Position numbers and translations under genes: made by a program. The notes under the pieces were generated by a model. The model was not told the DNA's origin. It did no database searches and saw nothing but the letters and a program-made list of their open reading frames with translations. A DNA stretch of 64,000 nt from Thermus antranikianii DSM 12462 (GTDB lineage: Bacteria > Deinococcota > Deinococci > Deinococcales > Thermaceae): NCBI RefSeq assembly GCF_000423905.1, contig NZ_AUIW01000010.1, positions 1 through 64,000 of the forward strand, read 5' to 3'. Numbering within the stretch: the stretch's first letter is position 1; the number at the start of each line of letters is the position of its first letter. This document shows positions 1 to 64,000 of the stretch, piece after piece.

Positions 1-111
1 AGAACGGAAACTAAAGGGGTTCTCGGAGGTGAAGGAGGTGCTGGAGAAGATGCTTCAGGAGCGGTATGCCCCCCGTACACAGACTCTTACACATAACTCT
101 TGACACGACCC
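1..111 (+). mobile_element. Right end of an IS256-family (mutator) insertion sequence
   Basis: The first 111 bases hold the end of a transposase reading frame running into a terminal inverted repeat. Read inward from the right, the end starts GGGTCGTGTCAAGAGT, the usual IS256-type terminus, and the transposase stop (101-103) lies inside this repeat, as is normal for the family. The left end is outside the window, so completeness and target duplication cannot be judged. Confidence 0.75.
2..103 (+). CDS. IS256-family transposase, C-terminal fragment
   Basis: An open frame from the window edge gives 33 residues, a charged helix followed by the tail YAPRTQTLTHNS, then TGA. The short Thr/Gln-rich tail encoded inside the terminal repeat is typical of mutator-type transposases, which move DNA by DDE chemistry. 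No catalytic residue is in view. The call rests on the tail and the adjoining repeat. Confidence 0.6.
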   Translation, partial: ERKLKGFSEVKEVLEKMLQERYAPRTQTLTHNS

Positions 112-185
112 TCCACCCCCGGCTCTAAGGAGGGTGGCTTAAAACACTTTAAAAGGCCTCGGGTTTTCGCCTTGTTTATTTGTAC

Positions 186-213
186 TTGACAAACGGTAGT
201 TTTGTGAAAGAAT
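186..213 (+). promoter_or_regulatory. Promoter-like pair beside the IS end, antisense to the DUF4032 gene
   Basis: TTGACA (186-191), 16 bp, AAGAAT (208-213) in an AT-rich patch (about 150-235) between the IS end and the 3' end of the convergent gene. It would read antisense into that gene. The -10 is a weak match, so this is tentative. The rest of the 104-221 gap holds nothing recognised. Confidence 0.3.
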
Positions 214-221
214 GGGAGAAT

Positions 222-1136
222 TTAAGTCTTCCCCAAAATAGCCTTCTTCAGCCACCCCCCAAGCCGCTTCCACCAGGGCCCAAACCGGGCCTCGTACGAG
301 CGGGCCGCCTCCTCGGGGCCAAGGTCCGCCCCCAGTTCCTGGGCCAGGAAGTAGCGGTGGTCCATCACCCATAGGTAGAGGTCGGCCTCGGTGCGGCCAG
401 GGAAATCCTTCAACAAACCCAGCCTTTGGATGGCCTCCACCGTGGGCCGGTAAAGGTTTCGGTACCAATCCACCACCCCCTCCTCCCAGGGAATCTCCCT
501 GTCCTCCTCCAAACCCTTGAAGTACCGCCGGGTAGCGATGTGGTCCAGAAGAAGGTCGTAGCGTCCCAAGGTGGTAAAGCGGATCTCGGAGAACTCCTCT
601 GGAGGGATGAGCTCCTTCAAGCGGGTTCTTTCCAGGAAATGGGCGTACTCGGCCTTGAGGATCAGGTCTTTCAAGGTATCCCCGGGTTGCAAGGCCACCG
701 GCACCTCGAGGGCGATCACGTAAGCATCGATGAATTTCTGGCCCGTAGCCTTGGCCAAGGCCACCCGGTGGTTGCCGTCCTTGACGAAGTAGGCCTCCCC
801 CACCTGGTACACCTCGATAGGGGGAAACTCGACCCCTGAAAGCTGGAGAGCCCTGAGGCGCTTCCAGCGCTCCAGGGTATGGGGGGTTCGCGGAAGGAAG
901 TGGCGGTGGAAATCCTCGTAGCGGTCCACCGAACCCACCACCCTGTCCACCTCGATGGATCTAAGCCCAAGGTGATGCTCCCCCCTGGGTCGTAAGGCCA
1001 AGACTTCATGGAAGGGAAGGAGGGTATCGGGCTCCCCCTTAAACCGGTGAACCAGCTCCAGGAGTCTAGCCCGCCACTCCAAGCGCTCTGCCTCGCACTC
1101 CGCCTGCCAGGATTCCCTCGGTGTGGATCGGTCCAT
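222..1136 (-). CDS. ParB-like/DUF4032 protein
   Basis: A 304-residue soluble protein. Residues 118-124 read VKDGNHR, the ParB/sulfiredoxin-type nucleotide-binding signature. The C-terminal third (from about 225, with the WYRNLYRP and LWVMDHRYF segments) resembles DUF4032, which often follows such domains. It is probably a nucleotide-binding regulatory or nuclease-like protein; the substrate is unknown. It stands alone: the IS end lies beyond its stop and bioF/kbl is divergent. The start is ATG at 1136. Confidence 0.7.
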   Translation of the reverse strand: MDRSTPRESWQAECEAERLEWRARLLELVHRFKGEPDTLLPFHEVLALRPRGEHHLGLRSIEVDRVVGSVDRYEDFHRHFLPRTPHTLERWKRLRALQLSGVEFPPIEVYQVGEAYFVKDGNHRVALAKATGQKFIDAYVIALEVPVALQPGDTLKDLILKAEYAHFLERTRLKELIPPEEFSEIRFTTLGRYDLLLDHIATRRYFKGLEEDREIPWEEGVVDWYRNLYRPTVEAIQRLGLLKDFPGRTEADLYLWVMDHRYFLAQELGADLGPEEAARSYEARFGPWWKRLGGWLKKAILGKT

Positions 1137-1248
1137 GGTTATGGAAGCGCTCCCACCCCCTCACTCAGGTTAACCCCTCTCGATCAAGAGAAGGTAAGAA
1201 ACACCCGCAAGTCCAGGTGCGGCTTGCCATGAACCCACCCCCCGGGGT

Positions 1249-1254
1249 TAGATA
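1249..1254 (+). promoter_or_regulatory. Leaderless -10 element of the oxoamine synthase gene
   Basis: TAGATA lies 5 nt before the ATG at 1260, leaving no room for a ribosome-binding site. TTGCCA at 1224-1229 is a poorly spaced -35 candidate (19 bp). Confidence 0.45.
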
Positions 1255-1259
1255 AGGCC

Positions 1260-2447
1260 ATGAGTTTATCCCTGCGCGCCCGCGTGGAAAGCGAGCTGGA
1301 AAGGTTAAAGCAGGAGGGGCTGTACATCCGCCCCAAGGTCCTCGAGGCTCCCCAGGAACCCGTAACCCGGGTGGAGGGACGGGAAGTGGTGAACCTGGCC
1401 TCCAACAACTACCTTGGTTTCGCCAACCACCCCTACCTGAAGGAGAAAGCCCGCCAGTACCTGGAACGGTGGGGGGCAGGAAGCGGGGCCGTGCGCACCA
1501 TCGCCGGCACCTTCACCTACCACCTGGAGCTGGAAGAAGCCCTGGCCCGCTTCAAGGGCACGGAAAGCGCCTTGGTCCTGCAGTCGGGTTTCACCGCCAA
1601 CCAGGGGGTGCTGGGAGCCCTGCTCCAGGAGGGGGACCTGGTCTTCTCCGACGAGCTGAACCACGCCAGCATCATCGACGGCCTCCGCCTCACCAAGGCC
1701 ACCCGTTTGGTCTACCGCCACGCCGACGTGGCCCACCTGGAGGAACTCCTGAAGGCCCACGACACCGAAGGCCTCAAACTCATCGTCACCGACGGGGTCT
1801 TCTCCATGGACGGGGACATCGCTCCCTTGGACCGCATCGTGCCCCTGGCCAAGAAGTACGGGGCGGTGGTCTACGTGGACGATGCTCACGGAAGCGGCGT
1901 CCTGGGGGAAAAGGGCAAGGGCACGGTGCACCACTTTGGCTTCCACCAGGACCCCGACGTGATCCAGGTGGCCACCCTCTCCAAGGCCTGGGCAGTGGTG
2001 GGGGGATATGCCGCCGGGGCGTTAGAGCTCAAGGACCTCCTCATCAACAAGGCTCGGCCCTTCCTCTTCTCCACCAGCCACCCCCCGGCGGTGGTGGGGG
2101 CTTTGCTCGGGGCTTTAGAGCTCATCGAGAAGGAGCCCGAGCGGGTGGAAAGGCTTTGGGAAAACACCCGCTACTTCAAGAGGGAGCTTGCCCGTATGGG
2201 CTACGACACCCTAGGAAGCCAGACCCCCATCACCCCGGTACTCTTCGGGGAGGCCCCCTTGGCCTTTGAGGCGAGCCGCCTCCTCCTGGAAGAAGGGGTC
2301 TTCGCTGTGGGCATTGGCTTTCCCACGGTGCCCAGGGGGAAAGCCCGGATCCGCAACATCGTCACCGCCGCCCACACCCAGGAGATGCTGGACAAGGCCC
2401 TCGAGGCCTACGAGAAAGTCGGCCGTAAGCTTGGGGTGATCCGCTAG
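1260..2447 (+). CDS. bioF: alpha-Oxoamine synthase (8-amino-7-oxononanoate synthase / 2-amino-3-ketobutyrate CoA ligase)
   Basis: A 395-residue PLP enzyme of the alpha-oxoamine synthase family, joining an amino acid to an acyl-CoA (alanine + pimeloyl-CoA in biotin synthesis) or acting in threonine/glycine breakdown. Visible are SGFTANQ (109-115), the cofactor aspartate motif DDAHGSGVLG (207-216) and the PLP lysine K242 in TLSKAW. Length is standard. Thermus enzymes of this type serve both activities, and no bio gene is adjacent, so BioF and Kbl cannot be told apart here. Nothing suggests an SD before the ATG. Confidence 0.88.
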   Translation: MSLSLRARVESELERLKQEGLYIRPKVLEAPQEPVTRVEGREVVNLASNNYLGFANHPYLKEKARQYLERWGAGSGAVRTIAGTFTYHLELEEALARFKGTESALVLQSGFTANQGVLGALLQEGDLVFSDELNHASIIDGLRLTKATRLVYRHADVAHLEELLKAHDTEGLKLIVTDGVFSMDGDIAPLDRIVPLAKKYGAVVYVDDAHGSGVLGEKGKGTVHHFGFHQDPDVIQVATLSKAWAVVGGYAAGALELKDLLINKARPFLFSTSHPPAVVGALLGALELIEKEPERVERLWENTRYFKRELARMGYDTLGSQTPITPVLFGEAPLAFEASRLLLEEGVFAVGIGFPTVPRGKARIRNIVTAAHTQEMLDKALEAYEKVGRKLGVIR

Positions 2448-4086
<1,639 letters not shown>

Positions 4087-4098
4087 CCTCGCGGTTCA

Positions 4099-4118
4099 TT
4101 TGGGGCAGGGGCCCCAAA
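4099..4118 (-). promoter_or_regulatory. Leader hairpin upstream of the small membrane protein gene
   Basis: Perfect 8-bp inverted repeat TTTGGGGC / GCCCCAAA with a 4-nt loop, between the palindrome at 4140 and the start codon at 4086. It would form a stem-loop in the 5' leader. Confidence 0.5.
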
Positions 4119-4139
4119 GCGGAGGGCATCCCGGGCATT

Positions 4140-6145
<2,006 letters not shown>

Positions 6146-6197
6146 CGACCTCCTGAGGGAAGAATCCCTGGCCCCTTAGCCAAGACCCATCCGGCCC

Positions 6198-8549
6198 ATG
6201 CCCTACCCGCCCGACCACCCTGGGGATTGGCTGGAGGAGGCCACGGCCCTCCTCCTTCAGGAAGGCCGCCTTCTGCTGAAGGCCTACCCTGGGGCCGGAA
6301 AGAGCACCCTCTTCCCTCTCCGGCTCTTAAAGGCCTTGCCGGGTAGGATCCTCCTCTTTGAACCCCGGCGGGTGGCGGCCCGGGCTGTGGCGGCCAGGCT
6401 TGCGGAAAACCTGGGGGAGCCCCTAGGGAAAACCGTAGGCTACCGGGTGCGGCTGGAGGGGAAGGAAAGCCAGGAAACCCGCCTTTTGGTGATGACGGAG
6501 GGCCTGCTCCTCCGTTATCTCCTGGAAAGCCCCCACCTTCCTGGGGTTTCGGCGGTACTCCTGGACGAGGCCCACGAGCGCCATCTGGAGAGCGATCTGG
6601 CCCTAGCCCTACTCCTTCGGGTCCAGGCCACCCTAAGGCCCGACCTCAAGATCGCCTTGCTTTCCGCCACCCCCGACGAGGCCTTGGCCGCCCTAGCAGG
6701 AAGGGTCCTCGAGGTGGAGGGAGAAAGCCACCCAGTGGAGATCTTTCACCTGGAAAGGCCTTGGGAAGGCCCGCTGGAACCCCTGGCTGCCCGCTATGCC
6801 CGCAAGGCCTTTCTGGAAGGAGAAGGGGACGTCCTGGTCTTCCTTCCGGGGAAAGGGGAGATAGAGCGCACGCAAAGGCTTCTTTCGGATCTTCCCGCCT
6901 TCCCCCTCCACGGGGGGTTACCCCTCCGGGAACAGGTTGCCCTGCTCCGGCCTGGACCCAGGAAGATCGTCCTGGCCACGGATGTGGCGGAAACCAGCCT
7001 CACCCTTCCCCAGGTGCGTGCCGTGGTGGACTCCGGCCTGGCCAAAAAGCCCCGCTTTGACCCCAGAACCGGCCTCACCCGCCTCACCGTGGTACGTATC
7101 CCCGAGGAATCCGCCAGGCAACGGGCGGGCCGGGCCGGACGCACCGGACCTGGGCGGGTTTACCGGCTTTACCCCAAAGGCCCCTTTCCCCCCAAAAGGC
7201 CGGAGATCCTGGAGGCCGACCTCTCCTGGGCCCTCCTGGTGGCCCTGGCCCTGGGCGAGAAGCTGGAAGACCTCCCCCTACCCACCAAGCCTCCCCGAGG
7301 GGCCTTGGAAAGTGCCTGGAACCTCCTGGAACTCCTGGGAGCGGTCCAAGGGCATGGGCTAAGCCCCCTGGGAAAGCGGATCCTCTCCCTCCCCACCCAC
7401 CCCCGCCTGGCCCGCATGGTGCTGGAAGCGGAAAGGCTGGGCCTTCTCCCCCTGGCCGCCGATCTCTTAGCCCTCCTGGAGGAGCGAAATCCCCTGGAGG
7501 GGGAGCCGGACCTGATGCTCCATCTAGAAGGCCTCCTCGAGGCCCGGAGGGAAAGGCGGGGTGCCTTTTGGCCCCACGAGCAGGTTTCCGCCCTCTGGCG
7601 GGGACGCTTTGGCGTGCTCTTTCCCGAGAACAAACCCCCCGGCGTAAGCACGATAAAACCCCAGCAGAGCCTTCCGGCTCCGGAAGAAGTGGGCCGGCTC
7701 CTCCTGGCCGCCTATCCCGACCGGGTGGCCAAGCGGGTAGCCCCAAAGCGGTACAAGCTCTCCTCCGGGCCCCTTATCCAGCTATCCGGTGACGGCCCCG
7801 CCTACCTGGTGGCCCCCTGGGCCGACCTGGGCCCCCAGGGAGGAAGGGTACTTCTTTACGCCCCTCTGGCTGAGGAGGATCTCCTCAAGCGGACCGAACA
7901 GGTCCTTTGGACTGGATGGGAGGAAGGAAGGCTCCGGGGCTATCTGGAGCAGCGCTACGGTGCCCTGGTGCTGGAACGGGTGGCGGTGGACCCAGGCCCC
8001 CCCACGGCCAAGCTCCTCGAGGAGGCCTTAAACGGCCAGCTACCCCTTCCCGAGGAGGCCCGGCAGGTCCTCCTGCGCCTCTCCTTCCTCCGAGCCCACG
8101 GGATAGAGGTGCCCGAACTCTCGGAGCAAGCCTTGCTTCGCGATCTTTCCTGGCTCCTCCCCTGGACCCAGGGGGTGCGGAAGGTGGAAGACCTCCTGGC
8201 CCTGCCCTGGAAGGAGATCCTTTTAAGCCTCCTAGGGGAAAAGCGGGAGCTTTTGGAGAGGCTGGCGCCGGAAAGCCTAGCCCTGCCTTCGGGCAAGCGC
8301 AGGCGCCTCACCTACCGGGAAGGGGCCCCACCCCTTCTTTCCCTGCGCATCCAGGAAGCCTTTGGCCTTCGGGAAACCCCCAGGGTGCTGGAAGGCCGGG
8401 TAGCGGTGGCGGTGGAGCTCCTTTCCCCCGCGGGCCGTCCGGTCCAGGTGACCCAGGACCTAAAAAGCTTCTGGGAAAACCGCTACCCCGAGGTGCGCCG
8501 GGAACTCATGCGCCGCTACCCCAAACACGCCTGGCCGGAGACTCCCTGA
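6198..8549 (+). CDS. hrpB: ATP-dependent helicase HrpB (DEAH family)
   Basis: A 783-residue superfamily 2 helicase. Walker A is GAGKST (32-37), Walker B is DEAH (123-126), followed by the SAT motif (LLSATPD), the ATDVAETSLTLP motif and motif VI RQRAGRAGRTGPG, then helicase-associated and HrpB C-terminal domains. Length fits HrpB. Its cellular role is poorly defined; RNA remodelling is usually assumed. ATG 6198 starts 52 nt after gyrB with no clear SD or -10, so readthrough from gyrB is possible. Confidence 0.9.
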   Translation: MPYPPDHPGDWLEEATALLLQEGRLLLKAYPGAGKSTLFPLRLLKALPGRILLFEPRRVAARAVAARLAENLGEPLGKTVGYRVRLEGKESQETRLLVMTEGLLLRYLLESPHLPGVSAVLLDEAHERHLESDLALALLLRVQATLRPDLKIALLSATPDEALAALAGRVLEVEGESHPVEIFHLERPWEGPLEPLAARYARKAFLEGEGDVLVFLPGKGEIERTQRLLSDLPAFPLHGGLPLREQVALLRPGPRKIVLATDVAETSLTLPQVRAVVDSGLAKKPRFDPRTGLTRLTVVRIPEESARQRAGRAGRTGPGRVYRLYPKGPFPPKRPEILEADLSWALLVALALGEKLEDLPLPTKPPRGALESAWNLLELLGAVQGHGLSPLGKRILSLPTHPRLARMVLEAERLGLLPLAADLLALLEERNPLEGEPDLMLHLEGLLEARRERRGAFWPHEQVSALWRGRFGVLFPENKPPGVSTIKPQQSLPAPEEVGRLLLAAYPDRVAKRVAPKRYKLSSGPLIQLSGDGPAYLVAPWADLGPQGGRVLLYAPLAEEDLLKRTEQVLWTGWEEGRLRGYLEQRYGALVLERVAVDPGPPTAKLLEEALNGQLPLPEEARQVLLRLSFLRAHGIEVPELSEQALLRDLSWLLPWTQGVRKVEDLLALPWKEILLSLLGEKRELLERLAPESLALPSGKRRRLTYREGAPPLLSLRIQEAFGLRETPRVLEGRVAVAVELLSPAGRPVQVTQDLKSFWENRYPEVRRELMRRYPKHAWPETP

Positions 8550-8583
8550 AACAACCCTCTACCCAAGGTTTCGGGGCTAGGTT

Positions 8584-8589
8584 TATACT
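8584..8589 (+). promoter_or_regulatory. -10 element for the SCP2/dehydrogenase operon
   Basis: TATACT about 25 nt before the ATG at 8614, with an SD (AGGGAGG, 8602-8608) between. This is a leadered promoter, unlike many in the window. Confidence 0.5.
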
Positions 8590-8613
8590 CGGTTTAAGCA
8601 AAGGGAGGAAGCC

Positions 8614-9006
8614 ATGGAGCCTTTCCAGGAAGCTTGGGCCCAAGCCTACTGCCGGAAGCTGAACGAAAGCGAGGCCTACAGGAGAGCCGCCGCCACCTGG
8701 GAAGGAAGCCTGGCCTTGGCGGTGCGCCCTGACCCCGCCCTGGGGTTCCCCAAGGGAGCGGCCGTAGTCCTGGACCTGTGGCACGGGGCGTGCCGGGGGG
8801 TGCAGGTGGTGGAGGGGGAGGCCGAGGCCGACTTCGTGATCGAGGCCGACCTCGCCACCTGGCAGGAGGTGTTGGAGGGCCGCCTCGAGCCCCTCACCGC
8901 CTTGATGCGGGGCCTTTTGGAATTGAAGAAGGGGAGCATCGCCGCCCTGGCCCCTTACGCCCAGGCGGCCCAGGAGCTGGTCAAGGTGGCCCGGGAGGTG
9001 GCATGA
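8614..9006 (+). CDS. SCP2 sterol-binding-domain protein
   Basis: A 130-residue protein with the single SCP2 fold: an N-terminal helix, strands with AVVLDLWHGACRGVQVVEG, the ADFVIEADLATWQEVLEGR segment and the hydrophobic C-terminal helices that cap the lipid tunnel. Such proteins bind lipids or acyl-CoAs. It has a strong SD and overlaps the dehydrogenase gene by 4 nt (ATGA), suggesting a shared or chained substrate, which remains unknown. Confidence 0.75.
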   Translation: MEPFQEAWAQAYCRKLNESEAYRRAAATWEGSLALAVRPDPALGFPKGAAVVLDLWHGACRGVQVVEGEAEADFVIEADLATWQEVLEGRLEPLTALMRGLLELKKGSIAALAPYAQAAQELVKVAREVA

Positions 9007-10037
9007 AGGCCCTGGTCTACCGCGGGCCCTTCCAAGTGGCGGTGGAGGAGGTGCCGGAGCCCAAGCTGGAGGCGGAAACCGACGCCATCGTCCAGGTGGA
9101 GCTGGCCGCCATCTGTGGCTCGGACCTGCACATCTACCACGGCAAGATCGCCGGGGTGCTGCCGGGCACCGTCTTGGGCCACGAGTTCGTGGGGCGGATT
9201 GTGGAAAAGGGCCCCCTGGTGCCCTTCCCCCTGGGGGAAAGGGTGGTGGGGAGCTTCCAGGTGGCCTGCGGGGACTGCCCAGCCTGCCGCAAGGGGCAGT
9301 ACTTCGCCTGCCTGAAAGGAGGGGTCTTTGGCTTCGGCTTGGCCCTGGGCAATCTCCAGGGAGCCCAGGCGGAAAGGGTCCGGGTTCCCTTCGCCCGGCA
9401 AAGCCTTTTTCCCATTGGGGACCTGCCCGCGGAGGAAGCCATCCTGGCGGGGGATATCCTCACCACCGCCTACGGGGGAGTAAGGCCCTTCCTCTCTCCT
9501 GGGATGAGCGTGGCGGTGGTGGGCTCGGGGCCCGTGGGCCTCATGGCCCAGACGGTGGCCCACGCTCTGGGAGCCGGACAGGTCTACGCCATAGACCCGG
9601 AAGAAACCCGCCTGGAAAAGGCTGCGGCCCTGGGAAGCCTGCCCGTCAACCCCAAGGCGGAAGATCCCGTGGCCCGGGTGCGCAAGGAGACCCAAGGCCT
9701 AGGGGCGGATCTGGTGGTGGAAGCGGTGGGCGGGGATGGGGAGGCGTTGAAGCTGGCCCTCCGCCTGGCGGGGCCCGGGGGCATCGTGTCCAGCCTCGGG
9801 GTGCCCACCGCCGAGAAGCTGGAATACCCTTGGCTCTCCGCTTTCAGCCGGGGCATCACCCTGAAAAGCGCCTTGGCCAACATCCCCCGCTGGATCGAGG
9901 AGGTTCTGGCCCTGCAACGGGCGGGAAGGCTTAAGGGTAGCTGGGTGTTCAGCCATCGCCTGCCCCTCGAGGAGGCCCCTGAGGGCTACCGCCTCTTCCA
10001 CGAGCGGCAGGCCACCAAGGTGGCCCTGGTGCCCTAA
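9003..10037 (+). CDS. Zinc-dependent alcohol dehydrogenase (MDR superfamily)
   Basis: A 344-residue medium-chain dehydrogenase. Near residues 36-38 is CGSDLH with the first zinc ligand, then GHEFVG, the structural zinc motif C-x2-C-x2-C-x7-C (ACGDCPACRKGQYFAC), and the NAD(P)-binding GSGPVGLMAQ, with Asp (AIDPEE) at the end of the next strand favouring NAD. The substrate is not deducible. ATG 9003 overlaps the SCP2 stop (ATGA), so the two are translationally coupled. Confidence 0.85.
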   Translation: MKALVYRGPFQVAVEEVPEPKLEAETDAIVQVELAAICGSDLHIYHGKIAGVLPGTVLGHEFVGRIVEKGPLVPFPLGERVVGSFQVACGDCPACRKGQYFACLKGGVFGFGLALGNLQGAQAERVRVPFARQSLFPIGDLPAEEAILAGDILTTAYGGVRPFLSPGMSVAVVGSGPVGLMAQTVAHALGAGQVYAIDPEETRLEKAAALGSLPVNPKAEDPVARVRKETQGLGADLVVEAVGGDGEALKLALRLAGPGGIVSSLGVPTAEKLEYPWLSAFSRGITLKSALANIPRWIEEVLALQRAGRLKGSWVFSHRLPLEEAPEGYRLFHERQATKVALVP

Positions 10038-10062
10038 AACAAAACCGCCGCCCGCAGGCGGC
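10036..10062 (-). terminator. Intrinsic terminator, strongest on the minus strand
   Basis: Stem GCCGCC / GGCGGC (10047-10052, 10057-10062) with a CGCA loop. On the minus strand it is followed by UUUUGUUUU (10044-10036), a canonical terminator; on the plus strand the tail is only CUUCUUCCU. It overlaps the end of the dehydrogenase gene. Confidence 0.65.
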
Positions 10063-10074
10063 TTCTTCCTCTGA

Positions 10075-10109
10075 CTCCTTCATTATACCACGGTTTGCCG
10101 GTATGTAAA
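10075..10109 (-). promoter_or_regulatory. Strong minus-strand promoter facing the terminator
   Basis: On the minus strand TTTACA (10109-10104), 16 bp, TATAAT (10087-10082). Initiation is expected near 10075, only about 40 nt before the end of the terminator, and no gene follows. The remaining gap to 10316 holds short inverted repeats (for example around 10112-10137) and no recognised RNA or gene. Confidence 0.55.
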
Positions 10110-10316
10110 GGGGTATGCAGAAAAACCCATATCCAAGAGGGCGGAAGACCCGCGGCTACCCCTCCTCACAACCCCAAGGCCAGGGGGTCTAGGGAGCCTT
10201 TGGAGTTCCTCTGGAAGGAATCCGTATTAGGGCACAGGCCAGGACAATGTAACCTCGCTCCCGGCCCTCCTCGGAAGCTGGGCTAACCTCGAGGCAAGGC
10301 AAAGGAGGTAAAGGCC

Positions 10317-10727
10317 ATGGCCCGGTATCTGGTGGTGGCCCATCGCACGGCCAAAAGCCCCGAGCTGGCCAGAAAGCTGGCCGAGCTTCGGAGCCAAGAC
10401 CCCGAGGCCCGCTTTGTCCTTCTGGTACCCGCTGTGCCCCCGGCGGGCTGGGTCTATGAGGAAGGCGAGATCCAAAGGCGGGCCAAGGAGGAAGCAGAGG
10501 CCGCCAAGGCGGCCCTCGAGGCCCAAGGAATCGCCATAGAGGAGGCCAAGGCCGGGGATGTCTCCCCCATCCTGGCCCTGGAGGAAGAGCTCATGGCCCA
10601 TCCCGGGGAGTACCAGGCCATCGTCCTGGCCACCCTGCCCCCGGGGCTTTCCCGCTGGCTCCGCCTGGACGTGCACAGCCAGGCGGAGCGCTTCGGCCTG
10701 CCCGTGATCCACGTGATCGCCCATTAA
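10317..10727 (+). CDS. USP-like small protein
   Basis: A 136-residue protein starting with a beta strand (ARYLVVAHR) and alternating strands and helices, including an alanine- and glutamate-rich helix around residues 55-80, ending FGLPVIHVIAH. The pattern resembles the universal stress protein / Rossmann-like alpha-beta fold, but the Gly-rich ATP loop is not evident. Function unknown. It has a good SD (AAAGGAGG) before ATG 10317. Confidence 0.6.
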   Translation: MARYLVVAHRTAKSPELARKLAELRSQDPEARFVLLVPAVPPAGWVYEEGEIQRRAKEEAEAAKAALEAQGIAIEEAKAGDVSPILALEEELMAHPGEYQAIVLATLPPGLSRWLRLDVHSQAERFGLPVIHVIAH

Positions 10728-10744
10728 GCTCCCGCCTCCTGCGC

Positions 10745-10771
10745 TTGTTTCTCATCCTGGCCCCGTATACT
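10745..10771 (+). promoter_or_regulatory. Leaderless promoter of the lpt operon
   Basis: TATACT (10766-10771) 7 nt before the GTG at 10779; TTGTTT (10745-10750) is a possible -35 with a 15-bp spacer. Confidence 0.55.
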
Positions 10772-10778
10772 CGGCCTG

Positions 10779-11789
10779 GTGCTGGGCCGGTATGTCCTCA
10801 AGGAGGTCCTGGTCCCTTACCTGGCGGGGGTCCTGCTTTTCGTGGCCCTCCTCACCTTTGACCTCCTCTCCAGCCTCTCCGGGGTGCTCCTAAGCCGGGG
10901 AGCCGGCGTGGAGGCCATCGCCAAGCTCATCCTCTACCGCCTGCCCTGGACCCTGAGCCTGGCCCTTCCCTTGGGCCTGGTCTTCGCCATCTTGGTGAGC
11001 CTCGCCCGCCTCATCCGCCAATCGGAGCTGAAGGCGGCCTACGCCGCGGGCGTACCCCCCTGGGCCCTTTTGAAACCCCTGGCGCTTTTGGCCCTTCTGG
11101 TGAGCCTCCTCAACCTCCTCAACCTGGCCGAGCTTCGCCCCAGGGCCCTCGAGGCCTACGATCAGCACCTGGCCCGGCTCCTCTACGGGGAAGGAAGCCT
11201 AAGCGGGGTGTTGCGCAAGCAGCTTTACGCCGCGGAGGGCCTTGGGGTCTACTACGCGGAGGAGGTGCGGCCCGAGGTGGGGCAAAACCGCCTCTACGGC
11301 ATCCGGGTGGTGGACGAAAGGGGCCGGATCTACAGCGGCCAGGAAGGGGTATGGGACAAGGAGGGGTGGCACTTCCGGGGGTACGTCCTGGAGGGGGGAA
11401 AGCCTAAGCCCTTTGCCGGCACCCTTCCCTTCCCCACCCAGTTCCGCCCCAAGGAAAGCCTGGGCTCCCGCGATCCCTACGACTCCACCACCCTGCGGGA
11501 GCTTTGGGAAAGGAGCCGGGTGGAGCCCAGCGCCCGCTTCGCCCTGTACCGCCGGCTCGCGGATGCTCTCGGAGGCTTTCTCCTGGGCCTGGCGGCAGCC
11601 GCCTTGGGCCTTTCCTTCCGGGAGGCTGCCTGGGCCTTCCTCAGCATCGTCCTCCTCATCTTCGGCTACTACGTGCTCTGGACCCTGAGCGCCCAGCTCG
11701 CCCGCTACGACGTGAACCCTCTCCTGGCCTTCCTCCCCAACGCCTTCTTCGCGGCCTTGGCCCTTTACCTCACCTGGAGGCTTAGATGA
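10779..11789 (+). CDS. lptF: LptF-type permease (YjgP/YjgQ family)
   Basis: A 336-residue YjgP/YjgQ protein. Three N-terminal membrane helices (about 8-32, 48-75, 95-115) precede a periplasmic beta-jellyroll region (about 130-245) and three C-terminal helices. In proteobacteria LptF and LptG form the transmembrane part of the LptB2FG exporter that lifts lipopolysaccharide from the inner membrane. Its stop overlaps the lptG start (ATGA). The ATPase LptB is not in the window. Confidence 0.82.
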   Translation: MLGRYVLKEVLVPYLAGVLLFVALLTFDLLSSLSGVLLSRGAGVEAIAKLILYRLPWTLSLALPLGLVFAILVSLARLIRQSELKAAYAAGVPPWALLKPLALLALLVSLLNLLNLAELRPRALEAYDQHLARLLYGEGSLSGVLRKQLYAAEGLGVYYAEEVRPEVGQNRLYGIRVVDERGRIYSGQEGVWDKEGWHFRGYVLEGGKPKPFAGTLPFPTQFRPKESLGSRDPYDSTTLRELWERSRVEPSARFALYRRLADALGGFLLGLAAAALGLSFREAAWAFLSIVLLIFGYYVLWTLSAQLARYDVNPLLAFLPNAFFAALALYLTWRLR

Positions 11790-12829
11790 AGACCCTGGAC
11801 CGCTACCTCCTGCGCGAGGTCCTGGCCCACTTCAGCCTGGGGCTTGCGGTCATCGTCCTCCTCTTCCTGGCCGGGGCGGTCTACGAGGTCCTGGCCCCTT
11901 TGGTGGCCAAGGGCGCGGATCCCTACACCCTTCTCCTCTACCTCTTCTACCGCACCCCCGAGGCCCTGGTGCGGGGGGCCCCCGTGGCCTACCTCTTCGC
12001 CCTGCTCTTCCTCCTCTCCCGCCTGGGCGAGGACTCGGAGCTCAAGGCCCTCCTGGCCCTGGGAATAAGGCGGGAGCGCGTGCTTTTACCCCTTTTGGGC
12101 CTCGGGGCTCTCCTGGCCCTTTTGGGCTTCCTTTTGGGGGAAAGCCTGGTGCCCAAAGCCCTGGCCCAGGGGCAGGACCTCCTTCGCAGGCAGGTGCTGG
12201 AACGGCCCAGGACCCTTCTCACCCCGGGCACCACCTTCCAGGACGCCAGGGGCAGGGTGGTCTACGTGGGGGAGGTGGCCCGGGACAGGATCGGAAAGCT
12301 TAGAATCCTTTCGCAGGAGGAGGTGGTCCTGGCGGAGGAGGGGAGGTTCCAAGGAGGAATCTTGCAGGTGGAAAAGGGCTTGAGGGTCACCTACGAGGGG
12401 GATAGGCCCAGGACCCTGACCCGCTTTCAAGAGGGGGAACTGGTCCTCAGGGATCTCACCTTTGAGCCCTGGCAGAACCCGGCCAACCGCATGACCCTAA
12501 AGGAGCTCAAGGAGGAGGTGGAAAGGCTTAGGAAAAGCGGGGTGAAGGCGGGCCTCGAGGCCACCACCTACTACCGCCGCTACGCCGAGCCGGCGGCCAG
12601 CCTGGTCTTCGCCCTCTTCGCCACGGGACTTGCCTTCTACCTCCTAGGGGGGTCCCGGAGCCTAGGGCTTGTGGGGGTGGCGGTCCTCACCTTCTTCTAC
12701 TACGCCACCTGGAGCGTGGGGCGGATCATGGGGGAGCAAAACGCCTTGGATCCCATTTTGGCCGCCTGGGGGCCCAACCTGCTTTACGGGATCCTGGGCC
12801 TCCTCCTCTTCCTGGGAGGGCGGAGGTGA
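11786..12829 (+). CDS. lptG: LptG-type permease (YjgP/YjgQ family)
   Basis: A 347-residue paralogue of the preceding protein with the same plan: three membrane helices, a periplasmic domain (about 135-265), then three C-terminal helices ending YGILGLLLFLGGRR. LptF/LptG proteins always work as a pair. Assigning F to the first and G to the second follows gene order only. It overlaps both neighbours by 4 nt. Confidence 0.82.
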   Translation: MKTLDRYLLREVLAHFSLGLAVIVLLFLAGAVYEVLAPLVAKGADPYTLLLYLFYRTPEALVRGAPVAYLFALLFLLSRLGEDSELKALLALGIRRERVLLPLLGLGALLALLGFLLGESLVPKALAQGQDLLRRQVLERPRTLLTPGTTFQDARGRVVYVGEVARDRIGKLRILSQEEVVLAEEGRFQGGILQVEKGLRVTYEGDRPRTLTRFQEGELVLRDLTFEPWQNPANRMTLKELKEEVERLRKSGVKAGLEATTYYRRYAEPAASLVFALFATGLAFYLLGGSRSLGLVGVAVLTFFYYATWSVGRIMGEQNALDPILAAWGPNLLYGILGLLLFLGGRR

Positions 12830-15339
12830 ACCGGCCCTGGCTTGGGGCTACCCGCAAGGTGGCTTCAGGGTTGGCCGCGGTTCTGCTCCTCTTCTCCCTG
12901 GCCCTGGCCCAGGAGAAGGTGTTGAGGATCCTGGAGGCGGAAAAGCTGGAGCTAAGGCAGGAAGGAGGGGAGGAGGTCTACGTGCTCACGGGCAACCCCG
13001 TGCGCCTGGAGCGGGATGGGGAGGCCATCGAGGCGGGAAGGGCCACCTACTTTCGCACCCGTAAGCTCCTTTTCCTCTCGGAAGGGGTGCGCTACCGGGA
13101 CCGGGAGGGAAGGCTTGTGGAGGCGGAGGAACTTCAGATCGACCTTTCCGACGAAAGCTTTGACGCCCTCGAGGTGCGCATCGAGGCCAAGGACCTCCTG
13201 CTCACCGGTCCCCTTTGCCAGCGGGTGGCAGGGGCCATCCTCCTGGAAAACGGCTACGCCACCCCTTGCGCCTCGTGCGGCCAGGAGGTACCCGACTACG
13301 CCTTCCGCGCCCGGGAGATCGTCCTGTACCCAGGGGACCGGGTGGTGGCCCGGGGGGTGGTGGTGCTGGTGCAGGAGAAACCGGTTCTGGAGCTTCCCGT
13401 CCTCCTCCTCTTCCTCTCCGAGCGCCGGCCCCGGTTCGAGGTGGGCCAGGACGAAGGGGGCTTTTACCTGAAGGCCGCTTTGCCCTACGTGGCCGACTTC
13501 GGCCTGGGATTCACCCTCCTCTCCTACTACCAGGGCCGGGGCTACGGCTTCGGCTTTGACCACTACGGCACCGGGGAGGCCAAGGAGCGCTACTTTTTCC
13601 TCCACACTCCCCCGGACACCTTCCAGTACCGGGGGGAGTACGCCCTAAAGCGGCAGGAGTTTTCCCTCAGCGCCGTGGTGGAGCGGGACGATACCCGGGA
13701 AAAACTAACCCGCTTCCGCCTCGAGGCCCTCTCCCCCGGCACCCCCACGCCCCGGGACTGGCGCTACACCCTGAGGGTAGAGGGGTTTTGGGACCACGAC
13801 CCCGCCACCCCACCCCCCCGCACCCTCCAGCGCCTGCCCGAGGTGGAGGCCCAAAGCCCTGTGTTCCGGGAAGGTCCTTTTAGCCTGCAGGCAGGCTTCG
13901 TCCTGGGCCGCTACCTGGCGGAGACCAACCCCCTAAACCGCTCCGCCCGGGCCCTTGGACCCTACGCGGAGGCGGGAAGGGCCCTCCTTGCCCACAGCGA
14001 AAGCCTTTCCCTCTCCCCTTGGCCCGGGGCCACCTTCCGGGCCGAGAACCGCTTCCGGGGGTTTTACTACACCACGCAAAATCCCGACGGGGAGCGCGAG
14101 CGGCAGGTGGACTGGACCACCTCGGCTAGCCTGCGGCAAAGCCTGGGGGGGTTCAGCGTGGAGGTGGGCTATGCCCGAAGCGTCCAGGAGGGGGAAACCC
14201 CCTTCCGCTTTGACGCCCTACCCCAGAGGCGAAGCCACCAGGCCACCTTGGCCCTGGGCTTCCAGGAAAGACCCCTTTCCTTAAGCCTAAAGGCGGGCAG
14301 GAACCTGGAGGAGGGAAGGTACCTTCCCCTGGAGGCCCAGGTCCTCCTGCAGGACCAAGGCTACAGCCTCACGGTGGGACACAAGCGGGGCCTCGAGGGG
14401 GAAGGCCCCTTGGAAACCCGCCTCGAGGCGGGCTTCACCCCCTATCCCTTCTCCCTCAAAGCCAGCCTCCGCTTCGACCACCCGAAGGCCCTTTTTGACC
14501 CCCTCCTTCTGCAAGCAGGCTACGCCCTTCCCGGAGGAAGCCTCAACCTCACCCACCGCCACGACCTAAACGGCAAGGGAGCCCTCACCACCGACCTCAC
14601 CTACGCCCTGCGGGAGGGAGTTACAGCCTACACCCTGCAAGGCCGGCGGGACTGGCAGGCGGACACCCTGGCCCTGCAAGGCCAGGCCATCCTCGGTCCG
14701 GAAAGCCTCTCCTTGCGGACCACCCTGGATCCCAAGGCCCTGGGCTACGCCCTGGGCTACCGCTTTGGGGCCGTTCCGGGACCCCTATTGGACCTGGAGC
14801 TTTCCGGGCGGTACCAGGAGGGCTTCCGGGCCACCAACCTGCGCCTGGGCTTGACCCAGGCCCTCCCCGAGGTGGGCTTCCGCCTAAACGCCAACCTGCA
14901 CCTGCCCGAGGTGGAGGATAAGGACATCTACCTCAAGGACGCCACCTTCAGCGGCGGCATGGAGCTTTGGAAGTCCGTGCCCGCGGACGAGGCGGGGGAA
15001 GGAGCCATCCCCGGGCTTTCCCTCTCGGGAAGCCTCACCTACACCCGGAGGCCGCAAACCCCCGAGGGCTACGGCCTGGCCTTACGCAACTTCGGACCCA
15101 CCCTCACCTTCCTGGGCAGGGAGAACACCAAGCTCCACCTGGCGGCCCTTCTCACGCAAAACCTCCCCGGAGAACCCTTAAAACCCCGCTTCATCCTGGT
15201 CCTGGACCGGTGTTGCTGGGCCATGCGCTTCACCCTGGACGCCGCCAAGGGGAGCGTGGGCCTGGCCTTCCTCTACGGGGGACAGGCGGCAGGGCTTCTC
15301 CTTTCCGAGGAGGGCGTAAAGCTGGGAGGTGGCCGGTGA
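12826..15339 (+). CDS. lptD: LptD/OstA-like outer-membrane assembly protein
   Basis: An 837-residue exported protein. It starts with GTG and a signal peptide cut after LALAQ (about residue 29), followed by an OstA/LptA-like beta-taco region (about 30-190: GNPVRLERDG, ATYFRTRKLLFLSEGVRYR) and a long C-terminal part rich in alternating aromatic/polar strands typical of outer-membrane barrels. Cys pairs near 130-150 (LCQRVAG, CASCGQ) could form disulfides as in LptD. GTG 12826 overlaps the lptG stop. Thermus is reported to lack classical LPS, so the cargo is uncertain. Confidence 0.8.
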   Translation: MNRPWLGATRKVASGLAAVLLLFSLALAQEKVLRILEAEKLELRQEGGEEVYVLTGNPVRLERDGEAIEAGRATYFRTRKLLFLSEGVRYRDREGRLVEAEELQIDLSDESFDALEVRIEAKDLLLTGPLCQRVAGAILLENGYATPCASCGQEVPDYAFRAREIVLYPGDRVVARGVVVLVQEKPVLELPVLLLFLSERRPRFEVGQDEGGFYLKAALPYVADFGLGFTLLSYYQGRGYGFGFDHYGTGEAKERYFFLHTPPDTFQYRGEYALKRQEFSLSAVVERDDTREKLTRFRLEALSPGTPTPRDWRYTLRVEGFWDHDPATPPPRTLQRLPEVEAQSPVFREGPFSLQAGFVLGRYLAETNPLNRSARALGPYAEAGRALLAHSESLSLSPWPGATFRAENRFRGFYYTTQNPDGERERQVDWTTSASLRQSLGGFSVEVGYARSVQEGETPFRFDALPQRRSHQATLALGFQERPLSLSLKAGRNLEEGRYLPLEAQVLLQDQGYSLTVGHKRGLEGEGPLETRLEAGFTPYPFSLKASLRFDHPKALFDPLLLQAGYALPGGSLNLTHRHDLNGKGALTTDLTYALREGVTAYTLQGRRDWQADTLALQGQAILGPESLSLRTTLDPKALGYALGYRFGAVPGPLLDLELSGRYQEGFRATNLRLGLTQALPEVGFRLNANLHLPEVEDKDIYLKDATFSGGMELWKSVPADEAGEGAIPGLSLSGSLTYTRRPQTPEGYGLALRNFGPTLTFLGRENTKLHLAALLTQNLPGEPLKPRFILVLDRCCWAMRFTLDAAKGSVGLAFLYGGQAAGLLLSEEGVKLGGGR

Positions 15340-16334
15340 AAAAGCTTTGGCCCTTACCCTTAGCCCTCTTGGGGCTCATCCTGAGCGCCTGCACGGGAAG
15401 CCAGGAGCCTCCCCTGCCCGCCCTGGTGGCCATGGGAGGGGAGGGGGAGGTGCGCTTCTTCCGGGCCCGGGATCTCCAGGGAGGTACGGCAAGCCCCGTG
15501 GGCATCTGGAACACCCCAAGCCTTCAGGACCTGGCCCATAGCCAAACCTTCGGGCGGCTCTACCTCCTTTTCCCTGACCGCCTCGAGGCCTACTCCACCC
15601 AAGGCTTCACGGAAGACGCCGTCCCCCAGCCTGCCCCCACGCAGGCGGCCTTCCCGAACGACGTGGACTGCACCGGGGGGTACCTGCGGCTTGGGCAAAA
15701 CCAGCTCCTCGCCCACTGCCCAGAAGCAGGAAAAGCCTTCCTCTGGAGCCTGGACGCCTCAGGGAACCTGGAGCTGGCCGACCTCACGGGCCTTCCCCGG
15801 GAGGTGCGCCTGGCCCTTTTTCCCCAAGGGGGGCAGGAGCTTCTGGCCTATATGACCCGGGAGGCCCTGGGCTACCGCCCCCCCCAGAACCCTTCAGGCA
15901 CCCCCAGCCTGGAAAAGCCCCTGGACCTCCAGGCGAGCCAAGGACCCTACGACCTTCAGCTGGACCGCCTTCCCGGGCGGCTTCTCGGGCTTGCCGCTAC
16001 CCTAACCGAGGTGAGGCTCTACACCCTGGAAGGGGACTCCCTCACCAGCCGAAAGGTCTTAGGGGACTTCCCCCAATCCAGCCGCCTGGCCCTGGATCCC
16101 GTGGGGGGAGGGGTGGTCTATGGGCAAGGATTCCAGGTACTCTTTCCCCGGGAGTCCCCCGTGCAGCGGCAGTTCCACACCTATACGGCCGGGCTCGTGG
16201 GCCAGGATGGCTACCTTTACCTGGTCCAGGGGCAAACCCTTGAAGTCCACGACCTGGTGCCCTCCCCCGCCTTCCTGGGCAGGCAAGCTTTGGACTTTAG
16301 CCCCACTTCCCTGGCCTTCATCCCGGTAGAATAA
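15336..16334 (+). CDS. Lipoprotein of the lpt operon
   Basis: A 332-residue protein with a lipoprotein signal: KKLWPLPLALLGLILSAC, lipobox LSAC with Cys near residue 19. The rest is a series of beta-strand segments with repeated phrases such as LYLLFPDRLEAYST and LYTLEGDSL, suggesting a beta-propeller. Function unknown. Its position after lptD makes an LptE-like or assembly role possible, but it has no visible likeness to LptE. GTG 15336 overlaps the lptD stop by 4 nt. Confidence 0.72.
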   Translation: MKKLWPLPLALLGLILSACTGSQEPPLPALVAMGGEGEVRFFRARDLQGGTASPVGIWNTPSLQDLAHSQTFGRLYLLFPDRLEAYSTQGFTEDAVPQPAPTQAAFPNDVDCTGGYLRLGQNQLLAHCPEAGKAFLWSLDASGNLELADLTGLPREVRLALFPQGGQELLAYMTREALGYRPPQNPSGTPSLEKPLDLQASQGPYDLQLDRLPGRLLGLAATLTEVRLYTLEGDSLTSRKVLGDFPQSSRLALDPVGGGVVYGQGFQVLFPRESPVQRQFHTYTAGLVGQDGYLYLVQGQTLEVHDLVPSPAFLGRQALDFSPTSLAFIPVE

Positions 16335-16337
16335 GGC

Positions 16338-17021
16338 ATGCTCCAGGGTAAAGCCTTCTTGGTCACGGGGGCGGGGGGCGCCTTGGCCCGGGCGGTGATC
16401 CCCGCCCTGCACCGCGCCGGGGCCCGGCTTTTCCTCTCCGACCCCCGGGAGGAACGGATGGCGGAACGGGCCCGGGCCTACGGGGCCAAGACCTTCGTGG
16501 CCGACCTCACCCGGCTGGAGGAGGCCGAGGCCTTGGCCCGCTTCGTGGAGCGGGAGGCTCCCCTTTTCGGGGTGGTGCACACCGTGGGCGGGTTCGCCGC
16601 CGGGCGCTTTTTGGACTCGGACCCCGGGCTTTACGACTGGCTTCTGGACCTGAACCTGCGCACCACCTTCAACCTCCTCAGGGCCACCCTGCCCTACCTG
16701 GAGGCTCGAGGCGAGGGGTTTTTCGCCGCCATCGCCGCCGGCCCCGCCTGGACGGGGGCCGGCCCAGGAAGGGCCCTATACACCATGGCCAAGACCGCCT
16801 TGGCCAGCCTCATCCGCTCCCTCCAGGGGGAGGTGCAGGGGGTGCGCTTCCTCCTCGTCTACCCGATGGGTACCCTGGATACCGAGGCCAACCGGAAGGC
16901 CATGCCGGAGGCCGACCCCAGCCGCTGGATCGCCCCGGAACTCATCGCCGAGGCCATCCTCCTGGCCGCCTCCGCCAAGGGCGGAAGGCTTCTGGAGCTC
17001 CCCATCTACCCCCCCACCTAG
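16338..17021 (+). CDS. Short-chain dehydrogenase/reductase
   Basis: A 227-residue SDR. The cofactor loop TGAGGALA replaces the usual TGxxxGIG, and the catalytic pair is YTMAK (about 145-149); IAAGPAW stands where the catalytic Ser motif is expected and lacks Ser, so activity may be altered. It lies 3 nt after the lipoprotein gene, making it the last gene of the lpt operon. Its last 80 nt overlap the convergent VanZ gene. Confidence 0.75.
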   Translation: MLQGKAFLVTGAGGALARAVIPALHRAGARLFLSDPREERMAERARAYGAKTFVADLTRLEEAEALARFVEREAPLFGVVHTVGGFAAGRFLDSDPGLYDWLLDLNLRTTFNLLRATLPYLEARGEGFFAAIAAGPAWTGAGPGRALYTMAKTALASLIRSLQGEVQGVRFLLVYPMGTLDTEANRKAMPEADPSRWIAPELIAEAILLAASAKGGRLLELPIYPPT

Positions 17022-17328
17022 CCCCCAGACAGGCCCCCAGGAAGTCCGCCACAAGGTCCCAGCCGAAGGCCTCCCGTCCGGGAACGCGGCTTTGGTGCCA
17101 CTCGTCCACCACCCCGTAGAGGGCGGCCAAGAGGAGGGCCGGACGGAAATCCCCGAAGGCCACCCCCAGGAGGAAGCCCAAAAGCCCGTAGGCCAGGAAA
17201 TGGGCACCCTTGTCCCAGGGATGGGGCAGGCCCATCCCGGTGGCGGGCTGGTCCGAAAGCCACCAGAGTAGCCCCATCTCCCCCAGGGCGAGGAGGGCCG
17301 GCACCCAGCGGAACCCTGGCCTACGCAC
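16942..17328 (-). CDS. VanZ-like membrane protein
   Basis: A 128-residue protein with the VanZ signature: SDQP near the N-terminus, WDKGAHFLAYGLLGFLLG in the second membrane segment and DEWHQSRVPGREAFGWDLVADFLGA near the end. VanZ-like proteins are small polytopic envelope proteins of unclear chemistry. GTG 17328 overlaps the stop of the upstream epimerase by 8 nt. Its Arg-rich 3' end overlaps the convergent SDR, so the final 25 residues may be non-conserved. Confidence 0.75.
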   Translation of the reverse strand: MRRPGFRWVPALLALGEMGLLWWLSDQPATGMGLPHPWDKGAHFLAYGLLGFLLGVAFGDFRPALLLAALYGVVDEWHQSRVPGREAFGWDLVADFLGACLGARWGGRWGAPEAFRPWRRRPGGWPRR

Positions 17329-17722
17329 CCTCCGTCTCCACCAGCTCCCAAAGCACCCCGAGGCCAAAGCCGGGGTGGAGGAAGGCCACCCGGTGCCCGC
17401 CAAAACCCGGCCGGGGGACCTCGTCGATGAGCCTGGCCCCCGCCGCCTTCAGCCGGGCAAGCTCCTCCTCAATCCGGGAGGTGGCAAAGGCCAGGTGATG
17501 AAGCCCAGGACCCCGCTTGGCCAGAAAGCGCCCCACCGGTGTATCCGGCCCCAAGGGGGCGAGGAGCTCCAGAAGGGTCTCCCCTTCCCCCCGGAGCAGG
17601 GCCACCCGCACCCCCTGGGCGGCCACCTCCCCTTCCGCCACCACGCCAAAGCCCAAAAGCCCGTAACGGGCCTTGGCCTCCTCTAAGTCCTCCACCGCAA
17701 TGCCCACGTGGTGTAAGCACAT
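17321..17722 (-). CDS. mce: Methylmalonyl-CoA epimerase (VOC family)
   Basis: A 133-residue vicinal-oxygen-chelate protein: LHHVGIAVEDLEEAKARY at the N-terminus, LLELLAPLGPDTPVGRFLAKRGPGLHHLAF in the middle and VAFLHPGFGLGVLWELVE at the end. Metal ligands H4, H85-H86 region and the C-terminal Glu are present. It interconverts (R)- and (S)-methylmalonyl-CoA. The ATG at 17722 gives the standard N-terminus. It sits between the FAD dehydrogenase (5-nt gap) and VanZ in one operon; no mutase gene is nearby. Confidence 0.82.
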   Translation of the reverse strand: MCLHHVGIAVEDLEEAKARYGLLGFGVVAEGEVAAQGVRVALLRGEGETLLELLAPLGPDTPVGRFLAKRGPGLHHLAFATSRIEEELARLKAAGARLIDEVPRPGFGGHRVAFLHPGFGLGVLWELVETEGA

Positions 17723-17727
17723 GGGAA

Positions 17728-19368
17728 CTATCCTAGCTCCTCCGCCACCCCCTTGGCGGCCAAAAGCCCAGAGAAAAGGCATCCCCCCAAAAAGGTTCCC
17801 TCCAGAGCCTTATACCCGTGCATCCCTCCACCGCCAAATCCCGCCACCTCCCCTGCGGCAAAAAGGCCCGGCACGGGCTCCCCTTGGAGGGTAAGGGCCC
17901 GCCCCTTGAGGTCGGTTTGAATACCCCCTAGGGTCTTGCGGGTCAGGGTCCAAAGGCGTACCGCCACCAAGGGACCGCCCCTGCCGCCTAAGAAGGGGTG
18001 GGGTTTGGCCACGCGGAAGAGCCGATCTCCCAGATAGCGCCGGAATCCCTGGACGGCCAAAAGCTGCGCGTCCTTACAGAAGGGGTTGGAAAGCTCCCGG
18101 TCCCTGGCCTTCACCTCCCTTTCCAATCGCACGGGATCCAGGACCCCGGGGGCCAAGGCCTCCATCTTGCGCATCAGCCCGGAAAGGGTTTCATCCACCA
18201 AGAAGTCCTTGCCCCGCTGCAAAAAGGCCCTAACCGGACCGGAGGGACCGAAAATCCGGTTTCGCACCACGCCCAGCCAGCTCCTCCCGGTAAGGTCCGG
18301 ATTCTGCTCCGAACCGGACAGGGCAAACTCTTTGGCCAGGGTCCTGAGATCCAAAATGAACCAGCTCCAATCCAATCCCGTGCTCCGCAGATGGCGCAAG
18401 GTTTCTAGCGCATCAAAGCCGGGAAAGCAAGGCGGGGGAAGGCGCCTTCCCGTGGCATCCACCCAAAGAGCCGAGGGACCCGGAAGGATGCGGATCCCGT
18501 GGTGGCTCCAAATAGGGGCGTGGTTCTCCACTCCCTCGGGGTAGTGCCACATGCGGTCCAGGTTGACAAGGGCAGCCCCAGCCCGCTCCGCCAGGAAAAG
18601 ACCCGACCCATCCACGTGGTCCGGGACCCCGGAAAGCATCCTCCTTGGGGGTTCCCCCATGCGCCTGGGCCAGAAGCGGCGCACCAAGTCCAGGTTGGCC
18701 CCCATGCCCCCCGTGGTCAAAACCACCGCCTGGGCTAGGAAGCGAAACTCCCCCTTGGGCTTGCGGCTCGAGGGCGCCCCCCGGGGAACGGTGTCCGGCT
18801 CCAGGACAGTCCCCATGACCCCCACCACCCGGCCCTTCTCCAGCAGGACCTCCTCCACACGATGGCGGAGAAAAACCTTAAGCAAACCCCTGTCCTGCAA
18901 TTCCTGAACCCGCCGCAGGAAGGGCTCCAGGAGCCCCGGCCCCGTCCCCCACACGATGTGGAAGCGGGGAACGGAGTTGCCATGGCCAAGGGCAAGGCCC
19001 CCTCCGCGCTCCGCCCAGCCCACCACGGGGAAGAAACGGACTCCTAAGGAGGTAAGCCAGGCCCGCTTCTCGCCGGCGGCGAACTCCAGATAGGCCTCGG
19101 CGAAACGCCTGCCCCATGCGTCCGTCTCCCTGTCAAACCCCGCCGCCCCGAACCAGTCCTCCCGAGCGAGCTCCAGGGAGTCCCGGATACCCAAACGCCG
19201 TTGCTCCGGAGAGTCCACCAGGAAAAGCCCCCCGAAGGACCAGTAGGCTTGACCTCCCAGGTAAGGCTCCTGCTCCAGGAGAAAAACCCGCCTACCGGTC
19301 CCCGCGATCTCCGTGGCCGCCACCAGTCCAGCCAGTCCACCCCCTACCACGATGGCGTCGGCTTCCAT
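17728..19368 (-). CDS. FAD-binding dehydrogenase (fumarate reductase/KstD-like)
   Basis: A 546-residue flavoprotein. The N-terminal dinucleotide fold is VVGGGLAGLVAATEIA with E32 (LLEQEPYLGGQ), and the C-terminal FAD loop is GLFAAGEVAGFGGGGMHGYKALEGTFLGGCLFSG. The family includes fumarate reductase flavoproteins and 3-ketosteroid dehydrogenases and desaturates C-C bonds; the substrate is unknown. A -10-like TATAAA (19386-19381) and SD GGGAG precede ATG 19368. The 162-bp gap upstream holds only this promoter. Confidence 0.82.
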   Translation of the reverse strand: MEADAIVVGGGLAGLVAATEIAGTGRRVFLLEQEPYLGGQAYWSFGGLFLVDSPEQRRLGIRDSLELAREDWFGAAGFDRETDAWGRRFAEAYLEFAAGEKRAWLTSLGVRFFPVVGWAERGGGLALGHGNSVPRFHIVWGTGPGLLEPFLRRVQELQDRGLLKVFLRHRVEEVLLEKGRVVGVMGTVLEPDTVPRGAPSSRKPKGEFRFLAQAVVLTTGGMGANLDLVRRFWPRRMGEPPRRMLSGVPDHVDGSGLFLAERAGAALVNLDRMWHYPEGVENHAPIWSHHGIRILPGPSALWVDATGRRLPPPCFPGFDALETLRHLRSTGLDWSWFILDLRTLAKEFALSGSEQNPDLTGRSWLGVVRNRIFGPSGPVRAFLQRGKDFLVDETLSGLMRKMEALAPGVLDPVRLEREVKARDRELSNPFCKDAQLLAVQGFRRYLGDRLFRVAKPHPFLGGRGGPLVAVRLWTLTRKTLGGIQTDLKGRALTLQGEPVPGLFAAGEVAGFGGGGMHGYKALEGTFLGGCLFSGLLAAKGVAEELG

Positions 19369-19530
19369 GGTTTGACTCCCTTTATACCAAGTTCAGGATC
19401 CTTTCGGGAAGAGGGCCATGCCCTTTTCCCAGAAATCCTGCCCTCCCCCCAGGGGAAAAGCCCGGGGAAGCTCCCAAAAGGCCAGTTCACCCGGGGCAAA
19501 CCCTCTGGCCAGCCGGATCCCGCCCGAGGC

Positions 19531-20472
19531 TCAGAGATCGTACCAAGGAGGCCTTCCCCGGTAAAGCTCCAGCTCCTGGAAAAGCTCCTCCTTACCCGCC
19601 TCCTCGAGGCGGATCACCTGAGGCGGGCAGCTTTCCACACAGGCCCCGCATCCCGTGCAAGCCTCCACCTTAAGCCTTAGGACGTACTCCTCCCCCTCCC
19701 GCACCCTGTAGACCGCCTCCGTGGGGCAGATGTTGGTGCACACCGGGCAAAGGGTGCATCCCTCCTCCACCCGGATCCTGGGCCAGCGCACCTCGGAAGC
19801 CCGCCTGGCCGCCAAAAGGCGCAGGCGAAGCTCCGCCGGCATGCCCTTTTCCTCCTCCGGGACAGGAAGGGGAAGCTCGGGCACCAGGTCGGCGGCGGTG
19901 CGCTTGGCGCTACCCAAAAGGGCCTGGAAAAGTTCCCTGCGCCCCACCTTCTCCCCGGGAAGCTCCCCTTGCACGACCTCCACCTCCACGGGGTGGTAGC
20001 GCTGGGCCTCTTCCACCATCCTTTCCAGGTGCTCGGGCACCGCAGGCCCCCCGATCCTACAGGAGGCGCAATCCCCCCGGGCCAAGACCACCTTCCCAAA
20101 GCGGCTACCCGCCTCCGCCAAAAGCCCCGGGGTCAGGCGGCCCAGGCACAAGACCTCCTCCCCCTTGCCCTCCGCCTTGGAGCAGCGGATCTGCCCCCTG
20201 CCCCGGATCAAGGCCTCCTGGATGCCCCCCAAGGGGTACTCCAAGGCCACCCCAGGGCAGACGCCCGTGCAGAGGCCGCACCCGGTGCAGAGCACCTCGT
20301 CCAGCTCCACCCGGAAGCTTTCCAGGCGCACCGCCCCCTTGGGACAGGCCTGGTAGCAACGGTCGCACCCCCCCACGCTGTTCTTGTAGAGGAGGCAACG
20401 GGCCTCCGTGTAGCGGGGCCTGGGGTCCGTGGCCTTGAGGAAGGCGTTCAGAAGGTTATCCAAGAAGCCCAT
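19531..20472 (-). CDS. Multi-cluster 4Fe-4S ferredoxin-type protein
   Basis: A 313-residue protein with four Cys clusters: CDRCYQAC near 36-43, CTGCGLCTGVCPG near 62-74, CTLCPVCTNICP near 238-249 and CTGCGACVESCPP near 271-283; a central region has further Cys (CASCRIGG). It is likely an electron-transfer protein of unknown partner. Its ATG follows the DAHP synthase stop with no gap (TGAATG), so the two are co-translated, an odd pairing. It may also serve the FAD dehydrogenase downstream. Confidence 0.75.
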   Translation of the reverse strand: MGFLDNLLNAFLKATDPRPRYTEARCLLYKNSVGGCDRCYQACPKGAVRLESFRVELDEVLCTGCGLCTGVCPGVALEYPLGGIQEALIRGRGQIRCSKAEGKGEEVLCLGRLTPGLLAEAGSRFGKVVLARGDCASCRIGGPAVPEHLERMVEEAQRYHPVEVEVVQGELPGEKVGRRELFQALLGSAKRTAADLVPELPLPVPEEEKGMPAELRLRLLAARRASEVRWPRIRVEEGCTLCPVCTNICPTEAVYRVREGEEYVLRLKVEACTGCGACVESCPPQVIRLEEAGKEELFQELELYRGRPPWYDL

Positions 20473-21537
20473 TCACGCCCTTAGGAGGTCCTGTATGGCC
20501 CGCAGGAAGGCCTCAAACTGCCGGAAGTCCATCTGTTGTTGGTTGTCGGAAAGGGCCACCTTGGGGTTGGGGTGGACCTCCACGTGCACCCCATCCGCCC
20601 CCACCGCCAAGGCCGCCCGGGCCAGGGGGGCAAGAAGATCCGTGCGCCCGGCGGCGTGGGTCACATCCACCACCACGGGCAGGTGGGTTTCCTGCTTGGC
20701 CAAGGCCACGGCGGAGAGGTCCAGGGTGTTCCGCGTCCAGCGCTCAAAGGTGCGGATTCCCCTTTCCGCCAGGATGACCTGCTCGTTGCCCTGGCTCAGG
20801 ATGTACTCGGCGGCATAGAACCACTCCTCCATGGTGGCGGAAAGCCCCCTCTTGAGAAGGACGGGCTTACCCGAGCGCCCCACCTCCTTGAGGAGGGCGA
20901 AGTTCTGCATGTTCCGGGCCCCGATTTGGAGGATGTCCGCGTACTCCGCCACCACCTCCACGTCCCGGGTATCCATGACCTCGGTGACGAAAACCATGCC
21001 AAAAGCTTCCGCCGCCTTGCGACCGATCCTTAGCCCCTCCACCCCCAGGCCCTGGAAGCCATAGGGACTGGTCCTGGGCTTGAAGGCCCCGCCCCTTAGG
21101 ACCTTGACTCCCTTGGCGGAAAGGAAGCGGGCGGTTTCCATCATCTGCTCCTCGGACTCGATGGAGCAGGGGCCGGCGATGAGGAGGGGCTTCTCCCCGA
21201 AGACCACCTCCCCCACCCGCACCCGGGTGGGCTCGGGCTTGTGCCTGCGGGAATAGAGGAACTTCTTCTGGTCCTCCCGCTCCTCGAGGTCCAGGCTGGC
21301 CTTGAAGATCTCCTTGAAAAGCTTTCGGATGGTTTCCGGAGGAAAGGGACCGGGGTTTTCGGCGGTGAGGTAGGCCAGCATCTCCTCCTCTCGCTTGGGG
21401 TCGTAGTGGGGCAGGCCGAGCTCGGTCTGGATGCGGCCGATCTCCTGCACCAGCCTTCCCCGTTCGGAGAGGAGGCGCAGGATTTCCCGGTTAACCCGGT
21501 CCACCTCCCTACGCAGGGCCAGGATGCGCTCGTCCAT
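20473..21537 (-). CDS. aroG: Bifunctional chorismate mutase / DAHP synthase
   Basis: A 354-residue fusion. Residues 1-85 are an AroQ-type chorismate mutase helix bundle ([20 protein letters not shown]). From about 105 is a type I-beta DAHP synthase with [32 protein letters not shown], the metal-binding VTEVMD and [10 protein letters not shown] motifs. It makes DAHP from PEP and erythrose 4-phosphate at the head of aromatic synthesis, with the mutase domain usually acting as a prephenate/chorismate sensor. The gene is leaderless: TAGAAT (21548-21543) lies 5 nt before ATG. Confidence 0.92.
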
Positions 21538-21542
21538 GGGCT

Positions 21543-21574
21543 ATTCTATGGGGCAAAGCCCCTTGGGGTGTCAA
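21543..21574 (-). promoter_or_regulatory. Promoter of the aroG operon
   Basis: Minus strand TTGACA (21574-21569) and TAGAAT (21548-21543), spacer 20 bp (long), with a GGGGC/GCCCC hairpin in the spacer that may also end tatC transcription. Confidence 0.45.
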
Positions 21575-22314
21575 GCGGCTTCCTCCCTGGGCCTGGCCCG
21601 CTCCGCCACCCTGGCCACCAGCACGGAGATCCAATACAGGACCAACAGAGGACCGGTGACGATGGCCAAGGACACCACGTCCACCGTGGGGGTGATGAGG
21701 GCCGCCAGGCTGAGGAGAAGGACCACGGCGACCCGCCAGTTGCGGGCCAGGAAGGCGGAGGAAAGGATCCCCAGGCGGGCCAGCAAGTAGCTCACCACCG
21801 GCATCTCAAAGACCAGGCCCATGACCCCCATCATCATGAGGACCTGGCCCATGTAGCGGCCGATGGAGATCTGGGGGGTGATGACCTCACCCAAAAAGCC
21901 CAGGAGGAAGGGTATGGCGAAGGGCAAAAAGCCGTAGTAGGCGAAGAGGGCCCCCAAGGCGAAGCTAAACCCAGCCCCCAGCAAGAAGGGCACCGCCAGC
22001 CGCTTCTCGTGCTCGTAAAGCCCCGGGGCGATGAAGGCCCAGACCTGGTAGACGATGAAGGGCAGGGCCAACACCAGCCCCCCGAAGGCCGCCACCTTCA
22101 AGGAAACCAAGAAGGGCTCGGTGATGTCCAAGACGATGAGGTTCACCTGGATGCGGTTCTGCTGGGCCGCCAGGTCCAAGGGCCGCTTCAGCCACTCCAG
22201 AAGCTGGACCCTAAAACTCCAGGCCACCCCCGTACCCACCACCCAGGCCACCAGGGACCAGAGGATACGGGCCCTGAGCTCCTCCAGGTGCTCAACCAGT
22301 GGGGCTTCCTTCAA
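21571..22314 (-). CDS. tatC: Sec-independent translocase protein TatC
   Basis: A 247-residue, six-helix receptor of the twin-arginine translocase, which exports folded, cofactor-bearing proteins. The N-terminus PLVEHLEELRARIL, the F-x-K-x-A segment FLVSLKVAAFGG and the YEHEKRL loop are diagnostic. The start is TTG, overlapping the tatA stop (TTGA), so tatC is translationally coupled to tatA. Confidence 0.93.
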   Translation of the reverse strand: MKEAPLVEHLEELRARILWSLVAWVVGTGVAWSFRVQLLEWLKRPLDLAAQQNRIQVNLIVLDITEPFLVSLKVAAFGGLVLALPFIVYQVWAFIAPGLYEHEKRLAVPFLLGAGFSFALGALFAYYGFLPFAIPFLLGFLGEVITPQISIGRYMGQVLMMMGVMGLVFEMPVVSYLLARLGILSSAFLARNWRVAVVLLLSLAALITPTVDVVSLAIVTGPLLVLYWISVLVARVAERARPREEAA

Positions 22315-22628
22315 GCCTTACGCTCCTCTTGAAGTTCAGAACCCTCAGGGGCCTTGGAGGGGGCAGCCTCAGAAACCGGCTTGGGCCTCAGCTCCTCCCT
22401 AGCCCCTTCGGGGCCCTTATCTTCCCTAGCCAGCCTAGCCCCTTCGGGGCCCTTATCTTCCCGCACGTCCACGCTCTTCTCCAGCTCCTCCCGGATCTCC
22501 TGGGCCCCCCGCTTGAACTCCCGGATGCTCTGGCCCAGGGAACGGCCGAGCTCGGGGAGTTTCTTGGGCCCGAAGATGAGGAGGGCCACCACCAGGATCA
22601 CCAGGATTTCCGGCATGCCCAGGTTCAT
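22311..22628 (-). CDS. tatA: Sec-independent translocase protein TatA
   Basis: A 105-residue pore subunit: one membrane helix (EILVILVVALLIF), the hinge GPKKLPELGRSLG and an amphipathic helix. The acidic tail carries two copies of a 12-residue repeat unit (REDKGPEGAR core), encoded by two identical 28-nt tracts (22399-22426, 22435-22462). No separate TatB is present, as in minimal TatAC systems. It is leaderless: TAAACT (22641-22636) lies 7 nt before ATG. Confidence 0.92.
   Translation of the reverse strand: MNLGMPEILVILVVALLIFGPKKLPELGRSLGQSIREFKRGAQEIREELEKSVDVREDKGPEGARLAREDKGPEGAREELRPKPVSEAAPSKAPEGSELQEERKA
22399..22462. repeat. Two 28-nt direct repeats inside tatA
   Basis: Identical tracts at 22399-22426 and 22435-22462 (period 36, in frame) each contain the hairpin CTAGCCCCTTCGGGGC. 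A related sequence occurs between the M24 peptidase and prs genes (58019-58034). Confidence 0.8.
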
Positions 22629-22669
22629 ACCCCCCAGTTTACCACCCGGGCTGAAAGGAAGGTGAAACC

Positions 22670-24031
22670 CTAGTCCCCCTCCCGCTTGCGCCGGGCGTAG
22701 CCCTCGAGGTTCCGCTGCCTCTCCCGCGCTATGGCCAGGGCATCCTCGGGCACATCGTGGGTGATCACGCTCCCCGCCCCCACCATGGCCCCATCCCCCA
22801 CCCGCACCGGGGCCACCAACACGCTGTTGGAACCGATAAAGGCTCCCTTGCCGATGAAGGTTCTGTGCTTGCGCTTGCCATCGTAGTTGGCGGTGATGAC
22901 CCCGGCCCCGATGTTGGTGCCCTCCCCCACCTCGGCATCCCCCAAATAGGCCAGGTGCCCCGCCTTGACCCCGGGGTGGAGGAGGCTATTCTTCACTTCC
23001 ACGAAGTTGCCCACGTGGGCCCCCTCCCTGAGAACGGCCCCGGGGCGTAGCCGGGCGAAGGGCCCGGCGTCGGCTCCCCTACCGATCACCGCCCCCTGGG
23101 CCACGGTGTGGGCCAATACCCGGGCCCCCGGTTCCAGGAGGGTGTCCTCGAGGACCGCATAGGGTCCCACCTCCGCCCCCTCGCCGATTCGGGTCTTGCC
23201 CTTAAGCACCACCCCTGGCCAGAGGGTCACGTCCGGGGCCAGCTCCACGCTGGCCTCTAGGTAGATGCTCTCGGGAAGGATCATCCGCACTCCCTTTCGC
23301 ATCCACTCCCGGCGCAAGGCTGAAAGGAGCACTCCCTCCACCCGGGCGAGTTCCTCCCGGGTGTTCACCCCCAAGGCTTCCTCCGCCACCCCTCTCACCG
23401 CCACCACCCTCCGCCCCCTGGCCCGGTAGATGGCGATGAGGTCGGGGAGGTAGTACTCCCGGGCGGCGTTTTCGTTTCGCACCTCCTTAAGGGCCTGGAA
23501 GAGGAAGCCGTCAAAGGCATAGGCCCCAGCGTTCACCTCCCGGATGGCCTTGACCTCGGGGGAGGCATCCTTCTCCTCCACACTGCCTAAGATCTCCTCC
23601 CCCTGGCGCAGGATGCGGCCGTAGCCGGTGGGGTCAGAAAGCTCCACGGTGAGGAGGGCCATCCCCGCTCCCTCCTCCACCCTTTCCAGAAGCTCCCTTA
23701 GGGTTTCCGGGCGAAGAAGGGGCGTATCCCCCTGGGTGACCAGGGTGGGGCCAGGAAAGTCCTTTAACAAGGCCTCCGCCTGCAAAAGGGCGTGGGCGGT
23801 GCCGAGCTGTTCTTCCTGCACCGCCACCTCCACCGGATAGGCCTTTAGGACCTCCATCACCTGCTTGGCTCCATGCCCCACCACCACCACCAGCCTTTGG
23901 GGTTCCAGGGCCAGGGCCGTTTCCACCGCATAGGCCAGCATGGGCTTGCCCAGGAGGGGATGGAGCACCTTGGGCAGGCGGGATTTCATGCGGGTCCCCT
24001 GCCCGGCGGCCAGGATCACATGGGCGTGCAT
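22670..24031 (-). CDS. glmU: Bifunctional GlmU (GlcN-1-P acetyltransferase / GlcNAc-1-P uridyltransferase)
   Basis: A 453-residue enzyme making UDP-GlcNAc for the cell wall. The N-terminal pyrophosphorylase has the LAAGQGTRMKSRLPKVLHPLLGKP signature split over residues 7-30, QLGTAHAL and GDTPLLR; the C-terminal half is a left-handed beta helix of hexapeptide repeats with the acetyltransferase region around NYDGKRKHRTFIG. The -10 TAAAAT (24043-24038), 6 nt before ATG, makes it leaderless. Confidence 0.95.
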   Translation of the reverse strand: MHAHVILAAGQGTRMKSRLPKVLHPLLGKPMLAYAVETALALEPQRLVVVVGHGAKQVMEVLKAYPVEVAVQEEQLGTAHALLQAEALLKDFPGPTLVTQGDTPLLRPETLRELLERVEEGAGMALLTVELSDPTGYGRILRQGEEILGSVEEKDASPEVKAIREVNAGAYAFDGFLFQALKEVRNENAAREYYLPDLIAIYRARGRRVVAVRGVAEEALGVNTREELARVEGVLLSALRREWMRKGVRMILPESIYLEASVELAPDVTLWPGVVLKGKTRIGEGAEVGPYAVLEDTLLEPGARVLAHTVAQGAVIGRGADAGPFARLRPGAVLREGAHVGNFVEVKNSLLHPGVKAGHLAYLGDAEVGEGTNIGAGVITANYDGKRKHRTFIGKGAFIGSNSVLVAPVRVGDGAMVGAGSVITHDVPEDALAIARERQRNLEGYARRKREGD

Positions 24032-24052
24032 AGGGCTATTTTAGGGCGTGGG

Positions 24053-24988
24053 CTAGGTGTGGTCCTGGACCACCTCGAGGCCCACCCTCCCGAGCTCCCG
24101 CACCAGGGCCCGCACCGCCTCCTTCACCCCCTCGGTGATGAGGGGGCTACCGAAGCGGCTAACCCCCGCATAGAGCCCGCGGGCACTCCTCCTCACCTCC
24201 AGAAGCAAATCCTGGGTGAGATCTTCTTCCTCCACGTGGGTGAGCACGTAAAACCCTTCCTCCCCCCGGGCCACCTCCAGAAAAACCGCCACCCCCCCGG
24301 GGATGGCCACGGGAGCCTTGGCAAGGGTAAGCTCCTTGGGCAATTCCCCCCTCAACAGCGCATGGGCCACCTCGTACCTCCTTATGGGCGGCCAAGGCGT
24401 GGGATCCTCGGCCACCTTGGTGAACACCGCATGGAAGAAGGTCCGGCCCGCCTCCTTCCACTTGAGGGCATACTTGGTGCGCAGGTGGGCCTCCGGGGGC
24501 TCCTTAACTTCCACCCGGTAAAGCCCGCTCCGTTTCGCCTCCTCCAGGGCGAAGCGGAAGTACGCCTCGTGGTCGGTGGTGAGGAGGAGGTCCCCACCCT
24601 CCATGAGCCTAGTGGAAAGCCTGCGGAAAAATCCCTCCTGCAAAAGCCGCTTCCGCTGGTGCCGCTTCTTGGGCCAGGGATCGGGGAAGTTGACGATGAC
24701 CCGCTTTAGGCTCCCCGGGGGCACCAGGTTCCTCAGGGCAAAGAGGCCTTGCCCGTGGTAAAGGCGCACGTTCGCTATTCCTTCCCGGCGCAAGCGCCGG
24801 TAAGCCCTTTGGACGCTGGCCGCCGAGACCTCGGCCCCCAGGATGAGCCATTCCGGATGGGCCTTGGCGAGCTCCGCGGTGAAGCGCCCATCGCCAAAGC
24901 CCACCTCGAGGACCAAAGGTCCCTCCCGGCCGAAAAGATCCACCAGCCGTGGAGGCCAAAGGGGAAGAAGAGCGGGCCGCACCAGCAC
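24053..24988 (-). CDS. trmB: tRNA (guanine-N7)-methyltransferase
   Basis: A 311-residue SAM enzyme forming m7G46 in tRNA. The SAM motif is [10 protein letters not shown], the substrate motif [11 protein letters not shown], and T-TDHEAYF follows. The first 200 residues cover the TrmB core; a C-terminal extension of about 100 residues, as seen in some thermophile TrmB proteins, follows. The GTG start at 24988 has TATAAT (25002-24997) 8 nt upstream and no SD, so it is leaderless. Confidence 0.9.
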
Positions 24989-24996
24989 AAGGGGGG

Positions 24997-25002
24997 ATTA
25001 TA
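24997..25002 (-). promoter_or_regulatory. Leaderless -10 element of trmB
   Basis: Consensus TATAAT on the minus strand, 8 nt before the GTG start. Confidence 0.6.
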
Positions 25003-25060
25003 CGCTTTTTTCAAATCCTTTTCACAGGGGGGCTCTAGGGTAAAGGCAGGAGGTTGGGTT

Positions 25061-25666
25061 ATGGCCCTGTTCGGAAGCCTCAATGCACTGCCCCTCGAGG
25101 AGCTCCTCCAACTTCTCGCCCACAAGGAGGGGGCCCTGGAAATTTGGAACCTGAAGGATATTCCCGCCACCACCGTTTACTTGAAGCCAGGCTACATCCG
25201 CTCCATTGACCAGCACGGCAAGCCCCTGGAGGCCCTGGCCGCCAAAGCCACCCTGCAAGCCTTGCTGCAAGCCCGCGAGGGCAGCTTCGAGTTCCTCCCC
25301 GGCGCCAAGCCCAAGCACAAGGTGCGCTTGAACTGGCCCGTGGGGAAGGTTCTTCTAAGCACCGTCACCCTCCAGGATGAGCTGGAGCGCTACCGCCCGT
25401 ACTTCCCCCCTCCCAAGGCCATCTTCAAGGCTTCTGCGGTGGCCAAGAAGCACCTCCCGGAGGAAAGCTTTCTGGCCAAGTCGCTTCCCTACCTGGAAAA
25501 GGGGGTGTCCGCAGAAGGCCTCTCCAAGGCCCTCAGCCTGCCCCTGGACCTGGTGCGCTTTCAGCTCTTCCGCCTGGAGCGGAAAGGGCTGGTGCAACGC
25601 ACAGGGCAAATGGAGAGCAGCCGCCCAGGGCTTCTGGGCCAGCTACTCAGCGGGGTGAGGCTATGA
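25061..25666 (+). CDS. DUF4388-type regulatory protein
   Basis: A 201-residue protein. The N-terminal ~100 residues (LNALPLEELLQLLAHKEGALEIW, then YLKPGYIRSID and ALLQAREGSFEFLPG) match DUF4388/PATAN-like modules common in bacterial signalling; the C-terminal part (about 130-195) looks like a winged helix. It overlaps the following response-regulator gene by 4 nt, so it likely works in the same signalling path. The ATG has the SD GGCAGGAGG. Confidence 0.65.
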   Translation: MALFGSLNALPLEELLQLLAHKEGALEIWNLKDIPATTVYLKPGYIRSIDQHGKPLEALAAKATLQALLQAREGSFEFLPGAKPKHKVRLNWPVGKVLLSTVTLQDELERYRPYFPPPKAIFKASAVAKKHLPEESFLAKSLPYLEKGVSAEGLSKALSLPLDLVRFQLFRLERKGLVQRTGQMESSRPGLLGQLLSGVRL

Positions 25667-26637
25667 AACACCCCCAGTTCCCCCATGCAAAAAGGGTGTT
25701 GCTGGTAGACGACGAACCCATCCAGCGCCTCCTCCTCATGCGGGCCCTGGAGCCTTTAGGTGTGGAGGTCCAGGAGGCGAGAAACGGGCAAGAGGCCTTG
25801 GACCTCCTTCGGGATAGCCTCCCCCACGTGGTGCTCACCGACCTGCACATGCCCATCATGGATGGCCTCGAGCTCACCCGCAGGGTAAAGGCCCTGGACC
25901 CCTTGCTCCCCGTCATCCTCCTCACCGCCGACGGGGACCGGGAGGTGCGCCTTAAGGGAATTGAGGCCGGGGCCGACGACTTCCTAAAGCTCCCCGTGGA
26001 CTTGGTGGAGCTCAGGCTTCGGGTCAAGGGCCATCTGGAGCGCCGAAAACTCCAAGAGAAGCTGGAGGACCTGGAAAGGGCCCTTTTTGCCCTGGTGCGG
26101 GCGGTGGAGGCCAAGGACGCCTACACCGCCGGTCACGGGGAAAGGGTGGCCCAGTACGCCCTTTGGACCGCGGAGGAGCTCGGGGCGAAGCCCGAGGAGC
26201 TCGAGGACCTCCACATGGGAGCGCTTCTTCACGACGTAGGCAAGATCGGTATCCCCGACCACATCCTCCGGGGAGACTATACCCTCACGGAGCCCGAGTG
26301 GCGCCTTATCCAGGAGCACCCAGTGAAGGGGGACGAGATCATCCGGCCCCTTCGAGCCTACGCCCGCTTAAAACCCTACGTGCGCTGGCACCACGAGAAG
26401 CTGGATGGCTCCGGCTACCCCGACGGCCTAACCCAGATACCCCTCTTGGTGCAGGCGGTGACCGCCGCCGACATCTACGATGCCTTGACCAGCGTGCGCA
26501 CCTACCGTAAGGTAGCCCGGCCCGAGGAAGCCTTGCAGGCCCTGGAAAACGAGGTGCGCCAAGGACGCCTGGACCGGGAAGTGGTCCGGGCGTTCAAGAG
26601 CGCCCTCCTTCGCAACCGGGCCCTGCGAACCGTCTAG
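25663..26637 (+). CDS. Response regulator with HD-GYP c-di-GMP phosphodiesterase domain
   Basis: A 324-residue two-domain protein. The receiver (about 10-125) has acidic DDE (16-18), phosphoacceptor D60 (LTDLHMP), T and K109. A helical linker leads to the HD-GYP domain: HDVGKIGIPDHIL (190-202) and HHEKLDGSGYP (243-253), with all metal ligands visible. Such enzymes hydrolyse cyclic di-GMP. No histidine kinase is nearby; the only linked gene is the DUF4388 protein. It converges with ubiD, overlapping by 4 nt. Confidence 0.9.
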   Translation: MKHPQFPHAKRVLLVDDEPIQRLLLMRALEPLGVEVQEARNGQEALDLLRDSLPHVVLTDLHMPIMDGLELTRRVKALDPLLPVILLTADGDREVRLKGIEAGADDFLKLPVDLVELRLRVKGHLERRKLQEKLEDLERALFALVRAVEAKDAYTAGHGERVAQYALWTAEELGAKPEELEDLHMGALLHDVGKIGIPDHILRGDYTLTEPEWRLIQEHPVKGDEIIRPLRAYARLKPYVRWHHEKLDGSGYPDGLTQIPLLVQAVTAADIYDALTSVRTYRKVARPEEALQALENEVRQGRLDREVVRAFKSALLRNRALRTV

Positions 26638-28421
26638 AAGCCGTACTCCTCCCAGCGGGAGTCCACCAGGGCCTTGATCCGCGCATCCATAAGGATGCGC
26701 TCGGGCCAGGTGCGGGCAAAGCCCTCCTGGGGCAGCTTGCGGGTGCCGTCCAGCACCAAGACGGGGCCCTCCACTCCCTCCAATACCCGGGCATCCCGCT
26801 CCGGATCTATGTTGTTGAGCACAGCCCAAAGAAGTTCCTCGGGGGTGAGGAGGGTGTCGTGGTCTGCCAGGAGCATCAAGCGTATACCAGCGCTTTGCGG
26901 CGTCTTGAGGAGCCTTTCCGCCAGGGCCAAGGCCTGGCCTGGCCTCTCCTTGCGCAAGGTAATCCCCCAGATGCCCGGCCACTGCCTTTGGGCCAGGGCC
27001 TCCGGGTCTTGGGGAAGCTCGGCATGGACCCTAGGGGTGAAGGGCACCTCCCCCCCCTCCTCGGGAAGCTTACGGGTACCATCCACAAGAAGCTTCCCAC
27101 CGAAGGCGAAGCTCCTTGAGCTATGGTCCAGCACATCCATAGGCCCCCGAAGGAGGAGGGTATCCCGCCCAGGCAGGGCATGCTTGAGGGCTTCCAAAAG
27201 GGTTTGAAACCCCGGCCTCACCGGAACATCCCCATCCACGGCCACGATCACCTTGGCGAACATCATCTGCCCAAGCCCCAGCATCCCGTAAGCCACCTTG
27301 TAGGCCTGGCCCGGATAGGCCTTGCGCAAGGCCACGTTCACCCAGTTGTGGGCCACCCCTTCCGGGGGCATGTGGTAGTCCACCACCTCGGGGAGGATGA
27401 GGCGCAAAGGCGGCAGGAAAAGGCGCTCGGAAGCCTCGATAAGGTAGGCGTCCTCCATGGGAGGTACCCCCACGATGGTGGCGGGGTAGATGGCCCTTTT
27501 CCGGTGGGTAATGGCGGTCACGTGGAAGCGGGGATAGAGATCCACGGGGGTGTAGAAGCCCGTGTGGTCCCCAAAGGGACCCTCCTCCACCAGGGGCTCT
27601 TCCGGGTCAATGTAGCCCTCCAGCACGAACTCCGCCTCGGCGGGGACAGGAAGGTCCACGGTGACGCCCCGGGTGAGCTCCACGGAAGCTCCCCGCAGGA
27701 ACCCCGCCAGGTGGAACTCGCTTACCCCTGGAAGAGGGGGTAAAGGGGCGGTGGCGGCGTAGGTGAGGATGGGATCCCCCCCCAGGGCCACGGCCACTTC
27801 CAGCTTTTTCCCCAGCTTTCTGGCCTTTTCCAGGTGCTGGCGGCCCACCTTGTGGAGCTGCCAGTGCATGGCCGTGCTCCTTTTGTCCAGAACCTGCATG
27901 CGGTACATGCCCACGTTGAGCTCCCCGGTCTCCGGGTCCTTGGTGATCACCAGGGGTAGGGTGAGGAAGGGCCCTCCGTCCAAGGGCCAGCACTTCAGGA
28001 TGGGAAGGCGGAAGAGGTCCACTGCCTCTCCCTTGAGAATCACCTCCTGCACCGGGGCCCTCCCCACCCATCTGGGGAAAAACCCTCTAAGAAGGGGAAG
28101 CTTGGGAAGAAGGCCCATGAGGGCGGAAATCCCCCCCCTTCCCGGCCTCAACTCCAGCAAGCGGGCCACCTTCTCAGAAAGCTCGTCCAGGTCCCTAACC
28201 CCCAGGGCGAAGGCAGTGCGCTCCCGGGTGCCAAAGAGGCCTATGGCCACAGGGAAGTCCTTACCCACCACCCTTTCAAAAAGGAGGGCAGGACCCCCCA
28301 TTTTCACCATGCGGTCGGCAATCTCCGTGATCTCCAGCTCGCTGGAAACGGGCACCCTTATTCGCTTGAGCTCCCCCCGCCTCTCCAGGGCTTGGAGGTA
28401 GGCCTCGAGGTTCCTAAACAC
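26634..28421 (-). CDS. UbiD-family decarboxylase
   Basis: A prenylated-FMN-dependent decarboxylase of about 595 residues. UbiD hallmarks are the N-terminal LRLP-like DLFRLPILKCWPLDGGPFLTLPL region, the E-x-x-x-R/E catalytic area EGPFGDHTGFYTP and PATIVGVPPMEDAYL. Thermus makes menaquinone by the futalosine route, whose last steps need a UbiD-type decarboxylation, a plausible but unproven role. Start uncertain: GTG 28421 is chosen because TAAGCT (28432-28427) lies 5 nt upstream; TTG 28445 would add 8 residues. No UbiX is in the window. Confidence 0.85.
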   Translation of the reverse strand: MFRNLEAYLQALERRGELKRIRVPVSSELEITEIADRMVKMGGPALLFERVVGKDFPVAIGLFGTRERTAFALGVRDLDELSEKVARLLELRPGRGGISALMGLLPKLPLLRGFFPRWVGRAPVQEVILKGEAVDLFRLPILKCWPLDGGPFLTLPLVITKDPETGELNVGMYRMQVLDKRSTAMHWQLHKVGRQHLEKARKLGKKLEVAVALGGDPILTYAATAPLPPLPGVSEFHLAGFLRGASVELTRGVTVDLPVPAEAEFVLEGYIDPEEPLVEEGPFGDHTGFYTPVDLYPRFHVTAITHRKRAIYPATIVGVPPMEDAYLIEASERLFLPPLRLILPEVVDYHMPPEGVAHNWVNVALRKAYPGQAYKVAYGMLGLGQMMFAKVIVAVDGDVPVRPGFQTLLEALKHALPGRDTLLLRGPMDVLDHSSRSFAFGGKLLVDGTRKLPEEGGEVPFTPRVHAELPQDPEALAQRQWPGIWGITLRKERPGQALALAERLLKTPQSAGIRLMLLADHDTLLTPEELLWAVLNNIDPERDARVLEGVEGPVLVLDGTRKLPQEGFARTWPERILMDARIKALVDSRWEEYGF

Positions 28422-28463
28422 CCTCAAGCTTACCCAAAGGACCAAGGGAAAGGGGATTTCCCC

Positions 28464-28793
28464 CTACACTTCCAACACCAGGTGCTCTATCCGGTGGGCC
28501 CTCGGAGTCCCGTGGACCAGGATGGCCTCGAGCCTCACCGGGAGATCGTCCCGTCCCAATAGATAACGGGCGCTTTGTAAAAGGCGCCCCACCTTCCTGG
28601 GGGTTAAGGCCTCCAAGGGCGTGCCGTAAGCCCCTGAGCTCCTTTGCTTGACCTCCACCAGCACGTAAATCCCGTCCTTTTCCAGAAACAGGTCCACCTC
28701 CCCAAAGGGGGTGCGGCGGTTGCGGCCAAGAAGCCGGTAGCCCCGCTCAAGAAGGTAGGCGAGCGCCAGGTCCTCGGCCCAGCCTCCTTTCAC
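28464..28793 (-). CDS. YraN-like UPF0102 nuclease-fold protein
   Basis: A protein of about 109 residues with the UPF0102 signature: [39 protein letters not shown] broken over residues 3-41, with the restriction-endonuclease-fold D and E-x-K ([10 protein letters not shown]). The family's role is unresolved, often guessed as DNA repair. GTG 28793 follows a GGGGAGGAGG purine tract and fits family length; GTG 28832 would extend it into the PASTA gene. Confidence 0.8.
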
Positions 28794-28819
28794 ACCCTCC
28801 TCCCCAATCCAGGGAACCC

Positions 28820-30196
28820 TCAGGGGGCCCACTCCTGGAAGAGCTCCCCGTCCAGGTAAAGGCGGAAGTGGGCCTCCCCCACCGCTTCGTAGGTACCCGA
28901 AACCCTCAGGCCCTCACGGCCTTCCCCCTCGTAAACCAGGTGCTCCCCCCGGTCGTCCACCAGCACCAGGCGCACCTGGCGTCCTTCCACCTCCGGGGGC
29001 AGGTTCAGGGCCAGGGTCACGGTACGGGCCTCGGGCTTAGGGGCAGGCAGAGGGCTCAAAGCCCCCACCCGCACCTCTCCCCTTGCCGCCACCCTCAGGC
29101 GCACCCCGCTTCCTGGGGGCATGGGGGTGCCGGGGGCGGGCTCCTGGGCCAGCACCGTGCCGGGCGGAGCCCCGGAGGGCACCTCCTCCACCTGGACCTG
29201 CAGGCCCATGGCGTTCAGGAGGAAAAGCGCCTCCTTCTGGCTTAAACCCGTGAGCTGGGGAAGGGGCACCGTGGGACCCAGGGAAGCACCCCGGGAAACC
29301 AGAAGCCGCACCGGGGCCCCAGGAGGCAGGGGAGTGCCAGGAGGTGGGTCGCTGGCCAGGACCGTGCCCAGGGGCTCGGGGCTTTCCACCTGGGCCACCC
29401 CGGCCAGGCGGTAGCCCAGCTCGGAGAGCCTGGCTTCCGCCTCCTCCTGGCGAAGTCCCTTGAGCTCGGGCAGAGGGTTCAGCCGGGCTTGGTTAAGGGT
29501 GAGGCGCACGGTGCGCCCCGCCCTAAGGCGGGTTCCCGGTGGAGGCTCCTGGGCCAGCACCACCTCCTTGGGCTTGGCCGGGTCGTTTCCCTCCACCACC
29601 TCCAGCCTGAGCCCCGTATCCTTCAAAAGGAGAAAGGCCTCCCGGGCGGTTTTGCCCACCAGGTTCGGCACAGCGTACTCCGGAGGGTTGAAGTAGCGGT
29701 AAACCCCTTGGGAAAAAAGCCATAGCCCCAGGAGGGAAAGGAGAAGACCCGGGGCCACCCCCAGTTGCTTCCCAAAGGGAACAGCTTTAAGAAAGCCCGG
29801 CCGGAGGCGGGAAGGAGCCCGGGCCAAGGCCCGCCGGGCAGACCCCAAGGGCCAAGGGGACAGGTAAGCCACCCCCTCCTCGGCCATGACCAGATGCTCC
29901 GGGCCAAAACCCAAGGGAGCCAGGGCCTCGAGGGCAGGCCGGGGCGGAGCCTTACGGGCCAGGGGACGTTCCGGAAAAAAGGCGTAGTAGCGCCCGGGCT
30001 TTGCGGAAACCACCGCCTCCACAAGCCCGAGCTCCTCTAGGCGTTTGATGGCCGCCCGGTACCGGTAAAAGCGCTCCTTGTCCTCGGGGGTGCGCACCTG
30101 GAAAAAGAAAACCACCCCGCCCTCCACCCGATAAAGGGTGATCCCCTCCTTCTCCTCGAGGGTCTCCAGCACCGGGTAGCGGTCGTCCAAGATCAT
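28820..30196 (-). CDS. PASTA-repeat membrane protein with degenerate kinase-like N-terminus
   Basis: A 458-residue protein. Residues 1-85 read like a Ser/Thr kinase N-lobe ([19 protein letters not shown], a helix with [10 protein letters not shown], then GRYYAFFP), but there is no Gly-rich loop, VAIK lysine, HRD or DFG. A single membrane helix lies at about 146-166, followed by three PASTA domains (about 172-240, 243-311, 313-381) and a C-terminal beta domain. PASTA domains bind muropeptides in PknB-type kinases and PBPs. TATAAT (30211-30206) lies 9 nt before ATG. Confidence 0.75.
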
Positions 30197-30205
30197 GCGC
30201 CGCCG

Positions 30206-30247
30206 ATTATACCTTGCCTTCTCTCCTCCGTTCCCGACCCATATACT
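30206..30247. promoter_or_regulatory. Divergent leaderless promoters: PASTA gene and TrxR-like gene
   Basis: Minus strand TATAAT (30211-30206) is 9 nt before the PASTA ATG; plus strand TATACT (30242-30247) is 9 nt before the flavoprotein ATG at 30257. The two -10s are 30 bp apart, so the polymerase sites overlap. Confidence 0.55.
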
Positions 30248-30256
30248 CTAAAAGGT

Positions 30257-30799
30257 ATGTGGGACGTTCTCGTGGTAGGCGGCGGCCCCTCGGGTCTTTC
30301 CGCGGCCCTTTTCCTCGCCAGGGCCGGGCTTAAGGTCCTGGTGCTGGACGGGGGCCATTCCAAGATCGCCCAGGTAAGCCGGGTCCCCAACTACCCTGGC
30401 CTGCTGGACGAACCCTCGGGCAAGGAGCTTCTAGAGAGGCTAAAAGAGCACGCCCGCCGCTACGGGGCAGAGATCCAAAGGGGCGTGGTCAAGGGAGTGC
30501 GGGACCTGGGAGGGGTCTTTGAAGTGGAAACCGAGGAGGGCGTGGTGGAAGCGGAAAGGCTTCTCCTTTGCACCCACAAAGACCCCACCCTGCCCTCCCT
30601 CCTGGGCCTTACCCGCAAGGGAGTCCACATAGAAACCGACGAGGCTGGCCGTACCAGCTATCCCAGGGTCTACGCCGCTGGGGTGGCCCGGGGCAAGGTG
30701 CCGGGACACGCCATCGTGAGCGCAGGGGACGGAGCCTACGTGGCCATCCACTTGATCTCCGACCTGCGGGGAGAGCCCTACAAGGACCACGCCACGTGA
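30257..30799 (+). CDS. Single-domain thioredoxin-reductase-like flavoprotein
   Basis: A 180-residue protein covering only the FAD domain of the thioredoxin reductase fold: VVGGGPSGLSAALFLARAG with D-x-G (LVLDGGHSK), the NYPG loop, and the C-terminal FAD motif YPRVYAAGVARG with ISAGDGA-type helix. The NADPH domain with its CxxC is missing, which in a normal ~310-residue enzyme would sit between residues 115 and 240. It is intact, not truncated by frameshift. It may be an FAD-binding oxidase or redox sensor. Confidence 0.78.
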   Translation: MWDVLVVGGGPSGLSAALFLARAGLKVLVLDGGHSKIAQVSRVPNYPGLLDEPSGKELLERLKEHARRYGAEIQRGVVKGVRDLGGVFEVETEEGVVEAERLLLCTHKDPTLPSLLGLTRKGVHIETDEAGRTSYPRVYAAGVARGKVPGHAIVSAGDGAYVAIHLISDLRGEPYKDHAT

Positions 30800-30865
30800 T
30801 GCCCTTTTTCGCCATATCGGTAAAAGTCTAAATAGCACGGGCCAGGGATTGGCCGGGCCCCCGCC

Positions 30866-30892
30866 CCCCACCCTGGCAAAACCAGGGTGGGG
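30866..30892. terminator. Bidirectional hairpin between convergent genes
   Basis: CCCCACCCTGG / CCAGGGTGGGG (11-bp stem, CAAAA loop), between the TrxR-like and SDR genes. No U-run on either side. The same arms recur at 52075-52101. Confidence 0.6.
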
Positions 30893-30897
30893 CGGCG

Positions 30898-31668
30898 CTA
30901 CACTGGCCTACCCGCCATCATGAAGCTGGCCGTCATCCCCCCGTCCACCACCAGAATGGCCCCGGTGATGAAGCTGGCCTTCTCCGAGGCCAGGAAAAGC
31001 ACTGCCTCCGCCACTTCCTCGGGCTGGCCCAGCCTCCTCAGGGCGTGAAGGTCCTCCCAGTCCCGGCGGGTCCTCTCCGGGTCCTCGGAAAGAGCGATGG
31101 CCTCCAGTACCGCCTCCGTGGCAATGGCCCCCGGGGCCACGGCGTTCACCCGGATGCCCAAGGGAGCCAGGTCCAGGGCCAGGGAACGGGTGAGGTTGAC
31201 CAGCCCTCCCTTGGAGGCGTTGTAAGCGGCGTTTTCCTGCTCGGCGAAAAGCGCCTGGACACTGGCCACGTTCACGATGGCCCCCCCGCCCACCTTGGCC
31301 ATCTCCCTGGCCGCCAGGGCGGAGAGGTGCATGGGAGCGGTGAGGTTCACCTCCAGAACCCTTCGCCACTCGGGGAGCTTCACGGTCAGGGCCGACCCTG
31401 GGGCGCTGATGGCTGCGTTATTGACCAGTACGTCCACCCGCCCCAGGGCATGGGCTGCCTCCTCCACGAAGCGCACCCGGTCCCTTTCCTCGGCCAGGTC
31501 CGCCTGCACGAAGAAGCCTCCGATCTCCTCCGCCACCCCCCGCCCCACGGGATGCAGATCGCAAAGGGCCACCAGGGCCCCTTCCCGGGCGAAGGCCCGG
31601 GCGATGGCCCGGCCGATACCCCGGGCCGCTCCCGTCACCAGGATTCCCTTTCCCTCAAAAAGCCCCAT
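30898..31668 (-). CDS. Classical SDR-family oxidoreductase
   Basis: A 256-residue enzyme with the full SDR set: [10 protein letters not shown] (12-21), D after the second strand (LCDLHP, suggesting NAD), NNAAIS, catalytic Ser in VNVASV, YNASK, and a C-terminal [14 protein letters not shown]. It resembles the 3-oxoacyl-ACP reductase/glucose dehydrogenase branch; the substrate is unknown. It starts 4 nt after the alaX stop, so it is probably cotranscribed with it. Confidence 0.85.
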
Positions 31669-31672
31669 GGCC

Positions 31673-32800
31673 TTAGCTTACGAGGCTTGGATCCAAGGCC
31701 GCGGCCACCTTTTCCTTGGGCAGGCTTCCCTGGACCACCTCCTTTCCCCCGCCCTTGGCCCCAAGGGCCTTAAGCCTTTCCAAAACCTCCTGCCGGCCGG
31801 GGCCCAGGGCGGCGAAGCGACCCTCGGGGGAAAGGAGCAAAAAGGTCTTCTCGCTCCAGGAAAGAAGCCTCTTGGCCAGGTCCCCCAGGACGGGAGCCGG
31901 CACCAGGAGCACCCGCTCCTCGAGGGCCCGGGGCAGGAGGGCCTCCACCAAAGCCTCCTTAAGCTCCAGGTTCTCGCCCTTTAGGGCGTACACCTCTTCC
32001 TGAAGCCGACGCACCGGTTTTTCCAGCTCCAGGGGGCTGGTGGAGAAGGAAAGGGCCAGGCGGGAAAGCAGGGCGTGCTTGGCATGGTAGTCCTCCAAAG
32101 CCTCCCACCCCGCCATGAAGTACACCCGGCTTCCCCCCTTGTACCGCTCCCACTTCAGGACCTTGATGGGGCCCGCCTGGGCACTGGTCCTCAGGTGGGT
32201 GCCCCCGCAGGCCGCCAGGTCAAAGTCCCCGATCCGCACCAGGCGCACCTGGCCCTGAACCTTGGGAGGCCGCCTTAAAGGGTAACGGGCAAGCTCCTCC
32301 TCAGAAACCCAAAAGGCCTCTATGGGGTAGTCCGCGTACACGGCGAAGTTGGCCAGGGCCTCCGCCTCCTGGAGCTTGGCCTCCTCCACTTCCTCCTCGA
32401 GGTCCACGGTGGAAACCGGGCTATCCAGGCTCACGGCGATGGTGTGGTACCCCCCGGCCCTGAGGAGGGCCTGGGAAAGAATGTGCTGGGCGGTGTGGCG
32501 CTGCATGTGTCGAAACCGCCGGTTCCAGTCGATCTCTCCCTCCACCTCCGCTCCCTCGGGGATAGGGCCGTCCACACGGTGCACCACATCCCCGAAGGCC
32601 TTGGCTTCCTCAAAGACGTAAAGCACCCGCACCTGGCCAAACTCCCCTTTCAGCACGCCCGTGTCCGCAGGTTGCCCCCCGGACTCCGGGTAAAAGAGGG
32701 TTTGAGAAAGCACGACATGGTGGCCCTGCTCATCGCTCCAAGCCCGCACCACCCGGGCCTGGAAGCGGGTGGCGTAGCTGTCCTCCTGGTAAAGCCTCAT
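31673..32800 (-). CDS. alaX: AlaX-type tRNA editing protein (alanyl-tRNA synthetase-related)
   Basis: A 375-residue free-standing trans-editing factor that deacylates Ser- or Gly-tRNA(Ala). The N-terminal beta domain has [13 protein letters not shown]; the editing site has the zinc motifs H-x3-H (HTAQH) and C-x3-H (CGGTH). A coiled coil (about 255-290) and a C-terminal DHHA1-like segment ([11 protein letters not shown]) make it the long AlaX form. The aminoacylation domain is absent. It is leaderless, from a promoter shared with the HEPN gene. Confidence 0.88.
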
Positions 32801-32819
32801 GTCCTTTAGAATAAAGAGG
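32801..32819. promoter_or_regulatory. Near-symmetric bidirectional leaderless promoter (alaX / HEPN)
   Basis: The whole 19-bp intergenic gap serves both genes. Plus strand TAGAAT (32807-32812) lies 7 nt before the HEPN ATG at 32820; minus strand TATTCT (32813-32808) lies 7 nt before the alaX ATG at 32800. The core TTTAGAATAAA is a near-perfect palindrome. Confidence 0.65.
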
Positions 32820-33239
32820 ATGGCACCCCTGGACTGGGAGGAATGGGCAAGATGGCACGCGCAAGCCCAGCATACCCTGGCCTCTGGGAAGCGGGACCTG
32901 GAGGAAGGGGACTACGACTGGGCCAGCTTTAAGGCCCACCAGGCAGGGGAATACGCCCTTAAGGGCCTGCTACGGGGACTAGGACAGCCCGCCTTTGGTC
33001 ACGCCCTGATCCGCCTGCTCCAGGCGCTGAAGGAAGCGGGCCATGAGGTCCCCGAAGCCTTGGAAGAAAAGGCGCGCACCTTAGACGCCCATTACATTCC
33101 CGCCCGCTATCCCGATGCCTACCCCGAAGGAAGCCCCTACGAGTACTACACGCGGGCCCGGGCTGAGGAGGCCCTAAGGGCAGCCGAGGGCGTTCTGAAA
33201 TGGGCAGAGGAGGTTTGGCGTGGCCTCGGAAGCCCTTAG
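32820..33239 (+). CDS. HEPN-domain protein (HEPN/MNT module)
   Basis: A 139-residue helical protein. Core features are ASFKAHQAGEYALKGLLRGLG split at residues 36-55 and GHALIRLLQAL (60-70), then an aromatic-rich loop (ARYPDAYPEG) before the last helix, typical of the HEPN family paired with nucleotidyltransferases. The Arg and His of the usual R-x4-6-H RNase motif are R52 and H61, spaced wider, so nuclease activity is doubtful. The MNT partner overlaps its 3' end. ATG 32820 is set by the -10 at 32807. Confidence 0.8.
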   Translation: MAPLDWEEWARWHAQAQHTLASGKRDLEEGDYDWASFKAHQAGEYALKGLLRGLGQPAFGHALIRLLQALKEAGHEVPEALEEKARTLDAHYIPARYPDAYPEGSPYEYYTRARAEEALRAAEGVLKWAEEVWRGLGSP

Positions 33240-33549
33240 GCTGCGAATGGCCGCCTGGGAGGCCCTCCTGGAAGAGGCCCAAGCCTACGCCACAAGGGTG
33301 CGGGCAACCCTGGGAGAGGCCCGGGTTTACCTTTATGGCTCGGTAGCCCGGGGTAGCTTCAACCTGGAAAGCGACATAGACCTCCTGGTGGTCTCCCCCC
33401 ATCTGCCGAAAGACCCCTTAGAGCGCTTCCTCTTCCTCCAAGGCCTCAACCCCGGGCGGGTGGAGGCCAAGGGCCTAACCCCGGAGGAGTTCGCCCAGGC
33501 CATGGCCAAGGGGGCCCTGTGGTGGCTGGAAGGAGCCTTGGAGCTATGA
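33220..33549 (+). CDS. MNT-type minimal nucleotidyltransferase
   Basis: A 109-residue DNA-polymerase-beta-like transferase: GSVARG (40-45), the catalytic Asp pair S-D-I-D (51-54) and LLVVS follow. It is the usual partner of HEPN proteins in toxin-antitoxin-like modules, where the transferase can neutralise HEPN by AMP transfer. The GTG start has the SD AGGAGG 7 nt upstream, inside the HEPN gene (20-nt overlap). Its own stop overlaps the rsuA ATG. Confidence 0.8.
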   Translation: MASEALRLRMAAWEALLEEAQAYATRVRATLGEARVYLYGSVARGSFNLESDIDLLVVSPHLPKDPLERFLFLQGLNPGRVEAKGLTPEEFAQAMAKGALWWLEGALEL

Positions 33550-34262
33550 GGGGGGAAAGGCTCGACAAGCTCCTCGCCCACCTGGGCCTAGGAAGCCGCA
33601 AGGAGGTGGCCCGCCTGGTGCGAAGCGGCCAGGTGCAGGTGGAAGGCCGGGTGATCAGGGACCCAGCCTTTCACGTGCCCCCAGGTGCCCGCCTCGAGGT
33701 GGACGGTGAACCCCTTGTCTTGCGGTGCCACCACCACATCCTCCTGCACAAGCCGGCGGGGTACGTGACCAGCCGGAGGGAAGGCCCTTCGGTCTACGCT
33801 CTCCTGGAAGGCTTTCCCACCCGGGACCTCTCCCCGGTGGGCCGCCTGGACAAGGACACGGAAGGGCTTCTCCTCTTCACCACCGACGGCGAGCTTCTCC
33901 ACCGCCTCACCCATCCCCGGCACAAGGTGGAAAAGCGCTACCTGGTCCATCTGGAACGCCCCGCCACAAGGGAGGACCAGGAGGCCTTTAGAGAGGGCCT
34001 GGTTCTAGAGGGCACGCGGCTTCTTCCCGCGGAGCTCTCCTGGGACCAAGACCCCACCCGGGTGGAGCTGGTCCTGAGGGAAGGGCGCTTTCACCAGGTA
34101 AAGCGCATGTTCCAGGCTCGAGGGAACCGTGTCCTCTACCTGAAGCGGCTCTCCCTGGGCCCCCTCACCCTAGGGGACCTCCCCGTAGGACAGGCCCGCT
34201 ACCTCTCCCAAGAGGAGGAGGAAGCCCTGTACCGGGTGGTGGGGCTTTTCACAGACCTTTAA
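33546..34262 (+). CDS. rsuA: RsuA-family pseudouridine synthase
   Basis: A 238-residue rRNA pseudouridine synthase. The N-terminal S4 RNA-binding domain (RLDKLLAHLGLGSRKEVARLVRSGQVQVEG) is followed by the catalytic motif VGRLDKDTEGLLLFT with the nucleophilic Asp, and RYLVHL and FHQVKRMF. It may act on 16S (RsuA) or 23S (RluB/E/F) rRNA; sequence alone does not settle which. ATG 33546 overlaps the MNT stop (ATGA). Confidence 0.87.
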   Translation: MRGERLDKLLAHLGLGSRKEVARLVRSGQVQVEGRVIRDPAFHVPPGARLEVDGEPLVLRCHHHILLHKPAGYVTSRREGPSVYALLEGFPTRDLSPVGRLDKDTEGLLLFTTDGELLHRLTHPRHKVEKRYLVHLERPATREDQEAFREGLVLEGTRLLPAELSWDQDPTRVELVLREGRFHQVKRMFQARGNRVLYLKRLSLGPLTLGDLPVGQARYLSQEEEEALYRVVGLFTDL

Positions 34263-34274
34263 CAGAACACGTGA

Positions 34275-34280
34275 TAGATT
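34275..34280 (+). promoter_or_regulatory. Leaderless -10 element of the vanW-like gene
   Basis: TAGATT 6 nt before the ATG at 34287, without SD. Confidence 0.45.
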
Positions 34281-34286
34281 GCCCCC

Positions 34287-35426
34287 ATGCTTCGGCGATT
34301 CGCCTGGACGCTGGCCCTGGGCCTTGCCCTGGCCCAGGGTAGCACCACCCCTGATTCCTCCCCTATCACCGCCATCCTGGTCCTGGAAGAGGACGTCATT
34401 GAAGATGGTCAGATTCTCAGCTATGTAGGTAGCCAACCCTATCCTGTGGCCACGGAGAAGGAGCTGAGAGTCCTCATCAAAAAGCTGGCCCGTGAACCCA
34501 AAAGGCCCCGCTTCATCCTGCAGGATGGGCGCTGGCGGGGGGTGGAGAAAAAAGGGCTCGCCTTTGACGAGGCCGAGGTTCTGGCCGCCTATCGCGAGGC
34601 TCTGGCCAACGGGCGCAAAAGCTTCCGCCTGCCCGTGCGCTACCTCCCGCCCAACCCAAGCCTCAAGGACCTCTACGCCCTGGGAATCCGGGAGCACCTG
34701 GCCACCGGGGAAACGGACTTCCGGGGTTCCAGCCGGGAGCGTACCCACAACCTGCTCCTTGCCTCCAGCAAGCTGGACGGCCTCTTGATCCCCCCGGGCA
34801 CCTTCTCCTTCAACCAGGCCCTGGGGCCCATCACCGAGGAAGAAGGATACAAGGAAGCCTTCGTCATCGTGGGGGACCGCACGGAGCAGGGGGTGGGGGG
34901 CGGGGTCTGCCAGGTTTCCACCACCTTGTTCCGGGCGTTTTTCCTGGCCGGGCTACCCATAAAGGAGCGCCACGCCCACAGCTACCAGGTGGCCTACTAC
35001 AAGCCCACGGGCCTGGACGCCGCGGTGATCCAGCCTTACAAGGACCTCAAGGCGGTGAACGACACCCCGGGGCACATCCTGGTGCAGCGCTCCGTGGTGG
35101 GCACCCGGCTCCGCTTTCACCTCTTCGGCACCAAGGACCGGGAGGTGCGCTGGGAAGGTCCCTTCATCTCCGACAGAAAGCCTCCCTTACCCCCCCGGGA
35201 GATCCCGGACCCCTCCTTGTCCCCTGGCGTGCGCAAACAGGTGGACTTCGCCGCCGAGGGGGCCAGGGTGGAGGTAAGGCGCACCGTGCGCTACCGGGAC
35301 GGCCGGGTGCGGGAGAGCAAGGTGGTGAGCGTGTACAGGCCCTGGGGTGCCGTGTACCTGGTGGGGCCTACCCCACCTCCAGAAGCACCGCCCGCTCCAC
35401 CGGCACAAGGCGGTGGGGCTCCGTAA
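34287..35426 (+). CDS. Exported VanW/G5-domain protein
   Basis: A 379-residue protein with a signal peptide (FAWTLALGLALAQG, cut near residue 17). The VanW domain (about 150-280) shows SSRERTHNLLLASSKLDG, GTFSFNQALGP, GVGGGVCQVSTTLFRAF and the HAHSYQVAYY segment; a G5-like beta domain follows (about 300-365), and the tail is Pro/Gly-rich. The family is envelope-linked and was first seen in vancomycin-resistance clusters; its chemistry is not settled. The last 59 nt overlap the convergent cupin gene. Confidence 0.83.
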   Translation: MLRRFAWTLALGLALAQGSTTPDSSPITAILVLEEDVIEDGQILSYVGSQPYPVATEKELRVLIKKLAREPKRPRFILQDGRWRGVEKKGLAFDEAEVLAAYREALANGRKSFRLPVRYLPPNPSLKDLYALGIREHLATGETDFRGSSRERTHNLLLASSKLDGLLIPPGTFSFNQALGPITEEEGYKEAFVIVGDRTEQGVGGGVCQVSTTLFRAFFLAGLPIKERHAHSYQVAYYKPTGLDAAVIQPYKDLKAVNDTPGHILVQRSVVGTRLRFHLFGTKDREVRWEGPFISDRKPPLPPREIPDPSLSPGVRKQVDFAAEGARVEVRRTVRYRDGRVRESKVVSVYRPWGAVYLVGPTPPPEAPPAPPAQGGGAP

Positions 35427-35628
35427 CCCGGGCGGCCTCCCCCCTTTTCAGGTGCAGGTACTGGCCTTGGGGCAGGTCAATGACCAGTTCCCCCTCCAGA
35501 ACCAGGTAAAAGGCCCTATCCTGGCGTTCTTCTTCCCCCACCAGGGTATAACCCCGCACCGGCACGCCGGGCACCTCCACCTTCCCCTCCCGGGCCAGGC
35601 GCAGGAGATGAAGCTTGAAGCTTTCCAT
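35368..35628 (-). CDS. Small cupin-like protein
   Basis: An 86-residue beta-rich protein with the pattern of a single cupin: FYLVLEGELVIDLPQGQYLHLKRGEAARVTEPHRLVP. The metal-binding His/Glu set of cupins is mostly missing. The ATG overlaps the topA stop (TGATG), so it is translated with topA. Function unknown. Confidence 0.65.
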   Translation of the reverse strand: MESFKLHLLRLAREGKVEVPGVPVRGYTLVGEEERQDRAFYLVLEGELVIDLPQGQYLHLKRGEAARVTEPHRLVPVERAVLLEVG

Positions 35629-38330
35629 CAGGTAACCGCCTCCTTCCTGGCGCGGCCCTTCTTCATGCGTAGCTTGAAGATGGCCCGCTGGGCCAGCTTG
35701 GCCGCTTCCGGGGAAAGGACTTCCCCAAGGGCCAAGGCCTCCGCCGCCTGGCGCTCTTCCGGGGTGAGTTCCCCAAGGAAGGGTTTCAGCTCCTCCCAGT
35801 CCTTGGGGGGTTTGGGTGGGGAAGGTTCCTGAACCTTCGCCTTGGCCTTCGCCCCAGTGCGGCTTTCTCCCGCCCTAGCGGCCTTGCGGCGGGAGGACCT
35901 CCTGCCCCTGGAAGCCGAATCCCCTGACGGGGAGGCAGCCCGGCTGGAAGCTTTGGGAGGAGGAATCAGCTTGGGGTCATGAACCGGGCAGGCAGGGTTC
36001 ATGCAGGCTCCTTCCCCCTTCTTCACCAAGGGCCAGCCGCAGGAAGGGCAGGTCTGGTCCAAGAGGGGGTAGAAGGATAGGAAATCGCAGGCGTTGTTCT
36101 CGCACTTGTAGTAGGGCTTACCCCGGCGGCTTCGCTTCTCGAGGACCTGGCTTCCGCACTTGGGGCAAGTATGCCCCGTGGGCTCGCCATCGTCCCGGGT
36201 GTAATCGCACTCGGGGTAGCCGGAGCAGGCGATGAAGCTGCCATACCGGCCCTCCTTGCGCACCAGGGGTCTTCCGCACTTGGGGCAAGCCTCCCCGATG
36301 GGCTCGGCCTCCTTTTTCCTCTCCAAAGGCTCGGTGTAGGTGCACTCCGGGTAGCCCGTGCACCCCAGAAACTGGCCGAAGCGGCTTACCTTTAGCTCCA
36401 AAGGCCTCCCGCACCGGGGACAGGTCTTCTTGGGCACCTGGGAAAGTTCCCCCAGAAAGGGCTCGTAGAACTCCCAAACCACCTTGGGCCAGGGGGCTTT
36501 CCCTTCCTCCACCTGGTCCAGGCGATCCTCCATGCGGGCGGTGAACTCGTAGGCCACCACCTGAGGGAAGCGCTCCTTAAGGTAGTGGGTCACCTGACGA
36601 CCCAGGGGGGTGGGCAGCAGGGTACGCCCCTTGCGCACCACATACCCCCGCTTTTCCAGGGTTTCCAGGGTGGGGGCGTAGGTGGAGGGACGCCCGATGC
36701 CGAGCTCCTCCATGGTCTTCACCAAGGTGGCGTCCGTGTACCGGGGCGGGGGCTCGGTAAAGTGTTGCTGGGTCTTGACCTCCAAAAGCTCCGCCCCTGT
36801 GCCCTCCGCCACCAGGGGCAAGGGGGGTTCCGCCTCCGCCTCTTGCCCCTCATTTACCGCTTGCGCCACCCCCCCTTCATCCCCCCGCCCCCAGGCCTTC
36901 AGGTACCCCTCAAACTTAAGCACCGAGCCCGAGGCGCGGAAGGTGAAACGGGGCTTCTCCCCCTCATCTTTGAGAAGCACCACCGTCTGGTCGTAGAGGG
37001 CATCCCGCATCTGGCTGGCGACAAAGCGCCGCCAAATGAGGTCGTAAAGGCGATACTCCTCGTCGGAAAGGTACTTCCTCACGCTATCGGGAGTGCGCCG
37101 CACGTCGGTGGGGCGGATGGCCTCGTGGGCGTCCTGCACCCCCTCCTTGCGGTTCCGGTAAACCCTGGGGCCTTCCGGCAGGTACTCGAGGCCAAAGATC
37201 CTTTGAATGACCTCCCGGGCCGCTTGCAAGGCCTCCGGGGAAACCCGCACCGAGTCGGTGCGCATGTAGGTGATGAGGCCCACCGTCCCTTCGGGAAGAT
37301 CCACGCCCTCGTAGAGGCGCTGGGCGATGCGCATGGTGCGGCTTGCCGTGTAGCCTAGACGGCTGCTGGCCGCCTGCTGCAAGGTGGAGGTGGTGAAAGG
37401 AGGCGGGGGAGATTTGCGGCGCTCCTTGGTCTCCACCTGGACCACGCGGTAGGACCGGCCCTTGACCTCCTCGGCCAAGGCCTGGGCCTGGGCCTCGTTC
37501 GCCAGGTGGAGCTTCCCCTCCTTCTCCCCCTGGCCGGCCCATAGCCGCTTGCCCTCCACCTCATAGAGGCTTGCGGGAAGGGTTCGGTCCTGGCCCAGGG
37601 TGAAAACCCCCTCCAAGGTCCAGTACTCCTCCGGGCGGAAGGCCTCGATCTCCTCCTCCCGCTCCACCACCAGCCGTAGGGCCACGCTCTGGACCCTTCC
37701 CGCGGAGAGGGCCCGCTTGCGGAACTCCAGGGAAAGGAGAGGAGAGAGGTTATAGCCCACCAGACGATCCAGGACCCTCCGGGCCTGCTGGGCATCCACC
37801 AGGTTCTGGTCTATGGGCCTAGGGTTTTGCACCGCCTGCCGCACCACCCTGGGCGTGATCTCGTGGAACTCCACCCTTAGAGGCTCCCTGGGATCGCGGC
37901 CCAGAAGCCTCGCCACATGCCAGCCGATGGCCTCCCCCTCCCGGTCAGGGTCGGTGGCGATGAGAAGGCGCTTGCCCTCAGCAGCCCGCTTCAACGCCTC
38001 CACCACGGGCTTCTTGTCCTTTTTTATCTCGTAGGTGGGGGCGAAGTCCCGCTCCACATCCACCCCGAGCTCTCGTTCCGGCAGGTCGGCCACGTGCCCC
38101 AAACTCGCCCGCACCTCATAGCCGGGCCCCAACATCTTCTGGATGCTCCTGGCCTTGGCGGGGGATTCCACCACCACCAGGGTGGAAATCCCTCCCTCCC
38201 GGGGAGTCCCGGCCCGGTCGGCATCCAGGCTGGCCGATGACGCAGGGCTCGCGCGCTGGGTATCTTTCAAGCCTTTCTCTCGTCCTTTGGTCGCCTTTCG
38301 CGCCCCCTCGGGCCGGCTCTTGCTCGGCAT
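35628..38330 (-). CDS. topA: DNA topoisomerase I with N-terminal extension
   Basis: A 900-residue type IA topoisomerase relaxing negative supercoils. The TOPRIM domain starts LVVVESPAKARSIQKML (about residue 51) with DPDREGEAIGWH; the active-site Tyr is in the GLITYMRTDS motif. Three Topo_C4 zinc fingers (CPRCGRPL, CPKCGRPL, CPKCGSQV) and a fourth Cys cluster (CPSCGWPL) precede a Lys/Arg/Ala-rich low-complexity tail. A basic 48-residue N-terminal extension is unusual, but the promoter geometry supports ATG 38330. Confidence 0.93.
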   Translation of the reverse strand: MPSKSRPEGARKATKGREKGLKDTQRASPASSASLDADRAGTPREGGISTLVVVESPAKARSIQKMLGPGYEVRASLGHVADLPERELGVDVERDFAPTYEIKKDKKPVVEALKRAAEGKRLLIATDPDREGEAIGWHVARLLGRDPREPLRVEFHEITPRVVRQAVQNPRPIDQNLVDAQQARRVLDRLVGYNLSPLLSLEFRKRALSAGRVQSVALRLVVEREEEIEAFRPEEYWTLEGVFTLGQDRTLPASLYEVEGKRLWAGQGEKEGKLHLANEAQAQALAEEVKGRSYRVVQVETKERRKSPPPPFTTSTLQQAASSRLGYTASRTMRIAQRLYEGVDLPEGTVGLITYMRTDSVRVSPEALQAAREVIQRIFGLEYLPEGPRVYRNRKEGVQDAHEAIRPTDVRRTPDSVRKYLSDEEYRLYDLIWRRFVASQMRDALYDQTVVLLKDEGEKPRFTFRASGSVLKFEGYLKAWGRGDEGGVAQAVNEGQEAEAEPPLPLVAEGTGAELLEVKTQQHFTEPPPRYTDATLVKTMEELGIGRPSTYAPTLETLEKRGYVVRKGRTLLPTPLGRQVTHYLKERFPQVVAYEFTARMEDRLDQVEEGKAPWPKVVWEFYEPFLGELSQVPKKTCPRCGRPLELKVSRFGQFLGCTGYPECTYTEPLERKKEAEPIGEACPKCGRPLVRKEGRYGSFIACSGYPECDYTRDDGEPTGHTCPKCGSQVLEKRSRRGKPYYKCENNACDFLSFYPLLDQTCPSCGWPLVKKGEGACMNPACPVHDPKLIPPPKASSRAASPSGDSASRGRRSSRRKAARAGESRTGAKAKAKVQEPSPPKPPKDWEELKPFLGELTPEERQAAEALALGEVLSPEAAKLAQRAIFKLRMKKGRARKEAVT

Positions 38331-38337
38331 CGCCCCC

Positions 38338-38368
38338 TATTTAGGAGCCTCATCCCCCCACTTGTCAA
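38338..38368 (-). promoter_or_regulatory. topA promoter (leaderless)
   Basis: Minus strand TTGACA (38368-38363) and TAAATA (38343-38338), spacer 19 (18 to CTAAAT). The -10 ends 7 nt before ATG 38330. Confidence 0.55.
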
Positions 38369-38414
38369 GGCCGCTAGGCCCCAAACAACCAGGAAAACCT
38401 AGGGCAACGCCTTC

Positions 38415-39737
38415 CTAGCCAGAACCCTTAGGCCCCAGGTCGATGCCCGGATAAACCCTGGGCAGAAGCCTCCTCTCCCACGCCGCTTTCAAAAGCTCCT
38501 CCCGGAAGTCGGGGTGGGCCACCTCAATGAGGGCCAGGGCCCTCTCCCTTAGGGAGCGGCCGAAGAGTTCGGCGATGCCCCACTCGGTGACCACGTAGTG
38601 CACATCGGCCCGGGTGGTGACCACCCCGGCCCCTGGCTTCAGGTAGGGAACGATACGGCTTTGCCCCTTGGCGGTGGAGGGCAGGGCGATGATGGGCTTG
38701 CCCCCCTCGCTCCTCGCCGCCCCACGGATGAAGTCCAGCTGACCGCCGAAGCCCGAGTAGATGCGGGTGCCGATGGAGTCCGCCACCACCTGGCCGGTAA
38801 GGTCCACCTCGATGGCGGAGTTGATGGCCACCATCTTGCGGTTCTGGGCCACCACAAAGGGATCGTTCACGTAGTCCGCGGGGTGGAGTTCAAAGAGGGG
38901 GTTGTCGTGGACGAAGCGGTAGAGCCGTTCCGAGCCCAGGACAAAGGTGCCGACCACCTTGCCAGGGTGAAGGGTCTTCCTGGCCCCTGTGATGAGGCCC
39001 TTTTCAAAGGCCTCCAGAACCCCGTCGGAGATCATCTCCGTGTGGATGCCTAAGTCCCGCCTGCCCTCGAGGCTGGCCAGCACGGCATCGGGAATGGCCC
39101 CGATGCCCATCTGCAAGGTGGCCCCATCCTCAATGAGGCTCGCCACGTGCTCCCCGATCCTCCGCTCCACCTCGCCAAAGCCCTCCCGCTTCAGCTCGGG
39201 CAGGGGCCAGTCCAGCTCCACGATGGCGGTGAAGCGGGAGACGTGGACGAAGGTATCCCCCAGGGTTCTCGGCATCCTGGGGTTCACCATGGCGATCACG
39301 ATGGGGGCCGCCTCGAGGGCCGCCTTGGTGGCGATCACCTCCACCCCCAGGGAGCAGAAGCCGTGCTCGTCGGGCGGGGAAACCTGGACGATGGCGGCAT
39401 CCAGGGGAAGGATGCGCCTTTTGAAAAGCCAGGGCACCTGGTGGAGCATGATGGGCACGTAGTCGGCCCGGCCCTGGTTCACCGCCTCCCGGTCGGTGGG
39501 CCCCACGAAGAGGGAGCGGCGCCGGAAGTGCCCCTCCATCTCCGGGGAGGCAAAGGGATCCTCCCCCATCTGCAAGAGGTGGACGAGTTCCACGTTCTCC
39601 AGCTCCTCCTTGCGGGCGGCCAGGGCCTTCAGGATGGGGGTAGGGGTGGCGGCGTTTCCGGAAACGAAGACCCGCATCCCGGATCGGATGAGGGTGACGG
39701 CATCCTCGGGGGAAGTCAGCTTCTTGCGGTAGCTCAT
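38415..39737 (-). CDS. Acetyl-CoA hydrolase / CoA-transferase family protein
   Basis: A 440-residue class I CoA-transferase-like enzyme of the acetyl-CoA hydrolase / 4-hydroxybutyrate CoA-transferase group. GMRVFVSGNAATPTPIL at the N-terminus, GIGAIPDAVLASL, the catalytic Glu in LGIHTEMISDG and GFGGQLDFIRGA are typical. It moves CoA between acetyl/butyryl-type acids; the donor and acceptor are unknown. ATG 39737 overlaps the stop of the upstream alanine-dehydrogenase-like gene by 4 nt. Confidence 0.85.
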   Translation of the reverse strand: MSYRKKLTSPEDAVTLIRSGMRVFVSGNAATPTPILKALAARKEELENVELVHLLQMGEDPFASPEMEGHFRRRSLFVGPTDREAVNQGRADYVPIMLHQVPWLFKRRILPLDAAIVQVSPPDEHGFCSLGVEVIATKAALEAAPIVIAMVNPRMPRTLGDTFVHVSRFTAIVELDWPLPELKREGFGEVERRIGEHVASLIEDGATLQMGIGAIPDAVLASLEGRRDLGIHTEMISDGVLEAFEKGLITGARKTLHPGKVVGTFVLGSERLYRFVHDNPLFELHPADYVNDPFVVAQNRKMVAINSAIEVDLTGQVVADSIGTRIYSGFGGQLDFIRGAARSEGGKPIIALPSTAKGQSRIVPYLKPGAGVVTTRADVHYVVTEWGIAELFGRSLRERALALIEVAHPDFREELLKAAWERRLLPRVYPGIDLGPKGSG

Positions 39738-40792
39738 TCCAGGTGGCCTCCTTTCTGGCCCAGGAGGAGGTAAGCCCCTTGCCGGAGCTCGGGAACCCCC
39801 AAGGGATCCTCCTCCACCTCTAGGAGAAAGGGCAAAAGGGTGGCGGTGAGGGCGTGGCTGCTGGTACGGGGCACCAGGGCGGGAACGTTGGGGAGGCAGA
39901 AGTGGGTGATGCCCATCTCCTGGTACACCCCCACCCGGCTGGTTTCCGCAATTCCCCCCTGGTCGATGGCGAAATCCAGGAGCACGGCCCCCGGGCGCAT
40001 GCGGGAAAGCAGGGCCCGGCTTAGGAGGAGGGGGGCCCTCTCCCCAGGCACCGCCACCGCTCCCACCAGGACGTCGGCAAAGGCGGCGTACCGCTCCAGC
40101 CGGCTTTGGGTGATGAGGGCGGTAACCGCCCCCTTGGCCTCCTTGGAGGCTTCCTCCAGGGCGGAAAGCTCCTTGTCCAGGAGGTAGACCGAGGCCCCCA
40201 TTCCCAAAAAGGCGCGGGCCGCCGCCCTTCCCAAAACCCCCGCCCCCAGGATGACCACATCCGCAGGGGGAATCCCCGGCAGCCCGGAAAGAAGCACCCC
40301 GGGACCAAAGGGGGCCTCCAGAAGCCTCCCGGCGATCTGGGGGGCCAGGCGGCCTGCGATCTCGCTCATGGCCTTGAGCACGGGGCGCCTCCCCCCGGCT
40401 CCGATGAGTTCGTAGCCGATGGCGGTCAAACCCTTTTCCGCCATGGCCTCCACCAGGGAGGATTCCGCCACCGCCAGGTGCATGAAGGCCATGATGGTGG
40501 CTCCGGGTCGGAGCAGGGCGATCTCCTCGAGGGTGGGCCTTCCCACCTTCAAGACCACCTCCCCACGGCCAAAGGCTTCCTCCCGGCTCACCAACCGGGC
40601 CCCGGCCTCCTCGTAGGCCCCATCGGGGAAGCCCGCCCGTTCTCCCGCCCCCCGCTCCACATAGACCCGGTGGCCCCTCTCCACCAGCTCCCGCACCCCC
40701 TGGGGGGTAAGGGCCACCCGTCCCTCCCGCACCTCCCCGAAGGGGGGTTGGGTCTTGACCACGCCTTGCTCCTTGGGTAGGCCAAAGTCCAT
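39734..40792 (-). CDS. ald: Alanine dehydrogenase family protein
   Basis: A 352-residue NAD(P)-dependent enzyme of the alanine dehydrogenase / transhydrogenase-alpha family. REGRVALTP, the substrate Lys in VLKVGRPT, His in AFMHLAVAES, KAMSEIAGRLAPQ and the Rossmann loop VVILGAGVLGRAAA are visible. It would interconvert alanine and pyruvate plus ammonia. The coupled CoA-transferase suggests a pyruvate/acyl-CoA path. Symbol tentative, because related lysine and transhydrogenase-type enzymes share these motifs. Confidence 0.75.
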   Translation of the reverse strand: MDFGLPKEQGVVKTQPPFGEVREGRVALTPQGVRELVERGHRVYVERGAGERAGFPDGAYEEAGARLVSREEAFGRGEVVLKVGRPTLEEIALLRPGATIMAFMHLAVAESSLVEAMAEKGLTAIGYELIGAGGRRPVLKAMSEIAGRLAPQIAGRLLEAPFGPGVLLSGLPGIPPADVVILGAGVLGRAAARAFLGMGASVYLLDKELSALEEASKEAKGAVTALITQSRLERYAAFADVLVGAVAVPGERAPLLLSRALLSRMRPGAVLLDFAIDQGGIAETSRVGVYQEMGITHFCLPNVPALVPRTSSHALTATLLPFLLEVEEDPLGVPELRQGAYLLLGQKGGHLE

Positions 40793-40878
40793 ACCCGCCT
40801 CCTCGCCTAGAGCTTAAGGCCCTGCCTCAGGGCGGATGTCCTTTTCCTTCTCATGAAACCCCACCCTAGGCTTTTTTC

Positions 40879-41355
40879 GTGGATGCCTTCGCCGACTGGC
40901 TCTTCGTGGTCCTCTGGGGGGCGGGGGTGCTCCTCACCCTGGTGCCCTTCGTCCCCGCCACCCTCCTGATCCTGGCGGCCGCCCTCCTCCATGAGGCCCT
41001 GGTGGGCTTCCGGGAGCTTTCCCTGGGCCTGTGGCTGGCCCTGGGCGTCCTGGCCCTTCTGGCCATGAGCCTGGACAACCTCGCCACCCTCCTGGGGGCC
41101 AGAAGGTACGGGGCGGGGCGGGCAGGGCTATGGGGAGCGTTTTTGGGCGGGGTTTTGGGCCTCTTTCTGGGAGTGGTGGGGGTTTTGGTGCTCCCCTTTG
41201 TGCTGGCCTGGCTCTTTGAGTACCTTTCGGGGCGGAAACCCGAGGAGGCCCTTCGGGCGGCCTGGGGCACCCTGGTGGGCCTCATGGGGGGCGTGGTGGC
41301 CAAGGCGATCGTCCACGTGGCCATGGGGATCCTGGTGATCCGGGCCATCTTCTGA
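40879..41355 (+). CDS. DUF456 membrane protein
   Basis: A 158-residue protein with about four membrane segments (roughly 5-35, 48-70, 82-112, 130-156) and the Gly-rich, Ala-rich pattern of DUF456 (VPFVPATLLILAAALLHE; GARRYGAGRAGLWGAFLG). Function unknown. The GTG start has TAGGCT (40867-40872) 6 nt upstream, another leaderless arrangement. Confidence 0.75.
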   Translation: MDAFADWLFVVLWGAGVLLTLVPFVPATLLILAAALLHEALVGFRELSLGLWLALGVLALLAMSLDNLATLLGARRYGAGRAGLWGAFLGGVLGLFLGVVGVLVLPFVLAWLFEYLSGRKPEEALRAAWGTLVGLMGGVVAKAIVHVAMGILVIRAIF

Positions 41356-41361
41356 TGCCAT

Positions 41362-41388
41362 CCCCACCTGGCCAAACCAGGTTAGGGG
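41362..41388 (+). terminator. Hairpin after the DUF456 gene
   Basis: CCCC-A-CCTGG / CCAGG-TTA-GGGG with a CCAAA loop just after the stop; a small bulge and no U-run, so moderate confidence. It resembles the hairpins at 30866 and 52075. Confidence 0.45.
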
Positions 41389-41416
41389 CCCCCGGCGGTA
41401 CTACCCCAGAGCAAGG

Positions 41417-41422
41417 TATGCT
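41417..41422 (+). promoter_or_regulatory. Leaderless -10 element of the glutaredoxin-like/lgt operon
   Basis: TATGCT 6 nt before the ATG at 41429. Confidence 0.5.
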
Positions 41423-41428
41423 TTCCCC

Positions 41429-41677
41429 ATGGACCTGGTCTTCGTCACCCGCGAGGGGTGCGGCCTTTGCGAGAAGGCGGAAAGGGCCCTCTGGACCCTG
41501 GGAATACCCTATGTGCGCCGGGATGTGGACCAAGACCCCGGGCTTTTCCGCCTCTACACCTTCCGGGTACCCGTGCTCCTCCTGGGGGAAGCGGTGCTTT
41601 TGGAAGGAGCCTTTGGGGAGAAAGAGCTGCTGGCCCTTGTGGCGCGCTGGCAGGAGTCCAAGGGAGGTGAGGCATGA
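41429..41677 (+). CDS. Glutaredoxin-like protein
   Basis: An 82-residue thioredoxin-fold protein: strand VFVTREG, active-site C-x2-C (CGLC, about 11-14), then [29 protein letters not shown] with the cis-Pro (RVPV). It is of the short DUF836/glutaredoxin-like type. It likely reduces disulfides; the partner is unknown. Its stop overlaps the lgt ATG (ATGA). Confidence 0.78.
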
Positions 41678-42507
41678 ACCCCACCATGATCCAAATCGGC
41701 CCCTTGCGCATCCAGTGGTACGGCTTCCTCCTGACCCTGGCCATCTTCATCGGCTTCGAGCTGGCCAAGCGCAGGCTTAGGGCCTGGGGGTTGGATGCGG
41801 AGAAGTTTGAGGTGGTGGCCTTCTTTGCGGTCATCTTCGGGGTGGTGGGGGCCCGGCTGGGCTACGTGCTCACCTCCCCGGGCTACTTCCTGCAAAACCC
41901 CATAGAGGTCCTGTACATCTGGCACGGAGGCCTCTCCTTCCACGGGGCCATTCTGGGCGGGGCTTTGGTCTTCTTCTACTTCCATAAGCGAAAGGGCTAC
42001 CCCCTCTGGCCCTACCTGGACGCCGCCACCCCGGGGGTGGCCTTGGGCATCATCGCCGGCAGGATCGGGAACCTGATGAATGGCTCGGATACCGTGGGGC
42101 GCCTCACCTCCTTGCCCATCGGCTTCACCTGGCCGGAGTGGGCCAAGGGCTTCCCGGGAATCTGCCCCGGCATAGAGGACATCTCCCAGGTGTACCGGTG
42201 CGCGGAACTTCTCCGGGGCCCCGTGCACCTCACCCAGATCTACGGGGCCCTGGTGGGCCTCATCCTCCTGCCCCTCTCCTACTACTGGCTTCGCAAAAAG
42301 CCTTTTTACGGGTACGCCTTCTGGAGCTTCATCCTCTGGTACAGCGTGCTCCGCTCGGTCCTCGAGGAGCCCTTCCGGCTGAACCCCTTGTGGCTTCCCG
42401 TGTACCGCAATGACGAGCTGGGCATCGGCCTCTTCACCGCCACCCAGGTGGTGAGCCTGCCCCTCATCCTCCTTTCCTGGTACATGCTGCGGCGCCTGGG
42501 CCGGTAA
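41674..42507 (+). CDS. lgt: Prolipoprotein diacylglyceryl transferase
   Basis: A 277-residue, seven-helix membrane enzyme that attaches diacylglycerol from phosphatidylglycerol to the lipobox Cys of prolipoproteins, the first step of lipoprotein maturation. Diagnostic segments are [24 protein letters not shown] with the essential His, [11 protein letters not shown] and the late EEPFRLNP. It would modify the lipoprotein at 15336 among others. Translation is coupled to the glutaredoxin-like gene. Confidence 0.94.
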
Positions 42508-42510
42508 GAT
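42505..42510 (+). promoter_or_regulatory. Leaderless -10 element of the PatB-like gene
   Basis: TAAGAT 6 nt before the ATG at 42517, overlapping the end of lgt. Confidence 0.45.
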
Positions 42511-42516
42511 AAGCCC

Positions 42517-43587
42517 ATGGTGCTTCCCCCCCGCAAGGACTCGTTGAAGTGGGGCACCTACCCTGAGGACGTCCTGCCCCTTTGGGTGGCGGACATGGAC
42601 TTCCCCGTGGCCGAGCCCATCCAGAGGGCCATACGGGAAAGGGCCGAGGGCTTTTTGGGCTACCCGCCACGGGATGGGGACCCGGAACTCAAGGCCCTCA
42701 TCCTGGAACAAACGGGCTTAGAAGGGGAGGTGGCCTTCATGCCCGGGGTGGTGGTGGGGCTCTACGGGGCGGTGGCCGCCTTCACCGCACCCGGGCAGGG
42801 GGTCTTGACCCAGGTCCCCGTATACCCCCCGTTTCTGGCCGCCATCCGCCAGCAAAGGCGCACGGTTCTGGCCAACCCCTTACGGGAAACAGAGGAGGGG
42901 TACAGGCTGGACCTCGAGGGCCTGGAGCGCCTGGCCTATGCCAGCAGGCTCCTCCTCTTCTGCCACCCGCAAAACCCCACGGGAAGGGTCTACAGCGAGG
43001 AGGAGCTTTCCGCCCTGGCCGCCATCGCCCGCAAGCACGACCTCATCGTGGTTTCCGATGAGCTCCACGCCCCTTTGACCTACGAGAAGCCCCACGTGCC
43101 CCTGGCCCGCTTCCTCCCCGAGCGCACCCTCACCCTGCTGGGTCCGGGAAAGGCTTATAACCTGGCTGGACTGCCCATAGGGGCGGTGGTGGGGCCTAGG
43201 CCCCTGGTGGAGGCCTTCAAGCGCCACCTGCCCCACACCTTCCCCAACGTGTTGGCCATGGCCGCCTGGAAGGCCGCCCTGCTGGAGGCTGGACCCTGGC
43301 TTCGGGAAACCCTAGCCCGGCTTAGGGCCAACCGCGACCGGGTGGCGGCCTGGGCCAAGGAGGTGGGCCTCGGGCACTTCGCTCCGGAGGGCACCTACCT
43401 GGCCTGGTTCAAAACCCCCATTCCCCAGGCGGCCTCCTTCTTCCTCAAGGAGGCCCGGGTGGCCCTGAACCCCGGGGAAAACTTCGGGGAAGGATACGAC
43501 CGCTACGTGCGCCTCAACTTCGCCACCTACCCCGAGGTGCTGGAGGAAGCCCTGAAGCGCCTTGCCGAGGCTCTAAAGAAAGTGTAA
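42517..43587 (+). CDS. PatB/MalY-type PLP aminotransferase (putative C-S lyase)
   Basis: A 356-residue fold-type I PLP enzyme. [18 protein letters not shown] at the N-terminus is diagnostic of the MalY/PatB branch, which cleaves cystathionine. Also visible are [23 protein letters not shown] with the cofactor Asp, and [14 protein letters not shown] with the PLP Lys. It probably releases homocysteine from cystathionine; aminotransferase activity is possible. Confidence 0.83.
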
Positions 43588-43588
43588 A

Positions 43589-43613
43589 CCCCCCGGGGAA
43601 CGTCCCCGGGGGG
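43589..43613. terminator. Bidirectional hairpin between patB-like and hsp20 genes
   Basis: CCCCCCGGGG / CCCCGGGGGG, 10-bp stem with AACGT loop, starting 2 nt after one stop and ending 16 nt before the other. No U-run. Confidence 0.6.
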
Positions 43614-43628
43614 AAGGAGCTTCCGGGC

Positions 43629-44093
43629 TTACTGGACCACCTCGATGGGGATCCGCTTGGCCCGGGCCTCGGCCACCTTGGGCAGGGTGAGGCGCAGGAT
43701 CCCGTGGCGGAACTCCGCCTTGGCCTGGGAGGCATCCACCTCCACGGGGAGGGTGAAGGTGCGCACGAAGGAGCCGTGGGGGATCTCCTGCAGGTAATAG
43801 CGGCGCACCTTAACCTCCTCGGCGGGCTTCACCTGGCCCCGTACGGTGAGCTTGCTCCCCTCGAGGCTCACCTCCAGGTCCTCGGGAGCCAGGCCCGGCA
43901 CCGCCATCTCCAGGACCAAGGCCTCGTCGGTCTCGTAGAGGTCGGCCGGAGCCACGTAGGTGGCCACGGGCCGAACGAAGTCGCCCAGAACTTCCTCAAA
44001 GAGCCGGTTGGCCTCCTCCAGCAGGGAGAAAGGACCCCAGGTGCGGAAGGGGGTAATCTCCGCAGGGCGCACATCCCTACGAACCAGGGCCAT
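43629..44093 (-). CDS. Small heat shock protein (Hsp20/alpha-crystallin)
   Basis: A 154-residue ATP-independent chaperone that holds unfolding proteins. The alpha-crystallin domain spans about 48-140: LYETDEALVLEMAVPGLAPEDLEVSLEGSKLTVRG split at 52-86, the GSFVRTFTLP strand, AEFRHGILRLTLPK near the end, with a C-terminal IPIEV anchoring motif (I-x-I/V). ATG 44093 follows the SD AGGAGG; an upstream ATG at 44114 would lie inside the -10. Confidence 0.93.
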   Translation of the reverse strand: MALVRRDVRPAEITPFRTWGPFSLLEEANRLFEEVLGDFVRPVATYVAPADLYETDEALVLEMAVPGLAPEDLEVSLEGSKLTVRGQVKPAEEVKVRRYYLQEIPHGSFVRTFTLPVEVDASQAKAEFRHGILRLTLPKVAEARAKRIPIEVVQ

Positions 44094-44113
44094 ACCTATC
44101 ACCTCCTTTTCCA

Positions 44114-44142
44114 CTTATATCACCTGCGCGTATCTTTGTCAA
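44114..44142 (-). promoter_or_regulatory. hsp20 promoter
   Basis: Minus strand TTGACA (44142-44137), 17 bp, TATAAG (44119-44114): near-consensus vegetative promoter with a short leader and a good SD. No CIRCE-like repeat seen. Confidence 0.7.
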
Positions 44143-44155
44143 GTACGTTTATGCT

Positions 44156-44184
44156 TTCACGCCTACCCTTGCGCCCTCTATAAT
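44156..44184 (+). promoter_or_regulatory. Leaderless promoter of the rhodanese operon
   Basis: TTCACG (44156-44161), 17 bp, TATAAT (44179-44184), 7 nt before the ATG at 44192. Confidence 0.6.
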
Positions 44185-44191
44185 CAAGGGC

Positions 44192-44884
44192 ATGGAGATC
44201 CCTCCTGAAGCCGTCTTGGTGGACACCCGGCCCAGGGCTGCCTACGAGGCAGGCCACCTGCCAGGCGCCCGCCACCTGGACCTTTCCGCCCCCAGGCTCC
44301 GCCTGCGGGAAGAGGCGGAGCTCAAGGCTCTCGAGGCCGGCCTCACCGACCTGTTCCAGGAACTTGGATTAAGAAGCCCGGTGGTCCTCTACGATGAGGG
44401 GCTCACCAGCCGCCTTTGCCGCACGGCCTTCTTCCTGGGCCTTGGGGGGCTAGAGGTGGAGCTTTGGACGGAGGGTTGGGAACCCTACGCCACCGAACGG
44501 GAAGAGCCCAAGCCCGAGCGCTCGGACACCATAGCCCGCCTCAGGCGAGACTGGCTCCTCACCGCAGACGAAGCGGCCAGGCACCCCCTTCTTTTGGATG
44601 TGCGAAGCCCCGAGGAGCACCAAGGTAAGGTCCATCCCCCCTGCTGCCCTAAGGGAGGACGGATCCCGGGGAGCCGGAATGCTCCCCTGGAGCTCTTCCT
44701 GGAGCCGGATAAGGTGCTAAAGCGGCTTGGCCTGGAGCCGGGACAGGAGGTGGGGGTCTACTGCCACTCCGGGGCCCGGAGCGCCGTGGCCTTCTTCGTG
44801 CTGAGAAGCCTCGGGGTGCGGGCCAGGAACTACCTGGGCTCCATGCACGAGTGGTTAGGGGAGGGCCTTCCCACCGAGCCATGA
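44192..44884 (+). CDS. Tandem-rhodanese sulfurtransferase
   Basis: A 230-residue protein with two rhodanese folds. Each half has the D-x-R entry motif (VDTRPRAAYEAGHLPGA; LDVRSPEEHQGKV). The first active-site loop reads YDEG and lacks Cys; the second reads CHSGARSA with the catalytic Cys. It would transfer sulfur from thiosulfate or a persulfide; the C-terminal domain is the active one. Its stop overlaps the MBL hydrolase ATG, and the pair recalls rhodanese/persulfide-dioxygenase partnerships. Confidence 0.85.
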   Translation: MEIPPEAVLVDTRPRAAYEAGHLPGARHLDLSAPRLRLREEAELKALEAGLTDLFQELGLRSPVVLYDEGLTSRLCRTAFFLGLGGLEVELWTEGWEPYATEREEPKPERSDTIARLRRDWLLTADEAARHPLLLDVRSPEEHQGKVHPPCCPKGGRIPGSRNAPLELFLEPDKVLKRLGLEPGQEVGVYCHSGARSAVAFFVLRSLGVRARNYLGSMHEWLGEGLPTEP

Positions 44885-45516
44885 GGGTCTATTGCCTGAG
44901 CGTGGGCCCTCTCCAGGAAAACACCTACCTGGTGGAGGGGAAGGAGGGGGCGGTGCTCATAGACCCCGGGGACGAGGTGGAAAGGATTCTGGCCCTTTTG
45001 GAGTCCACGGGGTTAACGCCCAAGGCCATCCTCCTCACCCACGCCCACTTCGACCACGTGGGAGCGGTGGCCCCCTTGGTGAAGGCCCTGTCCCTGCCGG
45101 TCTTCCTCCACCCCTTGGACCTTCCCCTTTATCGGCATGCGGCGGAGGCGGCCCGCATGTGGGGCCTTGCCATCCCCGACCCTCCCCTCCCGGTAGAGCC
45201 TCTGGAAGAGGGGCAGGTCCTTTACGGCTTCACCGTCTGGCACCTTCCCGGCCATAGCCCCGGCCATGTGGCCTTCATCCATCCCGGCGAGGCCGGGGAA
45301 CCCCCCCGGGTCCTTTCCGGGGATCTCCTCTTCAAAGGAAGCATCGGCCGCTACGACCTGCCAGGGGCAAACCGGGAGGACCTTTTCCGCTCCTTAAAGC
45401 GCCTCCTCACCCTGCCCCCACAAACGGAGGTCTACCCGGGGCATGGGCCCAGCACTACCCTGGCCCTCGAGGCCAAGACCAACCCCTTCCTCCTAGGGTT
45501 AGAATGGGAAACGTGA
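44881..45516 (+). CDS. Metallo-beta-lactamase-fold hydrolase (glyoxalase II-like)
   Basis: A 211-residue hydrolase with the di-metal motif THAHFDHVG (54-62), GHSPGH, SGDLLF and a final GHGPST. Such proteins cleave thioesters such as S-lactoylglutathione-like adducts or act on sulfur compounds; Thermus lacks glutathione, so the substrate is likely another thiol. It overlaps the rhodanese stop by 4 nt and the next gene by 13 nt. Confidence 0.85.
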   Translation: MRVYCLSVGPLQENTYLVEGKEGAVLIDPGDEVERILALLESTGLTPKAILLTHAHFDHVGAVAPLVKALSLPVFLHPLDLPLYRHAAEAARMWGLAIPDPPLPVEPLEEGQVLYGFTVWHLPGHSPGHVAFIHPGEAGEPPRVLSGDLLFKGSIGRYDLPGANREDLFRSLKRLLTLPPQTEVYPGHGPSTTLALEAKTNPFLLGLEWET

Positions 45517-46259
45517 ACGGGGCGGATGCTCCCCACAGGGGACAGCTTGAGGCGCTCAAGGCTCTTTATGACCTGCAGGAAAAGGACCTGGAGATAGACC
45601 GATTGCAAAAGGAGGCGGAAACCCTCCCCGAGGACCTGGTTTCCGTGAAGGCCCAGGTGGAGGCCCTGGAAGACCGGCTTGCCGACCTCCTGGAGCGCCA
45701 GGCAGAGCTCCGCAAGGAGTACCACCGCCACAGCTTGGACATCGAGGACCTCACCGCCAAGGAAAAACAGGCGGAGGCTGAACAGCGCCAGGCCCAAAGC
45801 GCCCGCGAGCAGACCCAGTACGAGAACCGCATCCAGCAGATCAAGGACCGCATCAAAGAGCTCCTGGAGCTTTCCACCCCCATCATGGAGGCCATGGAGA
45901 ACCTGGAAAACGAGATCCAGGAGGTGGAAGCCCAGCTGGCGGCTTTAAAGCCCCGCCTGGAAGAACTCTTGGAGGCCAACCGGGTAAGGGTGGAGGCCCT
46001 AAAAGCCGAGATCGCCGTCAGGCTGGAGGAGCGCTCCCTCATGGCCCAGGCCATCCCTGCCCCTGTCCTGAAGGAGTACGAGGCCATTCGCCGGGCCCGC
46101 AAGGGCACCGGTATCGCCCGCATGCACCGCCAGGGCCAGGTCTTCCGTTGCGAAGGGTGCAACGTGGTCCTGCCCACCCACGTGGCGCAAAAAGTGGTAC
46201 AGGGGCAGCTGGTGCGCTGCCCCTCCTGCGGCCGGCTCCTCTGGAAGGGGGAAGGTTAG
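45504..46259 (+). CDS. Coiled-coil zinc-ribbon protein (DUF164 family)
   Basis: A 251-residue protein, mostly a long antiparallel coiled coil (about 15-180, heptads with many Glu/Lys/Leu), ending in a C4 zinc ribbon (CEGC ... CPSC, about 217-241). The family (zf-RING_7) is conserved but not well characterised; proposed roles are nucleic-acid or protein scaffolding. It overlaps the MBL hydrolase gene by 13 nt and ends 4 nt inside the convergent osmC gene. Confidence 0.82.
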   Translation: MGNVNGADAPHRGQLEALKALYDLQEKDLEIDRLQKEAETLPEDLVSVKAQVEALEDRLADLLERQAELRKEYHRHSLDIEDLTAKEKQAEAEQRQAQSAREQTQYENRIQQIKDRIKELLELSTPIMEAMENLENEIQEVEAQLAALKPRLEELLEANRVRVEALKAEIAVRLEERSLMAQAIPAPVLKEYEAIRRARKGTGIARMHRQGQVFRCEGCNVVLPTHVAQKVVQGQLVRCPSCGRLLWKGEG

Positions 46260-46684
46260 GCCAAGCGGGCCTCGAGGGTAATCTCCCTCACTGCCCCCAG
46301 GGCCCGGGAAACCGGGCACCCTTCCTTGGCCGCCTGGGCGATTTCCTGGAACTTCTCCGGGGTTATCCCTGGCACCTCCACCTCGGTAACGAGCTCAATC
46401 CGCGTGATGGTGGCCTTTCCCTCCACCATCTCCAGGTGCACCCGGGCCTCGGTGGAAACCCGCTTGGGGGGAAACCCCTCCCGTTCCAGCGAGGCCGCCA
46501 GGGCCATGGAGAAGCACCCCGCATGGGCAGCGGCGATGAGCTCCTCGGGGTTGGTTCCCGGCCCCTCCTCAAAGCGGGAGGGGAAGGAATAGGGCCCTTC
46601 AAAGGTCTGGCTTTGCAGCCGCATCAACCCCTTGCCGCTCCGCAAACCTCCCTCCCATACCGCATTGGCCTTTCTTACCGGCAT
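46256..46684 (-). CDS. osmC: OsmC/Ohr-family peroxiredoxin
   Basis: A 142-residue thiol peroxidase of the OsmC family that reduces organic hydroperoxides. The two catalytic Cys are in HAGCFSMALA and EGCPVSRAL, and the catalytic Arg/Glu region PGTNPEELIAAAHAGC is intact. The ATG has the SD GGAGGT. Monocistronic and convergent with the zinc-ribbon gene. Confidence 0.9.
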   Translation of the reverse strand: MPVRKANAVWEGGLRSGKGLMRLQSQTFEGPYSFPSRFEEGPGTNPEELIAAAHAGCFSMALAASLEREGFPPKRVSTEARVHLEMVEGKATITRIELVTEVEVPGITPEKFQEIAQAAKEGCPVSRALGAVREITLEARLA

Positions 46685-46785
46685 AGACTTACCTCCAGTG
46701 CCAGGATACCCAGAACCTCCGGGAAGGCCCGGTGAGAAAAGGCACTTTCTTCCCCATGCCCCTCTGGTTTGACGAAGGGGGATGA

Positions 46786-47580
46786 GTGGCGCACACTATA
46801 AGCGTGCTCTTCCTCTTTGTGGACGGCCTGGGCCTAGGGGAGGCCTTGCAGGGCCTCTTCCCCCTTCTTTTGGAACTCTCTCCCAAGGCCCTGGACGCCA
46901 CCTTGGGGGTGGAGGGCCTGCCCCAGTCGGGTACGGGCCAAACCACGCTCCTCACCGGGGTCAACGCCGCTAGGCTCTTAGGCCACCACCAGGGGCCTTT
47001 CCCGAGCCCCAGGCTCAGGCCCCTTCTTCGGCAAAGCCTTTACGCCTGGGCCAAAGAGGCCGGCCTCAGGGTCCTGCACGCCAACGCCTACCGCCCGGAA
47101 TACCTGAAGCGGGCCACGGGGGGAAGGAGGCTTATGCTTTCCGCCTTCGCCCAGGCGGCCCTCCTGGCAGGCTACCCCCTTCTGCCCTTAGGCCACCCCC
47201 TGGCACTCCCCCCTGCCTTCTGGGAGGATCCCTACGGGGTGGGGGCCAAAATGGCGGCCTTGACCCGAAGTTTCGACCTGGTGGTCCTGGAGTACTGGGC
47301 CCTGGACCTGGCCGCCCACCGCCATCCGGATACCCTTCCCGATCGCTTCCGCGAGCTTTCCCTGTTCCTGAAGGGCTTTCTGGAGGAAGGAGGCACCCTC
47401 CTCCTCACCTCCGACCACGGAAACGCCGAGGAGCCCTGGCACCCCAAGCACACCCGAAACCCCGTACCCCTGGTGTATACCGGGGAAACCCCCTTCTGGC
47501 CGCAGGATCTCGTGGGGGTGTTCCCCTGGCTGCAAGTGATTATCACTTCTAAACTTACAAAATCCGACCGGAATACTTGA
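46786..47580 (+). CDS. Alkaline-phosphatase-superfamily metalloenzyme
   Basis: A 264-residue member of the phosphopentomutase / cofactor-independent phosphoglycerate mutase superfamily: metal Asp in LFVDGLGLG, nucleophile region SGTGQTTLLTG and the second metal site TSDHGNAEE, then HTRNPVPLVYTG. It lacks the inserted domain of full phosphoglycerate mutase; the substrate is unknown. GTG 46786 follows AGGGGG; other GTGs lie at 46804 and 46819. The final ~14 residues are encoded by AT-rich operator DNA of the next operon and are probably not conserved. Confidence 0.7.
   Translation: MAHTISVLFLFVDGLGLGEALQGLFPLLLELSPKALDATLGVEGLPQSGTGQTTLLTGVNAARLLGHHQGPFPSPRLRPLLRQSLYAWAKEAGLRVLHANAYRPEYLKRATGGRRLMLSAFAQAALLAGYPLLPLGHPLALPPAFWEDPYGVGAKMAALTRSFDLVVLEYWALDLAAHRHPDTLPDRFRELSLFLKGFLEEGGTLLLTSDHGNAEEPWHPKHTRNPVPLVYTGETPFWPQDLVGVFPWLQVIITSKLTKSDRNT
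47534..47548. promoter_or_regulatory. Fur-like palindrome upstream of fbpA
   Basis: AAGTGATTATCACTT, perfect 7-1-7 palindrome centred at 47541, with the TGAT-n-ATCA core found in Fur boxes, 28 bp upstream of the fbpA -35. Confidence 0.6.
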
Positions 47581-47605
47581 CTTTAATCCCCCCTTGGGGT
47601 AAAGT
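47577..47605 (+). promoter_or_regulatory. fbpABC promoter with overlapping inverted repeat
   Basis: TTGACT (47577-47582), 17 bp, TAAAGT (47600-47605). An inverted repeat, ACTTTA-AT-CCCC ... GGGG-TAAAGT (47580-47605), fills the promoter and could be an operator. The leader (47607-47645) can fold through CCCCAGG / CCTGGGG. Confidence 0.65.
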
Positions 47606-47664
47606 CCCCAGGCAGAGGGCGCCCTCGCCCCGGGGAACCCCTGGGGATGCAGGAAGGAGGCGAG

Positions 47665-48660
47665 ATGCAGCTTAGAAGGTTCGCTACCCTGATCGGCCTT
47701 GCGGCTTTAGGACTGGCCTTCGCCCAGCAGCAGACCCTAACCATCTACTCCGGGCGGGGGCAGAGCTTGGTGGAACCCTTGGTGAAGCAGTTCCAGACGG
47801 AAACGGGTATCCGGGTCCAGGTGCGCTACGGCACCGACGCCCAGATCCTGGCGGCCTTGCAGGAGGAAGGAAGCCGTTCCCCGGCGGATGTCTTCTGGGC
47901 CAACACCGCGGGCGCCCTGGGCCAGGCGGCAAGCAAAGGGCTCTTAAGACCTCTGGGGGACACCCTCCTCAGGCAACCCCTGGCCTTCGTGCCCGCCTCC
48001 AAGGCCTGGGTGCCGGTGACCCTGCGCCTGAGGGTGCTGGCCTATAACCCCCAGAAGCTTAAGCCGGAAGAGCTTCCCGCGAGCATCCTGGACCTCCCCC
48101 GCTTCGCCCAGGAAAAGGACCTGGTGGGCCGGGTGGGCTGGACCCCCACCTACTCCAGCTTCCAGGACATGGTGGCGGGGATGATCGCCCTCTACGGGGA
48201 AGGCAGAACCCGGGAGTGGCTTTCCGCCATGAAGGCCCTAAACCCCAAGGGCTACGCCTCCAACCCGGCCATGCTGGACGCCATCCGCGCCGGGGAGATC
48301 GACCTCGGCTCCACCAACCATTACTACGTGGTGCGCTTCCGCCGGGCCGGGTACAACCTGGGGCTGCACTACTTTAAGGACGGGGACCCCGGCAACCTGG
48401 CCTTGGTCACGGGAGCGGGCATCCTCAAGACCTCCAAGAACCTGGTGGCCGCAAACCGCTTCCTCACCTACCTGCTTTCCCCGAAGGGGCAGCAGTACTT
48501 CGCGGGCACGGTGGGGGAATACCCCTTGGTGAAGGGAGTGGTGGCCGATGCCCACCTCCTGCCCCTCGAGGAGGCCCTGGCGAAAAGCCCCAAGCTGGAC
48601 TTTGAGAAGCTCCCCCTGGACCAGGCCCTAAGGCTCCTAAGGGAACTGGGGATTCTCTAG
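47665..48660 (+). CDS. fbpA: Iron(III) ABC transporter, periplasmic binding protein
   Basis: A 331-residue exported ferric-ion-binding protein. Signal peptide FATLIGLAALGLAFAQ (cut near 21), then LTIYSGRGQSLVEPLVKQF and, in the second lobe, ST-NHYYVVRFRRAGYNLGLHYF with the Tyr pair that binds Fe3+. Length fits FbpA. ATG 47665 has the SD AAGGAGG 6 nt away; an in-frame upstream ATG at 47647 would disrupt the signal peptide. First gene of fbpABC, probably iron-regulated. Confidence 0.92.
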   Translation: MQLRRFATLIGLAALGLAFAQQQTLTIYSGRGQSLVEPLVKQFQTETGIRVQVRYGTDAQILAALQEEGSRSPADVFWANTAGALGQAASKGLLRPLGDTLLRQPLAFVPASKAWVPVTLRLRVLAYNPQKLKPEELPASILDLPRFAQEKDLVGRVGWTPTYSSFQDMVAGMIALYGEGRTREWLSAMKALNPKGYASNPAMLDAIRAGEIDLGSTNHYYVVRFRRAGYNLGLHYFKDGDPGNLALVTGAGILKTSKNLVAANRFLTYLLSPKGQQYFAGTVGEYPLVKGVVADAHLLPLEEALAKSPKLDFEKLPLDQALRLLRELGIL

Positions 48661-48673
48661 GACTACCCCCTCC

Positions 48674-48689
48674 CCCCCGGATCCGGGGG
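48674..48689 (+). terminator. Intercistronic hairpin between fbpA and fbpB
   Basis: CCCCCGGATCCGGGGG, a perfect 16-bp palindrome 14 nt after the fbpA stop. Likely a partial terminator or RNA-stabilising hairpin that keeps binding protein in excess over permease. Confidence 0.55.
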
Positions 48690-48707
48690 CGAGCGCCAAA
48701 GCTGAGG

Positions 48708-50261
48708 ATGACCAGCGCAAGAAGGCTCCACCAACTTCCCGGGCTCCTGCCCTTCCTGGTGCCCGCCCTCCTCACGGGGGGCGGGGTGGCCCTTCCCCTC
48801 CTCTACCTAGCCTTAAGGGCCCTGGAGGCCGATCCTGAAACCCTTCGGGATATCCTCCTCCGTCCCAAGAACCTGGAGCTGGTGAAGAACACCCTTTCCC
48901 TCCTCTTCGGGGTCCTCCTTTTCACCACCCTCATCGCCCTGCCCCTGGCCTTCCTCACCACCCGCACCGACCTCAAGGGGAAGCGCCTCTTCTCCATCCT
49001 CCTCACCCTGCCCCTGGCCATCCCCGGCTACGTGGGGGCCTACGTGATCCTTTCGGCCACGGGGCCCGGGGGAATCCTCCCCCTGCCGCGCCTCGAGGGG
49101 TACTGGGGGGCGCTTTTGGTCCTCTCCCTCATCACCTACCCCTACCTCTTTCTGGGTTTGCGGGCTGCTTTTTTGGGGCTGGACCCCAGCTTGGAGGAAG
49201 CCGCCCGAACCCTGGGCGTGGGACCCTTAAGAGCCTTTTTCCAAGTGGTCTTTCCCCAGCTCCTCCCCGCCCTCCTTTCGGGTTACCTGGTGGTGGGCCT
49301 CCACGTCCTGGGAGACTTCGGCACCGTGAGCCTCCTTCGCTACGAAACCTTCTCCTACGCCATTTACCTTCAGTACAGCGCCGCCTTTGACCGGGTGTAC
49401 GCCGCCTGGCTGGCCCTTTTCCTCCTCCTCTTTACTGGAGGGCTTCTCCTTTTGGAAGGTACCTTCCTTCGCCGCCTTAGCCTGGCCCGTACGGGAAAGG
49501 GCAGCGGGAAAAAGGCTAGGCCCGTGCGCCTGGGCAGGTTCACCCCCTGGGCGTACCTCCTACTCCTCCTCCCCGTCCTCCTGGCCCTGGTCCTCCCCCT
49601 CTACGCCCTTTTCCACCTGGCAAGCCGCTTTCCCCGGGAACACCTCACCGGGCTTTGGGAAGCCCTCTCCCACTCCGCCATGGCCGCCATCCCCGCCTCC
49701 CTCCTGGCCGTGGGCATGGCCATGCCCATCGCCTACCTGGCGGTGCGCTACCCCTCACCGGCCTCCCGCTTCCTGGAAAGGCTGGGCTATCTGGGCTACA
49801 CCGTTCCCCCTTTGGCCTTTGCCCTGGCCTGGATCTTCTTCAGCTTGAAAGGCCTCCCCTTCCTCTACGGCACCCTACCCCTCCTCATCCTGGTTTTGGC
49901 CTTCCACTTCCTGGCCGAGGGCCTGGGGCCGGTGCGGGGGGCGCTTTACCAGGTGCCAAGGCGCCTCGAGGAAGCAGCGAGGACCCTGGGGGACACCCCG
50001 GCGCGGGCCTTCTTCCGCGTCACCTTTCCCCTCCTCTGGCGAGGAGCGGTGGCGGGAGGGGCCTTGGCCTTCATCGGGGCGGTGAAGGAGCTTCCCATCA
50101 CCCTCCTCCTCGCTCCCATGGGGTACAGCACCCTTTCCACCCAGGTTTTCGGCTACACTCAGGAAGCCATGTTCGCCGAGGCCGCCCCCTTTGCCCTAGC
50201 CATCGCCCTCCTCTCGGCGGCCTTTGTGGGGGTGTTGCTTTGGAGCGAGCGCCGCTTCTAA
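48708..50261 (+). CDS. fbpB: Iron(III) ABC transporter permease
   Basis: A 517-residue permease with about twelve membrane helices in two homologous halves. Each half carries the ATPase-coupling EAA loop: LEEAARTLGVGPLRAFFQVVFP near 167 and LEEAARTLGDTPARAFFRVTFP near 426. The duplicated form is typical of FbpB-type iron permeases. The ATG at 48708 has a purine-rich GAGG just upstream. The fbpC gene begins inside its 3' end. Confidence 0.92.
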   Translation: MTSARRLHQLPGLLPFLVPALLTGGGVALPLLYLALRALEADPETLRDILLRPKNLELVKNTLSLLFGVLLFTTLIALPLAFLTTRTDLKGKRLFSILLTLPLAIPGYVGAYVILSATGPGGILPLPRLEGYWGALLVLSLITYPYLFLGLRAAFLGLDPSLEEAARTLGVGPLRAFFQVVFPQLLPALLSGYLVVGLHVLGDFGTVSLLRYETFSYAIYLQYSAAFDRVYAAWLALFLLLFTGGLLLLEGTFLRRLSLARTGKGSGKKARPVRLGRFTPWAYLLLLLPVLLALVLPLYALFHLASRFPREHLTGLWEALSHSAMAAIPASLLAVGMAMPIAYLAVRYPSPASRFLERLGYLGYTVPPLAFALAWIFFSLKGLPFLYGTLPLLILVLAFHFLAEGLGPVRGALYQVPRRLEEAARTLGDTPARAFFRVTFPLLWRGAVAGGALAFIGAVKELPITLLLAPMGYSTLSTQVFGYTQEAMFAEAAPFALAIALLSAAFVGVLLWSERRF

Positions 50262-51292
50262 TCCTGGAAGGCATCGTCAAGCGCTTCGGGGAGCTCGAGG
50301 TGCTTAAGGGAATCGACCTCGAGGTCTACCCCGGGGAGATCCTGGCCCTTTTGGGGCCCTCGGGCTGCGGCAAGACCACCCTCTTGAGGGTAGTGGCCGG
50401 GTTGGAAAACCCGGAGGCAGGGCGGATTTTCCTGGAGGGCAAGGAGATCACCTCCCTGCCCCCGGAAAAGCGGGGCATCGGTTTTGTCTTCCAGGACTAT
50501 GCCCTTTTCCCCCACCTCACCGCCTTGGGCAACGTGGCCTTCGGCCTTAAGGGGAAAGACCGCTACGAGAAAGCCAAGAAGGCCCTGGAGCGGGTGGGCA
50601 TGACCCTCTTCCAGGACCGCAAGCCCGGGGAGCTTTCCGGAGGGCAGCAGCAGCGCATCGCCCTGGCCCGGGCCCTGGCCCCGGGGCCGAAGCTGGTCCT
50701 CTTGGACGAACCCTTTTCCAGCCTGGACGCCAGCCTCAAGGCCAGCACCCGGGAGGAAGTGCGCAAGATCCTCAAGGAAACGGGCACCACCGCCCTCCTG
50801 GTCACCCACGACCAGGAGGAGGCCCTCTCCTTCGCTGACCGCCTGGGGGTGATGCGGGGAGGAAGGCTAGAGCAGGTGGGTACCCCCGAGGAGGTCTACC
50901 TCAAGCCCAAGACCCCCTTTGTGGCCCAGTTTCTGGGGCGCACCAACCTGCTTCCGGGGGAGGGATTCGGCCGGTATGCGGAGACCTGCCTGGGCCCTGT
51001 GCCCCTGGCGGAGCCCGCCCACGGACCCCTTCTCCTCTCCCTGCGCCCCGAGGCCCTAAGGCTTCTTCCCCCCGAAACCCCGGAGGGCGCCCTGGGACAG
51101 GTGCTGGCCCGGGAGTTCAAGGGGCACGACCTCACCTACCGGGTGCGCCTCTTCTCCCCGGAGAAGGAGATCCTGGTGCAGGAGGGACCGGAAAGCCCCT
51201 TCCGCGTGGGGGACCGGGTGCGGCTCAAGGTGGTGGGAAAGGGCGTGGCCCTCGAGGGGCATTCCTCCAAGGCCCCGGTGGGTGCGGATTAA
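50240..51292 (+). CDS. fbpC: Iron(III) ABC transporter ATP-binding protein
   Basis: A 350-residue ATPase powering iron import: Walker [10 protein letters not shown], signature [15 protein letters not shown], Walker [14 protein letters not shown]-loop VTHDQEEA, followed by a C-terminal TOBE domain (from about 240). No ATG is near; TTG 50240 ([17 protein letters not shown]) overlaps fbpB by 22 nt and gives a normal N-terminus. The TTG start may lower its yield relative to FbpB. Confidence 0.9.
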
Positions 51293-51301
51293 GCTGGGCC
51301 C

Positions 51302-52066
51302 GTGCGCCGCATCCTGATCCTCACCGAGTACGACGGCACCCATTTCGCTGGGCTTCAGCGCCAGCGACCGGGCCTGCGCACCGTGCAGGGCGAGCTGGAA
51401 AGGATTTTGCCGGAAATCGGGGCCCTGCCCAAAGCGGTGGCCGCAGGCCGCACCGACGCTGGGGTGCATGCCCTGGCCATGCCCTTCCACTTTGACCTCT
51501 TAAGCAGGATTCCCACGGAAAGGATCCCCGAGGCCCTGAACCGCCTTCTCCCTGAGGACCTGAAGGTGATCGCCGCCAAGGAGGTGGCCCCAGACTTCCA
51601 TGCCCGCAAGGACGCCCTTTGGCGGGCTTACCTTTACCGCATCCTCCTGAGGCCCCACCCCTCCCCCCTCCTCCGCCACCGGGCCCTTTGGATCCGCCAC
51701 CCCCTGGACCTCGCCGCCGTGCGGGAAGCCCTCGCCCACCTCCCGGGCCGGCACAGCTTCCTGGGCTTCGCCAAGGAAGAAGTGCGGGCAGGGGAAAGGG
51801 AGCTTTACGAGGCCCGCATGGAGGAGGTGGAAGGGGAAGCAGGTAGGGAGCTACGCTTCTACTTCCGGGGCCAAAGCTTTCTGAGGGGCCAGGTGCGGGG
51901 GATGGTGGGAACCCTCCTCGAGGTGGGCTTGGGCAAGCGCTCCCCGGATAGCATCCGGCTCATCCTGCAAACCCAGGACCGGAGCCAAGCGGGCCCCTCG
52001 GCGCCGCCCCAGGGGTTATATTTCCTCGAGGCCGCCTACCCCCCGGAAAAACTAACCCCTCGGTAG
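51302..52066 (+). CDS. truA: tRNA pseudouridine(38-40) synthase
   Basis: A 254-residue enzyme modifying the anticodon stem-loop of tRNA. The catalytic motif is [12 protein letters not shown] with the nucleophilic Asp, and the N-terminal [12 protein letters not shown] and late [18 protein letters not shown] are typical. The GTG start is 9 nt after the fbpC stop, so it may be cotranscribed with the iron operon; the two functions are unrelated. Confidence 0.93.
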
Positions 52067-52074
52067 ACCGGGGG

Positions 52075-52101
52075 CCCCACCCTGGCTTTGCCAGGGTGGG
52101 G
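52075..52101. terminator. Bidirectional hairpin between truA and the peptide permease gene
   Basis: CCCCACCCTGGC / GCCAGGGTGGGG, perfect 12-bp stem with TTT loop, flanked by the two convergent stops. Confidence 0.65.
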
Positions 52102-52106
52102 TGGCA

Positions 52107-53294
52107 TCAGAGACGGCTCCTCGGATCCAAAGCATCCCGAAGCCCATCCCCCAGGTAGTTAAAGGCCAAGACGGTGATGAAGATCATGAACCCCGGGGGC
52201 AAGGCTAGCCAAGGAGCGGTGAAGATATACTCCTGGGCATTGGTGAGCATGTTGCCCCAGGTGGCCACCGGGGGCTGGATGCCAAAGCCCAGGAAGGAAA
52301 GGGCCGCTTCCACCAAAATGGCCCCGCCGATCTGCAGGGTGGCCTGCACGATGAGGGGAGCCAAGGTGTTGGGCACAAGATGCCGGAACATGATCCTGGC
52401 ATCGCTTGCCCCCAGGGCCTGGGCGGCGGTGGCGTAGTCCTGCTCCCTCAAGGAAAGGATATTCCCCCGCACCAGCCGGGCCGTGCCCAACCAACCGAAA
52501 AGCACCAGGATGGTGATGATGATGAAAACGCTGGCCGCATCGCCGAAGAGCTCCTGGGCCCACTGCCCCACCTTTACCCCAGGGTCGCGCAATAAGGCGG
52601 AGAGCACCAGAAGAAGGGGCAGGGTAGGAATGGTGAGCATGAAGTCGATGAGGCGGCTTATGGCCACGTCCAAATCCAGGCGGATCTCCCCCTTAAGCCC
52701 ATACCAGGCCGCCCAAAGCACCAGGACCAGGGCGAGCCCAAAGCCCAGATAGCTTCCCACGCTTCCCGCATGGATCCCATCCCTGGCTAAGGTCCAGGCG
52801 ATGGAAAGGGCCAGGTACAGAACCCCGTAGTAGAGGAACCAGGAAAAAACCCGCCACAGGGCGAAGCTCCAGGGATAAAATCCCTCCCGCTCCCGCCTTA
52901 GGGGCCCCAGGTAAAACCGCAAGGGCCGGCCCGAATAGTACCCCGCCAGGGTGCCCATGATGGTACCCAGGATGACGCTGGAAAAGGCCACGGCGAAGCC
53001 CACCAAAAGGGAGATGCGGGAACCGTAGATGATGCGGGAGAGCACATCCCGGCCCAGGTCATCGGTGCCCAAAAGGTGCTCCCGGGAAGGGGGATTGAAG
53101 TAGTACTGGCCTACATCCTCACCCGTGGGCTGGGCAGTGGGATCATAGGGGGCGATCCAGGGAGCAAAGATGGCCATGAGGATCAGGAGAACGATGACCA
53201 CCAACCCGGCCATGGCCATCTTGTGCCGCCTTAAGCGGCGCCAGAAAAGGCCGAAGAAGGTCCGGGGCTTGGCTTTCAAAGCTTGCGTTGCCAT
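52107..53294 (-). CDS. Peptide ABC transporter permease (DppC type)
   Basis: A 395-residue permease. The N-terminus (KMAMAGLVVIVLLILMAIFAPWIAPYDP) and GTDDLGRDVLSRIIYGSRISLLVGF are typical of DppC/OppC; the EAA loop is AAQALGASDARIMFRHLVPN. It is about 90 residues longer than usual because of an insertion (about 130-220) with extra membrane segments. It follows the DppB-type gene by 9 nt. Confidence 0.88.
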   Translation of the reverse strand: MATQALKAKPRTFFGLFWRRLRRHKMAMAGLVVIVLLILMAIFAPWIAPYDPTAQPTGEDVGQYYFNPPSREHLLGTDDLGRDVLSRIIYGSRISLLVGFAVAFSSVILGTIMGTLAGYYSGRPLRFYLGPLRREREGFYPWSFALWRVFSWFLYYGVLYLALSIAWTLARDGIHAGSVGSYLGFGLALVLVLWAAWYGLKGEIRLDLDVAISRLIDFMLTIPTLPLLLVLSALLRDPGVKVGQWAQELFGDAASVFIIITILVLFGWLGTARLVRGNILSLREQDYATAAQALGASDARIMFRHLVPNTLAPLIVQATLQIGGAILVEAALSFLGFGIQPPVATWGNMLTNAQEYIFTAPWLALPPGFMIFITVLAFNYLGDGLRDALDPRSRL

Positions 53295-53303
53295 GATGCA
53301 CCT

Positions 53304-54314
53304 CTAGCTGTAGCGGATGCGGGGGTCCACCACCGCATAGGCCAGGTCCGCCAGCAGGTTGAAAAGCGCCGTCATCAAGGCCAGGAAGGCCAAGGCCGCC
53401 ATGGCCACGTTGTAGTCCTTCTCCACCAGGGCGTCAAAGATGGCCCGCCCCATGCCAGGGTAGCTGAAAATGGTCTCGGTGATGGTGGCCCCGCCCAATA
53501 CCCCGGGGATGGCCAGGCCCACCAGGGTCACGATGGGGATCAGGGCGTTCCTAAGGGCGTGCTTGTAGAGCACCACCCGCTCGGCCAAGCCCTTGGCCCG
53601 GGCGGTGCGAATGTAATCCTGGGAAAGCACCTCCAGCAAGGAAGCCCGCATGAAGCGGGTCCACTCCGCCATCTGCAAGGAGGAAAGGGCGATGACCGGA
53701 AGGATGAGGTGCCAGGCCCATTGCCCTAGGAAGTACCAAAAGCTTATCGCCCCCGAGCGCACATCCTCCCAAAGCACCCCGGGCACCCCCCCGGTGGGGA
53801 AACGGGGGAAGCCAGGAATGTGGTCGGGCAACCAGATGGCGAAGAGGTAAAGGAGCAGGATCCCCAGAAAGAAGACAGGCATGGAAAACCCCACGAAGGA
53901 GAGAAAGGTGATGACGTAATCCGCCAAGGAGTACTGGCGCACGGCGGAAAAGACGCCCACAGGGATGGCCACCACCAAGGCTAGGGTCAGGGCTAAGCCG
54001 GAGAGGATCAGGGTCTTGGGCAAGCGTTGCACGAAAATGTACTCCGCGGCAGGGATGCCATAGGTACGGCTGTAGCCAAGATCCCCCCGCACCGCCCGGG
54101 AAAGCCACTTGAAGTAACGGATATGGAGGGGCTGGTCCAGGCCGTAAGCCCGCTTCAAGGCCTCAAACTGCTCGGCGGTCATGCGGGGGTTCTGCCGCTT
54201 CAGTTCCTCCAAAGGATCCCCGGGTTGCAGGGCCAGCAGGGTGTAGATCACCACGCTGGCCGCAAAGAGCAAGGGGATCATCTGCAAAAGCCGACGCACC
54301 GTGTAGGCAAACAC
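53304..54314 (-). CDS. Peptide ABC transporter permease (DppB type)
   Basis: A 336-residue permease starting TVRRLLQMIPLLFAASVVIYTLL, with the DppB EAA-like loop YIRTARAKGLAERVVLYKHALRNALIPIVT and the final FNLLADLAYAVVDPRIRYS. The GTG at 54314 has a GGGAGG SD. It forms the channel with the DppC-type protein. It is separated from its binding-protein gene by a strong hairpin and U-run. The ATPases are not in the window. Confidence 0.9.
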   Translation of the reverse strand: MFAYTVRRLLQMIPLLFAASVVIYTLLALQPGDPLEELKRQNPRMTAEQFEALKRAYGLDQPLHIRYFKWLSRAVRGDLGYSRTYGIPAAEYIFVQRLPKTLILSGLALTLALVVAIPVGVFSAVRQYSLADYVITFLSFVGFSMPVFFLGILLLYLFAIWLPDHIPGFPRFPTGGVPGVLWEDVRSGAISFWYFLGQWAWHLILPVIALSSLQMAEWTRFMRASLLEVLSQDYIRTARAKGLAERVVLYKHALRNALIPIVTLVGLAIPGVLGGATITETIFSYPGMGRAIFDALVEKDYNVAMAALAFLALMTALFNLLADLAYAVVDPRIRYS

Positions 54315-54341
54315 CTTTGTACCTCCCGTGTTTTTAGCCTC

Positions 54342-54373
54342 AAAAAGCCCGCTGGGCTTTTAGCCCAGCGGGC
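54342..54373 (-). terminator. Terminator/attenuator between binding protein and permease genes
   Basis: GCCCGCTGGGC / GCCCAGCGGGC, 11-bp stem with TAAAA loop and UUUUU (54346-54342) on the minus strand. A canonical intrinsic terminator inside the operon, probably leaky. Confidence 0.75.
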
Positions 54374-54391
54374 ACCACTATACCACCCAGG

Positions 54392-56260
54392 CTACCTGAT
54401 GGAAAGGGCGTACTTCGCCTGGTCCCACTTCTTCACAGCGCCGCGGCTTTCCCAGCCGATCTCCCAAGCGTTCCAGCCGGGGTAACCGTAGCCGCCCGCG
54501 TAAGCGCTGGCCACGTAGTTGACCAGGCCCTTGCGCACCACGTAGGGGTTGGCCCGGAAGTAGAGGGGCAGGGCGGGAAGCTCCTCCGCCCAAATCTCCT
54601 GGGCCCTCCAGAAGAGCTGCTTCCGCTTGGCCTCGTCGAACTCCAGCACCGCCTGGCTGGTGAGGCGGTCAAACTCGTCGTTCCGCCAGCCGCCAATGTT
54701 CTGGCCCTGGTAGTTGTTCTCCTTGGTGGGCACCATGATGGCCCCGGTATTCAGGTTCCTGTACTGGAAGAGGGAGCCATCCTCGGCCAGGCTGGACACC
54801 CAGGCGAACTCAAACAGCCCCGTCCACTTGCACTCGCTGGCCCGCTGGATGTAGTCGTCGGCGAAGACCACGGCGCTGGGGGCGTTATTGATCTTGACGG
54901 CGATGCCGATCTTCTTCAGGTCCTCGGCGAAGAACTGCTGGGTGCGCTCCCGGATAGCGTTGCCCGCGGTGGTGACGAACTCAATCTCAAAGCGAACGGT
55001 GCGGCCACCCACGGTGCGCTGAAGGATGCCGTCCGGCCCCTTCCTCCAGCCCATCTCCGCCAAGAGCGCCTCCGCCTTCTTCAGGTCAAACTCGTACTTC
55101 CGCACATTGGGGTTGAAGAGGGGGTTGACGGGGGCGATCCAGGTGTGGGCCACGGGCTGGAGGCCGTCAAAGAAGGCCTTCACCAACCCTTCGCGGTTCA
55201 GAGCGTGGAGGAGGGCCCGACGGGTGCGGACGTCGTTCAGGCCCAAGTCGCGGACCGCCTGGCAGTTCTCAAACTTGTTGACGTCAATGTGCTCCCAGAT
55301 GGCCCCAGGCACGAACCAGATGTCAAAGCGGCCAGGGGCCCGGGAGGTGAGCTGGCGGCTACGGCCTTGGTCAAAGGTGAGGGAAACGCTGGAGGTGGCG
55401 TCGATGGAACCGCCGATCACCGCCACCAGGAGGGAATTGGTGTTCTGGATGAAGCGGTAGACCACCCTCTGCACGTACCTGCTCTCCCCGCCCTCGGGCT
55501 TGATGGGGAAGTGGGGGTTCCGCTCCATCTCAATGGAGTTCCCCGGCACCCAGCGCCGCAGCTTGAAGGCCCCCGAGTAAACCATAGCTCCCCGGTTTAG
55601 GGCCTGGGGAGTGGCGAACTTGAGGAAGAAGTTGCGGTAGAGCTCGTTGAGCTTCTCTGCATCCTTATCGGGGTCCAGGTTGCGGGCCGCCGCCTTCACC
55701 TTCTCCCACTCTGCCCCCATGATGTGCTTGGGAGCATAGCCGATGGGGGAGCCATAGGTGTCGTAGTAGTAGGCGGGCTCAAAGATAACAGTGAAGTTGC
55801 GAGCATCCCTGACCCGGAGGTTCACCCGCTCCCAGTAGTCGGGGTTCAGGACGGGCATCCCCTTGGCCTTGCCCACCTCAAAGTAGAACTGCACGTCCTC
55901 GGTGGTGATGGGCTTGCCGTCGGACCAGCGGGCATCGGGACGGATGGTGAGGTCCATCTCCAGCCGCTTCTTGCCCCCGCCGATGTCCGTCACCCGCAAG
56001 CGCCCGTTCTGCTGGGTGGGCACTTCGGTGGCCAGAACGGGGAAGTTCTGGCTGTCGGCGTTGAAGCCGATAAAGGGAGCGAAGAGATACCCCTCGATCT
56101 CGCTCTTGATGGCCTGGTTGGAGATGATGCTGAGGAAATCACCCGCAAGCACCCTGGGCTCCTGGGAAGCCCCTATGACCAGGCTGTTGTCCTGGGGGCC
56201 CGCCAGGGCTAGGCCCAGAGCAGTTAAACCGAGTACAGCCAGCTTGCCTACTTTCTTCAT
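54392..56260 (-). CDS. Peptide ABC transporter substrate-binding protein
   Basis: A 622-residue family 5 solute-binding protein with signal peptide KLAVLGLTALGLALAGPQ (cut near 20). PDARWSDGKPITTEDVQFYFE is the family signature, and ALLHALNREGLVKAFFDG and WEHIDVNKFENC are typical. No lipobox Cys, so it is periplasmic rather than lipidated. ATG 56260 follows AAAGGAGG. The ligand could be peptides or sugars, as in other large Thermus family 5 proteins. Confidence 0.9.
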   Translation of the reverse strand: MKKVGKLAVLGLTALGLALAGPQDNSLVIGASQEPRVLAGDFLSIISNQAIKSEIEGYLFAPFIGFNADSQNFPVLATEVPTQQNGRLRVTDIGGGKKRLEMDLTIRPDARWSDGKPITTEDVQFYFEVGKAKGMPVLNPDYWERVNLRVRDARNFTVIFEPAYYYDTYGSPIGYAPKHIMGAEWEKVKAAARNLDPDKDAEKLNELYRNFFLKFATPQALNRGAMVYSGAFKLRRWVPGNSIEMERNPHFPIKPEGGESRYVQRVVYRFIQNTNSLLVAVIGGSIDATSSVSLTFDQGRSRQLTSRAPGRFDIWFVPGAIWEHIDVNKFENCQAVRDLGLNDVRTRRALLHALNREGLVKAFFDGLQPVAHTWIAPVNPLFNPNVRKYEFDLKKAEALLAEMGWRKGPDGILQRTVGGRTVRFEIEFVTTAGNAIRERTQQFFAEDLKKIGIAVKINNAPSAVVFADDYIQRASECKWTGLFEFAWVSSLAEDGSLFQYRNLNTGAIMVPTKENNYQGQNIGGWRNDEFDRLTSQAVLEFDEAKRKQLFWRAQEIWAEELPALPLYFRANPYVVRKGLVNYVASAYAGGYGYPGWNAWEIGWESRGAVKKWDQAKYALSIR

Positions 56261-56306
56261 ACGGCCTCCTTTCGTGATCGCGGCACTATCCTTAGTGGCC
56301 GAGGCT

Positions 56307-56334
56307 ATTATACGTCGCTTCCCATGAAGGTCAA
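56307..56334 (-). promoter_or_regulatory. Promoter of the peptide transporter operon
   Basis: Minus strand TTGACC (56334-56329), 16 bp, TATAAT (56312-56307), followed by a leader of about 40 nt with a CACTA/TAGTG hairpin and a good SD. Confidence 0.7.
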
Positions 56335-56342
56335 TGGGAAGA

Positions 56343-56371
56343 ACATTAAAGGGGCCCAAAACCTGGGCCCC
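56343..56371 (-). terminator. Terminator after the A-type Fe-S carrier gene
   Basis: GGGGCCCA / TGGGCCCC (56351-56358, 56364-56371) followed on the minus strand by UUUAAUGUU. It lies just upstream of the transporter promoter and insulates it. Confidence 0.6.
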
Positions 56372-56394
56372 GAAAGGCACTCAATATTAGGAAA

Positions 56395-56775
56395 TCAGTG
56401 GCCGCAGGTGCGGGCCTCCCCTTCCTGGTCCTTGGTGCGGAAGGAGTGGCCACAACCGCAGGTGCTGGCGGCGTTGGGGTTGTGCACGGTAAACCCGCCG
56501 CCCATGAGGCTTTCCACCCAGTCGATCTCCGAGCCCACCAGGTAGGGCAGGGACATGGGGTCCACCACCAAGCGCACCCCGTGCATCTCCACGAAGGTAT
56601 CCCCCTCGAGCTCCCTCTCGTCCACGGCCATGCCGTACTGGAAGCCCGAGCACCCGCCAGACTTGACGTAAACCCGAATGGCCGCGTGCTCCTTGCCGTA
56701 GCGGGCCAGGATCTCCTTAGCCTTCTCCGCCGCCAAGGGGGTGATGCGGATGACCGCCTCCTGCGTCTCGACCAT
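56395..56775 (-). CDS. A-type iron-sulfur carrier (HesB/IscA/ErpA family)
   Basis: A 126-residue protein with the three Cys that hold a 2Fe-2S/4Fe-4S cluster: [10 protein letters not shown] (about 41) and TCGCGHSF near the C-terminus. It delivers clusters to apoproteins. The tail continues past the usual end with about 15 residues including an extra Cys-His (TCGH). The SD GGGAGG precedes ATG 56775. No other isc/suf gene is adjacent. Confidence 0.9.
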
Positions 56776-56854
56776 CTTCCAAACCTCCCTACCCCCTAAC
56801 GTAGCACGTCAGGGGTAAGAAAAGGTGAGGTGGGTTCCAAGGGGTTGACAGCGG

Positions 56855-56860
56855 TAGCAT
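56855..56860 (+). promoter_or_regulatory. Leaderless -10 element of the M24 peptidase gene
   Basis: TAGCAT 6 nt before the GTG at 56867. The nearby TTGACA (56845-56850) is too close to be its -35. Confidence 0.4.
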
Positions 56861-56866
56861 GGGAAC

Positions 56867-57997
56867 GTGGAGCTCACCCGCGTGCAGGAAATCCTCAAGG
56901 AAGAGAGGCTGGATGCTTGGCTCCTCCTCTCCTTTGGCCGGAGCAATCCCTTGGCCCTCGAGGTTCTTGCCCTCACCCACCTTCACCTAACCCGCCGCTT
57001 TGCCTACCTCATCCCCCAGGAAGGAGAACCCGTGCTCCTCTGCCACGCCATAGAGGAAAGCCTCTTTCCCCCCCTTCCCGGGAAAAGGCGCACCTACCAC
57101 ACCTGGCGAGGGTACCTGGAAGCCCTTTCGGGGCTTTTGGAGGGGCTAAGGCGCATCGCCTTGGAGTACGTGCCAGGAGGGCTCATCCCCTACCTGTCCC
57201 GGGTGGACGGCGGCAGTTTGGACCTTCTCAGGGGGATGGGCCTCGAGCTCACCTCCTCCTGGCCCTTGCTCCTTCTTTTCCAAACCTGGGGGGAGGAGAA
57301 GCTCAAAAGCCACCGCCGGGCAGCCGAGGGCCTGGTGGCCGCCAGGGACCGGGCCATAGCCTTCCTGCGCCAAAGTCCTGGGTCCACGGAACAGGCGGTA
57401 CAGGCCATCTTGATCCAAGCCCTGGAGGAACGGGGCCTGGTCTTCGACCATCCCCCCATGGTGGCCTTCGGCCAAAACGCCGCCAACCCCCACCATGCCC
57501 CTACAGGGAAGGCCCTCGAGGAGGGAGAAGTGGTGCTTTTGGACCTCTGGGCCAAGGAAAAAGGAGGGGTCTACGCCGACATCACCTGGATGGCCGGCCT
57601 AAGGCCTCCCGAGGCCGCTCATCAAGCCTTCCAAGCTGTGGTAAAGGCCCGGGATGAGGCCATTCGCTTCGTGGCCGAGGCCTACCAAAGAGGGCGCTAC
57701 CCCAAGGGCTTCGAGGTGGACCAGGTGGCCCGGAAGCTTCTGGAAAGCGAAGGCTACGGCCCTTACATCCGCCACCGCACAGGGCACAACCTGGGGGAGG
57801 AGGTCCACGGCTCGGGCCCTCATCTGGATGACCTGGAAACCCATGACCTCCGCCCCTTGGTGCCGGGGCTCGCCTTCACCGTGGAGCCCGGGCTTTACCT
57901 GCCTGGCTTCGGGGTGCGCACCGAGGTGAACGTCTACCTGCACCCCACGGGTCCGGAGGTCACCACTCCCTTGCAGGAAGCCCTTACCCTCCTTTAA
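56867..57997 (+). CDS. M24-family metallopeptidase (Xaa-Pro peptidase-like)
   Basis: A 376-residue pita-bread-fold peptidase. The N-terminal creatinase-like domain (1-145) is followed by the catalytic domain with ligands in [20 protein letters not shown] (two Asp), [12 protein letters not shown] (His), [11 protein letters not shown] (Glu) and RTEVNVYL (Glu). It would cleave N-terminal Xaa-Pro bonds. A GTG start at 56867; no closer ATG fits. Confidence 0.87.
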
Positions 57998-58000
57998 GCA

Positions 58001-58034
58001 GCCCCTTCGGAGCTGACCTAGCCCCCTCCGGGGC
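58001..58034. repeat. Two short hairpins between the M24 gene and prs
   Basis: Two hairpins: about 58000-58013 (AGCCCCTTCGGAGCT) and 58021-58034 (GCCCC-CTCC-GGGGC). They resemble the GCCCC-TTC-GGGGC units in tatA and may act as a weak terminator. Confidence 0.45.
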
Positions 58035-58038
58035 CAAC

Positions 58039-58067
58039 TTGGGTATACCCCTCTCCCGTGGTATCTT
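58039..58067 (+). promoter_or_regulatory. prs promoter
   Basis: TTGGGT (58039-58044), 17 bp, TATCTT (58062-58067), 10 nt before the ATG at 58078. Confidence 0.45.
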
Positions 58068-58077
58068 GGGGAACGGC

Positions 58078-59010
58078 ATGGACCGTCCCCTCCTGATCTT
58101 TTCCGGCCAGTCCAACAAGCCCTTGGCCCAAGCCATTGCTGAGGCCTTAGGTCTCCCCTTAGGCAAAAGCACCACCCAGCGCTTCGCCAACGACAACCTC
58201 TTCGTGCGCTTTGAGGAAAGCCTGAGGGAAGGGGATGTCTTCATTGTCCAGTCCCTGACCCCTCCGGTGCAGGACCACCTCATGGAACTCCTCATGATGA
58301 TCGACGCCGCCAAAGGAGCCAGCGCCGCCAGGGTCACGGCGGTCATCCCCTACTTCTCCTACGCCCGTAGCGACAAGAAGGACGCCCCCCGCATCTCCAT
58401 CACTGCCCGGCTCATCGCTGACCTCCTTCAGACCGCCGGAGCCGACCGGGTCCTCACCATGACCCTGCACTCCCCCCAGGTCCACGGTTTCTTCAAGGTA
58501 CCCGTGGACCACCTTTCCGCCGAGCCCGTCATCGCCAACCACTTCGCCACCCGGGTGGACCTGGAAAATGCCGTGGTGGTGGCTCCGGATGCCGGCGACC
58601 TGAAAAGGGCCAGCTCCCTAGCCCGGCGCCTCCGCCTTCCCCTGGCCTTCATCGACAAGGAACGGGTATCCGACACCGAGGTGCGGGTCCGGATGCTGGT
58701 GGGAGAGGTGAAGGGGAAAACCGCCTTGATCGTGGACGACGAGATCTCCACCGCCGGAAGCCTGGTGGAGGCGGTGGAGGCTCTCCTGCAGGCCGGCGCC
58801 AAGGAAGTCTACGCCGCAGCCACCCACGGGGTCTATGTGGGTCCGGCCCTGGAGCGCATCGCCCAAAGCCCGGTCAAGGAGGTGGCCGCCACCGACACCT
58901 GCCCCCCCAAGGTAGGCCCCAAGCTCAAGACCCTCCCCGTGGCCCCCATCTTTGCCGAGGCCATCTGGCGCATCCACCGGGGAGAGTCGGTGTCCAGCCT
59001 TTTCACCTGA
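58078..59010 (+). CDS. prs: Ribose-phosphate pyrophosphokinase
   Basis: A 310-residue enzyme making PRPP from ribose 5-phosphate and ATP, feeding nucleotide, His and Trp synthesis. Motifs: [12 protein letters not shown] at the N-terminus, [36 protein letters not shown] and the PRPP loop [11 protein letters not shown]. Length is normal. The in-frame ATG at 58039 overlaps the -35 and is rejected in favour of 58078. Confidence 0.95.
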
Positions 59011-59020
59011 GGAGAGCGGG

Positions 59021-59737
59021 ATGCAGAAAGAAACTTTCATCCTGGCGGGGCAGAGCGTACTGGCCCACATCCCCGAGCGCCCGAGGGCCCTCCTCCTTGT
59101 CCTCCACGGGCTTCAGGGCTCGAGGGAACACATCCTTTCCCTCCTCCCGGGGTATGCGGAAAAGGGCTTCCTCCTCCTGGCCTTTGACGCTCCCCGGCAC
59201 GGAAAACGGGAAGGCCCACCCCCTTCCTCCAAAAGCCCCAGGTATGTAGAGGAGGTGTACCAGATAGCTCTGGCCTTCGCCGAGGAAGCCAGGGAGGTGG
59301 CCCAGGAGGCCAAGGAGCGCTTCGGCCTCCCCCTTTTCCTGGCGGGGGGGAGCCTGGGGGCCTTTGTGGTGCACCTGCTTCTCTCCCAGGGGTTCCGGGC
59401 GGAGGGGGCCCTGGCCTTCATCGGGAGCGGTTTTCCCATGAAGCTCCCCCAGGGTCAGGAGGTACGGGACCCTCGGGTCTTGGCCCTTTACGAAACCCCT
59501 CCCGCCCAGAGGGGGGAAGCCTATGGAGGTGTACCCCTGCTTCATCTCCACGGCACCAAAGACCTGATCGTGCCCCTTTCCCGCATGGAGAAAACCGTGG
59601 GAGCCTTGAGGCCCCACTATCCCGAAGGCCGCTTGGCCTGGTTTGTGGAGGAAGGAGCCGGGCACACCATCACTCCCTTGATGGCCCGGATGGGGCTGGC
59701 CTTTTTGGAGGCGTGGCTTGATCCTGGAAGGCCTTAG
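59021..59737 (+). CDS. Alpha/beta hydrolase
   Basis: A 238-residue alpha/beta-hydrolase: LVLHGLQGSREH (oxyanion region), the nucleophile elbow GGSLGAF with Ser, Asp in HGTKDLIVPL and His in EGAGHTITP. It is probably an esterase or peptidase-like hydrolase of unknown substrate. The SD GGAGAG and ATG lie 10 nt after prs. Its 3' end overlaps the next gene. Confidence 0.82.
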   Translation: MQKETFILAGQSVLAHIPERPRALLLVLHGLQGSREHILSLLPGYAEKGFLLLAFDAPRHGKREGPPPSSKSPRYVEEVYQIALAFAEEAREVAQEAKERFGLPLFLAGGSLGAFVVHLLLSQGFRAEGALAFIGSGFPMKLPQGQEVRDPRVLALYETPPAQRGEAYGGVPLLHLHGTKDLIVPLSRMEKTVGALRPHYPEGRLAWFVEEGAGHTITPLMARMGLAFLEAWLDPGRP

Positions 59738-60305
59738 GGGGTATAGGGGCTACCCTGGGGGTTTCAAAGCCTACGCCAGGGCCTTCCCCACGGTGGAACT
59801 CTCCTGGTGGCACCGGGTGGGGGACAAGAGGACCATAAGCCGCTTGAGGACCCTGGCCCCGCCGGGATTCCGCTTCAGCGTCTTTGGCCACAAGCACTTC
59901 TCCTTCCAACCCTCAGGGGAGGAGAGGCGTACCCTAAGGCGTTTCTTAAGGCGGTTTGGACTGTTCGGCGAAAAAAAGGGAGCGGTGCGGATTGCAGTCC
60001 CCCAGGGTGTGACACCCACCCAACTGGTCCACTGGCTGGACCTTTTGGAGGAGGTCCTGAAAGAGATGGGCCCGGTACCCCTTGCCTTTCAAGCCGAGGA
60101 AGCCTTGCATCCGCTTCTGAGAGAACGGGGCTACGCGCTGGTGAACCGAACGGGAGGCCCTTTTCTCTACTTGGTGGATCCGGAGGAAGTGCCCAAGGAA
60201 GGGGCAGGATACCTCTACCGGAGCCCGACCCCTTCCCAAGCCGTCCCTTCCGCCCTACACTCAAGGGCGGAGGTTGACCCGAATGGGTCAACCCCGGAGG
60301 GCTAG
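59718..60305 (+). CDS. Short DUF72-like protein
   Basis: A 195-residue protein recalling DUF72 (YecE-like TIM barrels): GYPGGFKAYARAFPTVELSWWHRV and APPGFRFSVFGHKHFSF, then FLYLVDPEEVPKEG. It is shorter than usual (about 230-290). The TTG start overlaps the hydrolase gene by 20 nt. The last ~18 residues (HSRAEVDPNGSTPEG region) are encoded by speA promoter and hairpin DNA, so the end is probably not conserved. Function unknown. Confidence 0.6.
   Translation: MILEGLRGYRGYPGGFKAYARAFPTVELSWWHRVGDKRTISRLRTLAPPGFRFSVFGHKHFSFQPSGEERRTLRRFLRRFGLFGEKKGAVRIAVPQGVTPTQLVHWLDLLEEVLKEMGPVPLAFQAEEALHPLLRERGYALVNRTGGPFLYLVDPEEVPKEGAGYLYRSPTPSQAVPSALHSRAEVDPNGSTPEG
60250..60270. promoter_or_regulatory. speA promoter -10 inside an inverted repeat
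   Basis: TACACT (60256-60261) is the likely -10; CCGCCCT / AGGGCGG (60250-60256, 60264-60270) flank it. TTCCCA (60233-60238) is a weak -35 at 17 bp. Confidence 0.45.
60272..60293. promoter_or_regulatory. Palindrome in the speA leader
   Basis: GGTTGACCC / GGGTCAACC, perfect 9-bp arms and a GAAT loop, ending 2 nt before the GGAGG ribosome-binding site. Either an operator or a leader hairpin controlling translation. Confidence 0.55.
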
Positions 60306-60306
60306 C

Positions 60307-62199
60307 TTGAAAACCGCCAGGCGCTTTTCCCCCAAGGAAGCTGAGGAAATCTACCTGGTGCCCTACTGGGGAGCGGGGTTCTTCCGGGTAGGGCGGAACG
60401 GGGAGCTAGAAGTAACCCCCTTGGGTCCAGAGGGGCCTGCCGCTTCCCTTTTGGAGATCGTGGAAGCCCTTAGGGACGAGGGGCGGCCCCTGCCCCTGGT
60501 ACTCCGCTTTCCCCAGATCCTCGAGGCTCGGGTGCGGGAACTGAATGAGGCCTTTCGGAGGGCTATGGAAAAGTACGGGTACCGCGGGGGCTACCGCGGG
60601 GTCTACCCCGTGAAGGTGAACCAGCGCCGGCTGGTGCTGGAAACCGTGGCCAAGGCAGGGAGGCCCTACCACTATGGCCTCGAGGCGGGAAGCAAGGCGG
60701 AACTCGCCCTGATCCTGGCCCAGGACCTCTCTCCGGAAGCCCTCATCACCACCAACGGCTTCAAGGACGACGACTTCATCCGCCTGGCCCTAATGGGAAG
60801 AAAGCTTTCCCGGAACGTGATCATCACCCTGGAGAAGTTCGCCGAGCTTCCCCGGGTGATCCGCATTTCCAAGGAGCTGGGCGTGCGGCCAAAGCTGGGC
60901 ATCCGCTACAAGCTGAAGGCCAAAGGGGCTGGGCAGTGGGAAGCCAGCGGCGGGGAAAACGCCAAGTTCGGCTTCACCACCCCGGAGATCATCCGGGCGG
61001 TGGAGATCCTGAAGGAAGAAGGCCTCCTGGACACCTTGGTCATGGTCCACGCCCACATCGGCAGCCAGGTGACGGATATCCGCAAGATCAAGGCTGCGGT
61101 GCGGGAAGCAGCCCAGACCTATGTGCAGCTCAGGAAGCTGGGGGCTCCCCTCCAGTACCTGAACCTGGGCGGGGGCTTGGCCGTGGACTACGACGGCTCC
61201 AAGACCAACTTCTATGCCTCCGCTAACTACACGCTTCCCGAGTACGCTGAGGACCTGGTCTACGTGACCAAGGAGGTGGTGGAGGCCCAAGGGGAACCCC
61301 ACCCCACCCTGGTCACGGAATCGGGCCGGGCGGTGACCGCGTACCATGAGGTCTTGATCCTCAAGGTCATCGACGTCATCACCCCCCCGGGGGAAACCCG
61401 GCCGGACCCCCCGCCCGCGGAAGCCCACCCCCTGGTCAAGGAGCTCTGGGAGAGCCTGGAAAACCTCTCTCCCAAGAACTTCCGCGAGGTCTACCACGAC
61501 GCCTTCGCCGACAAGGAAACCCTGCAGACCCTTTACGACCTGGGGCTCGTGTCCCTTCGGGACCGAGCCCTGGCGGAGGAGATCTTCTACCACATCGCCC
61601 GGCGGGTCTACGCCATTGTGCGGGAACTGCCCTACGCTCCCGATGAGTTTGAGGATCTGGAGAAGCTCTTGGCCGACAAGCTGGTCTGCAACTTTTCCAT
61701 CTTTCAAAGCCTTCCCGACGCCTGGGCCATCCACCAGCTCTTTCCCATCGTCCCCCTAAGCCGCCTTCACGAACCCCCCACCCGCCAGGCCACCCTGGTG
61801 GATATCTCCTGCGACTCCGACGGCAAGATAGACCGCTTCATCGATCTGCACGATGTGCGCCAGAGCTTGCCTGTCCACCCCATCCGCCCGGGGGAGGACT
61901 ACTACCTGGGGGTCTTCCTGGTGGGAGGCTACCAGGACGTGTTGGGCAGCAACCACAACCTCTTCGGCCAGGTGGGGGAGGCCCACGTGGTGGTGGACGA
62001 GGAAGGGTTTGCCATAGAGCGTTTCGTTCCCGGGGAGACCGCGGAAAAGGTCATTGAAAAGATGGGCTTTACCGCCCGGGAGCTCTTCCTGGGCGTGGAG
62101 CGGCTGGTGCGGCAAAGCCGCCTCTCCCCCGTGGAAAAGGGAGCCTTCTTGGAGCGGTACATGCGGGAACTCCAAGGCTACACCTACCTGGAAGACTGA
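60307..62199 (+). CDS. speA: Biosynthetic arginine decarboxylase
   Basis: A 630-residue fold-type III PLP enzyme converting arginine to agmatine, the first step of Thermus polyamine synthesis. PLP Lys is in GVYPVKVNQRR; HIGSQVTDIR, NLGGGLAVDYDGSK and the C-terminal DISCDSDGKIDRF are diagnostic. TTG 60307 (MKTARRFSP) gives the N-terminus and length expected for Thermus SpeA and has the SD GGAGG 7 nt upstream; upstream in-frame starts fall in the hairpin. Confidence 0.95.
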   Translation: MKTARRFSPKEAEEIYLVPYWGAGFFRVGRNGELEVTPLGPEGPAASLLEIVEALRDEGRPLPLVLRFPQILEARVRELNEAFRRAMEKYGYRGGYRGVYPVKVNQRRLVLETVAKAGRPYHYGLEAGSKAELALILAQDLSPEALITTNGFKDDDFIRLALMGRKLSRNVIITLEKFAELPRVIRISKELGVRPKLGIRYKLKAKGAGQWEASGGENAKFGFTTPEIIRAVEILKEEGLLDTLVMVHAHIGSQVTDIRKIKAAVREAAQTYVQLRKLGAPLQYLNLGGGLAVDYDGSKTNFYASANYTLPEYAEDLVYVTKEVVEAQGEPHPTLVTESGRAVTAYHEVLILKVIDVITPPGETRPDPPPAEAHPLVKELWESLENLSPKNFREVYHDAFADKETLQTLYDLGLVSLRDRALAEEIFYHIARRVYAIVRELPYAPDEFEDLEKLLADKLVCNFSIFQSLPDAWAIHQLFPIVPLSRLHEPPTRQATLVDISCDSDGKIDRFIDLHDVRQSLPVHPIRPGEDYYLGVFLVGGYQDVLGSNHNLFGQVGEAHVVVDEEGFAIERFVPGETAEKVIEKMGFTARELFLGVERLVRQSRLSPVEKGAFLERYMRELQGYTYLED

Positions 62200-62202
62200 C
62201 GG

Positions 62203-62224
62203 CCCGTTAAGGACCCGTTAAGGA
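62203..62224 (+). repeat. Tandem 11-bp direct repeat upstream of the diguanylate cyclase gene
   Basis: CCCGTTAAGGA occurs twice with no gap, one helical turn apart, 4 nt after the speA stop and about 43 bp upstream of a TATACT -10. The layout matches OmpR/PhoB-type activator sites. Confidence 0.6.
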
Positions 62225-62245
62225 GGGTGGGGTCATCCTGGGGGC

Positions 62246-63322
62246 ATGGCCCGGGCACGAAGCCCCTATACTGGAACTAACTTGCACCCTACCCTCGAGC
62301 TTCTGGATCCCTTGCATCCCTTAAGGCGCAGGATGGCCTTATGGCTCCTGCCCCTCGGGGCCCTTCTGGCCCTGGTGGCCTTTGCCGCCTCGAGGGCCGT
62401 GGGCCTGGACCCAGTGGACCGCTTCTTCCTTCCCCTCCTGGCCTTAGGTTTTTCCCTCCTGGCCTTGGCCTTATGGCGCCTTCCCCGCACCAGCTCCTGG
62501 GTTCTTCCCTTAGCCCATGCCCTCGTAGCCACGTACCTCCTCGCCACCCTGGCCTTCCAGCTCCTTATTGCCCCAAATCCCCTGGGCCTATCCCCCGCCG
62601 CCCACTGGGTTCCCTTCGTGTACTTCAGCAGCTTCCTCTTCTTCCGAACCCAAAAGGCGGTGCGCCTGGCCCTTCTTTACCTCCTCACCCTCTTCCTCCT
62701 CTCCCTCATGGGGGCCTTCCGCGGCCACTTCCACGCGGAGCACCTCAACGCACTGGTCCAGTTCTTCGGGGCCAACCTGGCCTATGTGGGCCTTCTTTAC
62801 ATGCTGGTTCGGATTAAGGAGGGCTACCTCGAGGCCCGACTGGATGCCTACACCGACCCCCTCACCGGGCTCAGAAATCGGCGCTACCTGGATCTCGTCT
62901 TGGAAAGAGAACTCTTCCGCGTCCGGCGCTACCGCCGGCCCCTATCCCTTTTGGTCCTGGATCTGGACAACTTCAAGCAGATCAACGACACCCACGGCCA
63001 CCCGGTGGGAGACCGGGTGCTCAAAGCCCTGGCCCGCTGCCTGGAGGAGCACATCCGGCAAAGCGACCGGGCGGTGCGCCTCGGGGGGGAGGAGTTCGCC
63101 GTCCTCCTTGCGGAAACCCCCTTGGCCCAAGCAGTGCGGATGGCAAGCCGGCTCCGGCAAGCGGTGGCCGCCTTAAGGGTTTCCCCGGCGGAGGGGATTT
63201 CCGTAAGCATAGGCGTGGCTGAGGCCCGTCCCGAAGATTCCCCCCTTTCCCTCCTCAAGCGGGCCGACGACGCCCTTTACCAGGCTAAGCGCCGGGGGAA
63301 AAACCGGGTGGAGGTGGGTTAA
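62246..63322 (+). CDS. Membrane diguanylate cyclase (GGDEF)
   Basis: A 358-residue cyclase. Five or six membrane helices (about 31-188) precede a GGDEF domain: DPLTGLRNRRYL (204-215), LDLDNFKQIND, GGEEF (280-284), and the product-inhibition I-site RQSD (271-274) exactly 5 residues before it. It makes c-di-GMP and should be feedback-inhibited. Start doubtful: ATG 62246 lacks an SD, while TATACT (62267-62272) sits 9 nt before an in-frame TTG at 62282, which may be the true leaderless start. Confidence 0.9.
   Translation: MARARSPYTGTNLHPTLELLDPLHPLRRRMALWLLPLGALLALVAFAASRAVGLDPVDRFFLPLLALGFSLLALALWRLPRTSSWVLPLAHALVATYLLATLAFQLLIAPNPLGLSPAAHWVPFVYFSSFLFFRTQKAVRLALLYLLTLFLLSLMGAFRGHFHAEHLNALVQFFGANLAYVGLLYMLVRIKEGYLEARLDAYTDPLTGLRNRRYLDLVLERELFRVRRYRRPLSLLVLDLDNFKQINDTHGHPVGDRVLKALARCLEEHIRQSDRAVRLGGEEFAVLLAETPLAQAVRMASRLRQAVAALRVSPAEGISVSIGVAEARPEDSPLSLLKRADDALYQAKRRGKNRVEVG
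62267..62272 (+). promoter_or_regulatory. -10 element inside the annotated 5' end of the cyclase gene
   Basis: TATACT, identical to the gyrB and lptF -10s, 9 nt before TTG 62282. Confidence 0.45.
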
Positions 63323-63324
63323 AC

Positions 63325-63360
63325 CCACCCCTCCCTACCGGGGCCCCCACGGTGGGGTGG
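63325..63360. terminator. Possible hairpin between the cyclase and metK genes
   Basis: CCACCCC / GGGGTGG arms with a GC-rich 22-nt loop between convergent stops; weaker than the other convergent hairpins. Confidence 0.35.
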
Positions 63361-63362
63361 CC

Positions 63363-64000
63363 TTAGAGGCCTGCTTCCCGCCTTAGGACCTCCACCCGGT
63401 CGGTTTCCTCCCAAGGGAAGCCTGCGCGGCCGAAGTGGCCGTAAGCGCTGGTGGGGGTGTAGATGGGACGGAGAAGGTCCAGCTCCTCGATGATGGCCAA
63501 GGGCCTGGGGTCAAAGACCCGTTTCACGATCTCCGTGAGCTTTTCATCGGGCAAGACCCCGGTGCCGAAGGTTTCCACCCGCAAGGAAACGGGCCTGGCC
63601 TTACCGATGGCATAGGCCAGCTCCACCAAGGCCCGCCGGGCCAGGCCCGCCGCCACCAGGTTCTTGGCTATGTAGCGGGCGTAGTAGCTGGCCGAACGGT
63701 CCACCTTGGTAGGGTCCTTGCCGCTGAAGGCCCCGCCTCCGTGGGGGACCGCCCCTCCGTAGGTGTCCACGATGATCTTGCGCCCGGTAAGCCCGGTGTC
63801 CGCATGGGGCCCTCCCAGGATAAACCGGCCCGAGGGGTTGATGAGGTACTCCGTCTCCCCCTCCTTCAGGTACTCAGGGGGGATGGCCTGGCGCACCACC
63901 TCGCGGATGAGATCCTCACGAAGCTGGTCCTGCTCCACCTCCGGGGAATGCTGGGCGGAGACCACCACCGTCTTCACGTAAAGGGGCCTATCCCCCTCGT
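63363..64000 (-). CDS. metK: S-adenosylmethionine synthetase, C-terminal part
   Basis: The last 212 codons of MetK; the 5' part lies beyond the window. It makes SAM from methionine and ATP. Visible are [24 protein letters not shown] and [18 protein letters not shown] split across the central motif, and AYGHFGR near the end. The frame stays open to the edge. It converges with the cyclase gene. SAM is the donor for the methylase, TrmB and polyamine synthesis seen here. Confidence 0.95.

Follow-up and report, generated by a model that had tools for sequence, protein, structure and literature searches.

A putative 19-bp bidirectional promoter for two leaderless genes between alaX and a HEPN/MNT–rsuA operon in Thermus

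Introduction

How are two divergent genes transcribed when their start codons are only 19 bp apart? This question is raised by a junction in Thermus antranikianii DSM 12462, located in a 64,000-nucleotide stretch of contig NZ_AUIW01000010.1 (hereafter, the window). Leaderless genes have been estimated to make up approximately 40% of genes in Deinococcus-Thermus (PMC3160421). In Deinococcus, leaderless TANNNT promoters have been verified by reporter assays and mutation, and the motif acts as the -10 element (PMC12340547). It is also known that -10 symmetry yields bidirectional promoters, usually with transcription start sites 18 bp apart (PMC12825309; PMC10268837). The original prediction for this junction was that a near-symmetric -10 element drives both genes as leaderless transcripts. 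Here we compared the junction across Thermus and are fairly confident that the 19 bp constitute a bidirectional promoter of the shared -10 type, lacking a -35 element and serving two leaderless genes.

Results

The minus-strand gene (31673..32800) encodes an alaX-family alanyl-tRNA editing protein of 375 aa with a Pfam tRNA_SAD domain and a partial tRNA-synt_2c domain. Its best NCBIfam matches were AlaXM and alaS, both under the cut-off. On the plus strand, a HEPN-domain protein of 139 aa (32820..33239; PF05168, E = 3e-30), with 1ufb (TT1696) and 1o3u (TM0613) as sequence relatives, is followed by a minimal nucleotidyltransferase (MNT) of 109 aa that overlaps the HEPN end (33220..33549; PF01909, E = 2e-9) and by an RsuA/RluB-type pseudouridine synthase of 238 aa (33546..34262; PF00849 and PF01479, TIGR00093 above cut-off). 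The rsuA start overlaps the MNT stop (ATGA); this third gene was left out of the original prediction, which ended at HEPN/MNT. The alaX ATG occupies 32800-32798 and the HEPN ATG 32820-32822. An in-frame ATG is also present upstream of HEPN, at 32799; it was rejected as the start codon. It is missing in four relatives (G018, G025, G004 and G015), and the ATG at 32820 is therefore the conserved HEPN start.

The intergenic gap (32801..32819) reads GTCCTTTAGAATAAAGAGG in the window sequence. On the plus strand, the hexamer TAGAAT (32807..32812), 7 nt from the ATG at 32820, is a candidate -10 element for the HEPN-MNT-rsuA operon; on the minus strand, TATTCT (32808..32813), 7 nt from the ATG at 32800, is a candidate for alaX. 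The sequence coordinates thus confirmed the predicted layout of a 19-bp gap with hexamers on opposite strands, each 7 nt from its ATG. The two hexamers have five base pairs in common, and the site is therefore TANNNTA, in which the conserved A of one hexamer pairs as the conserved T of the other. The discriminator between the plus hexamer and its start codon is AAAGAGG (32813..32819), for which relatives have the G-rich AAGGAGG, AAGGGGG or AAGGTGG, and that on the alaX side is AAAGGAC (32801..32807, minus strand; AAGGGGC or AAAGGGC in relatives). The discriminators of other Thermus leaderless promoters are likewise G-rich. The core had also been called palindromic, which is correct for an exact inverted repeat TTTA...TAAA (4+4 bp around GAA) and otherwise only loosely so: 10 of the 19 gap positions equal their reverse complement here and 12 of 19 in the commonest Thermus version. 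As for a -35 element, the best match to TTGACA was 1/6 on the HEPN side and 2/6 on the alaX side, and a scan of 32300-33700 found no sigma-70 two-hexamer site. The match to TATAAT is 4/6 only, with TATTCT or TATCCT on the alaX strand and TAGGAT opposite in most species. An exact-pattern search of the genome itself with ATGTTTAGAATAAA gave no match, the pattern having been mis-specified.

The junction could be aligned in 27 genomes, namely 26 Thermus genomes holding alaX and one genome of a sister genus (G071). The TANNNTA core was present in all of them, including those of T. scotoductus, T. tenuipuniceus, T. caliditerrae, T. altitudinis, T. composti, T. brockianus, T. igniterrae, T. arciformis and T. 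parvatiensis. On the alaX tree, the core columns T7, A8, T12 and A13 showed no change, against three to six changes in each of five other gap columns and zero to two in the remaining ones; as these genomes are related, the conserved columns do not represent 27 independent tests. The core was thus conserved where the gene order is the same, and the prediction of a -10 element shared by both strands at leaderless spacing was borne out across Thermus. The gap was 19 bp in 23 of the 27 genomes and 17-21 bp in the others, i.e. 17 bp in G015, 18 bp in G018, 21 bp in G003 and, if an in-register TTG is the start codon, 18 bp in G004. The plus start codon was located 7 nt from the plus hexamer in 25 genomes (exceptions: G015, 6 nt; G003, 9 nt). 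At the kept spacing, start codons varied, with GTG for alaX in G025 and, on the plus side, GTG in G005 and G026 and TTG in G004. The 19-bp gap also outlasted the loss of downstream genes. Such constancy of spacing under varying start codons points to selection acting, on either side, on promoter-to-start geometry.

To place the junction against a background, we used 864 kb of sequence (800 kb of the close relative G007 plus the window), in which genes were called by a home-made codon-usage caller. TANNNT was found exactly 6-7 nt before the start codon in 160 of 857 called genes, compared with about seven genes for each other offset. Both sides of the gap show this arrangement, with TANNNT 7 nt before the start codon. 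At the other leaderless promoters of the close relative, TANNNT was followed by A in about 30% of cases, compared with 27 of 27 genomes at the alaX junction; this would be expected were the opposite hexamer under selection as well. Of 22 Thermaceae genomes outside Thermus, 16 had TANNNT 6-7 nt before alaX, and in 15 of these 16 no HEPN, MNT or rsuA gene was found adjoining. Since the alaX motif is thus kept outside Thermus mostly with other neighbours, the alaX half of the promoter probably came first.

The plus-strand genes differed greatly in their persistence. HEPN and MNT were both full-length in only 10 of the 26 Thermus genomes (G000, G007, G008, G009, G017, G018, G021, G022, G023 and G025) and were decayed or gone in 16, whereas alaX, the promoter core and the downstream rsuA were kept in all 26. 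Elsewhere, HEPN carried a frame-shift (G001), was truncated beside a retained MNT (G004), was fused and shorter (G002 and G013), survived as remnants of 21-73 codons, or was absent (G012 and G015). If loss is irreversible, our own count on the alaX tree gives about eight separate decays; unordered parsimony gives six changes. Repeated erosion of HEPN/MNT was seen across the orthologous loci (L001-L026 and L149), and MNT outlives HEPN in G001, G004 and G071. In G012, rsuA starts at the promoter's exact ATG; in G015, its start codon is a GTG located 6 nt from the hexamer, and the centre of the core has changed from GGA to TCC. The junction had been proposed to tie a tRNA-editing factor to HEPN/MNT. 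This pairing does not hold, since HEPN/MNT is not a fixed partner: the invariant downstream gene is rsuA, which the promoter adjoins directly in G012 and G015. These patterns are most simply read as retention of the plus half of the promoter for the sake of rsuA. In six genomes (G002, G005, G013, G014, G024 and G026), the remnant is one frame running from the promoter's start codon to a stop that overlaps the rsuA start, and possibly serves as a coupling leader peptide; the deletion remnants of this kind at L005, L009, L013, L019, L023 and L026 comprise 27-188 codons and meet rsuA at ATGA. Coincidence could account for part of these in-frame remnants, as no such join is seen at eight further decayed loci.

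HepT-MntA systems are type VII toxin-antitoxins, and their HEPN motif is RX4HXY. The window's HEPN/MNT genes resemble them in adjoining each other and in the GSx10DxD motif of the nucleotidyltransferase, which is GSVARGSFNLESDID in the MNT protein and was conserved in 10 of 10 intact copies. No genome in the set had an intact HEPN gene without MNT, as expected of a candidate toxin-antidote pair. Unlike HepT, the window HEPN protein belongs to PF05168 (TT1696/TM0613 type) and lacks RX4HXY. The candidate motif is RTLDAHYI in the window, and its R is replaced by K in G009, G021 and G018; this HEPN protein may therefore not be a canonical RNase. The MNT protein also differs from MntA, scoring 27.1 bits on NF047752 (MntA) against a cut-off of 60. 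A toxin-antitoxin role for the pair is possible.

Junctions of the same geometry were found elsewhere. Among 112 divergent gene pairs in the 864 kb, four had a shared TANNNTA core at symmetric leaderless spacing, compared with one or none for each of five control motifs in the same pairs. Three of these pairs are loci of G007, and the fourth is the counterpart, in the window, of one of those loci. A second 19-bp double-leaderless junction, CACGAGGGTTAGCATAAGGGGTATG, was present in most Thermus genomes (G000:C3:33258-33282; L058:2059-2083). Of its two flanking genes, one is mannose-6-phosphate-isomerase-like, an assignment made by eye as it had no Pfam match, and the other resembles a bifunctional phosphoglucose/phosphomannose isomerase gene (PF18353 and PF10432). 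The gap at the third junction, CATGGGGTTATTCTACAGGCATG, is 17 bp; this junction recurs in Thermus (G007:C1:218303-218325; also G000:C2:164091-164113), flanked by a large membrane-protein gene and an L-serine dehydratase beta subunit-like gene (assigned by eye). In the 27 Thermus genomes, the 19-bp pattern gave 70 matches against 10 for the reversed pattern, the 17-bp pattern 158 against 4, and the 21-bp pattern 28 against 11; these counts repeat orthologous sites and exceed the true number of divergent pairs, since some N5/N6 matches are one-sided (those at 177855 and 1696078 in G007 lie between tandem genes). The one-sided control (left CAT versus left TAC) gave approximately 99 against 17 and 208 against 26, for which only the TAC rows are usable, as YAC in the intended control YAC...RTG includes CAC. 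The recurrent 21-bp (N7/N7) site was rejected as a divergent junction; it lies inside a coding gene in G007. The compaction of the alaX junction had been considered unusual. This was contradicted by the 17-bp form being about twice as frequent as the 19-bp form in the Thermus pattern counts, and by the second 19-bp locus in most species. The chances seem about even that these sites represent a recurrent class of double-leaderless promoters in Thermus and other Thermaceae, in which one TANNNTA core fixes the start-to-start distance at 17 or 19 bp.

Discussion

We infer two-way transcription and leaderless starts at the alaX junction from its sequence and conservation. On each strand, the single TANNNTA core would present a -10 hexamer to the housekeeping sigma factor, allowing RNA polymerase to load in either orientation. 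The same bubble region would be melted either way, with transcription starting at the start codon or one base earlier, and the geometry predicts divergent starts 18-20 bp apart, against the 7-25 bp that characterises bidirectional promoters of the shared -10 class. The minus direction would yield a leaderless alaX mRNA and the plus direction a leaderless polycistron ending in the RsuA-type pseudouridine synthase, with HEPN-MNT as a dispensable passenger between promoter and rsuA.

This arrangement resembles the bidirectional promoters of E. coli and Salmonella (Warman et al. 2021, 2026) in having a single symmetric -10 element with reciprocal -11A/-7T: A32808 would be plus -11 and pair as minus -7T, T32812 would be plus -7 and pair as minus -11A, and both are invariant in the 27 genomes. 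With the usual 6-nt spacing from hexamer to start, the alaX and HEPN starts would be at 32801 and 32819, 18 bp apart, which is the commonest reported spacing. A thymine at -18 is helpful but not obligatory for E. coli bidirectional promoters. Counted from starts at the A of each ATG, T is found on the plus strand (T32802) in the source genome and G023 only, with C elsewhere; the alaX strand has C and, unlike the E. coli promoters, lacks -18T. A further difference is that both predicted starts coincide with start codons, so that the promoter would be the whole intergenic region; the E. coli study had no leaderless constraint. The junction also resembles the leaderless promoters of Deinococcus-Thermus (Zheng 2011; Zhong 2025), a class common across the phylum in which TANNNT lies 6-7 nt before the start and the -35 element is dispensable. 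It differs from them in having two such promoters on opposite strands with one common core. Divergent promoters are not mentioned in Zheng 2011 or Zhong 2025, nor are bidirectional promoters in Zhong 2025. The junction is therefore best filed as the known bidirectional, shared -10 kind of promoter, the new element being its double-leaderless form at a conserved site, recurrent in Thermus.

Three other explanations were weighed. The core might be a one-way leaderless promoter for alaX, with the plus -10 a by-product of symmetry and HEPN-MNT-rsuA transcribed from elsewhere; the leaderless -10 of alaX probably predates the gene pair, and TANNNTA is symmetric, so that reverse-strand hexamers arise easily. 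However, the plus start keeps its 7-nt distance in 25 of 27 genomes even where it has become TTG (G004), GTG (G005 and G026) or the rsuA start (G012), the extra A required by the reverse hexamer is invariant here against about 30% elsewhere, and the scan of 32300-33700 turned up no further promoter-like site. We therefore consider a one-way promoter unlikely. The near-palindrome, with 12 of 19 positions symmetric in its commonest version and a possible toxin-antitoxin operon beside it, could instead serve as the operator of a dimeric regulator, such as HEPN/MNT acting on its own operon. This is quite improbable, because the sequence persists where HEPN and MNT are gone or fragmentary (G012, G024, G026 and others) and its symmetry is concentrated in the part required for the two hexamers. 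It is scarcely credible that the A/G-rich stretches are Shine-Dalgarno sites of leadered mRNAs and TANNNTA incidental. Although AAGGAGG, found in many species, is a perfect Shine-Dalgarno sequence, the stretch abuts the ATG without a spacer, varies (AAGGTGG, AAGAAGG, AAGGGGG and AAAGGG) while TANNNTA is constant, and has similar G-rich counterparts after the -10 element of Thermus leaderless genes generally.

With a shared bidirectional promoter as the preferred reading, two polymerases should be sterically unable to load together, because the -10 sites overlap. In E. coli, all five bidirectional promoters tested had too little basal transcription for the two directions to compete, and competition was seen only after strong activation of one direction (PMC12825309). 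The original proposal that mutual exclusion links tRNA editing to HEPN/MNT in regulation is therefore not supported.

The alaX gap unites symmetric -10 promoters and leaderless genes in the same 19 bp, where promoter and intergenic region would be one. Decay under a fixed promoter separates what is selected (promoter geometry, alaX and rsuA) from what is not (HEPN/MNT), and the case counsels caution when regulatory links between adjacent genes are read from one genome only. Polymerase competition on minimal promoters could be studied in a simple setting with the 17/19-bp class. In the 17-bp ATG/ATG form of this class, the A that opens each start codon doubles as the -18T of the opposite promoter. 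If the class is true, the same base pairs would serve as start codon, transcription start and promoter contact on the opposite strand, locking translation starts and gene order together.
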